Below, piece after piece: positions 1 through 64,000 of a stretch of DNA of 64,000 nucleotides. The position numbers and the translations under genes were made by a program. This stretch comes from Flammeovirgaceae bacterium SG7u.111 (GTDB lineage Bacteria > Bacteroidota > Bacteroidia > Cytophagales > Flammeovirgaceae). The notes under the pieces were generated by a model, which did not search any database, was not told the DNA's origin, and was given only the letters and a program-made list of their open reading frames with translations. Within the stretch, counting starts at the first letter, position 1, and the number at the start of each line of letters is the position of its first letter. The stretch lies in the NCBI GenBank assembly GCA_034044135.1, contig CP139021.1, forward strand, positions 5,533,635-5,597,634. The letters are read 5' to 3'.

Positions 1-203
1 TTTTCATACACAGGAGTAGAAATCACTGCAATAAACAAAGCCGTACGAAGCAAACCAAAGCCTGATTCCGAATAGTTTGGGCAGTAAATTTGATAAAAAA
101 CAGCCTTGTTAAAAGATTAACACTGCGATTATCACAACCTTTCTGGTTCAATTTGTTGTTAAAGATAAAAAAGGACTCTTTTTCGATAAAAACAGATCTG
201 GGT

Positions 204-839
204 ATGTTAATCAAACTCCCTCTTTTCCCCCTCAAACTGGTGGTTTTCCCCAACGAAACCCTCAACTTACACGTGTTTGAGCCCCGCTACAAGCAACTTG
301 TGAACGACTGTGTAGAAAGCGGAGCTACTTTTGGAATATCTACCTTCCTGAACAACAAGGTACAAGCATGGGGTACTGAGATACGCATCCACTCCATCAC
401 CAATACTTACAAAGATGGCAGGATGGACATATCAACCAAGGGAGATAGAATATTTAGGATTGAGAATTTTAAAAACCCGATGGATAGGCAAAAACTCTAT
501 GCAGGTGGAGAAATCGAGTTTAAAGAGTTCACCGACGAAGTTTCCAATGAAAGACGGGCTAAACTGCTGAAACTTTTAGAAGTGTTTTTTGAGCTAATAA
601 AAATAGATATTGATGTCCCTGTCAATGATCCATTTCTTTCATTCAGGGTCGGGCATAAACTGGGGCTTTCCCTCAGGCAAGAGTATCAATTGCTCAAAAC
701 AAAGAGCGAGGGTGAGCGAATCGCTGTTCTTATAGACCACCTAGAAGGCAACATACCCGTGGTGAGAGCCATGGAAAAAGCCAAAGATAGGATAAAGAAA
801 AATGGGCATTTCAAGAATTTTGACCCTATTAATTTTTAA
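204..839 (+). CDS. stand-alone LON substrate-binding domain protein
   Basis: This 211-residue protein looks like an isolated N-terminal (substrate-binding) domain of Lon protease (PF02190). The family hallmark LPLFPL lies at residues 5-10, followed by VVFPNE and by HVFEPRYKQLV, a typical LON-domain pattern. No AAA+ ATPase or Ser-Lys protease domain follows; the stop at 839 is followed by about 250 noncoding bases. Such single-domain proteins are common in bacteria and are thought to bind peptides or unfolded protein, but their role is poorly defined. The reading frame is open from an ATG at 90; I chose the ATG at 204 because family members begin a few residues before LPLFPL and the 38 extra residues resemble nothing known. 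The family call is confident, the function is not. Confidence 0.85.
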   Translation: MLIKLPLFPLKLVVFPNETLNLHVFEPRYKQLVNDCVESGATFGISTFLNNKVQAWGTEIRIHSITNTYKDGRMDISTKGDRIFRIENFKNPMDRQKLYAGGEIEFKEFTDEVSNERRAKLLKLLEVFFELIKIDIDVPVNDPFLSFRVGHKLGLSLRQEYQLLKTKSEGERIAVLIDHLEGNIPVVRAMEKAKDRIKKNGHFKNFDPINF

Positions 840-1088
840 AACGAAGATATTCCATTAACACAAGTACAACCTCTCAATTATTAAGGAGTTGATACTCAGC
901 AGTACCATTTTTTGCTAAAAAACAAGTGTCCTTAGCAATCTTTACTCCCCTCAAATAAGAAACCGACTTTTTCTAAGTTATTTTATAAAATCGCTATTTC
1001 AATGCGTCCAAATGTTTTTTATTTGGAAAGTATAAAACAAAATTTTATATTAATAAATCTATTCAGTAGAACCTAATGCCTAGGCATC

Positions 1089-1817
1089 ATGGAGGAAGAA
1101 AAAGTAAAAAAAACAGTAGAGGATAGAGCTACAGAGATTGCTATGGAAGAAGGGTTGCCTTTACCAAAGAAGAAAGGCGAGGCAGAAAAAGCTGAGCCTG
1201 AAGAAATTGAAGTACAAGAAGAAAGCACTAGTTCCGATAAAAAAGATTTTAGCGGTGAACACCGAAACTATAAGCCATTGGGAAGAACCATGCCATTGAT
1301 GACAGATGAGGAGTATATAACCAATAGGCTTGATGACCAAATGAATTGGTTTGACAGGAAAAGCTCATTGAACCAGAAAAGATACAAGAAATATAAGCGG
1401 ATAGAATTTATCATCGCCGCTACCATTCCTGTACTCACTACCATGACAGCCGTAGCAAAAGGCTACGATAACAGCGAAACGATAGAGACAGTAATGCTTG
1501 TATCGGCAGCACTTGGAGGTATTGTACTGGTGATTCTCAATAAGTTTTTAGAGTTAGGAGATTTTTTCAAGTATTGGAAAGAGTATAGAGCTGCCGCCGA
1601 GGCGCTACAATACGAACGAGCATTGTACCTTACCCGTACGGAACCTTACGATGAGGAAGATGCCTTCCCCAAACTGGTGGAAAAAGTGGAGTCGATCTTG
1701 AGCAAAGAAACCCAAAAATGGCAAACCCGAATGAAACAGCCTCAGCATACTGATTTCTCGAACTTAGCCAATAAAAAGGGCGCTCCGACAACTAGCCATC
1801 CTGCTCCAAAAGTATAG
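1089..1817 (+). CDS. DUF4231 (SLATT-like) two-helix membrane protein
   Basis: The protein has 242 residues. Residues 1-70 are charged, acidic and probably unstructured. Residues 76-215 match DUF4231 (PF14015): YITNRLDDQMNWFDRKS, then two hydrophobic helices at about 105-123 and 133-152, then FFKYWKEYRAAAEAL and a long C-terminal helical part (KVESILSKETQKW). DUF4231 belongs to the SLATT group of small two-helix membrane proteins, several of which have been proposed by comparative genomics to be pore-forming effectors linked to nucleotide signalling. The next gene on the same strand is a nucleoside 2-deoxyribosyltransferase-like protein, which fits that theme. However, a hairpin terminator lies directly after this gene, so co-transcription is doubtful. 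Role in conflict or stress is inference; the domain call is firm. Confidence 0.85.
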   Translation: MEEEKVKKTVEDRATEIAMEEGLPLPKKKGEAEKAEPEEIEVQEESTSSDKKDFSGEHRNYKPLGRTMPLMTDEEYITNRLDDQMNWFDRKSSLNQKRYKKYKRIEFIIAATIPVLTTMTAVAKGYDNSETIETVMLVSAALGGIVLVILNKFLELGDFFKYWKEYRAAAEALQYERALYLTRTEPYDEEDAFPKLVEKVESILSKETQKWQTRMKQPQHTDFSNLANKKGAPTTSHPAPKV

Positions 1818-1823
1818 CACTGA

Positions 1824-1847
1824 GCAAGGGTATCCCCTTGCTTTTTT
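1824..1847 (+). terminator. intrinsic terminator after the DUF4231 gene
   Basis: A 7-bp GC-rich stem (GCAAGGG at 1824-1830 pairing with CCCTTGC at 1835-1841) closes a short loop and is followed by a run of six T. It starts seven bases after the stop codon at 1817. Confidence 0.75.
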
Positions 1848-2042
1848 GCCATCTTGGCTAGCTCGGCACTTGTTTTGGTTAACGTTATTATAAAATAAAA
1901 GAAAGTGGTAATTTGCCAGAAGTTTTGCAGATTTGTGTGGTGGACTTTTTCCAAATCACTCTTAAATAAATTGCCCTAACAAGCCCATAGTACTTTTTAA
2001 ATGTTGAACAACCCAATTCTCAGACAATCCATTTCAAACAAT

Positions 2043-2447
2043 ATGGCTAAAGTTTTTCTTGGAGGTACAGCAAACAAATCCCGTTGGAGAAACTACGTAA
2101 TTCCACGGTTACAGATCGAATACTTCAACCCAGTGGTTGATAATTGGGACGAGGAAGCCTATAAAAAAGAGTTGGTAGAAAGAGAAAATTGTGACTATTG
2201 CCTATACGTGATCACCCCAAAAATGACTGGGGTTTATTCAATAGCCGAGGTGATTGATGACTCCAACAAACGACCAGGGAAAACCGTTTTTTGCGCCTTG
2301 GTGAAAGATGAGGAAGCACGCTTCAGCGAAGCACAAATAAAATCGATGATAGCTGTTGGGCGGATGGTGGAAGCCAATGGCGGCAAGTGGTTCAAGTCGC
2401 TCCAAAAAACAATCGAATTCCTAAATAACGGCTTGCACAAAGACTAA
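2043..2447 (+). CDS. nucleoside 2-deoxyribosyltransferase-like protein
   Basis: The 135-residue product starts with MAKVFLGGTANKSRWR, a Rossmann-like first strand and loop, and contains CDYCLYVITPKMTGVYSIAE followed by DDSNKRPGKTVF. This matches the nucleoside 2-deoxyribosyltransferase-like family (PF15891). Deoxyribosyltransferases use a conserved Glu as nucleophile in a helix after the third strand; E69 here is the obvious equivalent. The family cleaves or exchanges the N-glycosidic bond of (deoxy)nucleosides or nucleotides; the substrate here is unknown. I chose the ATG at 2043; an upstream in-frame ATG at 2001 would add 14 residues that do not resemble the family. The neighbour upstream is a SLATT-like membrane protein, a pairing of nucleotide-handling enzyme and membrane protein that may be functional. 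Confidence 0.78.
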   Translation: MAKVFLGGTANKSRWRNYVIPRLQIEYFNPVVDNWDEEAYKKELVERENCDYCLYVITPKMTGVYSIAEVIDDSNKRPGKTVFCALVKDEEARFSEAQIKSMIAVGRMVEANGGKWFKSLQKTIEFLNNGLHKD

Positions 2448-2473
2448 GCAAAATCTATATAAAACAGGATCTA

Positions 2474-3094
2474 TCACTTCATTTTAGCACTCCCCCAAAA
2501 GTTATAGCTGGCAAACCTTAGTCCGGTAATATACCCCGTATCCATTTCATTAATTTGAAACCCATTTGCCTTTATCAAGGTGGGAATATCTCTGTTTAGG
2601 TGGCAGCCACCTCCCATCCTTTTCCAAACAGGATTAAGTGCATTTTGGAGCAAATTCACCGCTTTTTCTGGAGCTTTCCCATGCTCACAAAACAGCAACT
2701 TTCCGCTAGGCTTTAAAACCCTCCTCATTTCCTCAAAAGACGCTCCCAACCCACTTACGGAGCACAGCGTAAAGGTGGTAAGAATGGTATCTACCGAATG
2801 GTTTTCTAGTGGCAGATTTTCCGCAAACCCTTCCTCAAATACAAACTCGAAACCAAGCTCACCTACCGATACGTCCCTCCGCTCCCAAACTTCTTTCGAA
2901 CGGTCAATTCCTACCACTGCTTTCACCTTTTCAGGATCATAAAAAGTCAAATTCAGCCCAGAACCTATGCCAATTTCAAGAACAGTACCTTCCGCTTGGG
3001 GCACAATCAAGGAGCGTTGGAAATTCGCAGGTCCGCTATTGCAAGCACGATGGATCAACCTTGGCAATAAATATCTTTCGTATAAGTTTTTCAT
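2474..3094 (-). CDS. class I SAM-dependent methyltransferase
   Basis: The 206-residue protein carries the SAM-binding glycine motif VLEIGIGSGLNLTFYD (about residues 39-54), an acidic residue after the second strand (VVGIDRS) and the later FEEMRRVLKPSGKLLFCEHG, all typical of UbiE/type-11 class I methyltransferases. The substrate cannot be told from sequence. The end of the protein (TGYITGLRFASYNFWGSA) resembles small methyltransferases related to the METTL7/UbiE group. It is transcribed from right to left, convergent with the deoxyribosyltransferase-like gene (27 bp between stops) and divergent from the DinB-like gene at 3363. Confidence 0.85.
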   Translation of the reverse strand: MKNLYERYLLPRLIHRACNSGPANFQRSLIVPQAEGTVLEIGIGSGLNLTFYDPEKVKAVVGIDRSKEVWERRDVSVGELGFEFVFEEGFAENLPLENHSVDTILTTFTLCSVSGLGASFEEMRRVLKPSGKLLFCEHGKAPEKAVNLLQNALNPVWKRMGGGCHLNRDIPTLIKANGFQINEMDTGYITGLRFASYNFWGSAKMK

Positions 3095-3191
3095 TTGAGG
3101 GGCTAAGCCTTCAGGATTTATTCTGAATAATACTGTATCAATTAATTGTTAATTAAAAAATCTTTTTGTTTTATTTACAATTCATTTGACA

Positions 3192-3235
3192 CCCTGTAGA
3201 AAGATATTGTCACTATTAAATATCTTTCTACAGGG
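3192..3235. repeat. perfect 17-bp inverted repeat in a divergent intergenic region
   Basis: Arms 3192-3208 and 3219-3235 are perfectly complementary over 17 bases and enclose a 10-base loop (3209-3218). It lies between two divergently transcribed genes (methyltransferase starting at 3094 and DinB-like gene at 3363), where a terminator is not expected. The right arm is followed by AATTTATTTTTGG, which contains a TAnnTTTG-like promoter -7 box. It could be an operator, the end of an unannotated small RNA, or a remnant of a small mobile repeat. Confidence 0.7.
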
Positions 3236-3362
3236 AATTTATTTTTGGCTAAGGGAGAATCCTTTAGCCTATTTTTCTAACTCATTACTAAGTGCCTCTT
3301 TTAGGCTTGGCAATAAGTAAGGGTAAAATGTTAAATACTACATCACATTTAAATATAAACCA

Positions 3363-3821
3363 ATGAAAACTTTTTTCATGTCACTGGTGGACTATGATGT
3401 TTGGGCTACCAAGCTTCTGGCAAAAACGATGAAGACCAATGGGATTCACGACAGTGAAATTCCAGTAAAAGGACTAAACCATATGATCTATGTGAACCAA
3501 ATGTGGTACGATAGATTGGTAGGCAAAGAAATGTCTCTTCCCAAACCTCCTGACTACGATTTTGAAGGTTCACTCAGCCATTACCTCGAACTGATGGAAG
3601 CTTACAAAAAATTGGTAGAAGATGCTAATGAAGGTGATTTGGCTTCAAAAATAAGCTATAAAAACACCAAAGGTTTGCCATTTGACAATACCATGAGCGA
3701 AATCTTGTTCAACGTATTGAACCACGGAACTCACCACCGCAACGGTCTTTCGAGATTTATCCGCAAATCGGGCTATACCCCTCCCCCTACGGATTATATT
3801 TTCTATTTAAGAGAAAAATAA
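3363..3821 (+). CDS. DinB-family metal-binding protein
   Basis: The 152-residue four-helix protein resembles the DinB/YfiT family (PF05163). The metal-ligand pattern is visible: H40 in KGLNHMIYVNQMW and H121 and H125 in NHGTHHRNGL, close to the usual His plus HxxxH arrangement. Family members bind a divalent metal and many are thiol-dependent S-transferases, often stress-linked; others have no known activity. The gene stands alone between a divergent methyltransferase gene and the co-oriented CAP-domain gene 60 bp downstream. The substrate and thiol cofactor are unknown. Confidence 0.85.
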   Translation: MKTFFMSLVDYDVWATKLLAKTMKTNGIHDSEIPVKGLNHMIYVNQMWYDRLVGKEMSLPKPPDYDFEGSLSHYLELMEAYKKLVEDANEGDLASKISYKNTKGLPFDNTMSEILFNVLNHGTHHRNGLSRFIRKSGYTPPPTDYIFYLREK

Positions 3822-3881
3822 AAGCAACATATTTGAGCCAACGATAGTATAAGAGATTGATCATAAACCTAAAATTCTACT

Positions 3882-4565
3882 ATGAAATTAGCCTTGTCAA
3901 TCCTTTTTACTTTCGTTGGTCTTTCTTTTCCTTCCCAAGCCCAAGATTCCCCTTGGCACGATGGACTCTACAGCCAATATGATTTCAATTCTTTTGTCGA
4001 GTTAGCAATAGCCCAGCGCGAGATGGACTTTAAGAATATTGATTATCCTTTGCTCAACGCTGCTGTTTTTTACGAGACCAACCGCATGCGCAAAAAGAAA
4101 CGCCTCCCCGTATTCCAGCATTCGGCTAAGCTGGAAGAAGCCGCTTTCGGGCATTCTACCGACATGGTGGAGCGGAACTTTTATGGGCACAACAGCAAAG
4201 TACGGGGAAAGAAAACTGTGAAAGATAGGCTAGCATTGGTCGGGCTAACTAACCTTGGTTTGGCAGAAAATGTAGCCCAAACCTTTGCCCTCCAAATGAG
4301 CGAAAAGAACTCCTACTATCTCCCCTCACAAAATGGAGGCTACTTTAGCCTGTCGTACCGAGGTGAACCTGTTCCCGCCCATACTTACCTTAGCTTTGCA
4401 AAATCGCTGGTGAAGGAATGGATGGACTCTCCAGGGCACAGGGCAAACATCCTCGACAAGTCCTTTACACACCTAGGCTGCGGAATCCGTTACAACACTC
4501 CCAAAAAACAAGACGATTTCCCGATGTTTATGGCTACCCAAAACTTTGGAACAAGAGGGGAGTAA
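3882..4565 (+). CDS. secreted CAP-domain (SCP/PR-1-like) protein
   Basis: The 227-residue protein starts with a signal peptide (MKLALSILFTFVGLSFPSQAQ). The remainder is a bacterial CAP domain: FYETNRMRKKKRLPVFQHSAKLE at about residues 63-86, HSTDMVERNFYGHNS around 97-110, GLAENVAQ around 128-135, and the C-terminal signature VKEWMDSPGHRANILDKSF. CAP proteins are extracytoplasmic with a conserved His/Glu cleft; both cleft histidines (HSTDM and PGHRANI) seem present. Bacterial members have no settled function. It follows the DinB-like gene by 60 bp on the same strand and could share its transcript. Confidence 0.88.
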   Translation: MKLALSILFTFVGLSFPSQAQDSPWHDGLYSQYDFNSFVELAIAQREMDFKNIDYPLLNAAVFYETNRMRKKKRLPVFQHSAKLEEAAFGHSTDMVERNFYGHNSKVRGKKTVKDRLALVGLTNLGLAENVAQTFALQMSEKNSYYLPSQNGGYFSLSYRGEPVPAHTYLSFAKSLVKEWMDSPGHRANILDKSFTHLGCGIRYNTPKKQDDFPMFMATQNFGTRGE

Positions 4566-4734
4566 AGCTTAGTGGTCGGGCGCACTCACGCATCGCTCGC
4601 CCTGGGTTGGGCAAGCCACCTTTCGCACAAGCCCATTTCGGTCTTGCCCCTACCCTCTTTCCCCTGTGCGCAGTTTTCGGAAATCTTTGACAATATGAAA
4701 TACCTTTTCAAAACCCGCAACCAGAAACCCTTTT
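4566..4734. other. GC-rich intergenic patch between convergent genes
   Basis: This 169-base gap is richer in G and C than neighbouring intergenic DNA, especially 4570-4680. It includes complementary GGGCG (4578-4582) and CGCCC (4598-4602). It may contain a terminator for one of the converging genes, but no T-run follows the pair. Open frames crossing it show no recognisable protein. Confidence 0.4.
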
Positions 4735-5568
4735 TTATGCCATCACACTCACCATGCTGAACAGCGGCATGGCTAATTCTTCATCGCCACTAATGATGGA
4801 AACCCCGAGTGCTTCTTCCCTAGAAATCCCTTTGGAAAAAAGTCGCCAAGCTATTTCAGCAGGCACTTTTACCTTAGCCTTGGGCTCCATATCGGTTTCT
4901 GATAGCAGCATCCATTTCCCTTCTACTCGCTGAAGAAACCAGCTGCCTTCTACTTCGGGAACTGTTACTTGCAAGCAGGTTTGATCGGACGCATCCACAT
5001 TTCGGTAGGTATGCGGCAAGCCTCTCATAAAAGTATCGAGGAAAGGGAGGTACAAGGCTTTGCTCATGATGCCCGGCTTGCCCACCGCCAAGCGGATTTG
5101 CTGCTGGTGGTGCCACTTTTCGGTATATTCCCTAGCAATATCGAACCAGTTGGGGGAAACCGTATCACCTGCCCAAGAAACGGCAAAAGCCGCTTGGGCT
5201 TCCATATCCAACCTTTCAAACTCGGCTATCATCTGCTTGCCGCTTTGGTCGAGTTGTTCAATGAGCACTTCGGGGCTCAGGCGCTTGCAAGCTTGCACCC
5301 AATCTGCGTTCAGTTGGTTCAAAAATGCCAGCAAATCGGCACTCGATTTTATTTCAGGGACATCCTTAGAAAAGTAGCCATCTCGGTGTAAAACTACCCT
5401 CCTGAGATTTCCATCCCAGAGGTGGGCGGCAATATCTTTCACACACCACTTGGAACAAACGGTTGGCTTTTCCCAATCAGATGGTAATAAACTTTTGAGC
5501 AAGGCAATTAGCTCCTCATGGATTTTGGGAAACAGAGGAAGAGTATCAATTTGGGCAACTGGTTTCAT
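4735..5568 (-). CDS. maleylpyruvate isomerase-like (MDMPI/DinB fold) protein
   Basis: The 277-residue protein begins with the MDMPI N-terminal domain (TIGR03083 / PF11716): WEKPTVCSKWCVKDIAAHLWDGNLRRV at about residues 32-58 carries the conserved W-V-D-H pattern, and EKWHHQQQIRLAVG around 150-163 supplies the later metal-binding His. A C-terminal part (about 185-277) resembles the SCP2-like tail of these proteins. Actinobacterial members are mycothiol-dependent enzymes; Bacteroidota lack mycothiol, so the thiol partner here is unknown. The gene converges with the CAP-domain gene. Confidence 0.75.
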   Translation of the reverse strand: MKPVAQIDTLPLFPKIHEELIALLKSLLPSDWEKPTVCSKWCVKDIAAHLWDGNLRRVVLHRDGYFSKDVPEIKSSADLLAFLNQLNADWVQACKRLSPEVLIEQLDQSGKQMIAEFERLDMEAQAAFAVSWAGDTVSPNWFDIAREYTEKWHHQQQIRLAVGKPGIMSKALYLPFLDTFMRGLPHTYRNVDASDQTCLQVTVPEVEGSWFLQRVEGKWMLLSETDMEPKAKVKVPAEIAWRLFSKGISREEALGVSIISGDEELAMPLFSMVSVMA

Positions 5569-5744
5569 TTTTTTGTGATTTTAAGCTTCTGTCAAAAATG
5601 TCAAAACCTATTGATCCATGCAAGGTTTAAACCATTTCTCCATCTAGTTTATATCTCCTTTTCCTCTCTAACTCTTTCATCTAAACCTTTTGTAATGTAT
5701 TTTCAGATCGACAATCGTTCCATAGCACTAATCACTAAACACTG

Positions 5745-7841
5745 ATGTCCCGCAAACCAAAATGCCTTTTTACCCTCACATTTCTATTACTTCCGTTTTT
5801 TGTATTTGCCCAAGTAGAAAACTCTTTATCTGAGCAAATAAAAGCAAATCTGTACAAGCAATACCTTTCCCAATATTCTAATAAAAACGAGGTAGTCGAA
5901 CTTCTCAAAGCCCAGCAAGAAGACGGCTCTTGGCAAGAAGTTGATTATGCATCTAAAGCAAGAAGCGGATGGCCGGCAAGGCAACATCTCGAAAATTTGA
6001 AAATTTTGGCTACGGCCTACCAAACCCCAACCGACCGCCTTTTCAAATCTGAAATCTTATTGGAAAGCATCCAAAAAGCGTTAGACTTTTGGAACAAAAC
6101 CGAGCCTTTGAGCGACAACTGGTGGCAACAAGAAATAGGAGTTCCCATGGGTCTCAGCCCTATTCTAATCTTGATGGAAAAAGAACTTGACTCTGCCGAC
6201 ATGCAAGCATCTCTCAAAATAATGGACAAAGCCCAAATAAAAATGACGGGGCAAAACAAGGTCTGGCTCTCGGGAAATGTGCTAGTAAGAAGTACCTTGA
6301 GGGGTGATGATGAGCAAGTAAAAAAGGCGATAAACTCCATTCAGGAGGAAATAGTACTTTCTACCAAAGAAGGTATCCAACCTGATTTTTCCTTCCACCA
6401 ACACGGACCTCAACAGCAATTTGGCAATTATGGACTTTCTTACGCTTCTAGCACGCTCTTTTGGCTCCAAGTAACCCAAGGGACAGACTTTGAATTTGAA
6501 CAGGAAAAAATTGACATCCTGAAACATTATCTATTCGATGGAATAGCTTGGGTGGTATGGCATGAAAAAATGGATATCAGCGCCTGTGGAAGACAACTTT
6601 TCCCAAGTACTCCTTCGCACAAAGCTGAAAGTGCTTTGGCTTCGATCAAAGCTATGGAGAAAATAGTTGATGAAAGAAGTGTAATCGACAATGGGTTTGA
6701 GGGGAAGAAGTTTTTCTGGCGTTCGGATATGTTGGTAAGCCAAGATCCGCACTATTACTTTTCGGTAAAAATGTCTTCGGGGAGAGTGAGAGGCGCAGAA
6801 ACTGTGAACAGCGAAAACTTACAAGGTTACCACATGGGCGATGGCGCAAGCTTTTTGTATCAAAACAACGAAGAATACACCGATATTTTTCCACTATGGG
6901 ACTGGAGAAAAATCCCGGGAACAACCACCCTGCAACTGGAAGAAAAACTTCCAGTGCTAACCAGCAAAAATAGCTGGGGCGGGACTGACTTTGTAGGAGG
7001 CATTGCCACCGGCGAACACGCCATTGCCACTATGCACTACAAAAAAGATGGGTTAGAAGCCAAAAAGTCTTGGTTTGTGGTAGATGGGGAAACCGTTTGC
7101 CTAGGCACGGACATCAGCTCTTCCAAGCCAGAAACCGTAGCAACCACCATCCAACAAAGCTGGCTGAAAGATAACATCTTGGCAAGAATCAACGGTAAAA
7201 TCACAACATTGAATGAAGGAGGGCACACCTTTACAGAGATTGATTTCCTACGCCACGACAACGTAGTTTATGTATTTGAAGAAAACCCTAAAATTCAGCT
7301 CAGCAACGAAGAGGTAAGCGGAAGCTGGGACAAGGTAGCCCAAAAACTATCAGACAAACCAGTGAGAGGAAAGGTGTTTAAGCTTTGGATAGACCACGGC
7401 GCTAACCCTACTTCTGCCAGTTATGCTTATTATATTTTCCCAAGAATCAACTCCCAAGACTTTGAACAACTGCTGAGCAACAAGCCTGTGGAAATTGTGT
7501 ATAACTCGGGGGAAACCCAAGCTGTCGGAAATGAAAACATGCTGATGGCAGTGTACCACCAAGCTAGTTTGGCAAAGTTTGGTCGGGTACAGATAAAAGC
7601 GGAACAGCCTTGTGTAATGAGTGTGACTCGGCAAGGGGAAACTATATTTAACTTCGTAGCGAGCGACCCTACCCATAAGTTAGAATCACTAACTTTCACA
7701 TTGAAAGGCGCTTATCTTTCCAGTAATCCTAACCTAATGATCACGAATAAAGGAAGGAAGTCTACAACCGTGACTATCGACTTACCACAAGGAGGTGAAG
7801 CAGGGAAAGCGGTCTCTTTTTCACTTAGTAAAAAGCCTTGA
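5745..7841 (+). CDS. polysaccharide lyase family 8 (chondroitin/hyaluronan lyase-like)
   Basis: The 698-residue secreted protein has a signal peptide ending near FVFAQ (residue 23), an alpha/alpha-toroid half (about 25-370) and a beta-sandwich half (about 380-698), the PL8 layout. Catalytic residues can be placed: N178 (GNVLVRS), H220 (FHQHGPQQQ), Y229 (FGNYG) and R283 (CGRQLFP). The H-to-Y and Y-to-R spacings (9 and 54) equal those of chondroitin AC lyase (H225, Y234, R288) as I recall them. PL8 enzymes cleave uronic-acid polysaccharides (chondroitin, hyaluronan, xanthan) by beta-elimination. No SusC/SusD pair, sulfatase or unsaturated glucuronyl hydrolase is nearby, so it is not in a polysaccharide utilisation locus. 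There is no T9SS sorting domain; the exact substrate is uncertain. Confidence 0.88.
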   Translation: MSRKPKCLFTLTFLLLPFFVFAQVENSLSEQIKANLYKQYLSQYSNKNEVVELLKAQQEDGSWQEVDYASKARSGWPARQHLENLKILATAYQTPTDRLFKSEILLESIQKALDFWNKTEPLSDNWWQQEIGVPMGLSPILILMEKELDSADMQASLKIMDKAQIKMTGQNKVWLSGNVLVRSTLRGDDEQVKKAINSIQEEIVLSTKEGIQPDFSFHQHGPQQQFGNYGLSYASSTLFWLQVTQGTDFEFEQEKIDILKHYLFDGIAWVVWHEKMDISACGRQLFPSTPSHKAESALASIKAMEKIVDERSVIDNGFEGKKFFWRSDMLVSQDPHYYFSVKMSSGRVRGAETVNSENLQGYHMGDGASFLYQNNEEYTDIFPLWDWRKIPGTTTLQLEEKLPVLTSKNSWGGTDFVGGIATGEHAIATMHYKKDGLEAKKSWFVVDGETVCLGTDISSSKPETVATTIQQSWLKDNILARINGKITTLNEGGHTFTEIDFLRHDNVVYVFEENPKIQLSNEEVSGSWDKVAQKLSDKPVRGKVFKLWIDHGANPTSASYAYYIFPRINSQDFEQLLSNKPVEIVYNSGETQAVGNENMLMAVYHQASLAKFGRVQIKAEQPCVMSVTRQGETIFNFVASDPTHKLESLTFTLKGAYLSSNPNLMITNKGRKSTTVTIDLPQGGEAGKAVSFSLSKKP

Positions 7842-7896
7842 CAAATTAGGATTGATAGAAAAATGCAGGTAAGTATTGGATTCATCCTAATGAGAA

Positions 7897-7930
7897 TTTT
7901 TGAGGCTTTGGTATTATATCAATAAATTTG
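7897..7930 (+). promoter_or_regulatory. Bacteroidota-type promoter for the small gene at 7950
   Basis: TTTTTG (7897-7902) and TAAATTTG (7923-7930) are 20 bases apart, matching the -33 TTTG / -7 TAnnTTTG arrangement of Bacteroidota housekeeping promoters. The start codon follows 19 bases after the -7 box, so the leader would be short. Confidence 0.5.
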
Positions 7931-7949
7931 GGCTTCAAAAAAAAGTAAC

Positions 7950-8225
7950 ATGATAAAATACACAAAAGGATTTTTGGTAAAGCTTGAGGACCTTGTGGGA
8001 GAAACAGAGTATATTTTACGCTACGAGAAAGGAAATTTCAAATCGGGCTATTGCGTGCTGAAAGACACCAAAATTGCCATCATCAATAAATTTTTCCCCC
8101 TCGAAGGGCGTATTAATTCTCTGCTCGAAATCATTAGGGAAATAGACTTTGAGCCTGAAGAGCTTTCTGAAAAAAGCCAAAAACTCTACAAGGATGTATT
8201 GGACGCTGGTGAGATTGAGGAATAA
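7950..8225 (+). CDS. small conserved hypothetical protein (91 aa)
   Basis: This 91-residue protein has no signal peptide or membrane helix. It has a beta-rich start (GFLVKLEDLVGETEYILRYEKGNFKSGYCVLKDTKIAIINKFF in outline) and an acidic helical end (residues 60-91). Similar short proteins occur in many Bacteroidota as far as I recall, but no function is known to me. A good promoter match lies just upstream and a separate promoter follows for the kinase gene at 8445, so it is probably monocistronic. Confidence 0.7.
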   Translation: MIKYTKGFLVKLEDLVGETEYILRYEKGNFKSGYCVLKDTKIAIINKFFPLEGRINSLLEIIREIDFEPEELSEKSQKLYKDVLDAGEIEE

Positions 8226-8362
8226 ATCAAACTGCTTACGTCAAATACCTAACCTTAAAGCTGAAAAATAGGTACGATACATTTCCCTCAAAATAGTTAT
8301 ATTTGTTAAGATTGTCCCAAACTTCTATTCCACAAGCCTGACTTACGCAAGCAATGCATCTG

Positions 8363-8393
8363 TTTGTCCAAACGGTGCATACCTTTACTTTTG
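8363..8393 (+). promoter_or_regulatory. Bacteroidota-type promoter for the hybrid kinase gene
   Basis: TTTG (8363-8366) and TACTTTTG (8386-8393) are 19 bases apart and fit the -33/-7 consensus of Bacteroidota promoters. The predicted start lies about 50 bases before the ATG at 8445. Confidence 0.55.
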
Positions 8394-8444
8394 TTTTTTT
8401 AGAGAAGAAATAACGCGATTCCTTATGAAAGGGAAACTGAGCCT

Positions 8445-10988
8445 ATGAAGTTTTTATTTAACAAGAAGAAAACTGACAACAAGCAGCCGAATGACGGGGA
8501 AATAAAAAGGAAAGTCATTCTGGGATTTGCCTCTGTGGGCGGTGCCGTAGCCATTGCGGTGCTGGTGACCTATGTAAGTTTTTCCCTTTTGCAAGATTCC
8601 GTAGAGCGCCTTGCCGAGCGGGATACTCGCTTACTGATGCTCAACAAAATAAGGGCGGACGTTGCCGATGCGGATAATATGATTCGGGAATATACACTCA
8701 ACCAAGACGACTCGGTTTACAAAACCTACCAGTCGACGGTTGATATGATTTATGTTGAAATAGACTCTTTAAAAAAGCACCCTGCAAATAATTTTAAGCA
8801 ACGTGTAAGAATAGACAGCATAGCTACCCTGCTCCGTACCGAATCGAAAGGCCTGGTTAATTTCATGAAAGAACGGAATTATGCCAAACTCAAAGATCCG
8901 CTCACGGCAGTGGTAAACAAATTGGAAAAAGAAAAAGAAAAACAGCTCATAAAAAGCTTAGCAAAAAAATCGCGTGCAGAAGAAATCCCCGACCTTGACC
9001 CAATTAGCCTTCCTCTGATTTACCGTAAATACCGCATTATAGCACTTAGGCTGTATGAAAAAGAGGACAAGCCCAAAATGGAAGTAGAGAGCGTTGAACG
9101 TATCCTCTCCAACGCACTCAAAAAAGAAGGAAACATCAATGCCTACATGACCCGCCGAGAGATCAACTTGCTGAGGCAAAGTGCGGGGTTGATGACCAAA
9201 ATCCAGCAAATTATCGACTCGCTACAAGATGAGGCACGGTTTACTGGCTACCAAAAAGCAAACGAAGCCAGGTCGGTGATCAAAACTTCTACCTATGCCC
9301 TTTTAGCTGTCACCGTACTGGCTTTGATCTGTGTGGGGATTTTCGTGTACCTCATTTTCTCCGATATCTCCAAAAGTGATTTTTACCAAAAAATGCTTAT
9401 TAAGGAGAAAAGGCGGGCTGAGTTTTTGAAAAATGCAAAGGAAGAATTTTTGGCAAACATGAGCCATGAAATTCGGACTCCGCTCAATGCACTCATGGGT
9501 TTTACCGAACAGTTTGCCTACACTCCGCTCAACGGTATGCAACAAGAATACCTTACAGCTGTCCGCAATTCTTCGGAGCATTTGCTGGCTACGGTAAACG
9601 ATATTTTGGACATGTCAAAAATTGAGGCTGGGAAACTCAACATGGAATCAGTTCCTTTCAGAGCTGATTTGGTAGTGAAAGAAGTCTGCGATGCCCTTAG
9701 CCTAAAGGCAAAAGAGAAAAACTTAGACCTCAAGTATTTTATGGGCGAAGGGACTAGCCAAATTCTATCAGGCGACCCTACTCGCTTGCGCCAAGTGCTT
9801 TTTAACCTGATCCAAAATGCGGTAAAATTTACGGAAGAAGGTTTTGTTGAAGTTGAATGCGAAATAGAAAAAGAAACGAAAAAAGAAGTGGCCCTAAAAA
9901 TCTATGTGAACGATACTGGCATCGGCATTCCTGCCGATAAGCAAAGTGCCATTTTTGAAGATTTCTCTCAAGCAGATTCTTCCATTTCCCGCAAATATGG
10001 CGGAACGGGCTTGGGCTTGGCAATTTGTAAAAAACTCCTCAAAATGCAAGATGGAGAAATATCTTTCGATAGCACCCCAGGAGAAGGTACTTCTTTCACC
10101 GTATCTATTTCTTATCCTAAATCGAGTGAAAAAGAGGTAAAAACCCACGAAAGGCCACAAGAGGTAAACGGAAGTCTGCTTTCAGGTAAACGCTTGTTGG
10201 TAGTGGACGATGACCCGTTAAACATGAGGCTCACCCAGATCATCCTCAACAAATGGGGAGTCATCACTGGAACTTCCCTCAATGGGCACGATGCCCTCCG
10301 AAAAATGACGGATAGTGAGTTCGACCTAGTACTCACCGACATGCAGATGCCTGAAATGAGTGGGCTAGACCTCACAAAAGCCATTCGCAAGCTGCAAGAC
10401 AAGCAAAAAGCAAATATCCCTGTGGTGGCCTTTACGGCGAATATGATGCGAGGTGACCTTGAAGAATATAAAAAAGCAGGTATCAACGACTTCTTACTCA
10501 AGCCTTTTAAGGAAGTAGAAATGTTTGAAAAACTAGCAAACGTGCTAGAAGTCGGTACCATAGAGGAGGTAAATTCCCACATTTCGAACACTAAAAAGCG
10601 ACTGGAAAAGCCAAAAGCTAAGAATGGGAAAAAGAATGGTGAAGCTAAGGCATACTCTTTGGACAATTTCAAAAAATTCACGGGAGATGACCCCGAAGCA
10701 CTAGCCGAGGTATTGTCTATTTTCTTATCTGACAACCAGCAAAACCTTAGTTCGTTCAAGAAAGCCGCACTGCAAAGCGATTGGAAAGAAGTTTCTTCCC
10801 TTTCCCATAAAATGCTGCACGCTTATGAAAACTTGCAAGTAAAACCTATGATCCCGCTTCTGAAAGATTTGGAGCTGATGGGGCTAGCGCCCAAAGGACA
10901 AGACGAAAGGAGATTAAAATCGACAGTTGACAAAGCGGTAAAAATAGCCGAGGATATCCATGGGAAAATAGAGAATGAGCTCGCTTAA
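8445..10988 (+). CDS. membrane hybrid sensor histidine kinase with receiver and HPt domains
   Basis: This 847-residue protein contains a full phosphorelay in one chain. A first membrane helix (about 23-50) and a second (about 280-306) bracket a helical periplasmic sensor region. HisKA follows with the phospho-acceptor H341 in MSHEIRTPLNA; the HATPase domain has NLIQNAVKFT (N box), DTGIGIP (G1) and GGTGLGLAI (G2). A receiver domain follows with D632 in LTDMQMPEMSG, then a C-terminal HPt domain with H788 in SLSHKMLHAYENL. The final output regulator is not encoded nearby, so signals must leave the HPt to a distant response regulator. The periplasmic ligand is unknown. A good promoter match lies upstream, and the gene has no neighbour in its transcription unit. 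Confidence 0.93.
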   Translation: MKFLFNKKKTDNKQPNDGEIKRKVILGFASVGGAVAIAVLVTYVSFSLLQDSVERLAERDTRLLMLNKIRADVADADNMIREYTLNQDDSVYKTYQSTVDMIYVEIDSLKKHPANNFKQRVRIDSIATLLRTESKGLVNFMKERNYAKLKDPLTAVVNKLEKEKEKQLIKSLAKKSRAEEIPDLDPISLPLIYRKYRIIALRLYEKEDKPKMEVESVERILSNALKKEGNINAYMTRREINLLRQSAGLMTKIQQIIDSLQDEARFTGYQKANEARSVIKTSTYALLAVTVLALICVGIFVYLIFSDISKSDFYQKMLIKEKRRAEFLKNAKEEFLANMSHEIRTPLNALMGFTEQFAYTPLNGMQQEYLTAVRNSSEHLLATVNDILDMSKIEAGKLNMESVPFRADLVVKEVCDALSLKAKEKNLDLKYFMGEGTSQILSGDPTRLRQVLFNLIQNAVKFTEEGFVEVECEIEKETKKEVALKIYVNDTGIGIPADKQSAIFEDFSQADSSISRKYGGTGLGLAICKKLLKMQDGEISFDSTPGEGTSFTVSISYPKSSEKEVKTHERPQEVNGSLLSGKRLLVVDDDPLNMRLTQIILNKWGVITGTSLNGHDALRKMTDSEFDLVLTDMQMPEMSGLDLTKAIRKLQDKQKANIPVVAFTANMMRGDLEEYKKAGINDFLLKPFKEVEMFEKLANVLEVGTIEEVNSHISNTKKRLEKPKAKNGKKNGEAKAYSLDNFKKFTGDDPEALAEVLSIFLSDNQQNLSSFKKAALQSDWKEVSSLSHKMLHAYENLQVKPMIPLLKDLELMGLAPKGQDERRLKSTVDKAVKIAEDIHGKIENELA

Positions 10989-11177
10989 TAGATTCAGATG
11001 CTTTGAACTAACCATTCGTATCGAATTTTACTACGATTGAATATCCCTTGTTGCTAGTTTTAAATTAAAAAGTGAACTGTCTTTTCTATTAAAAGGGATT
11101 AAAACACAGTATATCAACCTATTATTCAGCTGTAAAAAATCAGTAACTAATAGCAGCGCTGCAAATATCTTTAGCAC

Positions 11178-11657
11178 TTAGCTAAGCTGCTTTTCTTTTT
11201 GCCCTTTTTTAAGCTTGTATTTTTTCGGTGCATACAAAAAACCAAATGCTTCTGCTCCTTCTTTAGAGTGTACCGCATGGTGTACATAATGCGCATTCAT
11301 AATACGTTTCATGTATTCCGTCTTCGCTTTGTACTTAATCTTGATTCGGCGGTGAACAATGATATCGTGGAAAATAAAGTAAAAAAGCCCGTAGCCTGTA
11401 ATACCAAAACCAACAAACATCAATTCCCTAAGGTTTGGGTTTTCTGAGCCAATAAAAATGAGGACAATGGCAGGCAAACTGAATACGACTGCAAACAAGT
11501 CATTTTTCTCGAACATGCCATGCCTAATTTGATGGTGAGATTCGTGCCAAACCCAAAGAAAGCCATGCATGATGTATTTGTGGGTAAACCAAGCTACACC
11601 TTCCATGAAAAAAAATGTTCCAACGCAAAGAAGAATATTGAGTAACATAATGGACAA
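11178..11657 (-). CDS. crtZ: beta-carotene hydroxylase (CrtZ-type)
   Basis: The 159-residue membrane protein has the histidine clusters of CrtZ-type di-iron hydroxylases of the fatty acid hydroxylase superfamily: H26-H31 (THKYIMHG), H38-H42 (HESHHQ), HDIIVHRR and HYVHHAVH near residue 125. CrtZ hydroxylates the beta-ionone rings of beta-carotene to make zeaxanthin, a pigment pathway common in yellow to orange Bacteroidota. The remaining carotenoid genes (crtB, crtI, crtY) are not in this window. It is a lone gene convergent with the hybrid kinase. Confidence 0.9.
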   Translation of the reverse strand: MSIMLLNILLCVGTFFFMEGVAWFTHKYIMHGFLWVWHESHHQIRHGMFEKNDLFAVVFSLPAIVLIFIGSENPNLRELMFVGFGITGYGLFYFIFHDIIVHRRIKIKYKAKTEYMKRIMNAHYVHHAVHSKEGAEAFGFLYAPKKYKLKKGQKEKQLS

Positions 11658-12075
11658 AAATTAATGTATAGCGAAACTACCGCTTGAGAAGCACATTTGT
11701 TTATAAAAACCGCAAAAATAGCCAGACTATTCGGAAAAACGACTGCAAGCAACCTTTCCGCTGCAGATAGTTGAATTTGCAACAAAGCGATAGAGCTTAC
11801 TTAGGAAAATTTAACACACACAACATCCAGCAGCCTTTCAGCATCTGCATACTTGATAAACAGCCCAGCGTTGCATTATTCCTAGATTAAACAACTAGAG
11901 CATTGTTTTTGTTGGAAAAGCAATATACACTTTGATTATCAATAGCTTAAAAAAACATCTATCAAATTATTTTACTCAAAATAATATTCCTATTTTGCCA
12001 TATATCTACTAATTTTATGAATTAGCGATAAAAAACCATAATTCCTCAATAGCAGACACTTAATTAACCATAAAG
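11658..12075. other. AT-rich intergenic region, no gene seen
   Basis: This stretch of 418 bases lies between the divergent crtZ gene and the acidic-protein gene at 12076. It presumably holds both promoters. I found no convincing open frame, RNA gene or strong hairpin. Confidence 0.5.
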
Positions 12076-13578
12076 ATGAAGATCAAACCTAACGATTCTG
12101 CCATAACCTCATATGCACGGGAGTTCGCCTCTGTCTCAACCACTAAAATATTTGAAAACAAGCATTTTGTAAGCGGTAAAGAACTTGTGAACGCTACCGA
12201 AGTGAAGCAAGTAAATCTCTTTTTAGTAAGGATCATTTACGAAAAATGGCAGTCGCAAACCAAAAACTTGGTAAGCCCTTATTTTGATTATTCGTCTGAC
12301 GAGGTAAAGCAAGCCCTCAATACACTAATGAGCTTGTTGTCTAAAAACATTAAAATAGGCAAAGAAGACTTAGAAGAGCTTATCCAAGAAGCTACCGAAG
12401 ACTGTCTGCTTCTGAGTGTTTCCCCAAAAGCTTTTTTCGAAAAGTTCTTAGGTCAGTTTGATGAAAAAATCAATTTCAAAAAGCAAGTAGCCCCTGTTGC
12501 CCAATACTTCATAGTCCAGCACAAAGAATGTAAAACATTCTTCAAGGCGTTGAAATCGAAGGGAAATAAGCTTTCTATAGAAGATGCAAGTGCTGTTTTG
12601 GAAACCATATTTGAATCAAACGACGCCAACTTTAGCCCAAGTGAAGATGTAATCAAAACATTTGACCAAGTAACACCTTTGTCGCTGAGCGATATAGTTG
12701 ACGGGCTGAAAGAAGACGTGGAGCGCGAACCTTCCAATGTGCTTGAAGAAACCAGCTTTGACCTTTCAGGGGTCGGGCTAGAAGATAGCGGTGAGTATGA
12801 GTTTGAGGATTTGGAAACTACTGAACCTTCTAAAAAAGGAGAAGGATTAGTGGATGAACTGGAATCTATGCTTACCAACAAGGAAGAGGAAAGCCCGCTG
12901 ATAGATGAAATGGCCAACAAACCTGAGTCTACTCCTCCTGCTGAAGAGAATAAGGATGAGTTTTCGGAATTTGACATACCCGCCAGCATGGAGCCTTCCA
13001 CACCCGAGGTGAAAGTAGGTGAGCCAGAGGAATCTAACGACTTTTTTGAAACCGATGAGGTAAAAGAGACTCCAGATCCTTTACTAGATCCGAGTAAAAT
13101 AGAAGAAGCGGCTCCTCAAGTGGAGAAGGCGACTGTGCCCAATGCGCAGAAAGACGAAACTCCGCAAGTAGAAGAAGTTAAAAAAGAAGAGGAAGCAACT
13201 CCGGCACCAGCGGCTGCTTCTACCGTATTGGAAAAACTAGGTGGCACGACCGAGGATGAAGGTGATGAGGACAAAGGTGACGAATCACAAGATGACTCGG
13301 ACAACTCCCACTACCAATCGCTTTTGGAAAAACTAGGCCACACCAAAAAAAACGACATCAGAAGCAACATGTCGCTCAATATGAAATTCCGCTACCAAAA
13401 TGACTTGTTTGCTGGAGACAATGCTGAATTCAATAATGCTCTTGATTTGATAGAACAATGTTCCGACTATCAAAAAGCAATGGAACTGCTTAAAACCAAA
13501 TATATGAGAACGTATAACTGGGATGTGAGCGATGACACCACCAAAGAATTTTTGACAATGGTTACTAATCAGTTTTAA
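12076..13578 (+). CDS. acidic low-complexity protein of unknown function
   Basis: I do not recognise the whole 500-residue protein. Residues 1-200 look like a folded helical domain. Residues 205-420 are very acidic and low in complexity (runs of E, D, P and S, with repeated VEEVKKEEE-like segments) and are probably disordered. The last 80 residues (SNMSLNMKFRYQNDLF...) resemble a module I recall at the C-terminus of several Bacteroidota hypothetical proteins, with pattern LNxKFxFxNxLFxGD and a terminal YNWD segment. No signal peptide or membrane helix is visible, so it is probably cytoplasmic. A strong terminator follows. Confidence 0.8.
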   Translation: MKIKPNDSAITSYAREFASVSTTKIFENKHFVSGKELVNATEVKQVNLFLVRIIYEKWQSQTKNLVSPYFDYSSDEVKQALNTLMSLLSKNIKIGKEDLEELIQEATEDCLLLSVSPKAFFEKFLGQFDEKINFKKQVAPVAQYFIVQHKECKTFFKALKSKGNKLSIEDASAVLETIFESNDANFSPSEDVIKTFDQVTPLSLSDIVDGLKEDVEREPSNVLEETSFDLSGVGLEDSGEYEFEDLETTEPSKKGEGLVDELESMLTNKEEESPLIDEMANKPESTPPAEENKDEFSEFDIPASMEPSTPEVKVGEPEESNDFFETDEVKETPDPLLDPSKIEEAAPQVEKATVPNAQKDETPQVEEVKKEEEATPAPAAASTVLEKLGGTTEDEGDEDKGDESQDDSDNSHYQSLLEKLGHTKKNDIRSNMSLNMKFRYQNDLFAGDNAEFNNALDLIEQCSDYQKAMELLKTKYMRTYNWDVSDDTTKEFLTMVTNQF

Positions 13579-13598
13579 CCACTTCAAACCCCGAATTG

Positions 13599-13641
13599 AG
13601 CCCTGCTTTGGTTATTAGACTAAGGCAGGGCTTATTTTTTG
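13599..13641 (+). terminator. terminator after the acidic-protein gene
   Basis: AGCCCTGC (13599-13606) pairs with GCAGGGCT (13625-13632), extended by partial pairing in the loop, and is followed by ATTTTTTG. It begins 21 bases after the stop at 13578. Confidence 0.75.
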
Positions 13642-13768
13642 TTCAATTGACAAATATTCCCGTTCATCAAGTATCTATTGGTTAGCTGAGGGAGAAACTT
13701 TATTTTAGGTAAACGAGTTACAGTTGTTCAAGTAGACTTAAGTAAAAGCAACCAATTGACATGCTCTT

Positions 13769-14176
13769 ATGAAAAAGATCAAGTACGAAAAGTTTGTAAA
13801 ACATTACAATGAAAACACCTTTTGGAAGAAAATAAAGAAGATTGCTTCCAAAGTTGGGGTGAACGTAATGTATATGGTTCTGCTATTATACTACACATTA
13901 CAGTCGAAAGAGCTTCCTCAAAAAAGTAAGGCGCTCATTGTTGGCGCAATAGGCTATTTTCTTTTCCCATTCGATGCCGTTTCAGACCTAATCCCAATGG
14001 TTGGCTACACAGACGACATTGCAGCTTTGCTGTTTGCCCTCACACAAGTTGCTTTTTATATTACCCCAGAAGTACGCTTTAGGGCTAAGGAAAAGCTCGC
14101 TATTTGGTTTGGGGAATACGATGAAGCCGTATTGGCAGAAGTAGATGACAAAATAAAAAAGGAGGAGACCTCTTAA
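13769..14176 (+). CDS. YkvA/DUF1232-family membrane protein
   Basis: The 135-residue protein contains the DUF1232 (PF06803) signature: SKALIVGAIGYFLFPFDAVSDLIP followed by GYTDDIAALLFAL, at about residues 52-90, with two short hydrophobic segments. YkvA-type proteins are small membrane-associated proteins of unknown biochemical role found throughout bacteria. The basic N-terminus (KKIKYEKFVKHYNENTFWKKIKK) is likely cytoplasmic. It stands alone with about 190 bases upstream and 238 downstream. Confidence 0.85.
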   Translation: MKKIKYEKFVKHYNENTFWKKIKKIASKVGVNVMYMVLLLYYTLQSKELPQKSKALIVGAIGYFLFPFDAVSDLIPMVGYTDDIAALLFALTQVAFYITPEVRFRAKEKLAIWFGEYDEAVLAEVDDKIKKEETS

Positions 14177-14414
14177 TCTTTAAAACCCTTTACATCAGTT
14201 TATTAAACCAAACAAATCAACCTTTTGAACTAGCATTCGTTAAATAGGCTACCTCTCTTATAAATAACAATTATTTATTGTGTAAGAAAATCAGTCTTTC
14301 TTATACCCCCTCTCTTTTAAGCTTCTAATTCCTTATATTTGAAGGAATGAAAGCAAAACTCTTTACTCATTGACCTCTTGCTTAATGAAATTTGATTTTC
14401 AACTTAATTAAGCA

Positions 14415-15557
14415 ATGATGAAAGCATTAAGGCTCGTATTCATATTTTCCACAATTGCGGCAACAATCTACCTGCTTTGGGGCTTCAAAGAGAAGAAGCT
14501 TGAACAGCACGAAATTGACTTGCACTTAAAGGAAATTTCTGAGATTGGCGAAGATCATCATAAAGGTAACTTAGTGGGCATTCAACCATTTATGGAGACC
14601 GCTGATTATGCCAATTTTGAGAATTTTTATGAAAAAATAGATCAGTATTTCTCTAAAGCCCAAAAAGAGTATTTCTTTGATGAAAAAACCGTAGTAGTAT
14701 TGCCTGAGCACATAGGCACTTGGTTGGTCGCCCTCGACGAAAACCCAGAGGTTTATTACAAGTACAGCTTCAATGCTGCTCTTAGGCAGATGTCCCTCGA
14801 CAATTTTAAGGGTTTGATGAATAAAGACGTAAGCCCTCTGCACAAACAAAAAATCCTCAATAAGAAATTATTTGCCCTCAAAGCCGAAAGAATGGCTAAA
14901 ATCTACGGCTATGTTTTTTCTTCGATGGCAAAGAAATATGATGTGACCGTGGTAGCAGGAAGCATCACACTTCCCGACCCGAAAATTGTAGATGGCAAAC
15001 TTACCGTAGGGGAAAAAGGACACTTTTATAATGTATCAGTGATTTATGGACCTGATGGAAAAGCATACTCTGAATTGATCATCAACCGTGCTCCAGTTCA
15101 CCAAATCCTATCGTTTGTTTCCGAGCCAGAAAACTACAAAATGCCTGTTTTTGATCTTCCAACAGGAAAAACAGGTGTGCTAATTAGCCACGATTCTTTT
15201 TATGGCGAGCATTATGAGCGGTTTGCCCAAATGGATGTAGATTGTATTTTGGTCCCTTCTTGCATGATAGTAGGAAGAAAAAACAAGAAAGATGGAAATG
15301 GATTAGTGAAACAACAACTCCCTCCCAGCCTACTCGAAATTGAATGGATTGATAAAGCTCCTTTGGAAGATGTTTGTATCAACTATGCCTTAGCTGCCAA
15401 AATGAAAGTGGTAGGTGTTGAAAACGGGTTCAACGTGTTCTTTAGAGGCAATATTTGGGACTTAGAGACCAAAGGTCATTCTATAGTGATAAATGAAGGC
15501 GAAGTGACGAAGGGGTTTCAGGTAGAAGGTAGTAGTATTATAAATGTGTGGATGTAG
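14415..15557 (+). CDS. nitrilase-fold (carbon-nitrogen hydrolase) homologue lacking catalytic residues
   Basis: The 380-residue protein begins with a hydrophobic anchor (about 4-22). The remainder follows the carbon-nitrogen hydrolase fold: VVVLPEHIG (E98, at the position of the catalytic Glu), YDVTVVAGSI, GHFYNVSVIYGPDGK, and GVLISHDSFYGEHYE at the nucleophile elbow. In active nitrilases the elbow reads like ICYDxRFPE; here the Cys position is S258. The catalytic Lys after the middle strand seems replaced by R225 (INRAPVHQ). Two of three catalytic residues thus appear changed, so it may be a non-hydrolytic binding protein or a divergent enzyme. A TATATTTG box at 14334-14341 could be its -7 promoter element. 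The alignment was made by eye. Confidence 0.72.
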   Translation: MMKALRLVFIFSTIAATIYLLWGFKEKKLEQHEIDLHLKEISEIGEDHHKGNLVGIQPFMETADYANFENFYEKIDQYFSKAQKEYFFDEKTVVVLPEHIGTWLVALDENPEVYYKYSFNAALRQMSLDNFKGLMNKDVSPLHKQKILNKKLFALKAERMAKIYGYVFSSMAKKYDVTVVAGSITLPDPKIVDGKLTVGEKGHFYNVSVIYGPDGKAYSELIINRAPVHQILSFVSEPENYKMPVFDLPTGKTGVLISHDSFYGEHYERFAQMDVDCILVPSCMIVGRKNKKDGNGLVKQQLPPSLLEIEWIDKAPLEDVCINYALAAKMKVVGVENGFNVFFRGNIWDLETKGHSIVINEGEVTKGFQVEGSSIINVWM

Positions 15558-15607
15558 AAAGAAATAAAAAGCGGACTGGAAGTACCTTCGTCCGCAATAG
15601 CAATTCA

Positions 15608-15649
15608 TAAAAAAGCCCCAATACTCGTATTGACACGAGTATTGGGGCT
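15608..15649 (-). terminator. strong hairpin terminator for rhaI
   Basis: A perfect 15-bp stem (15614-15628 with 15635-15649, loop of six) is followed on the minus strand by a T-run (A-run at 15609-15614 on the plus strand). It lies 27 bases past the rhaI stop and may also help end the nitrilase-like transcript from the other side. Confidence 0.85.
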
Positions 15650-15676
15650 AAGTTTTGAAGTTCAAAAAAGGTCAGG

Positions 15677-16960
15677 CTACAAACCAGTAGCAAGTGATAA
15701 TTCACCTCTTTCCCCAATCAATTGGTTTCTTACGCCAGCTTCTCTATATAATTTCAACGGATCGATAGCAGCTCCTACTTGTCTCCTCGACTCAGCTAGA
15801 AGTGCCCTCACATCTGTACGGAAAGCCTCTTGCATTAGTTCTTGGGCTACAGCAACATCATTGCTCATCTGAGCTGTTTCCAGTGCCTTTCTATCCACAA
15901 TCAGAGCTTGAGCATAGGCAATTTTAATTGCTTCTACAGACTGTAAAAGATCTTCCAAAGGATCTTTGAGATTGTGACTTGCATCTATCATCCAGTCAAT
16001 AGAAGGATTGATACTTTCTGGGTCTTCCATTCCCTCTACCAGCTCACTAAATATCAAGAATAACTGATAAGGTTTTATAGAACCTACTGTCAAGTCATCG
16101 TCGGCAAATTTGGAATCGTTGAAGTGGAAACCGCCAAGCTTCCCTTCCATCATGAGTGTAGCCACAATTTGCTCAATGTTGGTATTGGGCAAGTGGTGGC
16201 CTAAATCGACTAAGCTCAATGCTTTTTTACCCAACTTGCTACACAGCAAATGTGAAGTACCCCAATCAGGAATCACTGTCGAGTAAAAATTAGGCTCGAA
16301 AGGTTTGTACTCTATGAGCACCCTCCAGTCTTCTGGTAGGGAATCGTAGATAGTACCCAAAGATGAAAGTGTATTTTTCAGTGCCTTTCGCAGGTTATTT
16401 TGACCTGGGAAACAAGAGCCATCTGCCAGCCAAACGGTTAGTGCTTTTGAACCCAGCTCTTTTCCATATTTAATAACCTCTATATTGTGATCTATTGCCA
16501 GCTGTCTCACACCTGCATCGGCATGGCTCAACGAGCCAAACTTGTAAGACAATGCTTGGTCGGGCTGGTCTTGAAATGTGTTGGAATTGACTGCGTCAAA
16601 CTTCAACTTCAATGAATCTGCTAAGTTTTTGATTCCTGAAACATTTTCTGGAATATCCCACGGAATATGTAGAGAAATAGCTCCGCTAGAATGGTTGAGG
16701 GCATGTAACAAGCCTACATCGAGTAGTTTGTCTTCCAACGTACCTGGCTCTCCTCCTCCTGGAAACCTGCCAAATCTTGTCCCACCTGTACCTAAAGCCC
16801 AACTGGGAATTGCCACTTGGAAATCTACTAATTTTTGAAGGATATTTTTTACATCTAATCCCTTTTTGTCGAGTTTATTGGCTATAAACTCAAAGTCACT
16901 TTGTTGTTCTTTTGCCAAAACGTCGTTATGCTCCGAAATGGCAGTTTTGTCTATAATCAT
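15677..16960 (-). CDS. rhaI: L-rhamnose isomerase (RhaI, Pseudomonas-type)
   Basis: The 427-residue TIM-barrel protein resembles the Pseudomonas stutzeri-type L-rhamnose isomerase (TIGR02635). It starts with the typical segment IPSWALGTGGTRFGRFPGGG (residues 51-70). Likely metal ligands are the Glu of VLIEYKPFEPNF, the Asp of SLVDLGHHLPN, the His and Asp of GGFHFNDSKFADDD, and the Asp of SIDWMIDASHN. The enzyme interconverts L-rhamnose and L-rhamnulose and has broad aldose-ketose activity. RhaD, RhaB and a rhamnose transporter are not adjacent, so its pathway cannot be read from context. gmhA lies 180 bp upstream on the same strand, so the two sugar isomerases might be co-transcribed. Confidence 0.88.
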   Translation of the reverse strand: MIIDKTAISEHNDVLAKEQQSDFEFIANKLDKKGLDVKNILQKLVDFQVAIPSWALGTGGTRFGRFPGGGEPGTLEDKLLDVGLLHALNHSSGAISLHIPWDIPENVSGIKNLADSLKLKFDAVNSNTFQDQPDQALSYKFGSLSHADAGVRQLAIDHNIEVIKYGKELGSKALTVWLADGSCFPGQNNLRKALKNTLSSLGTIYDSLPEDWRVLIEYKPFEPNFYSTVIPDWGTSHLLCSKLGKKALSLVDLGHHLPNTNIEQIVATLMMEGKLGGFHFNDSKFADDDLTVGSIKPYQLFLIFSELVEGMEDPESINPSIDWMIDASHNLKDPLEDLLQSVEAIKIAYAQALIVDRKALETAQMSNDVAVAQELMQEAFRTDVRALLAESRRQVGAAIDPLKLYREAGVRNQLIGERGELSLATGL

Positions 16961-17140
16961 ATTAACTGGGGTTTTTAATGAGTCTTATTTCAGCTCATTT
17001 TCGTCGTTATAATAAATTTTCTTTGAAAATAAAGTATTCTGGGCTCATCTACAATGGACGAGCCTAGAAAAACGCCATACCCTGAATTGGTTAGTATGTA
17101 TTGCGTAAGCTGTTTGAAAAAGTTGATTTACAAACAGTTT

Positions 17141-17725
17141 CTAAGCATTTCCTGTCAGTTTTTCAATAAGAAGAATCAGGATATGGATAATTTTGATGTG
17201 TATTTCTTGAATTCTATCTGCATAGCCCATATGAGGGACAACAATTGCTACATCTGCCATAGGCGCTAGCTTTCCACCATTTTTCCCTGATAGCAATACA
17301 GTAACCATTCCTTTTCTTTTGGCCGCTTCAAAAGCATTTATTACATTTTGAGAGTTGCCACTTGTGCTAATACCCAATAGCACATCACCTTCACTTCCCA
17401 AACCTTCTACAAACCTTGAAAAAATATGTTCAAACCCATAATCATTTCCGACACATGAAATATGGCTGGGATCTGAAATAGCAATGGCCGGCAAAGATGC
17501 CCTTTCGTCGCGGTAACGACCAGAAAGCTCTTCGGCAAAGTGCATAGCATCGCAGTGAGAGCCACCATTGCCACATGAAATAATTTTTTTGCCATTGTTG
17601 ATAGCATCTGCCATCAAATGCCCTATTTGTTCGATAGTTGAAATGTGTTTTGGGTCGCTAAGGAATACTTCTAATACCTTTTGGGCCTCTTGTAGTTCAT
17701 TGGTGATGATTTCTTGCATATTCAT
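17141..17725 (-). CDS. gmhA: sedoheptulose-7-phosphate isomerase (phosphoheptose isomerase)
   Basis: The 194-residue SIS-domain protein matches GmhA along its full length. Key segments are [20 protein letters not shown] (about 51-70), [33 protein letters not shown] and [17 protein letters not shown], which hold the catalytic Glu and His of the family. GmhA converts sedoheptulose 7-phosphate to D-glycero-D-manno-heptose 7-phosphate, the first step to ADP-heptose for LPS. The [11 protein letters not shown] version of the motif is the form I know from gammaproteobacterial GmhA; many other bacteria have SAADAQHxAAEL. No hldE or gmhB homologue lies nearby. It precedes rhaI on the same strand. Confidence 0.9.
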
Positions 17726-18275
17726 AATGGAAATATTCTGGTATTTTTTGTACTCAAGTATTGCTACTCACGCATATACAGCGAGAGCAAACAAAACTAC
17801 ATTGATAATCAACTCTTTATGTACGATTGAAATATCTTTACTTTCAGACGTATACTTATTTGATAATAGTAGCGTGGTAACGTTTGTGTGAGCATTGCTA
17901 AAAACAAAAGAAGTTATTTTATTATATTTTGTTCACAAAAAACAAAGAATTGTTAAACAATTTTATCTAACAAACTTTTATCTAGCTATAATTGATGTGT
18001 TTGAATATTCGACAATTGTAATGACAGATATACAAACATTTTAAAATAAGCTCCTACCAAACGTCTTCAACTTCTTTTCGAAAAGAGAAAACAAACCTAC
18101 TTACACTAGTTACTAGCTACTGGGAAATAGTTGAGCAAAACTAACATATTCTGTTCTTTAAGTACGAGTGCTTAGAGAAAACAAGCACTTAAACTATCCT
18201 CTAAAAATAGTTTAAGCCATGTTGCCTTTATCAAAACATTTAGTTTAACCTTCTAACACTTAAAGATTTTAAGTT
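17726..18275. other. intergenic region between divergent genes
   Basis: This span of 550 AT-rich bases separates gmhA (leftward) from the fasciclin/CBM gene (rightward). It must contain both promoters, but I could not place a full -33/-7 pair with confidence. No hairpin, RNA gene or plausible open frame was seen. Confidence 0.5.
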
Positions 18276-19874
18276 ATGTCACACCATTTACAAAAACTCA
18301 ATCCCTTTATGAAGGTGATGCTTGCTCATCTATGCCTTCTTTTGTCACTTAACCTTAGCCACGCTCAAAATGACTCGACTACTATAGTAGATATAGCTGT
18401 AGAAAATGAAGACTTCAGCATCCTTGTGGATGCCTTGGTCAGAGCAGGTTTAGTGGATGCATTGAATGGCGAAGGACCATTTACCGTTTTTGCACCAACT
18501 AATGCCGCTTTCGAAAAGCTATTTATGGATTTAGGTGTGGATAGTGTTGGAGATATCCCATTGGACTTGCTTACAACAGTGTTACTTTACCATGTAGCAA
18601 ACCCAGATGTGTATTCTATGGATATTGAAGACGGCCAAGAACTCTTGACTTTAGCCAATCAAACGTTGGAGTTTACTGTTGATGAAATGGGTATAAAAGT
18701 AAACGATTCAAACATTGACCCAGCAGATATAATTGCTTCCAATGGTGTTATACATGTAATTGATATGGTATTATTACCACCACCTCCAACCCCAATTACG
18801 GTTTATGCCTCTGGCACCGAGGCTAAAGGAGGATTTGCTAGCTTCAAAGTATATGTGAACGGGGATATGGTTGGTGAAGAGGTAATGACTACAAATTCAA
18901 TCATGCCTTATAGTTTCGAAACCTCTTTGAAACCTTCGGAAATTGAAAATGTGGCTATCCATTTCTTCAATGATGCATCTGAAGGAAGAGCTGATAGGAA
19001 TTTAACAGTTGACCTACTCAAAATTGGTGATATGGAATTCTCTCCCCTAGCTTCTAACGTGACTTACGATAGAGGAGAACTTGACGGTGAGGATATTGCC
19101 ACTATTTCTCCCCGTAAACAAATGTACTGGAACGGATTCTTGATATTTGATGTAAAATCAATGATGCCAGTGGAAGGTGTGAAAGTTAAAACTTCTGGCA
19201 CTGCCCTTGACGGAGAGTTTGCCAAATTCAGGGTTTATGTAAACGGGGAAATAGTTGGGGACACCTCTTCTACAGCCAGCCTTGAAGATTATATCTTCGA
19301 ATCGACCATGGGAATGGACGATGTAGATACGGTAATTGTAGAGTTCTACAATGATGCTTCAAGAGGGGCAATTGACAGAAACTTAAACATAGAATCGATT
19401 ACTGTTGGCTCTAAAACGTTGGTAGCAAGCTCTAAATCGGTTACCTATGACAGAGGAGCCTTAGATGGTGAAGATATTACTGACTTTCCTGGAGCAATGT
19501 GGTGGAACGGTTTCCTAATCTTCGACTTCACCGACGGAATGGATGAAGAAATGATGATAGAAGAAGCCACAATAGTAGCTGAAGAACCTTCAACAAAAAG
19601 TACGGTAGCTTTTAGCAATGGAGTAAAAGTATATCCAAACCCGGTGACCGATAGATTAAGCGTTTCTTATAAACTGGAAAAAGCCGGCAATGTAAACCTA
19701 AGGATCTATGAAATTTCAGGAAAAACAGTCTTTTCAGAATCGTTCCAATCTGAGGTTGGGTTTGGAGAGAAAACCATAGACATTTCTACCCTAAACCTAA
19801 AAACTGGAATTTTCTTCTTAAATCTATCGGATTGTCAAAACATTAATGAGAACATCAAGTTAATAAGGTATTAA
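18276..19874 (+). CDS. secreted fasciclin + tandem CBM60-like protein with T9SS sorting domain
   Basis: The 532-residue protein has a signal peptide ending near SHAQ (residue 31). Residues 37-165 are a fasciclin (FAS1) domain with LVDALNGEGPFTVFAPTNAAF and NGVIHVIDMVLLPP. Two similar modules follow (about 172-292 and 296-420), each with xVYVNGxxVG, FNDAS or YNDAS, DRNL, YDRG and (M)xWNGFLIFD motifs; this pattern resembles Ca-dependent xylan-binding modules (CBM60/PF16841). Residues 450-532 are a type A T9SS sorting domain: VYPNPVTDRLSV and LKTGIFFLNL. The protein should be exported, cleaved and anchored outside or released, and may bind polysaccharide and/or mediate adhesion. No catalytic domain is present. 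Confidence 0.87.
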   Translation: MSHHLQKLNPFMKVMLAHLCLLLSLNLSHAQNDSTTIVDIAVENEDFSILVDALVRAGLVDALNGEGPFTVFAPTNAAFEKLFMDLGVDSVGDIPLDLLTTVLLYHVANPDVYSMDIEDGQELLTLANQTLEFTVDEMGIKVNDSNIDPADIIASNGVIHVIDMVLLPPPPTPITVYASGTEAKGGFASFKVYVNGDMVGEEVMTTNSIMPYSFETSLKPSEIENVAIHFFNDASEGRADRNLTVDLLKIGDMEFSPLASNVTYDRGELDGEDIATISPRKQMYWNGFLIFDVKSMMPVEGVKVKTSGTALDGEFAKFRVYVNGEIVGDTSSTASLEDYIFESTMGMDDVDTVIVEFYNDASRGAIDRNLNIESITVGSKTLVASSKSVTYDRGALDGEDITDFPGAMWWNGFLIFDFTDGMDEEMMIEEATIVAEEPSTKSTVAFSNGVKVYPNPVTDRLSVSYKLEKAGNVNLRIYEISGKTVFSESFQSEVGFGEKTIDISTLNLKTGIFFLNLSDCQNINENIKLIRY

Positions 19875-19960
19875 TTGAAAATCTGAGGTAAAAAATGTCG
19901 ACTATTTATTGCCAATTTCAGGTTTCAACAAGTAATCACTGAAACAGATTACATACTAAA

Positions 19961-19992
19961 AAAACTCCTTGTAGCATGCTACAAGGAGTTTT
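19961..19992. terminator. bidirectional terminator between convergent genes
   Basis: A 32-base perfect palindrome lies between stops at 19874 (plus) and 20015 (minus). It begins with AAAA and ends with TTTT, and TTCCTTTTT follows on the plus strand, so it could serve both transcripts. Confidence 0.85.
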
Positions 19993-20014
19993 CCTTTTTA
20001 TAAAAGGTCTTTTA

Positions 20015-21250
20015 TTATATTTTGACTTTAGCCATGGCATCCAACCTCTTGAGGAGTGGAGGGTGTGAATAATAAAAGAAAACATAAGCTGGGTGAGGTT
20101 CCATATTGCTCAAAGAATCTACTGAAAGTTTCTTAAGCGAAGATTGAAGAGCTGAACCAGAAGAAGTTTTAACCGCATATTCATCTGCTTCAAATTCATT
20201 CTTTCTAGAAAACACATTCATTATAAGCCCAGTAACGGTTGAGAGCGGGCTGTATAAAATAGAAAAAGCGATTAGGCCCATGTGCAAGCTGGGAGCATCG
20301 GCGCCCAATGCTTGGGACAACACAGGGTTATCAACCACAAGGTTCAAAATGTATAAAGTAAGAAGCATGGTAGCCGAAGAAATAGCTAAGCCTTGAAGCG
20401 TATGTTTCTTTTTATAATGCCCTACTTCGTGTGCCAAAACAGATACCAACTCTTCAGTTTCTTGTTTTTCGATAAGCGTATCGTACAATACAATATTCTT
20501 TGCCCCGCCCAATCCACTGAAATAAGCATTTGCCTTGGTAGATCTTTTTGAGCCATCAATTACCATGATATTTTTGAGGGGAAACTTTACTTTCTTAGCA
20601 TAAGCTTCAATAGCCTGCCTTAGCTCTCCATCTTCCAACGGGGTAAGTTTATTAAAAAGAGGAACGATAAGATTAGTGTAAAACATGGTAATAAAAATGG
20701 TAAACGCCATAAAAATAACCCACGCATACAGCCAAAAGTATTCTCTGAATGCTTCGTAGAACCAAATAAATACGGTTAGCAACAGGCCTCCTATAATAGC
20801 ACCAAGCACCCAACCTTTTATCTTATCAATTATATATGTTTTTGGGGTAGTCTTGTTGAACCCAAATTTCTCTTCGATAACGAAGGTGCTGTAAATACCG
20901 AAAGGTGTACCCAAAATATCTGAACCAACTCCTATTATGGCAAAGAAAAGCAGTGTTTGCAGAAGTGAACTCTCAGTTTGAGTCCCCACAAAGGAATCTA
21001 GCCAAGCAAACCCACCTAGTAACATGACAATAACCGCAACCAAACTTACAGCACTTGAATAAAGCGCTAACTTATCTTTCGCAGCTGAGTACTTTTGTGA
21101 TTTGGCATACTTTTCATCATCATAAATGCCCTTTAAACTTTCGGGAAGCTTTGTACTTCTGTTCTTTTGGTTGAGAAAATCTAATATTCTTTCTAGTGCA
21201 AATTCTGCCACTACTATGGCAATGATTATATATAATAATGTCTGGCTCAT
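20015..21250 (-). CDS. Ste24-type M48 zinc metalloprotease (CAAX prenyl protease 1 homologue)
   Basis: The 411-residue membrane protein has several hydrophobic helices in its N-terminal half and the zinc motif HEVGH (H274, E275, H278) in SVLAHEVGHYKKKH, with a third ligand Glu in KNEFEADEYAVK downstream. The N-terminal CAAX-protease region is seen in GTPFGIYSTFVIEEKFGFNKTTPKT, a typical Ste24 segment. Bacteria lack prenylated CAAX proteins, so bacterial homologues probably degrade or process membrane proteins. The gene stands alone and converges with the fasciclin gene. Confidence 0.92.
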   Translation of the reverse strand: MSQTLLYIIIAIVVAEFALERILDFLNQKNRSTKLPESLKGIYDDEKYAKSQKYSAAKDKLALYSSAVSLVAVIVMLLGGFAWLDSFVGTQTESSLLQTLLFFAIIGVGSDILGTPFGIYSTFVIEEKFGFNKTTPKTYIIDKIKGWVLGAIIGGLLLTVFIWFYEAFREYFWLYAWVIFMAFTIFITMFYTNLIVPLFNKLTPLEDGELRQAIEAYAKKVKFPLKNIMVIDGSKRSTKANAYFSGLGGAKNIVLYDTLIEKQETEELVSVLAHEVGHYKKKHTLQGLAISSATMLLTLYILNLVVDNPVLSQALGADAPSLHMGLIAFSILYSPLSTVTGLIMNVFSRKNEFEADEYAVKTSSGSALQSSLKKLSVDSLSNMEPHPAYVFFYYSHPPLLKRLDAMAKVKI

Positions 21251-22190
21251 AAATTTAATCCTGATAAGTATAGTTTTCGATTTTCACTTTCTTGAAGGCA
21301 TAAACAACAAGATAGGGGCAAAGTTGGAGAAATTAGCTATAACCGCCAAGTTATTCAAAAATCTTCTTAAGCCCCTTAAAGCCTTACCAATAGTTTTATT
21401 AATAAAATACATGATCCAGAACTCAACTCCCAATTAGCAACATCGGTCTCTTAATATGAGAAGGAGGTCTTTAAACAATCGTTAATAAACTGAAAAACCT
21501 TTCTGTTTTTTTACTTAAATCCCCCAAAACCTTACATTGTCGCCAAACGATATAAGATAAACAAAAATAGATTTTGTTCACATACCTCGCTCGGACTTGT
21601 CAAAATAATATTTCATTAAGAGCGTATTAGATACTGAAAACACAAGAAATCCAGATTAAACCAAAATAATCAATCAAAAAAAGGTTTCCCAATTGGGTAC
21701 AGCAGGCTAAAAAAAAGGAAAGTTTCCAATATTTGGAGATTGTTCAGAGACAAAAATTTATTTTTATCTCACTATCTAACCTGATAGCCTCCATTGGCTA
21801 AAGCCTCTTGAGCATACAAATGGTATATGGTTTGCCAAATAATGTACAAAAGCGAGGGTTTTTCAAATAACTAGCAAAACATTATTCCATAACCATTAAC
21901 CCAAGCCAAACAAGCCGTTTATCAATTCCTACCCTACTACACTCATCACATAAGCTTAAATGGTATTACATACCTAAAAATTATGGATTCTTTTTTTCTA
22001 TCCATACTGGATATGTATTCGATATAGATTGAAGTTAAATAATAGATTCTCGAAAAGTTATAAAAAAATTACGCAGTGAGACTAAACGCATCCTAAAAAT
22101 GGAAAAAAGGTTGAAATACACCTAAATACTATATGCAGGAAAAATGCGTAATGACTTTAGTTCTGCAACTAACGAATAAAACTAAGAACT
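21251..22190. other. 940-bp AT-rich intergenic region
   Basis: This long gap lies between the divergent protease gene and the 11-repeat surface-protein gene. Short open frames in it look like chance. No strong hairpin, tRNA or known RNA motif was visible. It may hold a long 5' leader or complex control of the surface protein, or decayed sequence. Confidence 0.45.
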
Positions 22191-25100
22191 ATGAAGATAA
22201 AGCTTCTTCTCGTATTACTTATAATAGGTTTCAAATCTTTTGGTCAGGGTTTGACAGGGGTAATAATCATCAACAATGACGAGACGGTGACCAATAATAA
22301 AGAGAAAAAAGTCTCCCTTACGATTCAAGCAAAAGGGGCTAAAGACATGATGATCAGCAATAATGGTAGTTACACTGGTGCCCGATGGGAGCCATATGAA
22401 CCACGCAAGCCTTATTGGAGACTTGGAGGTGAAGATGGTGTAAAAACTATTTACGCTAAGTTCAGGGATGGTGATGGCAACATTTCCGAAACTGTAACTG
22501 CTACCATCGAGTTGGATAGGCTTCCACCACAAGATCCGGATATAATGGTGAATGGGGGAAAGCAGTATACCAACAATAAGATGAAAGTAGTGCAGCTTGA
22601 GCTTACTACTAGTTCTGACGATGTAGTGAAAATGAGAGTCAGTAATAGAAATGACTTCCTTGGATCACCATGGGTAGCGTACAGGAAAGGAGTAAGAGCT
22701 TGGAAACTAAGCCCTATGGAAGGTGTAAAAGAGATTTTTGCCCAATACATGGACAAAGCTGGTAATATCTCTGCACTTGCTTCAGCTGAGATCATTCTTG
22801 ACCTCACTCCTCCTAACCAATGTAAAGTTGAAATCGAAAAAGATGCTACATATACTAATAAAAAAGTAGTTACAGTTAAGGCTAAAGCAACTGGTGCATC
22901 TGAGATGATTGTAAGAGGTGGCGAAGGCTGGGAAGAATATAAAGATTCATTTACATGGGAACTTCCCCCAGGAGACGGTAAAAAAGAAGTATTTATCAAG
23001 TTTAGAGATGCCGTTGGTAACCAATCTAGCATCGTTTCTGACTATATTCTTGTAGATACAGAAGCACCTAAAAATGGGCTTATTCTAGTAAACAACGGAA
23101 GCAAGTACACAAGAAGCTACCAAGATCTTCACCTAAAAATATTAGCTACCGGCGCTACCGAAATGATGATTTCGAATGATAGCACATTCAAATACTCAAA
23201 ATGGCAAGGTTATACCCAGCAAATCCCAACATGGCTTGTTGAAGATGTTGATGGAGATAAAACTGTTTTTGTAAAATTCAGAGATCCTGCCGGAAATGAA
23301 TCGAAAGTTTATTCAGACGATATCATATTAGATAAAACACCTCCAAGCAATCCATTCATCAGAATTGTCACTCCAGATGCTCAATATGACAGCATTGCGG
23401 GTGTCACAATTATCAGTAACGATGCCAAAGTAGTTGACTTGGAAATCAGTGCAGTTGATGGAGACTATATGATGGTAAGTAACGTGAGCACATTCTACGG
23501 AGCGAAATGGGAAAAGTATAAGCCTAAATTGACTAACTGGGAACTTGGCGGCAACAATGATGGAGACAGAGCTGTATTTGTAAAATTCAGAGATAGAGCC
23601 GGTAATGTGTCTACAGTAGCAACCGATAAAGCTGTAGTAGATACTCAAGCACCTGTTGATGCTAAAATCATGATCGACAATAATGCAGAATACTGCACTG
23701 ATATTGATAAAAAAGTTAAACTCCAACTTTTTGCTCGGGGTGCTAACTATATGATGATTAGTAATGACCCGACTTTTGAGGGAGCTACTTGGGAACCTTA
23801 TAAAACCCACACTAATTGGAAGCTTGATGGTGAAGATGGAATCAAGAGTGTTGTGGTAAAGTTTAAAGATATGGCGGGCAATATGTCTGAGCCTGAGGTA
23901 GACAATATTTTACTTGATAGAAAACCTCCATTTGACTGTACTATTGTTGTAGACAAAGGAAATGAGGTCACCATGCACCCTGACAAAGTTGTTTTGGTAA
24001 AAGTAAAGTCAAAAGAGGCAAAACTAATGCAAATAAGCAACTCAGATGACTTCAAACATTCAAGATGGCAAAGTTATTCACCTAAAAACTTCAACTGGGT
24101 ACTTGCAGGAGATGATGGCAACAAGCAAGTCTTTGTAAGATTTAAAGATGAAGCTGGTAATATATCTATTCCTGTAGCCGATTCTATTCACCTTGATAGG
24201 ACTCCTCCAAAAGAAGGCACTATCGAAATTGACGAAGGAAGCAGCATCACTAATAATGCTAACAAAAAAGTTAAGCTTAAGCTGTACGCCGAAGATGCGA
24301 CGACCATGCGCTTGGGAAACAGGTTTGACTTTAAAGAAATTGATGGTGAAGCAGAATGGATCCCATATGCAGAGGAAGTACACTGGACACTTACAGGACC
24401 TGATGGTTTAAAAACTGTGTTTGTTCAATTCAGAGATGCTATAGGTAACGTTTCAAAAACAGCGCATGCTAGAATAGGTATTGATAGGCAAGCACCAAAA
24501 GAAGGTCGCATTACTATCAACAGAGGAGCTCAATACTGTACTGATGTCAGTGGGTTTGTTAACTTACAGCTTTACGCAATGGAAGCAACTCATATGATGT
24601 TAAGCAACTCACAGAACTTTGATGGTGCAGGTTGGATTAAATATGAAGGCTTTTACCAAAATTGGCCGTTAGATGGGGAAGATGGCGAAAAGAAAGTTTA
24701 TGCTAAATTTAAAGATGAGGCAGAAAACGAAACTAGCCCTATTGTAGCAAGTATTATGCTCGATAGACAAGAACCTTTTGGAGAAGAGCTGATCATAAAT
24801 GGTGGTGCGGAATTCACCAATGATAAAACACATAATGTATCACTCGAACTCAAAGCAGAAGATGCAATTGAGATGATGGTAAGTAATAGCCCCCATTTTA
24901 GAGGAGGAACACGTTGGGAAAAATACAAACCAACTAAAAACTGGACTTTAGTGGGTGGAGATGGTTCTAAAGTATTATATGTGAAATTTAGAGATCAAGC
25001 AGGTAACGAATCAGATGTTGCCAATGCTAGAATCACACTTGACACAGAGCCTCCTATTGCTCAGTATATCAAAATAAATAATGGAGCAACTTCCACTGAA

Positions 25101-25325
25101 GATGCGAGGGTACAATTAACTCTCAAAGCTCGAAAGGCTGTCTATATGAAAATTTCAAATAGCCCAAAATTTGAGGGCGCAATTTGGGAGCCATATTCGG
25201 CAACTAAAGAGTGGGATTTAGAACCTACAGAAGGTTTGAAAAGAGTATTCGTCAAATATAAAGACGATGCCAATAACGAATCTAGAATGGTGTTCAAGGA
25301 CATCACACTAGTCAACAAATTCTAA
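22191..25325 (+). CDS. secreted protein made of eleven Ig-like repeats
   Basis: The 1044-residue protein has a signal peptide (MKIKLLLVLLIIGFKSFGQG) and then eleven repeats of about 90-95 residues. Each repeat has the pattern: (I)xINxGxxxTN, then VxLxLxAxxAxxMMISNxxxF, WExYxxxxxWxL, GEDGxKxVFVKFRDxAGNxS, and (I)xLDRxPP linking to the next. Ends of the repeats can be counted by the (A)GN motif; the ninth and eleventh have AEN and ANN. The pattern resembles bacterial Ig-like/cadherin-like surface repeats. There is no visible T9SS sorting domain or LPXTG-type anchor; the last repeat runs to the C-terminus. It is likely an extracellular structural or adhesive protein. Confidence 0.88.
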   Translation: MKIKLLLVLLIIGFKSFGQGLTGVIIINNDETVTNNKEKKVSLTIQAKGAKDMMISNNGSYTGARWEPYEPRKPYWRLGGEDGVKTIYAKFRDGDGNISETVTATIELDRLPPQDPDIMVNGGKQYTNNKMKVVQLELTTSSDDVVKMRVSNRNDFLGSPWVAYRKGVRAWKLSPMEGVKEIFAQYMDKAGNISALASAEIILDLTPPNQCKVEIEKDATYTNKKVVTVKAKATGASEMIVRGGEGWEEYKDSFTWELPPGDGKKEVFIKFRDAVGNQSSIVSDYILVDTEAPKNGLILVNNGSKYTRSYQDLHLKILATGATEMMISNDSTFKYSKWQGYTQQIPTWLVEDVDGDKTVFVKFRDPAGNESKVYSDDIILDKTPPSNPFIRIVTPDAQYDSIAGVTIISNDAKVVDLEISAVDGDYMMVSNVSTFYGAKWEKYKPKLTNWELGGNNDGDRAVFVKFRDRAGNVSTVATDKAVVDTQAPVDAKIMIDNNAEYCTDIDKKVKLQLFARGANYMMISNDPTFEGATWEPYKTHTNWKLDGEDGIKSVVVKFKDMAGNMSEPEVDNILLDRKPPFDCTIVVDKGNEVTMHPDKVVLVKVKSKEAKLMQISNSDDFKHSRWQSYSPKNFNWVLAGDDGNKQVFVRFKDEAGNISIPVADSIHLDRTPPKEGTIEIDEGSSITNNANKKVKLKLYAEDATTMRLGNRFDFKEIDGEAEWIPYAEEVHWTLTGPDGLKTVFVQFRDAIGNVSKTAHARIGIDRQAPKEGRITINRGAQYCTDVSGFVNLQLYAMEATHMMLSNSQNFDGAGWIKYEGFYQNWPLDGEDGEKKVYAKFKDEAENETSPIVASIMLDRQEPFGEELIINGGAEFTNDKTHNVSLELKAEDAIEMMVSNSPHFRGGTRWEKYKPTKNWTLVGGDGSKVLYVKFRDQAGNESDVANARITLDTEPPIAQYIKINNGATSTEDARVQLTLKARKAVYMKISNSPKFEGAIWEPYSATKEWDLEPTEGLKRVFVKYKDDANNESRMVFKDITLVNKF

Positions 25326-25353
25326 TAAAAACTGATAAAAGTCCATATACCAC

Positions 25354-25392
25354 AAAAGCACCTAGACTTGAAACCTAGGTGCTTTTATTTTT
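25354..25392 (+). terminator. terminator after the Ig-repeat gene
   Basis: A perfect 12-bp stem (25354-25365 with 25375-25386, loop of nine) ends in TTTT and is followed by ATTTTTT. It starts 29 bases after the stop at 25325. Confidence 0.85.
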
Positions 25393-25437
25393 TCATTCAA
25401 ACCAAAATTGATATTCTTATTAAACTAGCATAAACAC

Positions 25438-25471
25438 AAAGAGCCGCCTAGTAATTACTAGGCGGCTCTTT
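25438..25471 (-). terminator. terminator after the response regulator gene
   Basis: A 34-base perfect palindrome with a GC-rich core (GAGCCGCCTAG arms) lies 20 bases beyond the minus-strand stop at 25491. It is distinct from the plus-strand terminator just to its left. Confidence 0.8.
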
Positions 25472-25490
25472 GAATATGATTATAAATAAG

Positions 25491-25862
25491 TTAAACTTTC
25501 TGACAACTATCTATCGATTCCTCTAAATCAACCAGATCCAAAGGTTTTCCAAAATATTTACTTACTTCTCCTCTTTTAATCGCATTACCGATCTCTTCGG
25601 TAAGTGCATAGCCAGTCAGTATGTAACAAGTAAGCTCTGGGTTTCTACTTTTAGCTTTTCCGATAAACTCTACTCCGTTCATCCCTGGCATTTGCATATC
25701 GCTTATAACGATTGTGATATCTGGATTTTGGGCTATTTTAAGTAACCCTTCATCGCCATTTAAGGCTGTAATCACTCGGTATTTTATCCCAAAATTAATC
25801 TCGAACAATTCAAGATTTATTGGCTCATCATCAACATAAAGTAAGGTAATATTCTCTTTCAT
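25491..25862 (-). CDS. single-domain response regulator (CheY-like receiver)
   Basis: The 123-residue protein is a receiver domain alone: acidic pocket VDDEP (D11-D12 region), phospho-acceptor D55 in VISDMQMPGMNG, a Thr in YILTGY and the conserved Lys in YFGKPLD. With no output domain it would act by protein contact, for example as a phosphate shuttle or phosphate sink, or by binding a target such as a phosphatase sensor. No kinase is adjacent. Unusually short loops are not seen and the protein looks intact. Confidence 0.9.
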   Translation of the reverse strand: MKENITLLYVDDEPINLELFEINFGIKYRVITALNGDEGLLKIAQNPDITIVISDMQMPGMNGVEFIGKAKSRNPELTCYILTGYALTEEIGNAIKRGEVSKYFGKPLDLVDLEESIDSCQKV

Positions 25863-26185
25863 ACTTAGTTTCTTTGTAAGATATTACATCTATCGTTTAA
25901 TTATCAACGGTGGAATGAAAATCAATTGCATTTCAATTCGACTTATGTATTGAGGCTAAGTTGTTTTTAGAATGTTTAATTATTCAATCCTTAATACCAT
26001 TTCAGGGAAATATTGAATTAAAAACAACTTTAACTGATACAATTTTTAACTAAAACACCTGACTAATAATGTCCTTTTTCATCTAAAATACTACATGCAG
26101 TAAATAGATTTAACTTGTAAGAGACGCCCCCAACTGACACACAGATGGAGGCGTGGAATCGCTGAAAAATTAATCCTAATAATCT
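25863..26185. other. intergenic region, mostly featureless
   Basis: This stretch of 323 bases lies between the exbD stop and the response-regulator start, both on the minus strand. An imperfect inverted repeat (ACGCC near 26125 with GGCGT near 26150) may terminate exbD, though no clear T-run follows. Nothing else recognisable is seen. Confidence 0.4.
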
Positions 26186-26731
26186 TTACCAATCCCCTGC
26201 ATCGGAAACTTGATAAGGGAAAATCTCCTTTGCTTCTTGGTACATTGACTTTTCTCTTTCAGAGCCTTTTTTATCAAGTACCAAATATTCATCAATAGAT
26301 ATTCCTAAATGAGCTGCCCTAAGCTCATTATATGCCTTTTTGATTTCATCGAGCACTAAAATATATACTTCATAACTTGTCCCTCTATCTGTTTTGATAG
26401 AAACGATCGCCTTCTTAGGGCTTTCCGAAAGAGCCAAGTCTTCGCCATTATTTGCTATGAAGTTTTTAACAGAACGTTTCAACTCTGCTAATTGAATTTG
26501 CTCATCCTCAACCAATAGTAAATCTTTGGAATTTAGCCTCACATCAAGAATATTTCTTGCCTTCACATCAAACACAGGAGGTTCTTCTACTTTAGGAGGT
26601 AGTTGAACATAAATCCCCTTATCTGAAGCAATTGTAGTTGTAACTAAAAAAAAGATTAGTAACAAAAATGCAATATCTGCCATTGAACCAGAGCTCACTT
26701 CAGTCTTTGCTCTATTTTTAAGAAATCCCAT
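26186..26731 (-). CDS. ExbD/TolR-family biopolymer transport protein
   Basis: The 181-residue protein matches ExbD/TolR: a short cytoplasmic start, one membrane helix (about 17-38, MADIAFLLLIFFLVTTT) with the proton-conducting Asp (D19 in SMADIAF), then a periplasmic domain beginning GIYVQLPPK. ExbD works with ExbB (MotA/TolQ family) to couple the proton gradient to TonB-dependent uptake or outer membrane upkeep. No ExbB or TonB gene is nearby, so it is an orphan here. The C-terminal 50 residues (SIDEYLVLDKKGSE...DAGDW) are longer than in E. coli ExbD, as often in Bacteroidota. Confidence 0.9.
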   Translation of the reverse strand: MGFLKNRAKTEVSSGSMADIAFLLLIFFLVTTTIASDKGIYVQLPPKVEEPPVFDVKARNILDVRLNSKDLLLVEDEQIQLAELKRSVKNFIANNGEDLALSESPKKAIVSIKTDRGTSYEVYILVLDEIKKAYNELRAAHLGISIDEYLVLDKKGSEREKSMYQEAKEIFPYQVSDAGDW

Positions 26732-27126
26732 AGTAAAAACAGTTTTGTTGAATTTTAAAATACTGTAAACTATGGGTTGCCAAAACTCTTAAACCTTCTG
26801 CAAGAGTTACTTCTATAAACAAAGGAGAGTCAAGATCTCGCCAAATCACAACCACTCATTTTTTGCCTAAGGCATGTTTAATAGAGGTAATGAAAAGGAA
26901 ATTATCAAATATTTTTAACAATTCCTCTGAATACCATAAAAAAATTTCACAAAAAAAACCTCCGATCAAAAAAAGAGAGCAGCTCCTATTATTTCTATAA
27001 TCTGGCTGCTCGAACATAGATAAGCAAAGTATAGAATATTAATATTATTTGCATTTATTGTAACCCTCCCGTGTGCTTAGCAGTATCCTATTACAACTGA
27101 AGCTGTAATTCAACGAAGAAAAACTA
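26732..27126. other. intergenic region between divergent exbD and sialidase-like genes
   Basis: This stretch of 395 AT-rich bases should contain both promoters. It also contains the hairpin at 26977-27011 listed separately. No open frame looks coding. Confidence 0.45.
26968..27011 (-). terminator. orphan terminator-like hairpin
   Basis: GAGCAGC (26977-26983) pairs with GCTGCTC (27005-27011). Read on the minus strand the hairpin is followed within three bases by a T-run (A-run at 26968-26974 on the plus strand), like an intrinsic terminator. No minus-strand gene ends here, so it may end a small RNA or antisense transcript, or be chance. Confidence 0.4.
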
Positions 27127-28191
27127 ATGAAACTCCTTTCTGCTGTTATCATTTGCATCCTATTTTATTTACATCCAACTTTTTCCCAAAACTCGCCAAT
27201 TATATCAGAAGAATTCATTTATGGAGATGCTCTATTTGAAGAAAGTAACGCTGCAACAATTGTAGAAACCGACAGCGGATTGGTAGTAGCTTGGTACGGA
27301 ATACCCGAGGAAAAGTACAATAATGTTGAGATTTGGCTAAGCCGAAAAGAAGGGGGAAATTGGACAGACCCAATACCTATAGCCAATGGCATTCAAAATA
27401 CTGGAGAAAGCCATCCCACTTGGCATCCAGTACTATACCAAGTACCAGGAAGGCATTTGCTTCTTTTCTACAAAGTAGGTCCCAACTCTGCTGAGTGGTG
27501 GGGTATGCTAAAAAAATCTAAAGATAGTGGGCAAACTTGGCGTAAAGCTTACCGCCTTCCTGAAGATATTTTAGGACCTATATCAAACAAGCCTATACTT
27601 CTGCCAGACAGCACGTTAATATGCCCTTCCAGCACTGAACATAATGGATGGAAAGTACACTTTGAAAGTAGTACCGACTGGGGAAGAACTTGGGCTATTA
27701 CTGCTCCTATTAATGATAAAAAGCATCAAATTATTCAACCAAGTATTTTACGCCACCCAAATGATCGATTACAAGCTCTTTGCCGAAGCAAATCTGGGTA
27801 TATCTTATCCTCTTGGTCAGAAGATGGCGGCAAAAGTTGGAGTGAACCAACCTCAACTGGCTTACCAAACCCGAATGCAGGAATTGACGCCGTTACACTT
27901 AAAAATGGCATGCAACTACTTGTTTACAATCATAGCCATAAGCAAAAAAACAAATCAAAAGGAAATCGTTCCCCTTTAAATATTAGCATATCTGACGATG
28001 GAATACACTGGAAAGCGGCATTGATATTGGATAAAGAAAAAGGTGAGTACTCTTCTCCCGCAGTTATTCAAGATAGCCAAGGACTAGTCCACATAGTATA
28101 TACATGGAACAGGCAAAAAATTAAGCATGTAGTGATAGATCCTTCTAAACTGAAAAGCAAAATGATAGAAAACGAGGTGTGGCCACACTAG
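27127..28191 (+). CDS. secreted sialidase-like (BNR/Asp-box) beta-propeller protein
   Basis: The 354-residue protein has a signal peptide (MKLLSAVIICILFYLHPTFSQ) and resembles the BNR_2 sialidase-like family (PF13088). Asp-box motifs are SKDSGQTW, STDWGRTW and SEDGGKSW, and the start of the fold has ESNAATIVETDSGLVVAW. Such proteins include glycoside hydrolases that act on sialic acid or other sugars; the substrate here cannot be assigned, and I did not identify the full Arg triad of true sialidases. It is convergent with the acyl-CoA synthetase gene, with only six bases between stops. Confidence 0.78.
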   Translation: MKLLSAVIICILFYLHPTFSQNSPIISEEFIYGDALFEESNAATIVETDSGLVVAWYGIPEEKYNNVEIWLSRKEGGNWTDPIPIANGIQNTGESHPTWHPVLYQVPGRHLLLFYKVGPNSAEWWGMLKKSKDSGQTWRKAYRLPEDILGPISNKPILLPDSTLICPSSTEHNGWKVHFESSTDWGRTWAITAPINDKKHQIIQPSILRHPNDRLQALCRSKSGYILSSWSEDGGKSWSEPTSTGLPNPNAGIDAVTLKNGMQLLVYNHSHKQKNKSKGNRSPLNISISDDGIHWKAALILDKEKGEYSSPAVIQDSQGLVHIVYTWNRQKIKHVVIDPSKLKSKMIENEVWPH

Positions 28192-28197
28192 CGACCT

Positions 28198-30888
28198 TTA
28201 TTTTCCATCTTTTAGAGAAAGTTCTGCTTTTGTCATCTGTTCTTCCATATCTAGCCTGAGCTTAAAACCAAGCTTTTCGCAGACCTTTCTCATTGACCTA
28301 TTCTCGGGTAAAATATCTGCTTTTATCTTCTCTAAACCTTCTGCCTTTGCCACCTCAATCAATTTTTTGAGCAGATGAGTTCCCAACCCCATGCCCTGCA
28401 TAGCATCACTTATGGTAATACTAAACTCACACTCATTCTCTGTACGCATCTTTACGATCCTTCCCACAGCCAGCAGCGTATCTCCTTCTGCACCAGGCCT
28501 AAGAGCTACTAAAGCTATTTCCCTATCATAATCCACAAAACAGATCCTTGCCAAACGATCATGCGACACTCGATAATCATAACTAACCGAATGAAAATAT
28601 CTAAAGTATACACTCTGATCCGACAATGTTTTGTGAAACTGGATAATAAGCGGCTCATCTTCTGGCATAATAGGTCTTACAAAAATTTCTTCCCCACTTT
28701 TCATTTCCCAATTATGCTCGTATTGGGTCGGGTAAGGCCTAATCGCCAACTTAGGCAACTCTTTTTTACTTATTTTGAAAGGATGAAGAACAATTGCTGC
28801 ATCCAATATTTGAATATCATGCTCCGAAACTACAACAGGGTTCAAGTCTATTTCTTTAATTTGTGGAAAATCGATTACCAATTTGCTAAACTGAACCATC
28901 ATATTTTCCAGTTTATCAAACACTTGTGGGCTCAGCTTTTTATTTTCCTTTAGGTAGCGATAGATCTTGGTTTGCTCAAGCATTCTTCTCGTGAGTGTGG
29001 TATTAAGTGGAGGAAGACCAAAAGCCTTATCATTATAAATCTCCAAATTGCGACCTCCATTACCAAAAACCATTATTGGTCCTAACTGCTCATCTGTTTT
29101 GCTACCGACCACCAACTCATACCCTCGCCTTCCAAACATTTTTTGCACGGTCACACCCAAAAAGACATCTTCACCCCTATTTTTCTCAATATTATTTTTG
29201 ATCTCTTGATAAGCAGCTCGTACTGCCGTTTCGGAGTGAAGATTAAGCACCACGCCCCCAAACCGAGCCTTATGCACCAACCTATCAGCATGTACTTTCA
29301 GGGCGACAGGATATCCCAATTCCTCTGCTTTTGCAACAGCTTCTTTTTCTGAAGTTGCCAATTGTGTCGGAATTACTGGCAAACCATATCTAGATAAAAT
29401 TGCCTTGGACTCAAACTCAGAAAGATATTTTCTCTTCTCCTTTTTACAAATATTTAGCATCAAATCCACTTTTTTCTTAATAGCCAAATCTTCCGTTGGT
29501 CTACTCGAAAGCATTCTTGGAGTTTCGTAAATCCCCTTTAGATTATATGCATATTTCCACATGTAGCCAAAAAGCTTGGCTGCCGTATCGGGAAAAGAGA
29601 AAACAGGAATATTTGCTTTATTGAGCAATACATTTCCTTCTTGACTTAGCCCCCCTCCCATCAAACTGACGATCAGCGGTTTATTGTATTTTCTTGAAAG
29701 TTCAATTACCTGTTTTGATAAGTCTTTAATGTTCAATAAAAACTGAGGACTTATTATCAACAAAATAGCATCTGTTTCAGGATCTTTCCACACTAGTTCT
29801 AAAGCTGCCACAAATGTTTTAGGCTGCGCATTCCTATGCAGATCCAAGGGGTTAGCTATTTTCCTACCCTCTAACTGATTGTTCTTTTTGAGGGCTAGCA
29901 CTGTTTTTTCATGAAAAACTGAAAGCACAGCCCCATTGCGCATGAGAGCGTCCGTTGCCAAAACTGCCGGCCCCCCAGCGTTACTTACTATTGCAATCCT
30001 ATTCCCACGAGGTGTCGGTTGTTTAGACAGCAATGAGGCCATGTAAAAGAGCTCAGCAACTGTTTCTACACGAAGGACACCAGTTCTTCTGAAAGCCGCA
30101 TCCAGCACCGCGTCAGCACCTGCTGGGGCACCTGTGTGGAACGCAGCCGCACGGCTTGCAGCATTTGTTTTGCCCGCCTTTATCATAATAATTGGCTTAG
30201 TGAGTGCCACTTCCCTCGCCGCTGATAAAAATGCTCTTGCATTACCAACACTCTCCATATAAAGCAAAATAGCTTTTGTATATGGATCGTCGCCCAAGTA
30301 TAGCAGCAAATCTCCCCAATTAATATCAATCATATCACCTAAGGAAATAAAATGGCTAAAGCCCACATTTTCCCTTAAGCCCCAGTCCAAAATAGAATTA
30401 CACAATGCTCCACTTTGGCTCACAAATGCAATATTTCCTGGTTTTGGAGTTGTTATAGCTGTAGATGCATTAATCTTATTGTGCAAGCTCATCAGGCCTA
30501 TACTATTTGGTCCTAAAATCCTGATTTTATACCTTTCTACCAGCTTTTTTATCTTCTCCTCATAAGTATAAGTATCAAAGCTCCCTCTATTTCGTGCGTT
30601 TTCCGAAATCAAAACCACATATTCCACCCCTGCTTTTGCACAATCTTTAACCACTTCGGAAAGTTGCGCAGGCTTAAGGGTTATCACTGCCAAGTCCACA
30701 GCTTCCTTTACCTCTCTAATATTCGTAAAAGCCTTTGTATTTAGGATCTCATCATGGTTCAGATTAATAGGAAAAAGCTTTCCTCCAAATGCGTTTTTTA
30801 AGTTCTTAAAAACCTGATTACCTGCTGTATTTTCCTTTTCAGAAGCCCCAATCACCGCAATAGAGGCTGGGTGAAATAGTTTTTTCAT
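28198..30888 (-). CDS. acyl-CoA synthetase (ADP-forming) / GNAT acetyltransferase fusion
   Basis: The product has about 896 residues: CoA-binding domain at the start (FHPASIAVIGASEKEN), succinyl-CoA ligase-like domains, an ATP-grasp domain (YPVALKVHADRLVHKARFGG) and a C-terminal GNAT domain (QGMGLGTHLLKKLIEVA, LGFKLRL). This is the layout of Pat/PatZ (YfiQ), the protein lysine acetyltransferase that controls acetyl-CoA synthetase. The phospho-His motif of the ADP-forming ligases reads FHTGAPAG, so the catalytic His (codon 30136-30138) is retained; in enterobacterial Pat I recall that it is lost. Ligase activity is therefore possible. I chose ATG 30888 (MKKLFHPASIAVIGA); in-frame ATGs at 30897 and 30930 would add 3 or 14 residues. 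Confidence 0.88.
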   Translation of the reverse strand: MKKLFHPASIAVIGASEKENTAGNQVFKNLKNAFGGKLFPINLNHDEILNTKAFTNIREVKEAVDLAVITLKPAQLSEVVKDCAKAGVEYVVLISENARNRGSFDTYTYEEKIKKLVERYKIRILGPNSIGLMSLHNKINASTAITTPKPGNIAFVSQSGALCNSILDWGLRENVGFSHFISLGDMIDINWGDLLLYLGDDPYTKAILLYMESVGNARAFLSAAREVALTKPIIMIKAGKTNAASRAAAFHTGAPAGADAVLDAAFRRTGVLRVETVAELFYMASLLSKQPTPRGNRIAIVSNAGGPAVLATDALMRNGAVLSVFHEKTVLALKKNNQLEGRKIANPLDLHRNAQPKTFVAALELVWKDPETDAILLIISPQFLLNIKDLSKQVIELSRKYNKPLIVSLMGGGLSQEGNVLLNKANIPVFSFPDTAAKLFGYMWKYAYNLKGIYETPRMLSSRPTEDLAIKKKVDLMLNICKKEKRKYLSEFESKAILSRYGLPVIPTQLATSEKEAVAKAEELGYPVALKVHADRLVHKARFGGVVLNLHSETAVRAAYQEIKNNIEKNRGEDVFLGVTVQKMFGRRGYELVVGSKTDEQLGPIMVFGNGGRNLEIYNDKAFGLPPLNTTLTRRMLEQTKIYRYLKENKKLSPQVFDKLENMMVQFSKLVIDFPQIKEIDLNPVVVSEHDIQILDAAIVLHPFKISKKELPKLAIRPYPTQYEHNWEMKSGEEIFVRPIMPEDEPLIIQFHKTLSDQSVYFRYFHSVSYDYRVSHDRLARICFVDYDREIALVALRPGAEGDTLLAVGRIVKMRTENECEFSITISDAMQGMGLGTHLLKKLIEVAKAEGLEKIKADILPENRSMRKVCEKLGFKLRLDMEEQMTKAELSLKDGK

Positions 30889-31774
30889 TTGAGTCATTTT
30901 ATGGTTGAATCGGCAATCCTGTACTTGCAACAGGAGTTTATTAGCTGGTAAAAAATAAGCATCTATTTAGGGAGATGCTTTAAAGAAACAGGTAGAATAA
31001 TGCACCTTTTAAAGGTATAAATTATTATGCTAATTCTCGAGTTGAATCAATACATTAAAATACTCTTTTACAAATAATTTACCTACTAAAAAACAAAGGT
31101 CTCAATCAAAAAATAATTTGTCATTTTCACTCAATTGATATGTTTTTATAGGGAAAAACAAAAAAACATACAATTATTACTTGTTTTTTTAAAAAAAAGT
31201 CCTTTATTTAAAACTATAAATAATGCTCCACCAACTAATCTGACTAATTTTAAAAGACTACTTAAACATTAAACCTTTTATAAAATACCTACACCTTCAG
31301 TCGGGATACCTTTCAGAATTAATTATAACAACAAACTTTTTATAATCCTATGTTACTGTATACTAAGCCAAGAAAATAACTCCTTAAACTCTTACTATTT
31401 AATATAGATTATTTTTATTCATGTTTAAAGTGGTATATTTTTATTTGAATCTTTCTAGTACCATCATCTAGTAACCAAAAACTACTAAAACACAAAACTT
31501 ATAGTACAAACAACAAAATCAGAATCCTATTTTATTGCCTTTTAGGGTATCCTACTACTTAACGAATGTCAACAAGTTATTAATTCAATAACTTGTTGAT
31601 AACCATTCACTAATCTTAACAGATTTTGCAGTATTTGAGCAAATATTTTCACAAAAAATCTCTTTTAAATAGTAAACAACACAGAATTGTACAAATTGGA
31701 ACAATCCACAGCCCCAAAAAGCTGGGGATTACACAATGTACAACCGCATTGTTAGAAACTTTAAAGGTTTGTAT
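30889..31774. other. long AT-rich intergenic region
   Basis: Nearly 890 very AT-rich bases separate the divergent synthetase gene from the small coiled-coil gene. The only structure seen is the 12-bp inverted repeat at 31570-31598 and a small GC hairpin (CCCC/GGGG) at about 31713-31728, just before the small gene. No convincing gene or RNA is apparent. Confidence 0.45.
31570..31598. repeat. perfect 12-bp inverted repeat
   Basis: Arms 31570-31581 and 31587-31598 are perfectly complementary around a five-base loop. No T-run follows on either side, so it does not look like a terminator; it could be an operator or the core of a small RNA. Confidence 0.55.
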
Positions 31775-32005
31775 ATGAAAAAGATTACACTAGAAGAAAA
31801 AGAAGTAGAAGAATTGGTTCGGTTTTATGAAGCAGAACTTAAAAAAACGAAGAAGAGAGTAAAAGAACTCGAAAACCTAATTCAAAAACTAAAAGGAAAC
31901 AACAAACCATCAGCACGAAGCAGGCCGCTGCCTGAAAGAGTTATAATCGAAGACGACGATGAAGAAGTGGTGATCATCAACCCAGCTTCACATAAAAAAA
32001 GCTAA
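31775..32005 (+). CDS. small coiled-coil protein of unknown function
   Basis: The 76-residue product has a heptad-rich helix (about residues 3-42: KKITLEEKEVEELVRFYEAE and onward), then a short linker and an acidic patch (EDDDEEVVII). No signal peptide or membrane helix is present. It may dimerise; nothing more can be said. I chose ATG 31775 because AAAGG lies eight bases before it and the helix begins there; an upstream in-frame ATG at 31736 would add 13 residues (MYNRIVRNFKGLY). Confidence 0.55.
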   Translation: MKKITLEEKEVEELVRFYEAELKKTKKRVKELENLIQKLKGNNKPSARSRPLPERVIIEDDDEEVVIINPASHKKS

Positions 32006-32049
32006 ATAGCAGTACAGCTGAAAACACCAAGGTTAATTACTACAGCAAA

Positions 32050-32078
32050 GGGTGGTTACTTTTTTATTGTAACCACCC
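32050..32078. terminator. inverted repeat, possible terminator after the coiled-coil gene
   Basis: A perfect 10-bp stem (GGGTGGTTAC at 32050-32059 with its complement at 32069-32078) encloses a T-rich loop. No T-run follows the stem, so termination activity is uncertain. Confidence 0.5.
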
Positions 32079-32528
32079 ATAAGCTATACTTATCATAGTG
32101 AAACATAATTGGCACGTATTTTCAGTTCAAAAACAATAGGTCTGCCAATTGAATATCATTGGTTCATCAACTTGCTTATAAAGCAACTAATAAAAAAGCT
32201 TTCTTCTCTATTAAGGAGCTATTTCTTAAATTATCACACACCCCAAAACCCGCCTTTCTTACATAATGGGGTGTTATGCCATCATATTACGCAACTCTGC
32301 ATATGCACCTATCCTTTACAACAAGCAATCAAATAATCTATAATAAATGATAATTATTTGGGCTAACTTTAGTCATTAATTATACTGTTGGCATTCAGCA
32401 TAAATAATTGAGTTTTTCAAAATTTATAGTAGGAGCACAGTAGCTCCAAAAAATTTTGGCGAACTAAATTTTGTTATGCACTTTTGTAAAATACCTTATG
32501 TTTATATAAGAAGAAAACTCAGAAGACT
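32079..32528. other. intergenic region, no gene supported
   Basis: This gap of about 450 bases precedes the TM/coiled-coil gene at 32529. A 5-bp GGAGC/GCTCC hairpin occurs near 32431-32446. A 75-codon open frame at 32109 shows no protein-like features and is not supported. Confidence 0.4.
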
Positions 32529-33014
32529 ATGGAAGAAATGCTAGAACCGTTTTTATTTGGATTGGTGATTGGAGCTTTGCTAGCTATCGTAGTTTACGTC
32601 AATGGCTTGTTGAAAAACAATAGGCTGAAAGGCGAAATAAAGAAACTAAAGAATCACTTGCACCAAAAGCTGGAAATAGAAGCTGAATCTATAGATACTA
32701 GAAAGAATGAGGTAGAAAGGCTCAAAAAGGAAAATGAAAACCTAAGGATTACTAACCAAACCTTGTTGCAAAAACCAGGAAGAGGGGAAATCATGAATTT
32801 CCACATTTACCAGAAAGCAGTGGATATCATGTCCGAGTCGGCAGTAGGCTTTGCCCCAATGTGGCAAAAATCACTAAAACAAGCCAAAGAAGATTATGAT
32901 AAAAGCTTGGAAGGAAAGTCTTCTTTTGTAAAGAGAATTATCCCGCTGAATATCTTTGGAAACGATACGGCAATTGAAGAAAAATCGTCTTCTAGCCCAG
33001 AAGACGATGACTAG
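32529..33014 (+). CDS. membrane-anchored coiled-coil protein of unknown function
   Basis: The 161-residue protein has one N-terminal membrane helix (about 7-27, FLFGLVIGALLAIVVYVNGLL) and a coiled coil at about 30-80 (NNRLKGEIKKLKNHLHQKLE... EVERLKKENENLR). Residues 85-135 form a less regular region (MNFHIYQKAVDIMSESAVGFAPMWQKSLK), and the end is acidic (EEKSSSSPEDDD). I recognise no family. It overlaps the convergent HNH gene by four bases at their stops. Confidence 0.7.
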   Translation: MEEMLEPFLFGLVIGALLAIVVYVNGLLKNNRLKGEIKKLKNHLHQKLEIEAESIDTRKNEVERLKKENENLRITNQTLLQKPGRGEIMNFHIYQKAVDIMSESAVGFAPMWQKSLKQAKEDYDKSLEGKSSFVKRIIPLNIFGNDTAIEEKSSSSPEDDD

Positions 33015-33523
33015 TTAGCCACTTTGAGGAAAGGATGCCACGTATCATCTCCCATACCAGAATACTCTTTAATGAACATGACAAAAGTTGGCTTAAATGG
33101 CTTGTAAGGAAGGTTCATTTCTATTTCCTCAGGAGTAAAATCACCTTTTTTTGAATTACAACTTTGGCAAGCTGTAACCAAATTGGTCCAAGACGACTTT
33201 CCGCCCCTCGATCGAGGCATTACATGATCAAGCGTAAGGTTCTCTTTTACACCACAATAAACACAAGTAAAATTATCCCGCCTAAAAATATTTTGACGGG
33301 TCATCATTACTCCCTTATACGGGATATTCACATACTTAAACAGCCGAATAACCGAAGGCGCATCGTATGTTCTAGTTACAGTACGCAACATTCTTCCCGC
33401 CGCTTTGGTCACTATTTCGGCTTTTTCAAGATAAACCAGCAGGAAGGCTTTGTGGGTACTGCAAATAGATAGTGCGCGGTAGTCAGCATTAAGTATCAAA
33501 ACTTTTTGCGATGCACTACTCAT
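33011..33523 (-). CDS. HNH endonuclease family protein
   Basis: The 170-residue protein has an HNH domain in its second half: FTCVYCGVKENLTLDHVMPRSRGG gives the first CxxC zinc pair and the DH of the catalytic motif, and NLVTACQSCNSKKG gives Asn and the second CxxC pair. The N-terminal part (SQKVLILNADYRALSICSTHKAFLLVYLEKAEIV) is the strand-rich extension typical of a widely conserved single-gene HNH family in Bacteroidota, Cyanobacteria and others. Its role is unknown; it is not in a restriction or mobile context here. It converges with the coiled-coil gene and overlaps it by four bases. Confidence 0.9.
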   Translation of the reverse strand: MSSASQKVLILNADYRALSICSTHKAFLLVYLEKAEIVTKAAGRMLRTVTRTYDAPSVIRLFKYVNIPYKGVMMTRQNIFRRDNFTCVYCGVKENLTLDHVMPRSRGGKSSWTNLVTACQSCNSKKGDFTPEEIEMNLPYKPFKPTFVMFIKEYSGMGDDTWHPFLKVAN

Positions 33524-34038
33524 ATTGGTAATAATCTTATGAAACTCTTCAATAAATATAAAAATTGAATTGGAACAATCACAATCCCTTTCAATTTAAT
33601 GACTTATAATTCATTGTTCAATCCAAAGGTTACACTTTCCTATCTCCTATTCAACATAGATTCACTTGCAATTATTCATTTGTCTCTCCCTTTTGAAAAA
33701 TCAGGTTACAATGGCACTTGTCCAATTAGTGCTTAAACGCTGTTTACCAAAATAGGACTAGAATCTAAATTGTACTTCACAAAAAAATCAAAACTTGAAA
33801 ATCAAAACAGGCAAAACATCTTTCTGATAAGTAATGTTTTAAGCTTAAAAACAACCTTGTCCGCAAAGACACTTTTTAACTTGCGCATAAAAAAAGTTAA
33901 AAACTCAGCTCGTAAGGGAGATATACTTATTTTTGTACACACGAACTTTACGTTTTAGAGGTTTGAATAACGGTGAGGCTTGATGATTGTTTTTGAAGAG
34001 GAAAGTCATGCGTCTAAAGCATTTTATTAGATAGAAAT
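33524..34038. other. intergenic region between divergent genes
   Basis: This stretch of 515 AT-rich bases separates the HNH gene from the LptF/G gene. A TATTTTTG box lies near 33929 and could be a -7 element for the permease gene, though no clear -33 partner is seen. No coding frame is supported. Confidence 0.4.
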
Positions 34039-35727
34039 ATGTTAAGATTAAAGAAAATAGATAAACTGATTTTGAAATCATTTCTGGGGCCATTTCTATT
34101 GGCATTCTCAGTGGTGCTTTTCATTTTTCTTACTCAGTTTATGATCAAAAACTTCAAGCACTTTGTAGGCAAAGGCTTGCCACTAGAAGTGTACGGGGAG
34201 TTGTTTTTCTACTTTTCACTGGTGCTAGCACCGGTTGCATTGCCCTTGGGAGTGCTTCTTTCAAGCCTTATGACTTTCGGCACGCTCGGCGAACACTCGG
34301 AACTTACCGCTATTAAAAGTGCAGGTATTTCCCTTATCAGAATTTTGTGGCCTGTTGGGATTTTTGTGATGATGCTAACCTTTGGTGCATTTTATTTCAA
34401 CGATCAGCTTGCCCCAAAAGCAAACCTAAAAGCATGGAGTTTACTATATGATATTAAACAAAAAAAGCCTACACTAGAGTTTAAAGAAGAAGTTTTTTAT
34501 ACCGACTTGCCCGGATACAGGATCAAAATAGACAAAAAAATTGCTGAAACAGACTCGCTTGAGGGTATAATGATCTACAACCATAGGGACAGAAAAGGTA
34601 ATGTTCAAGTGATTATGGCCAAAAGAGGCACCATGAGAACTGTGGGCGACAAATACCTTAGGCTTGATCTTCAAGATGGCACAATCTATTCTGAGGAATC
34701 GGTTAGAAAGGGGAAGAAAAAGGGACAACCAACGGAGTATTTCCGCAACAAGTTCGACAGTTCTAATTTCATGTTTAGTTTATCCTCATATGGCATGAAG
34801 GATACTAAAGAAGCATTTTTTGCTGGGCACAACTATATGAAAACTACTGCCCAACTGGCTGTCGAAAAAGATTCGTCTCAGCAGCTTTACGATATGTATA
34901 TGGGCAAACTATATACGTCAGTATTGTCATATCATACTTTTTGGAGGCAAGATGATATGAAAGAGCTGAGACAAAAGCAAGCAAAGGAAGAAGAAGAGAG
35001 AGAGCTGCAAAGAATGAATGAAGAAGAGCGCATGCAGTTTGAGCAAGATAAACGAAGAGAGGAAGAAGACCTGAAAAAGACTCGACAGTTACAAGAAAAA
35101 GAACCGCAGACTTCTGATGTGCAAGGTGGGCATGCCACCGTTCAACTTGCCGCATACTCTCCCCCTATAAAAGATGACGTGAAACCAAAAACAATCGAAG
35201 TAGACACAGCAAAGGTTCGTGAGATAATGACCGATGATCCTACTAGCAGTGAATTGGTGAAGGCATCGTCTAAAGTTGGAAGTATTTATAATTTGATCAA
35301 TACGAATGTAGAGCGATCGGAAAGACAAATAAAACTTGTTAATAACTACAGGGTAGATATTTATAGAAACTTTACTAAAACGGTAGCGGTCTTTGTGATG
35401 TTCCTGATTGGAGCTCCCCTAGGGGCAATTATCAAAAAAGGCGGATTGGGAATGCCAATTTTGATTTCAATAGTCTTTTTTGTGATCTATTACATAGCCA
35501 CTATTTTGGGTGAAAAGTATGCCAAAGAAATGGTAATTGCTCCTGAGATAGGCTGTTGGGCAGCAAACTTTATTTTATTCTTATTTGGACTATTTTTCCT
35601 AAGGCAAGCCCGCCGCGATGCTAGGTTATTCGATTTTGACTTTTACTATGTTGTCTTCTCAAATGTGAAAGACTATGTAATGGGTAAAAAGAAAACGGTA
35701 GAAAAGGCTCCCCAATTAGTAAAATAA
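34039..35727 (+). CDS. LptF/LptG-family LPS export permease
   Basis: The 562-residue inner membrane protein matches YjgP/YjgQ (PF03739). Three N-terminal helices lie at about 17-37, 55-85 and 100-122 (FLGPFLLAFSVVLFIFLTQF; TAIKSAGISLIRIL is the conserved coupling segment). A periplasmic jellyroll runs to about residue 300, and C-terminal helices begin near 448 with FLIGAPLGAIIKKGGLGMP. Between the jellyroll and the last helices, residues 305-360 are an extremely charged, Glu/Lys/Arg-rich helix, absent from the ~360-residue E. coli proteins. LptF/G with LptB drives LPS transport to the outer membrane. No lptB or lptC is adjacent. Confidence 0.9.
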   Translation: MLRLKKIDKLILKSFLGPFLLAFSVVLFIFLTQFMIKNFKHFVGKGLPLEVYGELFFYFSLVLAPVALPLGVLLSSLMTFGTLGEHSELTAIKSAGISLIRILWPVGIFVMMLTFGAFYFNDQLAPKANLKAWSLLYDIKQKKPTLEFKEEVFYTDLPGYRIKIDKKIAETDSLEGIMIYNHRDRKGNVQVIMAKRGTMRTVGDKYLRLDLQDGTIYSEESVRKGKKKGQPTEYFRNKFDSSNFMFSLSSYGMKDTKEAFFAGHNYMKTTAQLAVEKDSSQQLYDMYMGKLYTSVLSYHTFWRQDDMKELRQKQAKEEEERELQRMNEEERMQFEQDKRREEEDLKKTRQLQEKEPQTSDVQGGHATVQLAAYSPPIKDDVKPKTIEVDTAKVREIMTDDPTSSELVKASSKVGSIYNLINTNVERSERQIKLVNNYRVDIYRNFTKTVAVFVMFLIGAPLGAIIKKGGLGMPILISIVFFVIYYIATILGEKYAKEMVIAPEIGCWAANFILFLFGLFFLRQARRDARLFDFDFYYVVFSNVKDYVMGKKKTVEKAPQLVK

Positions 35728-35740
35728 ACCCGTATCCATC

Positions 35741-35787
35741 AAAGCAAAAGCTCCTTATATAACAGACGCTAAGGAGCTTTTGCTTTT
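35741..35787. terminator. bidirectional terminator between convergent genes
   Basis: A perfect 17-bp stem (35741-35757 with 35770-35786) lies between the permease stop (35727) and the stop of the broken reductase gene (35788), with T-rich sequence following on the plus strand. Confidence 0.85.
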
Positions 35788-36502
35788 TTACCTATACTCT
35801 GGGTTTTCAAACCCAAACCTTTCCCCATCATTCCATCTCGACCGTTGGTTACCATATGCCGGGATACCACCAGCATTTTTCAACATTTTTGCCATATGCA
35901 TCAAGTTCCAAGTCATAAAGGTGGTATTGCGGTTGGTAAAATCATTTTCAGGACCTCCAGAACCCTCGTCTAAATAAGAAGGACCCGGACCTACTTCACC
36001 AAGCCATGCTGCATCTGCTTGGGGAGGGATTACATAACCCAAATGCTGGAGAGAATAAAGAATATTCATAGCGCAGTGTTTTGCCCCATCCTCATTACCA
36101 GTAATAAGAGTCCCTCCTAGCTTTCCCATAGTAAGCATACTGACCTTCTTTGTTCAAAATGCCCGAATAAGCATACAAACGTTCAATAACTTGGTTACAA
36201 ATAGAGGATTTTTCACCAAGCCAAATAGGTGTTCCTATCACGAGAATATCAGCTGCCTCAACTTTTTTGAATAGTGAAGGCCATTCGTCTTTTTCCCAAC
36301 CATGCTCGGTCATATCGGGGTACACCCCAAAGGCTATGTCGTAGTCAACAGGGCGAACAGTTTCTGTACTTACCCCGTTCTTCTCCATAATGTTTCTTGA
36401 AACACTAATCAATCCTTCGGTATGCGATACACTTGGCGATTTTTTTAGTGTACAATTAAGAAAAAGAGCGTTAAGATCACTATAGTCAGCAGGTGGGTTC
36501 AT
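35788..36502 (-). pseudogene. flavodoxin-family NAD(P)H/FMN reductase, frameshifted
   Basis: Two open frames on the minus strand together make one flavodoxin-fold reductase of about 238 residues. The first (36502 to about 36120) has LNCTLKKSPSVSHTEGL, the FMN phosphate loop, and ADILVIGTPIWLGEKSS; it then runs into nonsense after GQYAYYGK. The second, in another frame, continues GGTLITGNEDGAKHCAMNIL, PPQADAAWLGEVGPGPSYLD to the usual end. Normal homologues join these as ...YGKxGGTLITG..., so one extra base (around 36118-36125, in GGGAAAGCTAGG on the minus strand) breaks the gene. It could be a true pseudogene or a sequencing error; apart from this point both parts look well conserved. Confidence 0.82.
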
Positions 36503-36610
36503 GTTTTGTCTTTGGTTTATAGTAAACTTGATTTAGAACATCAGTACCAAACCAACAAACTCCCCCCCTCATTTTGTTTTATAAAATTCATTTCTTCTAC
36601 TGGCTAAAAC

Positions 36611-36637
36611 AAAAAAAGCACAACCTTAAGGTTGTGC
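36611..36637 (-). terminator. terminator after sensor-phosphatase 1
   Basis: A 20-base perfect palindrome (36618-36637, GCACAACCTT arms) is followed on the minus strand by seven T (A-run at 36611-36617). It lies 38 bases past the stop at 36675. Confidence 0.85.
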
Positions 36638-36674
36638 CCAACAATCATTTCAACGCTGTTATGACTCTGTATTT

Positions 36675-39600
36675 TTAAAGTCTAATACCTATAAGAGCTA
36701 TATCATCACGCTGTGGCTCATCTCCCATATATTCAATTAAATAATTCTCGAGGAGTTCTTTTTGACAAACCAAGTTTTTCCCTTTCACTTTTTCAAGTTG
36801 CTCTCTAAGCCTTTTCCTACCTAATCTCCTTCTATCCGAAGCCCGGTGCTGATCTATATATCCGTCAGTAGTTAAATAAAGGACTGTTCCTTGGTCAAAC
36901 ATAAACTCCTCAGATTCAAATGATAACTTTTCAGCTTTACTTCCACCAACTGACATCCTGCTACTTATATACTCATCTACCGACTCCTTAGTTGGTTGCT
37001 GTACAAACAAAGAGCTTTTAGCTCCTGCAAATACTACTTTTCCTTTTGCACCACCTTTATAAATAGCACACAATGCCATATCCATACCGTCTCTGTTATA
37101 AGTAGCTTCTTGCCTCAAAGCTTTCACCACATTTTTGTGAAGTACTTTAAGAATATTAGCTGGGTCGGTAATTTTCATCTCACCTACAATCCTGTTAAGA
37201 AGCGAACTGCCGATCATGCTCATGAACGCTCCTGGTACCCCATGACCTGTACAATCAACCACTGCAATAAAGGTTGCTTCCTCACTTTCGTGCATCCAAT
37301 AAAAATCACCAGAAACCACGTCCCTTGGACGGAAAAGTACGAAGTGGTCATCAAACTGACCAGACAGTTCCTCTTCCATCGGCAAAATAGCCTGTTGGAT
37401 GCGCTGGGCGTAATTGATGCTTGCGGTGATCATATCGTTCTTCTTGGAAATTGACTCGTTCGCATCTTGCAAATAATCGCGCTGCTGTTCTAGCTCTTCT
37501 GCCTGCTGCGCCATTTCCTCATTGGCTACTTGTAGCTCAGAAGTCCTCTCTTCAACTTTAAGCTCCAAAACCCTTTTTTGTTTTTTAATGGTGTGCATTC
37601 TATACTTATAAAAAGCAACTGAACCACCAACTACGATCAACCCGACTAATGTTCTAAACCACCAAGTTTCCCACCAAGGGGGCAAGATCGTAACCTTTAG
37701 AGTGACACCATTTTCGTTCCAAATCCCTTCATTGTTAGCTGCCTTTGCCCTAAACACATACTCTCCTGCACCAATATTCGTATAGGTTGCCTGTCTATTT
37801 TCCCCAATATAATTCCAATTCTTTTCAAACCCTTCTAACATATAGGCATACTGATTTTCATCAGTATTGGTAAAGTTCAAGGCAGTGAGTTCAAAGCTGA
37901 AAATATTTTGCTCATGGGTTAGCACAAGCTCCTTCAGCGTACTGATATCTCCTTTAAGAGGAGAGTTTTCATCTTTAAAAGAGACTTCTTTATTGAACAG
38001 GTTAAACTTAGTAATATGCACAGGAGGAATGTTGTTATTAACTTTAATTTCTTCTGGTCTGAAAACATTCAACCCTTTTACCCCACCAAAATACATCTCT
38101 CCAGTACTCGTATACATAGAACCATCGTCAAAGCTTTTGCTTTGCATCTTATCTTTCACTCCATAGTTTGATACAGCCCCTGTTTGAGGGTTAAATTTAG
38201 ATAGTCCATTCGATGTTCCTAACCATAGATTACCCTCTTTGTCCTTTTGGATGGCTCTAATCGAATTGCTCGGTAATCCATTATTTTCAACATCGTAAAT
38301 TTTGATGTTTTTGGTCTTTTGATCAAACAAAAATAAACCAGATTCCTTTGTTCCCAGCCAAATCCTGTCTTCATCCTCTGATAAAAAACATGCTATGTTT
38401 AGCTTGGCTGATAAGTCTTCGAAAAAAATAAACCCATCCCTCTTTATGTCATATTTATACATAAAACCTCGAACGCCAACCCAAAGATTATTATAAGGAT
38501 CTGCGTAAAGAACCTCTGCCCCCTTTGCAGGCGGGAAGTTTCCCTTCCCTTTCTTGCTATAAAAATGTGTAAACTTCTCGGTTTTGGGATCGAACTTGGA
38601 AAAAGCGACACCATTATTCCCACAAAAGTTATAGCCGACCCAAACTTGATTGTCTGTGCTGACCGCTACTTGCCATACATGGTCGCACGCCAATCCTTCT
38701 GGTTTATCATCATTTGCCCTATAGGCTTTGAACTTACCCGTTTTAGGGTTAAACTTATTTAATCCACCGCTCCATGTACCAATCCAGATCATCCCGTCTT
38801 CTGTTTCTGCCATACCGATCGCTTGTTTGGCCGAAATACTGTGCTTATCTTTTGGGTCATGTATGTAATGCTTGAATTTGCCCGTTTCTGGATCAAATTT
38901 ATTAAGCCCACCTTGGTCAGTACCAATCCATATTGTCCCATCCTGACCCTCCAAATAAGAAGTGATCATATTATCACTCAGGCTATTTTCAAGATCGAAA
39001 CCCTGTTTCCTGTATAACTTGAAAGGTTTTAAATTAAGGTCCAAGATGTTGGCACCACCATACTGGGTGGCTATCCAGATGAGCCCATCGGGTGAGCGGT
39101 ATAAGTTTAAAACATGATTACTTGTAAGACTGTTGGGGAAGTTTATATCATGCTCAAAAAGCTGCTGCTCACCGGTTTGTATATTAATCGCTTTCAGTCC
39201 CATATTTCTTTTATACCCGACTAAGACAATGTTTTCGTCATAAGGGACGATACCAGTGATATCAATTTCTTTTTCGGCTGTCTGGTCTCCTGTATAATGC
39301 CTGATTTTCCTTATGGTATGGTCTTTTTTATTTAAAACAAAAAAACAGTCTATGTTGAGAGCCGAAGTAAAGAGCAAGTTTTCTCCAGTAATGTCATCGA
39401 CCATTTCTCTGATTGGCATATTTCCATAGCCCAGATGTTTATAGTCGATTTTAGTGGTTTTATTATATTTTCCACATTTCACCAAAAATGAGGTATTGGA
39501 TAATTTATACCAAAGAGTGCCATCACCATCTACAAAAACGGCTCTTGGATGTTCATTTTTTTTCGGTTTGATCTCTGGAGGGAGAGGCAATTGTATTTCC

Positions 39601-40100
39601 TTTGCCACTCCTTGTTCTAAATAATACTTTAATATTTTTCCTCGATTATTGTTGATGAGCACACTGCCATCGGGGCTTTTTACCAAGTTTGAAAATCCAT
39701 TTCCCTGTATCTTATGTTCTTCCCCATCTAGTCCTACATAGGTTTCGACTATAGCGAAACTATCTACTGACTGATCGTACTTGGATAATATTGCCGACAA
39801 AACCCAAAGTTCACCATTAGAATCAATACAAGTGCTGTTAATGTTTCCGACTAACCACTTACCTTTATGTTCTTTTTTGTATTGTACTATTTCATACCCA
39901 TCATACCTGCTCAAAAAACTACCCCCATATATCCACATATACCCTCTCCCATCTTGTACAAAGCCATTCACGTAGTTTGCCGCAAGCCCATCATCCACTG
40001 ATAAATGTTTAAAACAGTTATCTGGAACTTGTTGTGAGAACAAATTTTGGGAAAGGAAACTGTATACAAACAAAAAGATTAGTTGAGCCTTATTTCTCAT
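36675..40100 (-). CDS. periplasmic-propeller sensor with cytoplasmic SpoIIE/PP2C phosphatase (copy 1)
   Basis: The 1141-residue protein has a signal peptide, then about 14 propeller strands-repeats of the two-component regulator propeller type (for example GLIWIATQYGG, GTIWIGTDQGG, NLWLGTSNGLS) to about residue 720. A Y_Y_Y domain follows (about 740-800, YAYMLEGFEKNWNYIGENR), then one membrane helix after PPWWETWWF (about 808-832) and a coiled coil (NEEMAQQAEELEQQRDYLQ). The C-terminal SpoIIE/PP2C phosphatase starts near 905: FRPRDVVSGDFYW, VVDCTGHGVPGAFMS and the end motif DEPQRDDIALIGI keep the metal-binding Asp residues. It likely senses an extracellular or periplasmic signal, perhaps a glycan, and dephosphorylates a Ser/Thr target such as an anti-sigma antagonist; no partner is encoded nearby. 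Copy 2 is at 41652-45107. Confidence 0.9.
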   Translation of the reverse strand: MRNKAQLIFLFVYSFLSQNLFSQQVPDNCFKHLSVDDGLAANYVNGFVQDGRGYMWIYGGSFLSRYDGYEIVQYKKEHKGKWLVGNINSTCIDSNGELWVLSAILSKYDQSVDSFAIVETYVGLDGEEHKIQGNGFSNLVKSPDGSVLINNNRGKILKYYLEQGVAKEIQLPLPPEIKPKKNEHPRAVFVDGDGTLWYKLSNTSFLVKCGKYNKTTKIDYKHLGYGNMPIREMVDDITGENLLFTSALNIDCFFVLNKKDHTIRKIRHYTGDQTAEKEIDITGIVPYDENIVLVGYKRNMGLKAINIQTGEQQLFEHDINFPNSLTSNHVLNLYRSPDGLIWIATQYGGANILDLNLKPFKLYRKQGFDLENSLSDNMITSYLEGQDGTIWIGTDQGGLNKFDPETGKFKHYIHDPKDKHSISAKQAIGMAETEDGMIWIGTWSGGLNKFNPKTGKFKAYRANDDKPEGLACDHVWQVAVSTDNQVWVGYNFCGNNGVAFSKFDPKTEKFTHFYSKKGKGNFPPAKGAEVLYADPYNNLWVGVRGFMYKYDIKRDGFIFFEDLSAKLNIACFLSEDEDRIWLGTKESGLFLFDQKTKNIKIYDVENNGLPSNSIRAIQKDKEGNLWLGTSNGLSKFNPQTGAVSNYGVKDKMQSKSFDDGSMYTSTGEMYFGGVKGLNVFRPEEIKVNNNIPPVHITKFNLFNKEVSFKDENSPLKGDISTLKELVLTHEQNIFSFELTALNFTNTDENQYAYMLEGFEKNWNYIGENRQATYTNIGAGEYVFRAKAANNEGIWNENGVTLKVTILPPWWETWWFRTLVGLIVVGGSVAFYKYRMHTIKKQKRVLELKVEERTSELQVANEEMAQQAEELEQQRDYLQDANESISKKNDMITASINYAQRIQQAILPMEEELSGQFDDHFVLFRPRDVVSGDFYWMHESEEATFIAVVDCTGHGVPGAFMSMIGSSLLNRIVGEMKITDPANILKVLHKNVVKALRQEATYNRDGMDMALCAIYKGGAKGKVVFAGAKSSLFVQQPTKESVDEYISSRMSVGGSKAEKLSFESEEFMFDQGTVLYLTTDGYIDQHRASDRRRLGRKRLREQLEKVKGKNLVCQKELLENYLIEYMGDEPQRDDIALIGIRL

Positions 40101-40444
40101 TAGTTTTAGGTTCTAGATAATGATTAGAGCTAAGTAGCTTATCATAATTAATACACATACTGGCATAGATATTTTTTTTACTCAGCTAGCGGACTTTCTC
40201 TCAGGACAAAAAAATCCATGCATAGCAACGCTACAGATTGATTTTTTTAACAACGCATAGCAAAAAAAAAGGAACAACTAATATGCATGAGTATTTGTGA
40301 TTAGCGACTTAATAAAAAAACAATTATTAACTTGGTTGAGAACGGGGCATAAAACCTATTATTATAGCGAAAAGCTTTCCAACACTTTTAACAAAATTCA
40401 CGACAAGCAGTTTCTCTAAATACTTAGAAAATAAGCCAAGTTCA
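40101..40444. other. intergenic region upstream of sensor-phosphatase 1
   Basis: This gap of about 340 AT-rich bases lies between the start of copy 1 (40100) and the end of the decayed third copy. Two copies of GCATAGCAA (near 40216 and 40254) are the only repeat noticed. It probably contains the copy 1 promoter. Confidence 0.4.
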
Positions 40445-40703
40445 TTAAAGCTTAATGCAACTATGGCTATATCACCTCTTTGAGGCTCTCCTCCATCCAT
40501 AAATTCGCCCAAAAAGACCTCTAAGCACTCTTTTTGACATCCCAACCCGAAGCCTTGCATCTCTTCAAACACGACTTTAAGATTCGATGTGTTTTGTGAA
40601 TTGGACAGAGGGCCTTATCCATCCCATCTCGGATGTAGGCGGTGTCACCTAAGAGATTTTAGTAACTATTTTCAGGTTGTTCAAATTGTTTTGCCAGGGT
40701 TCG
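40445..40703 (-). pseudogene. decayed remnant of a third sensor-phosphatase (SpoIIE C-terminal end)
   Basis: Read on the minus strand in shifting frames, this stretch aligns with the last part of both neighbouring phosphatases. EPWQNNLNNLKIVTKIS followed by an in-frame stop corresponds weakly to DPANILKVLHKNVVKAL. In the next frame YIRDGMDKALCPIHK matches YNRDGMDMALCAIYK. After another shift, KVVF matches the next conserved segment, then about 100 residues are missing, and CQKECLEVFLGEFMDGGEPQ then RGDIAIVAL matches CQKELLENYLIEYMGDEPQ then RDDIALIGI. At least two frameshifts, one stop and one deletion make it nonfunctional. It lies directly after the lipoprotein gene and is evidence for an earlier, larger tandem array. 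Confidence 0.8.
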
Positions 40704-40706
40704 TAT

Positions 40707-41456
40707 CTACTCCACTAAGTCTGCTTTGGTCAACTCAATCTCCTGAAGTTCTGAAAGGTTCAGTGGCATTACGAGGCTCATTTCCCAATAGCTCCCAATG
40801 GCATGTTCATTCACCGCAGCTGGATGAAACACAAAGTTATCTTCCGTGCTTTCCGCAGAAGGAGGCCTGTACCAAGACTGCGCTTCCACTACCACTTTTT
40901 CATACCCCACCCCAAAAGCATTTACACGAAAAGAATTTGTCTCAAAAGGAGAAAAGATACTGCCTTCCTTGGTTCGGGCTATCAAAAACGTCGCTTTTTC
41001 TATTTGCCCATTCTCACGGTTCAACTTTGCCAAAATACTCACCTCAGCACCACCACCGTAGCCATAATCTGAAAACAACACACTATCAAAAGCATGCGTT
41101 TGACTGTACCTTTTTTGGAAAGAAGCATCTGTACTATCACTACCATTTACCGAAAAAACAACCCATGGATTATCTTCAGGATCAAGGTTAACTAGCGTCG
41201 CCTGCTCTCGCAAACCTGAAATAGCATGAGCCACCCGCCAACTAACATTTCCTGCCGCATCGGTTTTTTGTACATAAGGGTCTTGGTTGGTATTGCTTAC
41301 TTGATCGTAACCCACTTCGTAGGTATTTCCTATCCTGTCCTTCACCAAAGTGAGGGTTTCAGGCAAAATAATCTCTTCTTTTTCCTCATCCTTTTCAAAA
41401 AGGCTACAGCCTACTATTGGCAAAAGGACAGCGAATAAAATATACTTCAACTTCAT
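40707..41456 (-). CDS. lipoprotein of unknown function
   Basis: The 249-residue protein has a lipoprotein signal peptide ending in LPIVGC (lipobox Cys at residue 17), followed by an acidic/charged tail (SLFEKDEEKEE), the kind of sequence that in some Bacteroidota directs lipoproteins to the cell surface. The rest is beta-rich (TYEVGYDQVSN, NPWVVFSVNG, SYWEMSLVMPLNLSE) and I do not recognise a family. It sits between two sensor-phosphatase genes, with the decayed third copy touching its 3' end; whether it works with them is unknown. Confidence 0.72.
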   Translation of the reverse strand: MKLKYILFAVLLPIVGCSLFEKDEEKEEIILPETLTLVKDRIGNTYEVGYDQVSNTNQDPYVQKTDAAGNVSWRVAHAISGLREQATLVNLDPEDNPWVVFSVNGSDSTDASFQKRYSQTHAFDSVLFSDYGYGGGAEVSILAKLNRENGQIEKATFLIARTKEGSIFSPFETNSFRVNAFGVGYEKVVVEAQSWYRPPSAESTEDNFVFHPAAVNEHAIGSYWEMSLVMPLNLSELQEIELTKADLVE

Positions 41457-41583
41457 GATCTATGTGTTAGGTTTTATATCCTCCCAACGAACAAGAAGAT
41501 GATTTATGGTAACAAATTCAATTTTGAAGTATTCAAAAATACTGATAAGCACCGTGTGCAGGAAAACGCCTGTATATTGACAT

Positions 41584-41620
41584 AAAAAAACCTTCCACAA
41601 TAGATTCATATTACGGAAGG
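41584..41620 (-). terminator. terminator after sensor-phosphatase 2
   Basis: CCTTCC (41591-41596) pairs with GGAAGG (41615-41620); on the minus strand a run of seven T follows (A-run 41584-41590). It lies 32 bases past the stop at 41652. Confidence 0.7.
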
Positions 41621-41651
41621 AGAAATGTATCATTGTTATGATACTAAAACA

Positions 41652-44600
41652 TTACAATTTTATTCCAATCATAGCGATGTCGTCCCGCTGTGGTTCATCT
41701 CCCATATACTCATCCAAGTACTTTTCCAAGTATACCTTTTGGTCTAGCAAGGCCAAACCTTTGACTACCTCTAACTGCTCCTTAAGGCGCTTCCTGCCAA
41801 GCCTCCTCCTGTCCAAAGCCCGATGCTGGTCTATGTAACCATCTGTGGTAAGATAAAGCACCGTTCCTTCCTCAAAAGAAAACTCCTCTGCCCTGAAGCT
41901 GGTCTTTTCGGTCTTGCTTCCACCTACCGACATACGACTGCTCTCAAACACCTCCAGCGGGGCGGTAGGGTACTGTACAAACAGAAAGCTCTTCGCACCG
42001 GCAAACACTACCTTTTGATGCCCCTTGTTTTTATAGATGGCGCAGAGCCCCATGTCCATGCCATCTCGGTTTCTACTCGTCTCTTGGCGTAATGCCTTCA
42101 CTATGTTGTGGTGGAGGTGAGCAAGGATTTCTTTAGGGTCTGTAACTCTCATCTCACCAACTATCCTATTGAGCAAGGAACTACCTATCATACTCATAAA
42201 AGCACCTGGCACACCATGCCCTGTACAATCTACTACGGCAATATAAGTCACCCCGTCCCCTTCGTGCATCCAATAAAAATCTCCAGAGACAACATCCCGC
42301 GGACGAAAAAGCACAAAATGGTCACTGAACTGGCGCGCAAGCTCTTCTTCCAAGGGCAAGATAGCCTGCTGGATACGCTGGGCATAGTTGATGCTCGCTG
42401 TGATCATCTCATTCTTTTGGGAAATCGACTCGTTGGCCTCCTGCAAATAATCCCGTTGCTGTTCTAGCTCCTCTGCCTGTTGGGCCATCTCTTCATTTTG
42501 TACCTGAATTTCGTCATTGGCTTCTTGCAGTTCCGAAGTTCGCTCTTGTACTTTTCTCTCCAAAAGCTTTTTCTGCTCCTTTAGCTTAAAAGTCCTGTAT
42601 CTATAGAACCCAAAAGCCCCACCTATCACTAGCCCCCCTACTATCAGCCTAAACCACCAAGTTTCCCACCAAGGGGGCAGGATCGTTATTTTCAAAGAAA
42701 GACCCTCTTCATTCCACAAACCATCATTATTAGCAGCTTTTGCCTTAAAAACATATTCACCTGCATTTAGATTGGTATAAGTTGCTGTTCTTTTTTCACC
42801 TATATAATTCCAATCTTGCTCAAACCCTTCCAACATGTAGGCATACCGGTTTTGCTCAGGGTTGGTGTAATTGAGCGTAGTAAGCTCCAAACTGAATATA
42901 TTTTGCTCATGGGTAAGCGTTAGGTGCTCTAGGCTACTAATATCTTCCTCTAGAGGAGACCCCTCATCTTTGAAAGTAACCTCTTTATTGAACAAATTAA
43001 ATTTTGTGATAAATACTGGAGGTATATTTTGGTTTGATTTTATTTCTTCTGGACGAAAAACATTCAGCCCTTTCACACCCCCAAAATACATTTCTCCCGT
43101 ACTCGAATACAAAGACCCATCGTCAAACCCTTTACTCTGCATCCCATCTTTCACCCCAAAGCTTGTTACATCACCCGAAGCCGGATTAAACCTAACCAAC
43201 CCATTTCCAGTTCCCATCCAAAGGTTGCCTTCTTTATCCTTTTGAATAGACTTAACCTCGTTACTTGGAAAACCATGACTATATTGATTATAGCGTGTTA
43301 TCGTTTCTGTTTCCTCATCAAACAAAAGAAGCCCTCCCCCTCGTGTACCCATCCACATTTTGCCCTCTCCCTCTTCTAAAAAACAGTCCACTGCAAAGCT
43401 ATCGAAGTACGTATCCTTTGGTAAAATAAAATGCTTAAACTGCCCCTTATCTATTTCATATTTAAACACATATAAACCCGATCCTTTTTGGGCACCCACC
43501 CATAAGTTGTTGTACGAATCTGCATAAAGTACATTTAGCCCATCGGTCAATGGAACACCTTCCTCTCTCGAATAAGAAAAATGCTCAAACTCTTCGGTTA
43601 CAGGATCGAACAATGAAAATGCAATCCCAGTCTCTCCGCACCAGTTGTATCCTACCCAAATCTTATCATCTGCACTCACAGCTACTTGCATTACATGGTT
43701 ACAAACTAATGATTCGGGATTATCTTGGTTCATCATATAGGTCTTAAATTTACCCGTTTTAGGGTTAAACTTATTGAGCCCGCCATTCCATGTCGCTACC
43801 CAAATTGTCCCATCTTCCGTTTCTGCCAATGACAATACATCATCTGATGAGAGACTTCCTTTGGTAGGGCTGTGTACAAAATGCTCAAACTTCTCTCTTC
43901 TAGGATCAAATTTGTTCAATCCTTTGAATGTACCTATCCAAATACTACCATCTTTCCCCTCCAAGTAGGACGTAACCATATTGTAGCTCAAGCTGTTTTC
44001 TAAATCAAACCCTTGTTTTTTGTACAACCTAAATGGCTTCAAATTCGGGTCTAATATATTGACCCCTTCATAATGGGTCCCAATCCATATAAGCCCATCA
44101 GAAGACCGATACATACTCACTATATTATTGTTTGAAAGGCTATTGGGGTAGTTTATATCATTTTTAAACTCTTTGATTTCACCAGTCTTTAGGTTAACAG
44201 ACCTTATTCCTAGATTTTCCACATACCCAACCAGTATTGTATTTTCATCGTAAGAAACAGCTCCGGCAAGAAACTTATTTACATAAGTAGTATTTTTCCA
44301 AGTATGCCTAACCTTCCTGAAGGTTCTCTCTTTTTTATTGAATAGAAAGAAAAAAGAGAGGTTTGCATTAGGAATCAATATTAGATTTTCGCCTGTATAA
44401 TCATCAAGGATTTTATTAAGACCCACCTCTCCAAAACCAAGGCTTTTATAATCCAAAAGTACCGCAGGCTCTCCCTTTACGCTCATCACCAAATATGAAC
44501 TATTAGCCAAATTATACCATAAAACCCCTTCTTTGTCTATAAAGATCGCCTTGCTCTCATTGCCTTGTTTTTCTTCAATTTCTTGTGGTACAGGCACAGA

Positions 44601-45107
44601 GCTCTCTTCCGATAATAACGTCTTTGTATCTACATGTACTATTCTTTTCCCACCCTTGCTGGCAATCAAGTTGCCGTCGCTATCAACTTCTATATTATTA
44701 AACTCTCTTAGGTCAATATTCTCCCCTTCAAGGCTCTTATAGCTTACTATTCTAGTAAAATCATCTGTAGGTTCATTGTACTTCAAAAGCGCAGAACTGG
44801 TAAGAAACCACAGCGTCCCAGCCTTGTCAACACAAGCATCATAGGGGTAGCCGTAAAAACTTGTAGAATCATTAGGGTCGTAAGAGTAATGGACTGTACT
44901 GTAACCATCGTATCTATTCACACTACCTTCGCCATAAATCCACATATACCCCCGGGCATCTTCCACAAAGCCATCCACATGGTTCTTGGCCAAGCCATTA
45001 TCCATTGAAAGATGTTTAAACGTATTATCAGGAATATATTGGGCAAATAGACATTGAGAAATAACCCAAAAACAGGTTACTAAGAATATCGTTTTTCTTA
45101 TTTTCAT
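41652..45107 (-). CDS. periplasmic-propeller sensor with cytoplasmic SpoIIE/PP2C phosphatase (copy 2)
   Basis: The 1151-residue paralogue of the gene at 36675 has the same order: signal peptide (ends near CLFAQ), propeller repeats to about residue 735 (for example GLIWIGTHYEG, GTIWVATWNGG, NLWMGTGNGLV), Y_Y_Y domain (YAYMLEGFEQDWNYIGEKR), membrane helix near 820, coiled coil, and SpoIIE/PP2C with FRPRDVVSGDFYW, VVDCTGHGVPGAFMS and DEPQRDDIAMIGI. The coiled coil is longer by one heptad-like insert (ANDEIQVQ) than in copy 1. The phosphatase and coiled-coil regions are more alike between the two copies than the propellers, as expected if the sensors have diverged to read different ligands. The lipoprotein gene follows at 40707-41456. 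Confidence 0.9.
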   Translation of the reverse strand: MKIRKTIFLVTCFWVISQCLFAQYIPDNTFKHLSMDNGLAKNHVDGFVEDARGYMWIYGEGSVNRYDGYSTVHYSYDPNDSTSFYGYPYDACVDKAGTLWFLTSSALLKYNEPTDDFTRIVSYKSLEGENIDLREFNNIEVDSDGNLIASKGGKRIVHVDTKTLLSEESSVPVPQEIEEKQGNESKAIFIDKEGVLWYNLANSSYLVMSVKGEPAVLLDYKSLGFGEVGLNKILDDYTGENLILIPNANLSFFFLFNKKERTFRKVRHTWKNTTYVNKFLAGAVSYDENTILVGYVENLGIRSVNLKTGEIKEFKNDINYPNSLSNNNIVSMYRSSDGLIWIGTHYEGVNILDPNLKPFRLYKKQGFDLENSLSYNMVTSYLEGKDGSIWIGTFKGLNKFDPRREKFEHFVHSPTKGSLSSDDVLSLAETEDGTIWVATWNGGLNKFNPKTGKFKTYMMNQDNPESLVCNHVMQVAVSADDKIWVGYNWCGETGIAFSLFDPVTEEFEHFSYSREEGVPLTDGLNVLYADSYNNLWVGAQKGSGLYVFKYEIDKGQFKHFILPKDTYFDSFAVDCFLEEGEGKMWMGTRGGGLLLFDEETETITRYNQYSHGFPSNEVKSIQKDKEGNLWMGTGNGLVRFNPASGDVTSFGVKDGMQSKGFDDGSLYSSTGEMYFGGVKGLNVFRPEEIKSNQNIPPVFITKFNLFNKEVTFKDEGSPLEEDISSLEHLTLTHEQNIFSLELTTLNYTNPEQNRYAYMLEGFEQDWNYIGEKRTATYTNLNAGEYVFKAKAANNDGLWNEEGLSLKITILPPWWETWWFRLIVGGLVIGGAFGFYRYRTFKLKEQKKLLERKVQERTSELQEANDEIQVQNEEMAQQAEELEQQRDYLQEANESISQKNEMITASINYAQRIQQAILPLEEELARQFSDHFVLFRPRDVVSGDFYWMHEGDGVTYIAVVDCTGHGVPGAFMSMIGSSLLNRIVGEMRVTDPKEILAHLHHNIVKALRQETSRNRDGMDMGLCAIYKNKGHQKVVFAGAKSFLFVQYPTAPLEVFESSRMSVGGSKTEKTSFRAEEFSFEEGTVLYLTTDGYIDQHRALDRRRLGRKRLKEQLEVVKGLALLDQKVYLEKYLDEYMGDEPQRDDIAMIGIKL

Positions 45108-45573
45108 TGTGCTTTTGTTCGTATCTATTGGTTATTGGTCAGTAAAAAAACATCTCTATAACTCAAATAATAGTTCTAAGGCGAAACGTCAGAATTAGCT
45201 TTTAAAAGCTGAAAATCGACATAAATTTTCCATCATTGACTTTTTGTTGAGAAATAACAGACCAAAAACACCCCTCGATGGAGTAAATGTTTAGTCAAGA
45301 AATAAGCAGCTGAGGGTATATTGTATAAATGATGTCTAAAAAATAAGGAAGAATTTTTCGGAAGAATCAGATACCTCAAAACAAGCCTATCTATTGATAG
45401 CGCCATACCGACCTCCTGGTTCTTTTTTGACAGAACTATATACAGCTCGCCTAAACCAGCAAATTATACTTTAAAAAAAATACTTGATGACATCAAAATA
45501 TGGCAACCTATAAGTCGGTTGCTTAGCCTTGGTTTTTCGCCAACGGTTAGAGTTCTTTTTTGATTTATAAAAA
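45108..45573. other. intergenic region upstream of sensor-phosphatase 2
   Basis: This stretch of 466 bases lies between the start of copy 2 and the stop of the DUF255 gene, both on the minus strand. I saw no clear hairpin terminator for the DUF255 gene, no further phosphatase remnant and no open frame worth calling. Confidence 0.4.
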
Positions 45574-47571
45574 TCAGTTTTGAAGCAAGTCAAGTGCTTC
45601 CTCCACCGAATGGACGGGCAACTGGCAAGCCTTGTTTTCACAGACATAAATGGTGGTTTTACCGTCTACTGCGGTTCTATTTTTGAGTAAAGGCAAGTTG
45701 CTATCCTCAGTCGTTGCCAAAATTATTTTGTTAGGAAAAAAGCGTTCCGAAATGGCTTGGGCAAAAACATGGCACTCTTCTCCAACTATTGCTATTTCGG
45801 CAGGTGCGCTTAGTTTGAGGCATGCCAAAGCAGCCCAGTTGCTCATATAGCGCAGTTCCGAACCAAGTATTTTACCCACCTGCAACAGCATTTGCTCCGA
45901 TAGTTGGGTGTAATCGACATCATCGAAAATCAGCCCAAGCCAGTGGAGGTTCGTCGCCATAATGGAGTTGGAAGCGGGAATTACATTGTCCATTATTTCC
46001 TTTTTCCTTGCTATGAGCTTCTCCGATTTCGCATCGGTGAAAAAGAAAAGCTTCTCTTCCTCATCGTAAAAATTAGCTAAAGTATAATCCGTTAAGTCCT
46101 TGGCAAGCTTCAAATATTTCTCTTCAAAACTAATTTGGTAATATGCTAGAAAACCTTGGATAATAGCAGCATAATCTTCCAAAAAACCATCGATGGTTGC
46201 TTTTCCATTTTTATAATTGTGGAACACCTTTGCCCCGTCCAGCAGCTTTTCTTCAATGAAGGCAGCATTTTTAGTCGCTAACTGGAGGCAAAGCTCACTT
46301 TTCGTTGCCAAATACGCATCGGCAAGTCCTTTGAGTATCAGCCCGTTCCACGAAGCCAGCGTTTTATCATCAAGCCCAGGTCTTATCCGTTTTTCCCTTT
46401 CGGGCAACAATTTTTCCTTCCAAACTTCCAGCTTCGCCAAAAGCTCTTCATCGGGTTTTTCATGCAAAGCCAAAATGTTGCTCCCTTCCCAATTTCCTTT
46501 CTTTTCCAAGCCATACGTGCCTATAAACCGTGCCGCTTCAGCTCCCAACAGTTTCTCTATTTCATCCTGATCCCAGACATAAAACTTACCTTCCACACCC
46601 TCACTATCCGCATCCAGTGCCGAATAAAAAGCTCCTTCGGGGCTGAGCATCTCTCGCTCTAGCCATGCCACCGTTTCGTAGATCACCCCTTCAAAAAACG
46701 GGTCGCCAGTAATGCTAAATGCTTCGGCATAAACCGAAAGAAATTGGGCATTGTCGTACAGCATTTTTTCAAAATGTGGGGCAAACCAAAAAGCATCTAC
46801 CGAGTAGCGGGCAAAGCCTCCGCCAAGCTGGTCGTAAATTCCCCCCATTGCCATTTCATCGAGGGTAAAAAGTGTATGTTGCAATGCTTTTTCATCTCCC
46901 GTAAGGGCATAATAACGCAATAGAAAGCTATAAATAGAAGGCATGGGGAACTTAGGAGCGCCTTCCATTCCCCCGTTGGCAGCATCAAATTTTTCAGTAA
47001 AACCATCGAAACTATCCATTAGCATTTCCAGATCAATCCCCTCCAAACCTTCTCCTTGGGTGTATTTTTCGAGATCGCTTTTGTTCAGGTGAGCTTTGAA
47101 CTTTTGGGCAGATTCTTCAAGTTCAGGTCGGTGTTCGGAAAAAGCCTTCGCTATCTGCTGGAGCAAGTTTGCCCACTGCTGCGGTTGGAAATACGTCCCG
47201 CCGTAAAATGGCTCTCGACTTGGCGTAAGCATCACATTGAGCGGCCAACCGCCTTGTAAGCCCATTGCATGCACCGCATCCATATAAATTTGGTCAATGT
47301 CGGGGCGCTCTTCCCTATCCACTTTTATACACACAAAATGCTCGTTCATAATCGTCGCAATCTGCTCATTTTCAAAAGACTCTCGCTCCATCACATGGCA
47401 CCAGTGGCAAGCCGAATAGCCTATGCTCAAAATAATCGGTTTATCTTCCGACTTTGCCTTTTCCAAAGCAGCTTCGCCCCACGGATACCACTCCACGGGA
47501 TTGTAAGCATGTTGAAGTAAATAAGGGCTACTACTTTCTACCAGTTGGTTGGGCTTTTGACTTTGATCCAT
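45574..47571 (-). CDS. YyaL-type thioredoxin-fold / six-hairpin glycosidase-like protein (DUF255)
   Basis: The 665-residue protein starts with the DUF255 thioredoxin-like domain (PF03190): [19 protein letters not shown] (about 24-37) and [15 protein letters not shown] with C55-C58. It also contains the hallmark [20 protein letters not shown] and [22 protein letters not shown]. Residues about 190-560 form the helical six-hairpin (alpha/alpha) domain seen in homologues of human SPATA20 ([16 protein letters not shown]). Such proteins are conserved from bacteria to animals, and no enzymatic activity is established. No partner gene is apparent. Confidence 0.92.
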
Positions 47572-47649
47572 ATCTCGCTTTCTGTTGTATATAATTAGGT
47601 TAAAAGAGAAACCTAACAGCGAAGATATGGTTTTGGGAAAAGAAAAAAG

Positions 47650-47729
47650 GGTTACGGGTTACAAGTTGCGGGCGCGAGGTAGAAGTTATTTACAAAAACC
47701 TGCAACCCGAAACATGAAACCTGTAACTG
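47650..47729. repeat. imperfect inverted repeat built of GTTTC-like units
   Basis: About 47650-47672 (GTTACGGGTTACAAGTTGCG) and 47698-47729 (CCTGCAACCCGAAACATG, then AAACCTGTAAC) are imperfect reverse complements. The units resemble GGTTTCAGGTTTCAAG-type intergenic repeats I recall from Bacteroidota genomes. The element lies between the DUF255 gene start and the radical SAM stop. Confidence 0.5.
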
Positions 47730-47785
47730 CAAGTGGACAACCGAGCACATTTACGAATTTCACATTCCACCCTACAGCAATCTCA

Positions 47786-49096
47786 TCAAACCAATTCAAA
47801 CAAATCGTCTTTTATCCTTTCCATTCTTTCTGCTTCCACTTTCGCCTGTTTCATGTGCCCGAAGTTGGTGGCAAAATAGATCAGAGGGTTATACATATTT
47901 CCTGTCGATCTTTTTAGCACCGAACTGAAACTATAAAATTTCTTCCTTGCGTTTATCTTGCCCATCTGCAACTCATAAGGGCTCATTCCTTTAGGTTTAA
48001 ATACTACTGTGTTATGATCATAATACTTCCAATTGGTAGTAGTCAGTCTTCCTTCTTTTTTCAGGTCATCGTAAACTTTCGTTCCTGGGTACGGGGTAAG
48101 CACATTCAAAGAAACTGTACTGACTTTATTTTTGATCAAAAACTCAATGGTTTCATCAAAAACCTTCGGTGTATCATTATCAAAACCAAACACCATAGAA
48201 GCATGAATGAGAATACCCATTTTTTTGATTTTCAACAAAGCTGCTTCCAAATCCTCTATGTCTTTTATCGCTTTTCTCATAGACTTTAGCTGCTCTACAG
48301 AAACACTCTCCAAGCCAAAAAACAAGGCTTGGCAACCGCTATCCGCAGCTAATTGCATCAGCTCATCGTCTTTTACTAAAAGTGAAACAGAAGCTTGCCC
48401 CACCCAATGGATATTCAGTGGCTTAATAGCCCTAAAAAGCTCCTTGGCATACTTCGGATGGCCAATAATATTATCATCCAAAAACATGAAATTTTTCGCC
48501 CCAGATTCCTTTATATCCCTCACCACATTCTCTATGGACATATGTCTGATTTTCTTGCCAAAAAGGTTGGTCACGCAGCAAAAATCACATTTGTAGGGAC
48601 AACCCCTAGTGGTCATTATTGGGATGAGTTTGAAGAAACCTTTCTTCATTATCTTGCTATAATTCTTGGGCACATACCTGTCCAAATCTGGAATAGGGTC
48701 GTGGTATCTCTTTTTCAATTCACCCTTCTCTGCATCTTCCACCAACTGTTCCCAAACACCTTCTGCCTCACCAACTACCACACTATCTGCATGTTCAAGT
48801 GCCTCTTCGGGCAAAATGGTAGGATGCACCCCTCCAACTACTACCGTTTTTCCTCTTTTTTTAAACTCTTCACAAACTTCATAAGCACGAGGAGCATTAG
48901 CCGTCATAAAACTTATTCCCACCAAGTCACAAGGCTGGTCGAAGTCAATTGCTTCAGCTTCTTCTTCCAACACTATTACCTCATGTTGCTTGGGAGTAAG
49001 CCCTTCCAAAATATACAAAGCAAGTTGAGGCATCATCAGCCCCTTGTTAGTTCTTTTTTCGCCATCAACGGCAGGAGAAATTAGCAAAATTTTCAT
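47786..49096 (-). CDS. B12-binding-domain radical SAM protein
   Basis: The 436-residue protein has an N-terminal cobalamin-binding-like domain (about 1-130: KILLISPAVDGEKRT, DLVGISFMTANAPRAYEV, VVVGGVHPTILPEEAL), then a radical SAM core with the [4Fe-4S] motif TRGCPYKCDFC near residue 167 (Cys x3 Cys x2 Cys). The second part has LFFGLESVSVEQLKSM and SLNVLTPYPGTKVYD, typical of the BchE/HpnP-like class. Substrates of this class range from lipids to cofactors, and no neighbour narrows it. I chose ATG 49096 (MKILLISP), because an upstream start at 49129 adds only unconserved residues (MMRTFYLTQLF). Confidence 0.9.
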   Translation of the reverse strand: MKILLISPAVDGEKRTNKGLMMPQLALYILEGLTPKQHEVIVLEEEAEAIDFDQPCDLVGISFMTANAPRAYEVCEEFKKRGKTVVVGGVHPTILPEEALEHADSVVVGEAEGVWEQLVEDAEKGELKKRYHDPIPDLDRYVPKNYSKIMKKGFFKLIPIMTTRGCPYKCDFCCVTNLFGKKIRHMSIENVVRDIKESGAKNFMFLDDNIIGHPKYAKELFRAIKPLNIHWVGQASVSLLVKDDELMQLAADSGCQALFFGLESVSVEQLKSMRKAIKDIEDLEAALLKIKKMGILIHASMVFGFDNDTPKVFDETIEFLIKNKVSTVSLNVLTPYPGTKVYDDLKKEGRLTTTNWKYYDHNTVVFKPKGMSPYELQMGKINARKKFYSFSSVLKRSTGNMYNPLIYFATNFGHMKQAKVEAERMERIKDDLFELV

Positions 49097-49539
49097 AAAA
49101 AGTTGAGTTAGATAAAAAGTACGCATCATACATCAACTAGCATAAAAACAGCAATTGCATGATGTTTTAATCAAAAAAGTCAGATTAGATCAGTTATAAG
49201 TATTTTGTTATTTCAACTGTAATCTATTTCTATGGTGGTGTAAGTTAGTGGGAGTTATAATGAATAGCAATAAAAAATGTCCATAATAAATCATGCTTAT
49301 AAGAAGGCATAAAACAACTATTAACAGCACAAAACAACGAAACATTGCACCTGAAATTTGAAAAAAGCATTTTACGGACAATGAAATAAGACATCTGTCA
49401 CCAAGCAGTGATAATATATGTTAGCAAGAAGAGCATTTTAAAGAATAGCGAAAATATATTGATCAACAAAGCAAAATCAAACACTATATTTGAGTGATAA
49501 ACCACTGCCTACACGTTATCTATGTAAACAAGATTTTTT
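49097..49539. other. intergenic region upstream of the tandem paralogue array
   Basis: This gap of 443 bases separates the radical SAM gene (leftward) from copy 1 of the array (rightward). A promoter-like pair is listed separately. An alternate open frame from 49490 runs into the array's shared block in another frame and is not considered real. Confidence 0.45.
49459..49492 (+). promoter_or_regulatory. possible promoter for the tandem paralogue array
   Basis: TTG (49459-49461) and TATATTTG (49485-49492) resemble a -33/-7 pair; the spacing of 23 is at the wide end. The leader to the ATG at 49560 would be about 60 bases. No similarly good box precedes copies 2 and 3, which follow their upstream copy by only 30 bases, so all three may share this promoter. 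Confidence 0.4.
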
Positions 49540-49922
49540 CAACCAGCAAGAAACAATAAATGGCTCAACACACATCTGCCAGGGTCGGCAACCAGTCCGA
49601 CGAGAAAGTGAGAAGTTTGGTGAAAGCTTTCCTCAAACAAAGGAAGACAGCCGCGACCAAACACGAAATAGTGACGGAAACGGGGCTTTCGGTTTACGAC
49701 GTGGAAGATGCCCTGGAAGACTTCATAGGCACTTACCAGTGCGTGCTAAAAGCCGATGCAGACCACAACCTCTCCTACAAGTTCGACTTCTCGGATGTGG
49801 TGGGCAAAAAGGACTTTTGGAAAGAGGCTCAAAAGCTTGGAAAAAAGCTCGCCAAGTGGGCGTTTATGGGCTTTATCACCTTTATGCTCTTTTACAATGT
49901 GTTGGTTTATTTTCCTTATTTG
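49540..49922 (+). repeat. 383-bp shared block, copy A
   Basis: This block covers 20 bases of leader and the first 121 codons of the first array gene. It is nearly identical to 51421-51803 and 53302-53684, with only scattered substitutions and no indels seen. The three blocks are the same length. Sequence similarity falls sharply just beyond each. Confidence 0.85.
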
Positions 49923-51410
49923 ATAAGCATCGCACCGAAATTACTGCTTTTGCTGTTTTTTCTGGGCTTATTTTCAATGATTGCTTTTTACTTTTATGCT
50001 AAAAGTGAAAAAGAAGGTGGAAATAAAAATAGCCAAATAACCTTAGGCAGTCGTTTTCAAAAAGTTTACCGTTTCTTCGTTGGAAGGAGGATGTATTTCT
50101 ATTTAAGAGATAAAATCAATGTAAATGTATTCCAAACTATTTTCAGCTTTGCTTTTGGGGAAAACAAGCAAGAAAATGAAGTATTGGAAATGGAAAAAAG
50201 GGTATTGACGTATGTCAAAAACAATAATAATATACTTACGCTACCAGAACTAATAATGCTGACAGGATGGGATACCGATAAAGCTGACAAAGAAATCACC
50301 AAATTCATGTATCATTACGAAGGTAATGTTACAGTGAATGAAGATGGGGTTTTAATCTATCATTTTCCTCACTTAGAGTTGGAAGCAACCACATCTCAAG
50401 CAGAAATTTCCAACTTACTGATTTGGAATGATTTGACCCCACGGAAGGATTGGAACAACAATTACATCTATGAAAATGGCTTTATAACTGTACTGAATGC
50501 CTTTATATTATCAGCATCTGCAGCATTTATCATATCACCAGACAACGGAGAGTTCAATTTTTTATCTAAAAATATAAACATCCATTTTTTACCCTTGATT
50601 TTCTCCATTACCTTTTTCGCCATTTTCATTTATGGGAAGTGGAAATTCAAGAAAAATATGCTTGACAAGCTACAACGGAACAGGTATTATCTGTATCTCA
50701 AAAAAGTTTTTTCAAATCCTCTAGAAGTTGCCTTCAAAGAAAACTGCTCCTTTCAAGACAAAGCCTTCAACGAGCTAGATGCAACATTTGAGCATACTCC
50801 AGAAGGCAATGTTTATGCATCATTTCATGGAATTACAAATGAATTGGAAACAGTTGGCAATTTGGAGAAAGTTAAATCTTTAGCCCAATTTGATTTCAAG
50901 ACGCAAGTAGCCGAGAGCCCATTTACAAATATGGGTAAGTGGATTTTGAAAAAAACTAATTCAAATGGAATGACTTATATTCTGAAGGAAAGAGTCGATT
51001 TGTTTTCTCACATACGCTTAGTACTCTTTTTTGCAATCTTCTTAGCCTTTGTCACGCTTACCATCTATGTGGAAGGCTCCTGGGTAGTAGCAAGTACATT
51101 CCTACTTTACTCAGGTTTTCTTTTTCTCAAACAGGCTTCACAGTTTATTAATTCTACTATAGTTGATGTAAAAGAAACTACCCTCCGCACTAAAAGCAAA
51201 CCGTTTCCTTTTGCTTGGAATCAAACATTTGAATTAGCTCTTGTAGAAAATTTATATTGCCGAAAGAAAGCTCAGCAACATTTCCAATTAGCGGCAAACG
51301 TACATGGGCAAAAATTCACCAAAGTAATTGCTAAAGGAGAAAGTAATGAAACCCTACTCTGGGAAATAGCCACAGAAATAATGGAGTGGAAAGAAGAGCA
51401 TCAGGAATAG
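49560..51410 (+). CDS. membrane protein with two winged-helix segments, tandem copy 1
   Basis: The 616-residue protein has a winged-helix-like start (about 14-78, AATKHEIVTETGLSVYDVED followed by a wing LKADADHNLSYKF), then a helix pair (99-120, 124-148). A second winged-helix segment lies at about 207-275 (LTLPELIMLTGWDTDKADKE, DGVLIYHF). Further membrane helices lie near 307-330, 338-361 and 483-525, and the conserved end is EIATEIMEWKEEHQE. I recall similar dual winged-helix membrane proteins as conserved hypotheticals in many bacteria, with no function assigned. The first 121 residues differ from copies 2 and 3 at three positions each. A promoter-like pair precedes this copy, and the next copy begins 30 bases after its stop, suggesting an operon. 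Confidence 0.82.
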   Translation: MAQHTSARVGNQSDEKVRSLVKAFLKQRKTAATKHEIVTETGLSVYDVEDALEDFIGTYQCVLKADADHNLSYKFDFSDVVGKKDFWKEAQKLGKKLAKWAFMGFITFMLFYNVLVYFPYLISIAPKLLLLLFFLGLFSMIAFYFYAKSEKEGGNKNSQITLGSRFQKVYRFFVGRRMYFYLRDKINVNVFQTIFSFAFGENKQENEVLEMEKRVLTYVKNNNNILTLPELIMLTGWDTDKADKEITKFMYHYEGNVTVNEDGVLIYHFPHLELEATTSQAEISNLLIWNDLTPRKDWNNNYIYENGFITVLNAFILSASAAFIISPDNGEFNFLSKNINIHFLPLIFSITFFAIFIYGKWKFKKNMLDKLQRNRYYLYLKKVFSNPLEVAFKENCSFQDKAFNELDATFEHTPEGNVYASFHGITNELETVGNLEKVKSLAQFDFKTQVAESPFTNMGKWILKKTNSNGMTYILKERVDLFSHIRLVLFFAIFLAFVTLTIYVEGSWVVASTFLLYSGFLFLKQASQFINSTIVDVKETTLRTKSKPFPFAWNQTFELALVENLYCRKKAQQHFQLAANVHGQKFTKVIAKGESNETLLWEIATEIMEWKEEHQE

Positions 51411-51420
51411 TTTAATTAAC

Positions 51421-51803
51421 CAACCAGCAAGAAACAATAAATGGCTCAACACACATCTGCCAGGGTCGGCAACCAGTCCGACGAAAAAGTGAGAAGTTTG
51501 GTGAAAGCTTTCCTCAAACAAAGGAAGACAGCCGCGACCAAACACGAAATAGTGACGGAAACAGGGCTTTCGGTTTACGACGTGGAAGATGCCCTCGAAG
51601 ACTTCATTGGCACTTACCAATGCGTGCTAAAAGCCGATGCCGACCACAACCTCTCCTACAAGTTCGACTTTTCGGATGTGGTGGGGAAAAAGGACTTTTG
51701 GAAAGAGGCAAAAAAGCTTGGGAAAAAGCTCGCCAAGTGGGTGTTTATGGGCTTTATCACGTTTATGCTGTTTTACAATGCGTTGGTTTATTTTCCTTAT
51801 TTG
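51421..51803 (+). repeat. 383-bp shared block, copy B
   Basis: This is the second copy of the leader-plus-N-terminus block, starting 20 bases before the ATG at 51441. It begins just 11 bases past the stop of array copy 1. Similarity with block C continues about 20 bases further (GGTGGGAATAGG). Confidence 0.85.
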
Positions 51804-53291
51804 GTGGGAATAGGTCCTACCTTATACTGGTCATTTGTAAAGGGTATCGTACCTGTTATCCTAGCCTTGTTTATCTATGCTATTTTATACGATTACACTT
51901 CATTATTTGACAATATTAGCATCCTAGATAAGATCAAAAAGTTTTTTCTTGGAAAACGGGAATATATTTTCTCCTTCAATAAATTTAGACCGAACCTATT
52001 CAGAACAGTATTTGAGTTTGTTTTCGGAGAAAAAACCAACCAAGTTGATGACATATTAGCAGTAGAAAAAAGGGTATTGCAATACGTTCTTTCCAATAAC
52101 AAAAGGCTAACTGTCTCTGAACTTATTATGATTACAGGTTGGGATAGCCTTAAAGCAGACAAGGAAATCACCTTATTTATGCACCATTATCAGGGAAACA
52201 TTGAGGTCTCAGACAAGGGCGTACTCATTTATCATTTCCCGAATTTGAGTGCAGAAGACGCCTCCTTGCCATCAAATAAAACAGAGCAACTGTTTATTTG
52301 GAATAATTTGCTTGAGATAAAAGAATGGAATAAAAATTTCATGTTTGAAAACACAGTAATTATAGTTATAAACCTATTTATCTGCATTACTTCAGGTATA
52401 CTACTTACACTTCCAGAAGCCGAGGAATATCTCATTTTTTCAATTATCAATATTCATATTCTCCCTTTCATTTTCACGCTCTCTTTCTTTTTCGCCTCTA
52501 TCACAAATAAAATCAAATTCCAAAAAGAGAGGGCTCATAAAATAAAGAAAAACAGGTACTTCTTGTACTTGAAACAGATATTTTCTAACCCAGAAAAAGT
52601 AGCCTTTGAAGAAAAAAACCACCTCCAAGATACTGCCACAAACGATTTGGAAGCCATATACCACAACACACCTGATGGGGCTATACATCTGTCATTTCAG
52701 ACCATTATAGATGAACTAAGTACTGTGGATTCACTTGAAAAAATAAAGAAAAAGGCTTCTTTACCCCTCCTTTCTGAGAGCACAAATTCAAAGAGGGGAT
52801 ATGAAAAACTAGGTAAGAGAATTTATAAGAAGTCAAGCCCTGATGAACTAACATTTGTCTTTAAGAAAAGAGTTGAGATAGAAACTTATTTTCGAATCTT
52901 ATTCTTTTTGGTAATGACAACAGTTATTATATACGGTATAAGCACAACGTCGACACCTTTTTTTCTCTATTTTCCAATTTTAATATTTTTCCTACAAGGC
53001 TTCTTTAGAAATCTACAAACCTTTATTGCAGCAACCAAACTCACAATAAACAACAAGATTTGTACTATTAAATCTGGGCCAATCCCGTTCATAGGAACGA
53101 ATTGCACATGTTATTTATGGCAGCTAAACAGTGTGTTCTGTAAAATTGATCATGGAAAAACCCATCAATTGTTAGCTTCGACAGAACATAAAAGCTTTTA
53201 TCTGCCACTGATCAGAAGAGACGTTTCCAGAACCCTCCTCTGGGAAGTAGCAATCGAAATAATGGAGTGGAAAGAAGAGCATCAGGAGTAG
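51441..53291 (+). CDS. membrane protein with two winged-helix segments, tandem copy 2
   Basis: The 616-residue paralogue of copy 1 has the same layout. The first ~121 residues are almost unchanged (Q-to-K, A-to-V and V-to-A against copy 1). The middle has diverged but keeps the second winged helix (LTVSELIMITGWDSLKADKE, GVLIYHFP) and the segment KIKKNRYFLYLKQIFSNPE. The last residues again read EIMEWKEEHQE. Membrane helices occur near 100-150, 308-330, 340-362 and 485-525. The ATG lies 30 bases after the stop of copy 1 and its stop is 30 bases before copy 3, so the three are very likely co-transcribed. Function unknown. Confidence 0.82.
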   Translation: MAQHTSARVGNQSDEKVRSLVKAFLKQRKTAATKHEIVTETGLSVYDVEDALEDFIGTYQCVLKADADHNLSYKFDFSDVVGKKDFWKEAKKLGKKLAKWVFMGFITFMLFYNALVYFPYLVGIGPTLYWSFVKGIVPVILALFIYAILYDYTSLFDNISILDKIKKFFLGKREYIFSFNKFRPNLFRTVFEFVFGEKTNQVDDILAVEKRVLQYVLSNNKRLTVSELIMITGWDSLKADKEITLFMHHYQGNIEVSDKGVLIYHFPNLSAEDASLPSNKTEQLFIWNNLLEIKEWNKNFMFENTVIIVINLFICITSGILLTLPEAEEYLIFSIINIHILPFIFTLSFFFASITNKIKFQKERAHKIKKNRYFLYLKQIFSNPEKVAFEEKNHLQDTATNDLEAIYHNTPDGAIHLSFQTIIDELSTVDSLEKIKKKASLPLLSESTNSKRGYEKLGKRIYKKSSPDELTFVFKKRVEIETYFRILFFLVMTTVIIYGISTTSTPFFLYFPILIFFLQGFFRNLQTFIAATKLTINNKICTIKSGPIPFIGTNCTCYLWQLNSVFCKIDHGKTHQLLASTEHKSFYLPLIRRDVSRTLLWEVAIEIMEWKEEHQE

Positions 53292-53301
53292 TTTATTTAA
53301 T

Positions 53302-53684
53302 CAACCAGCAAGGAACAACAAATGGCTCAACACACATCTGCCAGGGTCGGCAACCAGTCCGACGAGAAAGTAAGAAGCTTGGTGAAAGCTTTCCTCAAAC
53401 AAAGGAAAACAGCCGCCACCAAACACGAAATAGTGACGGAAACGGGGCTTTCGGTTTACGACGTGGAAGATGCCCTGGAAGACTTCATTGGCACCTTCCA
53501 ATGTGTGCTAAAAGCCGACGCAGACCACAACCTCTCCTACAAGTTCGACTTTTCGGATGTGGTGGGGAAAAAGGACTTTTGGAAAGAGGCTCAAAAGCTT
53601 GGAAAAAAGCTCGCCAAGTGGGCATTTATGGGCTTTATCACCTTTATGCTGTTTTACAATGCGTTTGTTTATTTTCCTTATTTG
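53302..53684 (+). repeat. 383-bp shared block, copy C
   Basis: This is the third copy of the block, starting 20 bases before the ATG at 53322. It carries a few extra substitutions in the leader (AAGGAACAAC in place of AAGAAACAAT) but no length change. Confidence 0.85.
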
Positions 53685-55187
53685 GTGGGAATAGGACCTA
53701 CTCTTTTTTGGGTTTTGTCGGTAGTCCATCTTCCTATCTGGGTTCTACTTTTTATTTATGTGATTCTCGATGATAAAACCAATTTACTCAATAAGGGAAT
53801 TAAATTTAAGAAATCCGTTTTTCGGTTTTTTATGGGTAAGCGGAAATATGTTTATTCTATAGACAAATGGAATAAAAACATATTTCAAATAGTTTTTGAG
53901 TTTGTTTTCGGTGAAAAGGACTCTCAATCAGAAGTTGTTTTATCCGAAGAAAAGAAAGTATTAGAATACATAACCTTGAATGGAAATAGAATTACAGTTT
54001 CAGAGCTTGTAATGATTACAGGTTGGAATCTTCATAAAGCTGAACAAGAAATAACCCTTTTTATGTACCATTATGGAGGGAATGTGGAAGTAACTACAGA
54101 AGGAGTTCTTATTTATAACTTCCCTGACCTCCTGCCCGATTCTTCTGCCAAACCTGAAAAGGTGGAAAACCTTTATATCTGGAATAATTTACTACCAATA
54201 AAGGACTGGAATTCAAATTACATCTTTGTAAATGGTTTGATTGTTATAATCAATTCTTTTATCCTAATCACATCTACTTTTTTGATTTACTCTTCTGAAA
54301 GCGGTTCAATCCCATTTTTGCCTAATGAAGTAAATATACATTTGTTGCCTTTTTTATTCTCCTTATCCTTTTTTGCAGTATTTATTTATGGAAAAAGCAA
54401 GCATTTGAAGCGGAACGCTGACAAACTAGCCCAGAACCGCTTTTTTTTGTACCTAAAACAAGTATTTGCAAACCCTGAAAAAGTTGTGTTTGAAAAACAG
54501 AACCTTTTACAAGATTCTGTTACAACTATTTTCAATGCTACTTATGAAAACTCAGACGATGGGTCAATTCATATTTCATTCCAAAATATAATTGAAGAAT
54601 TAAATGCTATTGGTACTTTATCAAGAATCAAGAAGACGGCTGTTCTAGAAATAAACCGAGAGAAACATAAGCCAAAGGAAACATATGAGAAGTTAACTAA
54701 ACGTATTTTCAAACAGACAACTGCCGACAAATTAGTTTATGTATTTAGAAAAAAGGTTGATTTGTATGTTTATACGTACGTAATAGTATATTCTGTAATT
54801 GCCATCGCAAGTCTATATGCATTGGCATCATCCAATGTATCAACTGGCTTAAGAACACTATTCTTACTTCCTACTTTTGCTTATTGTAGTTATAGTGCCT
54901 TAAAACATTTTAGCTGCTTTACTAATTCAACAAGGCTAGAACTTACCAATAAATCTTGTACTGTAAAAAGTGGGCCAATACCCATTGGTCCAAATTCAAA
55001 ATGTTACTTAAATCAAATTGAGGGTGCTATAAGCAAGCCAGATATTGATTACCTACATCAACTTTTATTAAATACAGAAAACGAAAAGTTCTACATTCAG
55101 CTAGTTCGAAAAGAAGATTCTAGAAACCTAATGTGGGAAATAGCCACAGAAATAATGGAGTGGAAAGAAGAGCACCTAAATAACTAA
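53322..55187 (+). CDS. membrane protein with two winged-helix segments, tandem copy 3
   Basis: The 621-residue third paralogue has an N-terminus that differs from copy 1 by Y-to-F, V-to-A and L-to-F in the first 121 residues. Its middle is closer to copy 2 than to copy 1 by eye in places (the GIGPTL segment after the first helix; LKQVFANPEKVVFEKQNLLQD against LKQIFSNPEKVAFEEKNHLQD). The second winged helix (ITVSELVMITGWNLHKAEQE) is present. The end is MWEIATEIMEWKEEHLNN, so the shared 3' end breaks off after EEH. It is followed 91 bases later by a GT39-type gene on the same strand. No terminator was seen after it. Confidence 0.82.
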   Translation: MAQHTSARVGNQSDEKVRSLVKAFLKQRKTAATKHEIVTETGLSVYDVEDALEDFIGTFQCVLKADADHNLSYKFDFSDVVGKKDFWKEAQKLGKKLAKWAFMGFITFMLFYNAFVYFPYLVGIGPTLFWVLSVVHLPIWVLLFIYVILDDKTNLLNKGIKFKKSVFRFFMGKRKYVYSIDKWNKNIFQIVFEFVFGEKDSQSEVVLSEEKKVLEYITLNGNRITVSELVMITGWNLHKAEQEITLFMYHYGGNVEVTTEGVLIYNFPDLLPDSSAKPEKVENLYIWNNLLPIKDWNSNYIFVNGLIVIINSFILITSTFLIYSSESGSIPFLPNEVNIHLLPFLFSLSFFAVFIYGKSKHLKRNADKLAQNRFFLYLKQVFANPEKVVFEKQNLLQDSVTTIFNATYENSDDGSIHISFQNIIEELNAIGTLSRIKKTAVLEINREKHKPKETYEKLTKRIFKQTTADKLVYVFRKKVDLYVYTYVIVYSVIAIASLYALASSNVSTGLRTLFLLPTFAYCSYSALKHFSCFTNSTRLELTNKSCTVKSGPIPIGPNSKCYLNQIEGAISKPDIDYLHQLLLNTENEKFYIQLVRKEDSRNLMWEIATEIMEWKEEHLNN

Positions 55188-55278
55188 GCGCTGGCAACGC
55201 TCCTTAGCCGAATATCTCTTAATTTTGCAGCTGATTTTTATTAACAGGAAACTTCGAGCTACGCTAGAAATTAAAGAC

Positions 55279-56937
55279 ATGAGTAAAAAAGTAATTTTAT
55301 TGCTTTCTATTGTTGTCGTTGTCATCAATGCAACCAGCCTAACAAATGAAGTATTCACATCAGATTCAGCACTTTATGCATCCATCGCCAAGTCTTTCAG
55401 TGCTTCAGGCAACTACTTGGATATTATTGTGCTAGAAAGAGATTGGCTAGATAAACCCCATTTCCCTTATTGGTTATGTGCGCTCTCCATCAATATTTTT
55501 GGGGCAAATGCTTTTGCCTACAAACTCCCATCTATCTTACTTTTCTTGGTTTCCTTGTTCTACACCTTCAAGCTTGCCGAGAAAATCTACAATAAGGAAA
55601 CGGGGTATTTAGCTGCAATTATTCTTGGGTCTTCTCTGCATATAATCATCTCGAATAACGATGTGCGAGCCGAGGCCATTCTGATGGGGCTGATCATGGG
55701 CGCTATCTACCACATGTACAAGCTCACCCAGCGGTTTTCATTTGCCGATCTGGTGCTCACGTCACTATTTAGTGGCACTGCCATCATGACCAAGGGGCTG
55801 TTCATCCTCATTATTATCTATTCCGCCATTTTCGGGAATATGATTTTGAAAGGGCAATTCAAGGAAATGCTAAAATTCAGGTGGATTTTTGTACTCCTCC
55901 TCACGTTTGTCTTCATTTTTCCAGAGCTGTACGCTGTTTACACCCAGTTTGACCTCCACCCCGAAAAAGTGGTTTTTGGCAGAACAGGAGTTTCCGGCTT
56001 GAAATTTTTCGTTTGGGATAGCCAATTTGGAAGGTTTTTCAACACAGGTCCTATCAAAGGGTCGGGAGATCCTTTTTTCTTTTTCCATACCATGCTCTGG
56101 GCCTACGCACCTTGGGTTTTTATAGGCTTTACCGCTTTGTTTATCTATGTAAAAGAGCTATTCAAGCGTAAAAAAGACCAAGATTACCTTACCCTCCTTG
56201 GCTTTTCTATCATGTTCGTCATCTTTTCCGCATCAAAATTTCAACTACCTCATTACCTGAATATTATATATCCTTTTATATCCATTTTAACAGCATCTGT
56301 ATTGCTGCAAAAAGGCAATAAAAATCCCATTAAGAAGATTACAAACATTTCCCTAAACCTATATGCGGTTGTCTATATTTTAATGATTGCTTTGTTAGAA
56401 TATTTCTTTCGAACCGACTACCCCGTCATCGGAATTACGCTATGTATAGTACTTACTGGGGTCATCATTTTTTTCAACGTCACCAAAAAATATGGAGAAG
56501 GGAAGCCTATCATTTTTGCAGTTCTTGGAGTTGCTATATTTGCCATCTTCCTCAATTTCAGCTTTTACCCAAGCCTGTTCAAGTACCAATCAGGCGTTTT
56601 CATGGCTGATTTTGCCAACGAAAACTATCCCAAAGAACCCATCATAGTCACCCACAACGAAGGGCTGATGGAATACTATTCTGAAAATAAGCTGATCCAT
56701 TTGGATAGCCTTGGCAGCGTAGATGAAGCTATTCAAAAAATATCAACTTTTAATAAAGTGCTTCTTTATACGGATAAAGAATTGATGGATGAATTCACCG
56801 AAAAAGGACTGAAATACAACATCATACAAGAATACGAGCATTATCATATCACCACGCTAACCAAAGAGTTCATCTTCTACAAAACAAGACCAGAAGAACT
56901 AAAAACAAGATATTTGATGGAAGTGTGGGTAGAGTAA
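55279..56937 (+). CDS. GT39/ArnT-like membrane glycosyltransferase
   Basis: The 552-residue multi-pass membrane protein resembles the PMT_2/ArnT family (GT39/GT83). TSDSALYASIAKSF (about 27-40) carries the acidic catalytic-loop motif, DWLDKPHFPYWLCALSINIFG follows, and NDVRAEAILMGLIMGAIYHMYK lies in the third helix region. Such enzymes move sugar from a polyprenyl-phosphate donor to lipid A, protein or glycan in the periplasm. The acceptor here is unknown. I chose ATG 55279 (MSKKVILLLSI), because an earlier in-frame ATG at 55225 adds 18 residues that do not fit the family start. It converges with the WG-repeat gene, with 19 bases between stops. Confidence 0.87.
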   Translation: MSKKVILLLSIVVVVINATSLTNEVFTSDSALYASIAKSFSASGNYLDIIVLERDWLDKPHFPYWLCALSINIFGANAFAYKLPSILLFLVSLFYTFKLAEKIYNKETGYLAAIILGSSLHIIISNNDVRAEAILMGLIMGAIYHMYKLTQRFSFADLVLTSLFSGTAIMTKGLFILIIIYSAIFGNMILKGQFKEMLKFRWIFVLLLTFVFIFPELYAVYTQFDLHPEKVVFGRTGVSGLKFFVWDSQFGRFFNTGPIKGSGDPFFFFHTMLWAYAPWVFIGFTALFIYVKELFKRKKDQDYLTLLGFSIMFVIFSASKFQLPHYLNIIYPFISILTASVLLQKGNKNPIKKITNISLNLYAVVYILMIALLEYFFRTDYPVIGITLCIVLTGVIIFFNVTKKYGEGKPIIFAVLGVAIFAIFLNFSFYPSLFKYQSGVFMADFANENYPKEPIIVTHNEGLMEYYSENKLIHLDSLGSVDEAIQKISTFNKVLLYTDKELMDEFTEKGLKYNIIQEYEHYHITTLTKEFIFYKTRPEELKTRYLMEVWVE

Positions 56938-56956
56938 ATTGTTTTTTGAACCTCTA

Positions 56957-59605
56957 CTACTCATCATAACAAGCTATTTTCACATAGTCGGGTTCTTCTA
57001 GGAGTTGGTCTTTTACCACCTCGCCTTCTTCGTTGATATAGAGCATCACGTATTTGCCCGCCTGCGATATTTCTCTTTCTACTAGGTAAAAAGGCGTGGT
57101 TTCATCCCCAAGGTTGATGATTTCGGTATATTCCTCTTGGATCAGCCTGCCCTTGTGGTTGCTGAGCAAACCGTAGCCGCTGCTGCGGTAGGTCACTATC
57201 ACTACATTTTCAGGGGTATTGTAGAGGTATTCAAATGTATCGAAGGTTTCGGGGAGGAAGTAGTTTCCGCTAAAGTTGTACAGCTTCCATTTGGCTTCGT
57301 GCCTCACCAGGCTTACCGTATCGTTCCAGTAGCGCACATCGTCAAACTGGAAATCGGCTACGACTTCGTTGTGCTTGTCCACAAATCCAAACTGCCCTTT
57401 TTTGGCAATAAAAATACTGTCCGACTGCCCGTAGAGCTTTAGGGTAGCATCGTATTCAGGAGCTATCACTTCGCTTGTTTTCGCATTGAACAAGCCAAAT
57501 TTCTTTGTCTTAAAAAGCGAGAAATAAGCGTCTTTGTAGTGGGTAATCACCTCGTACGAAGGCTTTAGCACCGTTTTCCCCCGCAAGTTTGCCAAGCCTC
57601 GCTTCCCATAGTTTTCTATCATCACCATCTCCTCATCCAGCAAGGTGATTTTTTGGTACTTATTGCCCAAAATTTCGTACCCGTCTCCTGAAAGCAATCC
57701 CTTTTTCCTGCGGGCATCTTCGGTGATGATAAACGGCATGTACTCGTAGCTCACACTGTCCACTGGCAACTTTGCCGACTGGATGTTGAGCGACCTGTAC
57801 TTGGTAAAATCTGTAAGATCGTCTTTATAAAAATAGCCCAACTTCTTCTTTCCCTGCTCCAGCAAAATCCCTTTGTCTTCCACAAAATGAATAGTGTCGT
57901 ACACATTTTGGATAAAGAGCTCGCCCTCAAAATTAATCACGCCCCACTTGCCACCTACTCGCACGGCATAGCTTTTTTTGCCCACTATCACTTCTTCATA
58001 ATCCACAGGCGATATTTTTTGTCCCTGCATATTATAAAAATTAAATCCTGTCGATTTCTCGGCAAGCCAGCCTCCAGGTGTATCTCTTATCTCATCATTT
58101 TCGGGCACTACGTCCTCATAGGCATAATTTTTTATACTTTGCTTCCCTCCCTTGCTTAGGTTGAGGAAATACTCATGAGAAACCTCAAAATCATCGTACT
58201 CTAGTTGGATAAGGTGGCTGGCATCACCCTTTGCCGAGAGCAAAATCTCCTCGTTCACATACGCCGACTTTCCTCCATTACTGAGCGAGATCACCCCCGC
58301 TTCCCTATCAGTATCAATAAATGAATACTCCATGGGAAGTACCAGCTGGTCGTTCATCGTCCGGATGCCGAGGGCGCCATATTTCTTTACACTTACCAAG
58401 CCTCTCGAAAGCAATTGCACATCGTCATACTGATTGTCCATCAGCTTAAACCCAGCTTGATGATACAAGCCAAACAGCTTATTTTTGACCGTAAGCAATA
58501 CGCCAGGGGCAAAATATGCTACCTTATCAAATTCATAAGGCACTATTACCCTTCCTTTTTTGTCTATAGCCCCCGTTTTTCCATTACTAACCACTACTAT
58601 AAAATCATCGAAAACACCACTACAGCGGTAGCTTTCACCTATATCCTCGTAGCTTGGCGCAAGCATGAGCTTTCCTTGCTGGTCCATAAAACCAAACTTT
58701 GCCGAGTCGGGGTCTATAAATGCATAAAAGTTTATTTGGCTCATTTCCACCGCCTCTTTTGCCCAGTCTTTATTGGGAAAATTGGGGTAAATAGAGAGAA
58801 ATCCTTGAGGCGAATCGCTCAAAAACCAAAGCCAATACCAAGCCCTTTCTACATACCTATTGCTCGGATAATCGGCAATAAACTTTGCGAAAGTGGAAGG
58901 TTTGGTATCTGCCGTAAACAACTGGTAAAGGTGTAGTTCTGCTTCTGGTTTGTGCGGATTATCTGGATAATCCCGTATAAAAGCGGCATAACTTTCTATG
59001 GTCGCTTCTTTGGTTTTGGCATCGTAGAGCAATTTGTGGTAGCGCTTCTTGGCTTCTTCCACTTGCCTAGCCTCGGGGTACGTCTCAAAAAATGACAAAT
59101 AAGCTTGGTAGGTATCTGCTTTGAGCGCCGCGGCAAAAGCAATACTATCTCTTAGTACAATGGCCGAATCCATCTGATTGGCCGCCACAAACTCATTTAT
59201 GAATGTCTGGTACCCAGCTAAATCGTGGTATTCCCGCGCCCTTTCAAAAGCCAAGCTGTCCACCTTTGCCCTAGTATCTCGTATCCGCACTTCCGAAAGC
59301 CCAGCTTTATCGAGCTTTAGCACCTCTTTGCCTTCCAGCTTCTGCAAAGTTTCCAAAGAAGTACTGACCGCTTCGTAAGCTTTATCTATGTCATAAAAAG
59401 GATTGGCCGTATCGAGGTAATAAAGGCTGTAGAAATAATATGCACCTGCATCTAGTGAATCTTTTTCCAATTTCTTCTTTAAAGAAGCCTCCAGTTTTTC
59501 AAAATCTTGCTTCTCCAAAAGCTTCTCTAAAGCCTTGACACTTTGCGCTTGGAGGTTCATAAAAGTGGAAACCAGAAAAAAAACAGTAATCAAAAAACGA
59601 ATCAT
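56957..59605 (-). CDS. secreted WG-repeat protein
   Basis: The 882-residue protein has a signal peptide (ends near NLQAQ). Residues about 25-260 are helical and TPR-like (AGAYYFYSLYYLDTANPFYDI, AELHLYQLFTADTKPSTF). From about 290 onward there are roughly ten WG repeats (PF14903), each like GKxGxIDKxGxVIVPxEFDxVxYF, including KFGFMDQQGKLMLAPSYEDI and GQFGFVDKHNEVVADFQFDDV. WG repeats are common in Bacteroidota secreted proteins but have no proven function. No lipobox or T9SS domain is evident. Confidence 0.88.
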   Translation of the reverse strand: MIRFLITVFFLVSTFMNLQAQSVKALEKLLEKQDFEKLEASLKKKLEKDSLDAGAYYFYSLYYLDTANPFYDIDKAYEAVSTSLETLQKLEGKEVLKLDKAGLSEVRIRDTRAKVDSLAFERAREYHDLAGYQTFINEFVAANQMDSAIVLRDSIAFAAALKADTYQAYLSFFETYPEARQVEEAKKRYHKLLYDAKTKEATIESYAAFIRDYPDNPHKPEAELHLYQLFTADTKPSTFAKFIADYPSNRYVERAWYWLWFLSDSPQGFLSIYPNFPNKDWAKEAVEMSQINFYAFIDPDSAKFGFMDQQGKLMLAPSYEDIGESYRCSGVFDDFIVVVSNGKTGAIDKKGRVIVPYEFDKVAYFAPGVLLTVKNKLFGLYHQAGFKLMDNQYDDVQLLSRGLVSVKKYGALGIRTMNDQLVLPMEYSFIDTDREAGVISLSNGGKSAYVNEEILLSAKGDASHLIQLEYDDFEVSHEYFLNLSKGGKQSIKNYAYEDVVPENDEIRDTPGGWLAEKSTGFNFYNMQGQKISPVDYEEVIVGKKSYAVRVGGKWGVINFEGELFIQNVYDTIHFVEDKGILLEQGKKKLGYFYKDDLTDFTKYRSLNIQSAKLPVDSVSYEYMPFIITEDARRKKGLLSGDGYEILGNKYQKITLLDEEMVMIENYGKRGLANLRGKTVLKPSYEVITHYKDAYFSLFKTKKFGLFNAKTSEVIAPEYDATLKLYGQSDSIFIAKKGQFGFVDKHNEVVADFQFDDVRYWNDTVSLVRHEAKWKLYNFSGNYFLPETFDTFEYLYNTPENVVIVTYRSSGYGLLSNHKGRLIQEEYTEIINLGDETTPFYLVEREISQAGKYVMLYINEEGEVVKDQLLEEPDYVKIACYDE

Positions 59606-60137
59606 CGTATTCCGAGTTGAAAGATGGAATGAATAGGTTTGTTGCTAATTATCGGTCTACTACCTCTTCTTCGTAAAACGTAAAGTGTTTAAGACGCAAA
59701 ATTTAGATAGAGAATAATACAGGTGATTATTTGGAAAGTCAAGCCTCAAAAGTAATCATTTTTCAGTTTTTAGGATAAATATTAAAAGTTCTGAAACTAT
59801 TACCGCAGTTCTAATATTGGCTAAAGGTCTAAAAACAATCCACTTACCTTTTCCTTATAACAAGAATTACATTTTTTTATAGGAAATCTAATTTTTGCCC
59901 CTATTTTTGTTAATGATTACCAATAACAAGTCACTACGATTCACTTCACAACTTTTACCTCCATTCACAATCCAATAACTCACGACCTTTTATCAAACAT
60001 CTTAACCCAAGATTTAACTACTTTTTTTAAGGTTGCCGTCACTGCTACTTTCTTTTCGGTTTAGACTAAGTCATTTTCTCGTAACTATTGATATATAAAT
60101 AAAAGTTTAGCATTTCTCATTAAACTCAAATTCACTT
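59606..60137. other. intergenic region between divergent genes
   Basis: This stretch of 532 AT-rich bases should hold the promoters of the WG-repeat gene and the TlpA-like gene. TATTTTTG at 59902-59909 may be a -7 box, but no partner box is clear. No RNA gene or hairpin was recognised. Confidence 0.4.
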
Positions 60138-61625
60138 ATGAAACATTCATTGTTGTTTCTCATTTTATCAGCTTTCGTTTTCTTCTCTTGTTCCAAGGAA
60201 AAAGAGCAAGAAGCAGTAGTAGAAACGGTGACCGTAAATGGTACAATCACGAACTCAAAGACCGAAAAAGTAACAATCAGTTACAGAACTCCATCATTGG
60301 ACAGCGAAAAGATCACTCTAGCAGAGCTAGGGCTTGACAGTACAGGATATTTTGAAGCTACTTTTGAACTAGCCGAACCAGTTCAAGCCATGGTATCTAA
60401 TGGCGAGTACACCAAGGTATACCTGGAGCCAGGCGATTCTCTCAGTCTTACCATCGATGCCGAAGAGTTTGACGAATCGGTAGCTTGGACAGGTATCGGC
60501 GCTGAAAAGCAAAATTATTTTGCTAAAAAAATGCTCTTGAACGAGGAGCTTATGGCAAAATACGACGGAGGTTTCCGTGGGCTAATGATGCTCGAACTAG
60601 CCGATTTTGAACTAGCGATGGACTCGATACTCATGGCTAACAAGGGGCTTTATACCGAGTTTTTCGATAGCTTAGAAGTAAGCGATGCGTTCAAAGCGCT
60701 AGAAGAAGCTGAGCTTATTGCTGACTGGGGTCAGAAAAAAATGATGTACCCAATGTACCACAAGTATTATTCAGACTTGGAAGAATTTGCAGTACCCGAC
60801 TCCTACTATGTATTTATGGAAGAGATTCCTATGGATGAAGCTTACTTGGCTTCAAGTAACTTCAAAAGCTACTTAAACAATATTGTTCGTAAAGAATTTA
60901 CTGCTTATACCGAAGCAAACCCACAAGATTCTTCTGTGAAAGAAATGTCAGGTTATAGCTTGAAAATGTACGAAATAGCATCAAACTTAGAGGCTCCAGG
61001 GCCAATCAAAGATTTCATAGCTGCAAGCCAAGTATTTGATTACATCAGTTTCTCGGGAGTAGATAGCATTGCCGACAGCTTAATGACTGCTTACAAAGCA
61101 ATAAATATAGACGAAAAAAACTTAGCATCCATTGAAGAAAACTACGAAAAATGGGTGATACTCTCAGAAGGTAAACCCGCTATTGATTTCACTTACACCA
61201 GTCTTGATAGTACCGAGGTTTCCCTCAGCGATTTTGTGGGCAAGGTGGTGTATATCGACGTTTGGGCTACATGGTGTGGTCCTTGTATGAGAGAATTGCC
61301 TTCTGCCAAAGAGCTTCACACCTATTTTGGCGACAGGGAAGATTTGGTTCTCTTATATGTTTCGATAGATGAAAACATTGATGCTTGGAAGAAACTTCTG
61401 TCAGAAGACGAAGAGTTCCGCACTATGGGCGTGCATGTGATAGGCGATGATGCTTGGAACAGCTCAATCAACAAAGACTATATGATCAAAGGTATCCCAA
61501 GGTATATTTTGATAGGGAAAGACGGAAAAATAGCCGATGCCACTGCGCCTAGGCCATCGAGCGGAAATGAGATAAAAGGGGCGATAGAAGCGCTACTTAC
61601 CGCAGGAGCAGTTTCGAAGCTATAA
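60138..61625 (+). CDS. TlpA/ResA-like thioredoxin lipoprotein
   Basis: The 495-residue protein has a lipoprotein signal (lipobox FFSC, Cys near residue 19) followed by SKEKEQE. Residues about 28-120 resemble the DUF4369-type N-terminal domain that precedes Bacteroidota thioredoxins. The middle (about 120-345) is helical, and residues 350-495 are a thioredoxin/AlkC-TSA domain with the active motif WATWCGPCMREL (C380, C383) and the cis-Pro segment GIPRYILIGKDG. It likely faces the periplasm and reduces or exchanges disulfides, as for cytochrome maturation or oxidative stress. A strong terminator follows. Confidence 0.9.
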   Translation: MKHSLLFLILSAFVFFSCSKEKEQEAVVETVTVNGTITNSKTEKVTISYRTPSLDSEKITLAELGLDSTGYFEATFELAEPVQAMVSNGEYTKVYLEPGDSLSLTIDAEEFDESVAWTGIGAEKQNYFAKKMLLNEELMAKYDGGFRGLMMLELADFELAMDSILMANKGLYTEFFDSLEVSDAFKALEEAELIADWGQKKMMYPMYHKYYSDLEEFAVPDSYYVFMEEIPMDEAYLASSNFKSYLNNIVRKEFTAYTEANPQDSSVKEMSGYSLKMYEIASNLEAPGPIKDFIAASQVFDYISFSGVDSIADSLMTAYKAINIDEKNLASIEENYEKWVILSEGKPAIDFTYTSLDSTEVSLSDFVGKVVYIDVWATWCGPCMRELPSAKELHTYFGDREDLVLLYVSIDENIDAWKKLLSEDEEFRTMGVHVIGDDAWNSSINKDYMIKGIPRYILIGKDGKIADATAPRPSSGNEIKGAIEALLTAGAVSKL

Positions 61626-61646
61626 GCTAATTCATATGTGAATACG

Positions 61647-61681
61647 AGCCGTTGCCAAAAAATTAGGCAACGGCTTTTTTG
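61647..61681 (+). terminator. terminator after the TlpA-like gene
   Basis: A perfect 10-bp GC-rich stem (61647-61656 with 61666-61675) is followed by a run of T. It starts 22 bases past the stop. The following 272 bases up to the next gene show no further structure. Confidence 0.88.
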
Positions 61682-61953
61682 TTTTATGATCACCCAATAT
61701 CACATGTACACTTTACGATTAATACTGATTTAAACATATTAAGTCTTGTTGACAGCATGTAGGCTAATGTTTATGAGCGCACCCGTTATACTTGTACACT
61801 CGAAAGGTTTTCGACAAACGAAGCCAACGATTTAAGCAAGAGAACCAATTAGCAAGCCAGCTATACAAAACCTTAATTATTAACCAGTGCTTACTTAAAC
61901 AAGTAACTAGGCAAACTAACTTTATAGGCACTGACTAACCCAATACAGAATAC

Positions 61954-62208
61954 ATGGAAGTCATTAAAATGTACGAGTACCAAAGCCGGGAATCTGGATA
62001 CATCCAAGATTATGTGGCAAGTCTTATGACAGACGGAGATGTTTACAATCTCAAGTGCGGACAAGCCATAATAGATATTAAAAATAAAGAAGCTGGGGAA
62101 AAATTGCTAAACCAACTATTTATCAATGTAAAAGAAGTCCCTTCCTTACTAAATGACCTTGGGTCAGAGTTCAACTCTTTTTTCAGCTTCGAAACGTTAT
62201 ATGTTTAG
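61954..62208 (+). CDS. small protein of unknown function (84 aa)
   Basis: The 84-residue protein is acidic and soluble, with pattern YIQDYVASLMTDGDVYNLKCGQ and a helical end (AGEKLLNQLFINVKEVPSLLNDLG). I recognise no family. A second in-frame ATG (61969) is a possible start. It has its own terminator downstream and a long leader region (about 270 bases) upstream, which supports it being a real single gene. Confidence 0.6.
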   Translation: MEVIKMYEYQSRESGYIQDYVASLMTDGDVYNLKCGQAIIDIKNKEAGEKLLNQLFINVKEVPSLLNDLGSEFNSFFSFETLYV

Positions 62209-62246
62209 TACAAATAGATTACCATTACAACTTCTCTAACTACTAG

Positions 62247-62276
62247 CTCCAAGGCAAATACCTTGGAGTTTTTTTT
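62247..62276 (+). terminator. terminator after the small gene
   Basis: CTCCAAGG (62247-62254) pairs with CCTTGGAG (62261-62268) and is followed by eight T. It lies 38 bases past the stop at 62208. The rest of the gap to 62568 has no visible structure. Confidence 0.88.
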
Positions 62277-62568
62277 GCTCAAAACTCAAGTAACAACACA
62301 AACAATAGATAAAAATATCTTTGGGAATTCAATTAAAAAAAGAAAGTAGGTAGGGATAAAGTTGATACTTGATTTAACTTGTATTGCAAACAACGGTTTG
62401 TTCACAACTTCTTCATTTAACCGAGGTTAGCCTTTGATATTCTAACACAATCTACCAGAACAAATTAGTTTGTATAATAAATGTCATTACTCAAAAAATA
62501 CCGTTCTAGCATAAATCCCCTGCTGTTTAGGGAAGGCATTTATTTAGTGAAAAATACAAATAACACTC

Positions 62569-64000
62569 ATGACTCAATTCTATATTTCATCCTTAATAAT
62601 AGTTTTTGTAGTAGTACCGCTCATACTGCTCTTGTTCAGAGTTCTCTTTAAAAAATCAATTCTATATATCATTTCTGTTTCGGTAGTATTGAACAGTATG
62701 GTAGCTGCGATATCAGGTATGTTAGTTGGCTTTACGGGTAATTTATGGATTATTCCTGTAGCAGCTATTGTCTATACAATAACCTTGTATCTTGGAATTC
62801 AATTTTTGAAGACCAAAGTAGGCAAACCGTTGACTAATATGACTGAAAATATAGAACAGCTTTCTAAAGGTTTTTTTTCGGTACAATTTGATGCTGAAAT
62901 AGCCAAAAAAAATCACGAATTAGGATACATTAATAAAGCCTTGATCAATATGCTTGCTAACCTTAAGGAAAGTATTTCTATTGCAGAATTAGTTTCCCAA
63001 GGAAAAATACACAGTGCTACTATTGATTTTGAAAAAAATGATAAGCACGGAGATTTAGATATTGCCCTCAAAAGGATGATTCACCAGCTAGCTTTGACAG
63101 TAAACAACATTTCTGAAAGGTCGGGTGCTATTTCTTTGGGATCAGAAGAAATCAACAAAAGTTCACAGATTGTTGCACAGGGTGCTACCGAACAAGCGAG
63201 CTCTTTGGAAGAGATATCCTCTTCAGTAGAGCAGATGACAGGCAATATCAATCAAAATGCTGAAAATGCACAAGGTGCCGAAGAAATAGCAAGTCAAACT
63301 ACGATAAAGATGCAATCGGTAAAATCTTCATCGGATGCCACATTTGACGCTATAAAGGATATTGCGGAGAAAATTCAAGTAATAAATGAGATTTCAGATA
63401 AGACCAATCTATTGGCTATAAATGCTGCAGTAGAAGCTGCTAGAGCCGGAGAACAAGGAAAAGGCTTTGCCGTAGTGGCCACTGAGGTCAGAAAACTTGC
63501 AGAACGAAGCAGAAACTCAGCTGAAACTATTATAGAGCTTACCAAAAAATGTGTAAAAGAGGCTGAAAACTCAGGTCTTTTACTCGATGAACTGACACCA
63601 GGTATGCAAAAAGCATTCAATCTAATCCAAGAAATTTCTTCTGGAAGTGCTGAACAAAGGGCAGGTGTCGAACAGATTAATGCTGCTCTAGCTCAGCTAA
63701 ACCAGGCAACTCAACAATATGCTTCATCAGCGGAAGAATTAGCTTCTTCTGCTGATAATTTTAATGCACAGGCTCTGCACTTAAAGAAAGACGTTGCCTT
63801 CTTTAAATTAAGTGAGGAAAACGAACAACAGTTTTCAAAAGGTAAAATCCTTGATCAGATTGAAAGGTTGAAATCTATTTTAGATGCAACCGAAGAAGTC
63901 AGCAAAAACACTCCTACCAACAGCATGCTGACAAATGAACCAGGATCCAAAATTTCTTCCCCTAAGGAGTCAGGTCCTACTATTCATTTGGACAACGATG
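62569..64000 (+). CDS. methyl-accepting chemotaxis protein, 3' end beyond window
   Basis: The frame is open from ATG 62569 to the last base, giving 477 residues so far. Two or three membrane helices occupy residues 5-78 ([50 protein letters not shown]) with no periplasmic sensing domain between them. A HAMP-like region follows ([20 protein letters not shown]), and the rest is helical with the conserved MCP hairpin tip N273 onward: [24 protein letters not shown] then [20 protein letters not shown]-rich helices on either side could hold methylation sites. It would couple to CheA/CheW. The C-terminus is cut off by the window end. Confidence 0.9.

Follow-up and report, generated by a model that had tools for sequence, protein, structure and literature searches.

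The babA, babB and babC genes of Helicobacter pylori are described, in the parts of the source drawn on here, as having near-identical N- and C-terminal regions, a divergent middle and gene conversion between the paralogues (PMC4552749). Long-lasting concerted evolution in prokaryotes has been reported, again in the portion of the source used here, for 26 genes, most of them in important pathways (PMC6053082). Whether recombination favours GC in bacteria is disputed: excerpts of one study report that recombining sequence is GC-richer independently of optimal codons (PMC4450053), whereas excerpts of another state that GC-biased conversion is not observed in bacteria and that there is none in Caulobacter vibrioides (PMC8153448). 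Among the titles and abstract openings listed by literature searches, none dealt with GC-biased conversion between tandem paralogues of bacteria, the nearest being two on mycobacteria (PMC1762029 and PMC13061034). Here, we describe an array in which apparently converted and unconverted silent sites adjoin within single genes, 82 homologues serving as controls; the array also outlines a winged-helix membrane family that is widespread but uncurated, and provides a bacterial protein in which an EROS-like domain is predicted.

The array lies in a window of 64,000 nucleotides (the whole stretch of DNA analysed) from Flammeovirgaceae bacterium SG7u.111. It consists of three adjacent membrane-protein genes, A, B and C, with near-identical starts and far-diverged middles, and its parts are as follows.

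49560..51410, + strand: gene A, 616 aa
51441..53291, + strand: gene B, 616 aa
53322..55187, + strand: gene C, 621 aa
49540..49922, + strand: homogenised 5' block of A, covering winged helix 1, a linker and the first membrane helix; codons 1-121 have GC3 0.62
51421..51803, + strand: homogenised 5' block of B, resembling C until about codon 127; GC3 0.60
53302..53684, + strand: homogenised 5' block of C, GC3 0.59
51375..51440, + strand: shared 3' end of A (EIMEWKEEHQE, stop) and 30-base spacer, running into the block of B
53256..53321, + strand: shared 3' end of B and 30-base spacer, running into the block of C
55149..55187, + strand: shared 3' end of C (EIMEWKEEH followed by LNN and stop)
53355..53570, + strand: winged helix 1 of C (residues 12-83 in the model), one residue unlike A and B
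53877..54131, + strand: winged helix 2 of C, residues 186-270, best-conserved section of the diverged core
50916..51407, + strand: C-terminal domain of A, by alignment to that of C
52791..53288, + strand: C-terminal domain of B, by alignment to that of C
54675..55184, + strand: C-terminal domain of C; the model has two strands, a membrane hairpin, six strands and a helix in an EROS-like fold

The array resembles the bab genes in its conserved ends, divergent middle and probable conversion between paralogues. The bab genes are outer-membrane adhesin loci with phase-variable CT repeats, whereas the genes here form an adjacent array, encode predicted winged-helix membrane proteins and carry a GC step at the block border; the model predicts helical membrane segments and winged helices rather than a Bab-type outer-membrane adhesin. 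As in the cited part of PMC6053082, paralogues of the same genome are kept alike, but here the likeness is restricted to gene segments. PMC4450053, as excerpted, contrasts whole gene families between related genomes, whereas our contrast lies inside single genes, at a defined border. Because only 30-base spacers separate them, A, B and C likely form an operon. Promoter-like sites were not above chance (19 versus a chance mean of 22.7), and 12 terminator-like sites were counted versus a mean of 6.1 (sd 2.9). None of the 17 other family genomes showed an adjacent array, and no second genome of the host genus was among the relatives found.

A preliminary description of this DNA had reported three consecutive genes, 30 bases apart, with near-identical 383-bp starts. 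We confirmed both coordinates and likeness: the block of B is 96% and that of C 95% identical to the block of A. The search for further copies that it had proposed found only the three array copies in the 7.7-Mb genome. Codons 1-121 of the three genes hold 25 variable sites, 21 of them at third positions. The block ends at about codon 121 in A, and the likeness between B and C persists to about codon 127. Between genes, similarity is unbroken from the 3' end through the 30-base spacer into the next 5' block; outward, it ends about 20 bases before the ATG of A and near the stop codon of C. The near-identical 3' end, first put at about 13 codons, is indeed shared but slightly shorter, with nine residues (EIMEWKEEH) common to all three proteins and eleven (EIMEWKEEHQE) to A and B.

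Over their full length, the proteins are 57% (B-C), 51% (A-C) and 50% (A-B) identical. The diverged middle already noted in the preliminary description was evident at silent sites, with pS (Nei-Gojobori) of 0.72-0.89 in the middle segments versus 0.16-0.20 in the block. Block dS was 0.18-0.23 and dN 0.010-0.014; in the middle, dN was 0.34-0.95 and dS was about 2.4 or more, or beyond estimation. Because silent divergence is far lower in the block than in the middle (dS about 0.2 versus saturation), the ends are homogenised, as had been suggested. On their diverged cores, the three genes group in a single clade (support 100/98), so the cores look like old in-lineage paralogues. The array thus shows the pattern of concerted evolution, silent sites being much closer within the shared segment than outside it, and gene conversion among the adjacent repeats is very probably its cause.

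The same description had offered diversifying selection on the centre. Under this explanation, the cores would be those of recognition or conflict proteins, as their large divergence (50-57% overall protein identity) would allow, and the ends would be passively conserved; however, passive conservation of a protein cannot keep silent sites at a dS of 0.2. Furthermore, dN/dS of the middle, which is unreliable because silent sites are saturated, was below 0.4 in the four pair-segments with estimable dS, and winged helix 2 of C retains 56-61% identity to A and B. The sign is purifying; the claim is not supported, and we consider such selection very improbable. The PADLOC defence library weakly matched C to SspB (E 0.00075) and B to Cas12b (E 0.015); we deem both chance because each occurs in a single copy only.

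Beyond the preliminary description, we found the GC step, membership of a widespread family and a predicted C-terminal EROS-like fold. GC3 was 0.59-0.62 inside the block versus 0.28-0.36 in the remainder of A, B and C. A maximum-likelihood changepoint placed the step at codons 115, 115 and 114, and none of 500 permutations was equally good in any of the three genes. GC at four-fold sites was 0.67-0.71 in the block versus 0.20-0.36 elsewhere, and GC1 was also raised (0.49-0.50 versus 0.38-0.41). The 30-base spacers are mutually similar yet AT-rich. A step of this size was found in 0 of 82 non-redundant homologues (maximum 0.167, sd 0.066). On these results, the GC excess is confined to the homogenised coding segment, is not shared by the spacers and is reached by none of the 82 homologues. 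Among 992 other genes of at least 300 codons (2.46 Mb of the host genome), one had such a step at its start, and 11 had a 121-codon island of such size anywhere in the gene. Several of these 11 are YD-repeat genes or belong to a second array, and others are without known recombination. A moderate step (+0.13) was also seen in L261, where no array was observed. Five highly expressed genes, found by motif, had GC3 of 0.30-0.40 (for example, EF-Tu 0.32 and DnaK 0.35); the search gave six hits, and a 690-aa ribosomal S7-motif hit that looks spurious was excluded from this range. The GC bias of the block runs counter to the codon use of highly expressed genes and is not translational selection.

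We propose that the three genes arose by old tandem duplication. Recombination of the adjacent direct repeats would copy the junction segment (3' end, spacer and first ~121-127 codons) among the copies. This segment, which encodes the first winged helix and the first membrane helix, would stay homogenised, with strong purifying selection on its protein, as the cores drift apart. A GC bias of conversion would raise silent-site GC within the homogenised coding stretch; that it caused the step is plausible, if slightly short of an even chance. No close relative with the array was among the genomes compared to serve as an outgroup, so changes are unpolarised and conversion is inferred from one genome.

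The step might instead record a donor, since a GC-rich 5' block acquired once by horizontal transfer or recombination and then copied across the genes would look alike. The block, at GC3 ~0.6 and with its higher GC1, lies above the five neighbouring genes (GC3 0.41-0.51) and the genome average (0.416 over 3408 segments). However, when the block protein was compared with 390 genomes of the order, the best match outside the host genome had 35% identity; module exchange from outside, envisaged earlier, may have occurred, but no donor was found in those genomes. The block is 26-29% identical to the three nearest relatives, about as distant as core residues 271-420 (23-28%), although winged helix 2 is closer to them (39-51%). 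Third-position singletons in the block, unpolarised and few, comprised 7 GC-to-AT and 7 AT-to-GC changes, giving no sign of decay; read as a count of transfers in either direction, they gave p 0.038 versus an assumed 3:1. We regard a foreign origin of the block as unlikely.

Silent sites could also be frozen, and GC3 lifted, by an overlapping gene, RNA structure or regulatory DNA, with no conversion at all. In A, B and C alike, the +2 frame is indeed open across the block (P 0.0003-0.0017 by synonymous shuffling), but it is also open in 3 of 155 comparable genome segments, and +2 stops over 509 segments of like GC3 had an observed/expected ratio of 0.71. Only 2 of 78 homologues keep the frame open, the three nearest relatives having 5-9 stops; 20 of the 25 variable sites alter the alternative protein, and the start codons listed for the additional frame are not the same among the copies. 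An overlapping +2 gene was thus rejected as not rare enough, not conserved and not constrained, and RNA structure was rejected with folding z-scores between -1.7 and 0.5. Such constraint is highly improbable as the explanation.

By alignment and model, A, B and C belong to a winged-helix membrane family (~480 aa) that is widespread but uncurated. The predicted order, in register across alignments A1 and A3 and the model, is winged helix, TM, F-V-F-G motif (F-A-F-G in gene A), winged helix and TM pair; the second winged helix and membrane helices of the preliminary description are present in the AlphaFold2 model. Pfam and NCBIfam gave no above-cut-off match for A, B or C, and a search of solved structures with A1 gave EutK at best (E 0.091). 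Single-protein scans with C alone found no relative in genome contigs or viral contigs, and blastn of the DNA of A against plasmids gave no match. A mobile or viral origin was rejected on the viral-contig and plasmid results.

EROS/CYBC1 is a chaperone of NADPH oxidase 2 and a relative of Ycf4. Foldseek matched the C-terminal domain of C to chain D of PDB entry 8kei (E 2.5e-5, TM 0.53/0.54), the only match below 0.001, over the entire domain including the membrane hairpin. We take this chain to be EROS from its fold; the match table names only the complex. VIA gave Z 10.4 and rmsd 4.7 over 146 aligned residues at 12-13% identity; the CCM2 PTB domain equals 8kei on Z (10.6), but over 93 residues only. 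The domain is thus predicted to have an EROS-like fold, a membrane hairpin inside a PH-like domain, here fused to a winged-helix membrane protein. When the complete model of C was the query, Foldseek found nothing below E 0.03, and 8kei was absent among the best 50 matches listed. Among Pfam families listed by hmmscan for the three tails at E values up to 10, there was no EROS/Ycf4 family, and a literature search on EROS with PH domain or cryo-EM found nothing. The proteins may be membrane-anchored winged-helix scaffolds with a common N-terminal interface, whose diverged cores and EROS-like tails would handle different membrane partners; this role, one shared interface with different partners per copy, is put forward only tentatively. 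Taken together, old tandem duplicates, junction conversion, probable GC bias and a shared-interface role form an explanation that we consider reasonably likely as a whole.

The array may, with somewhat less than even confidence, be a within-gene natural experiment for bacterial GC-biased conversion, in which recurrent conversion raised silent GC of the converted tract from ~0.33 to 0.60 in opposition to codon selection; across the genome, a weaker trend points the same way. In 34 other families, the mean GC3 excess of paralogous parts was +0.044 (positive in 25; p 0.0022). At gene level, the excess was 0.020, 0.059 and 0.098 at best identities of <75, 75-85 and >85% (64, 26 and 3 genes). At window level, the identity-GC3 correlation in other tandem pairs is weak: 0.077 (se 0.07, n=31) versus -0.055 (se 0.012, n=939) for distant pairs, and 0.208 (se 0.116, n=10) versus 0.028 (se 0.045, n=72) at identities of at least 40%. 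The second array of the genome replicates the GC step only in part; its codons 209-268, 100% identical in two neighbours, have GC3 of just 0.17-0.20. In genomes G448 and G495 of one genus, a tandem pair is 79% alike in N-terminal DNA over 79 codons and 46-51% identical in protein beyond it. Its GC3, 0.48 versus 0.34, lies inside the upper tail of homologues, a parallel to the GC step of the array that is suggestive only.

In the 7.7-Mb, two-contig host genome, three paralogous membrane-protein genes are consecutive, with 30-base spacers between them:

49560-51410, + strand: gene A, 616 codons, 383-bp 5' block at 49540-49922
51441-53291, + strand: gene B, 616 codons, block at 51421-51803
53322-55187, + strand: gene C, 621 codons, block at 53302-53684

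A genome search found three copies of the block, all in A, B and C; the preliminary description had left open whether more existed elsewhere, and there are none. Searching the genome with the full-length protein and with a profile of the family likewise recovered A, B and C alone. A PMT_2-type glycosyltransferase gene (Pfam; 55225-56937, same strand) lies 37 bases 3' of C and may share a transcript with it.

The near-identical ends and diverged middles described earlier were borne out by the divergence profile: pS was 0.16-0.20 in the first 121 codons (dN 0.010-0.014) versus 0.72-0.89 in four middle segments (dN 0.34-0.95), and 0.15-0.53 in the last 21 codons. Third positions accounted for 21 of the 25 variable block sites. 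Since the likeness extends to the spacers and to the final 9-11 codons of A, B and C, it runs unbroken across each junction between genes; at the outer edges of the array it stops ~20 bases upstream of A and near the end of C. The block pattern requires both DNA homogenisation and strong purifying selection at the protein level. In the core tree, A, B and C were united (support 100/98), and the nearest relatives by path were at L260 and L261, loci in other genomes. The comparison shows a homogenised junction segment (3' end, spacer and next 5' block) and saturated cores of common origin. We infer that the copying was gene conversion, not unequal crossing-over, and that it is GC-biased; any role for the proteins would likewise be inferred.

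Block GC3 was 0.62, 0.60 and 0.59 in A, B and C, versus 0.345, 0.364 and 0.284 outside the block, and 0.41-0.51 in five genes neighbouring the array. Under a one-change model, GC3 drops at codons 115, 115 and 114 (2-unit support intervals 104-137, 104-123 and 106-117); in each gene, 0/500 permutations did as well. The step is restricted to the coding portion of the junction segment. Because the block was copied among the genes, the three blocks are non-independent witnesses for the step; the cores are independent. Translational selection would act in the opposite direction, since highly expressed genes identified by motif (EF-Tu, AtpA, DnaK, RpoB and RecA) have a GC3 of 0.30-0.40. The +2 frame is also free of stops across all three blocks (49560-49922, 51441-51803 and 53322-53684), probably through chance plus high GC3.

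A first homologue control had 88 rows, with some genes present twice; in the final 82, with duplicates dropped and three near relatives added, the step averaged -0.003 (sd 0.066, maximum 0.167). Across 2.46 Mb of the host genome (995 genes of >=300 codons, A, B and C among them), 1 of the 992 other genes had a start step reaching the smallest of A, B and C. This gene, 5128070, which we take to be a YD-repeat (Rhs-like) gene, lies near two nearly identical copies of a presumably transposase-like gene (5123373 and 5126814 on host contig G000:C1). With position free, 11/992 reached the step, so such islands are rare, not unique; the carriers examined are second-array members, presumably YD-repeat genes, and a small number that encode large proteins, presumably of surface or other type. 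Strong internal GC3 islands also occur in genes, presumably YD-repeat (Rhs-like), at G000:C1:5045836-5129995.

The second array (G000:C1:5038600-5043518) has four adjacent genes with unlike N-terminal parts and a common C-terminal tail (77-84% DNA identity). GC3 was 0.51-0.61 in the tail and 0.30-0.39 in the rest, except 0.29 in one gene; ahead of the tail, two copies share a stretch with 100% identity that is GC-poor. Another 93 genes are paralogous over part of their DNA, and GC3 in that part is higher by a mean of 0.033 (61/93 positive, p 0.0012; 0.000 in the shifted control). Grouped into 34 families, with the second array counted in, the excess was +0.044 (25 positive, p 0.0022). Conserved domains could show this trend for other reasons, and its generality is called into question by 31 other tandem pairs, in which the window-wise correlations are weak.

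Modelled with AlphaFold2 (mean pLDDT 75.9), C has a winged helix at residues 12-83 (VIA Z 9-10 versus Zalpha, MarR-like and Fur-like domains), then a long helix that includes the first membrane segment, a second winged helix and a helical hairpin; by strand/helix order, we read a third winged-helix-like unit. For the C-terminal 170 residues, modelled separately from a three-row alignment (pLDDT 79.2), 8kei chain D, presumably EROS by its fold, was the top Foldseek match; in VIA it came second, level with a PTB domain that aligned over fewer residues. EROS is, according to excerpts of PMC13296129 and PMC5379978, related to Ycf4 and acts as chaperone for NADPH oxidase 2; a predicted fold in common with it shows no function for the tail.

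A non-exhaustive scan of named contigs with two short conserved patterns found 72 loci (Bacteroidota, Ignavibacteria, Calditrichota, KSB1, Acidobacteria and others). With 11 from an even phylum sample (11/395 genomes matching, host included), 83 loci were examined, and the gene was an open frame in 82. Four had two hits, taken here as pieces of a single gene; because the flanks were short, distant second copies would escape. Matches were found in 7 of 18 genomes of the host's family (host included), with none at E 1e-6 in the other 11, nine of them of genus g2. The block protein matched in 17/390 genomes of the order (host included), with a best identity outside the host of 35%. A tandem family pair with similar N-termini occurs in two genomes of one genus (L258 and L259, 1-1842); its orthologues share 97-99% DNA identity and its paralogues 79% (first 79 codons), so this pair shows no recent conversion. 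GC3 falls near codon 120 of its first copy. At L031 (3658-5832, genome G002), a 724-aa relative is extended at its C-terminus in a way of its own, by membrane helices and, on our reading, a possible PH-like domain; one contig carries this gene close to each of its ends, which are perhaps the redundant ends of a circle. At L118, a member is in two parts (5992-7026 and 8081-8590), with ~1 kb between them that is possibly an insertion.
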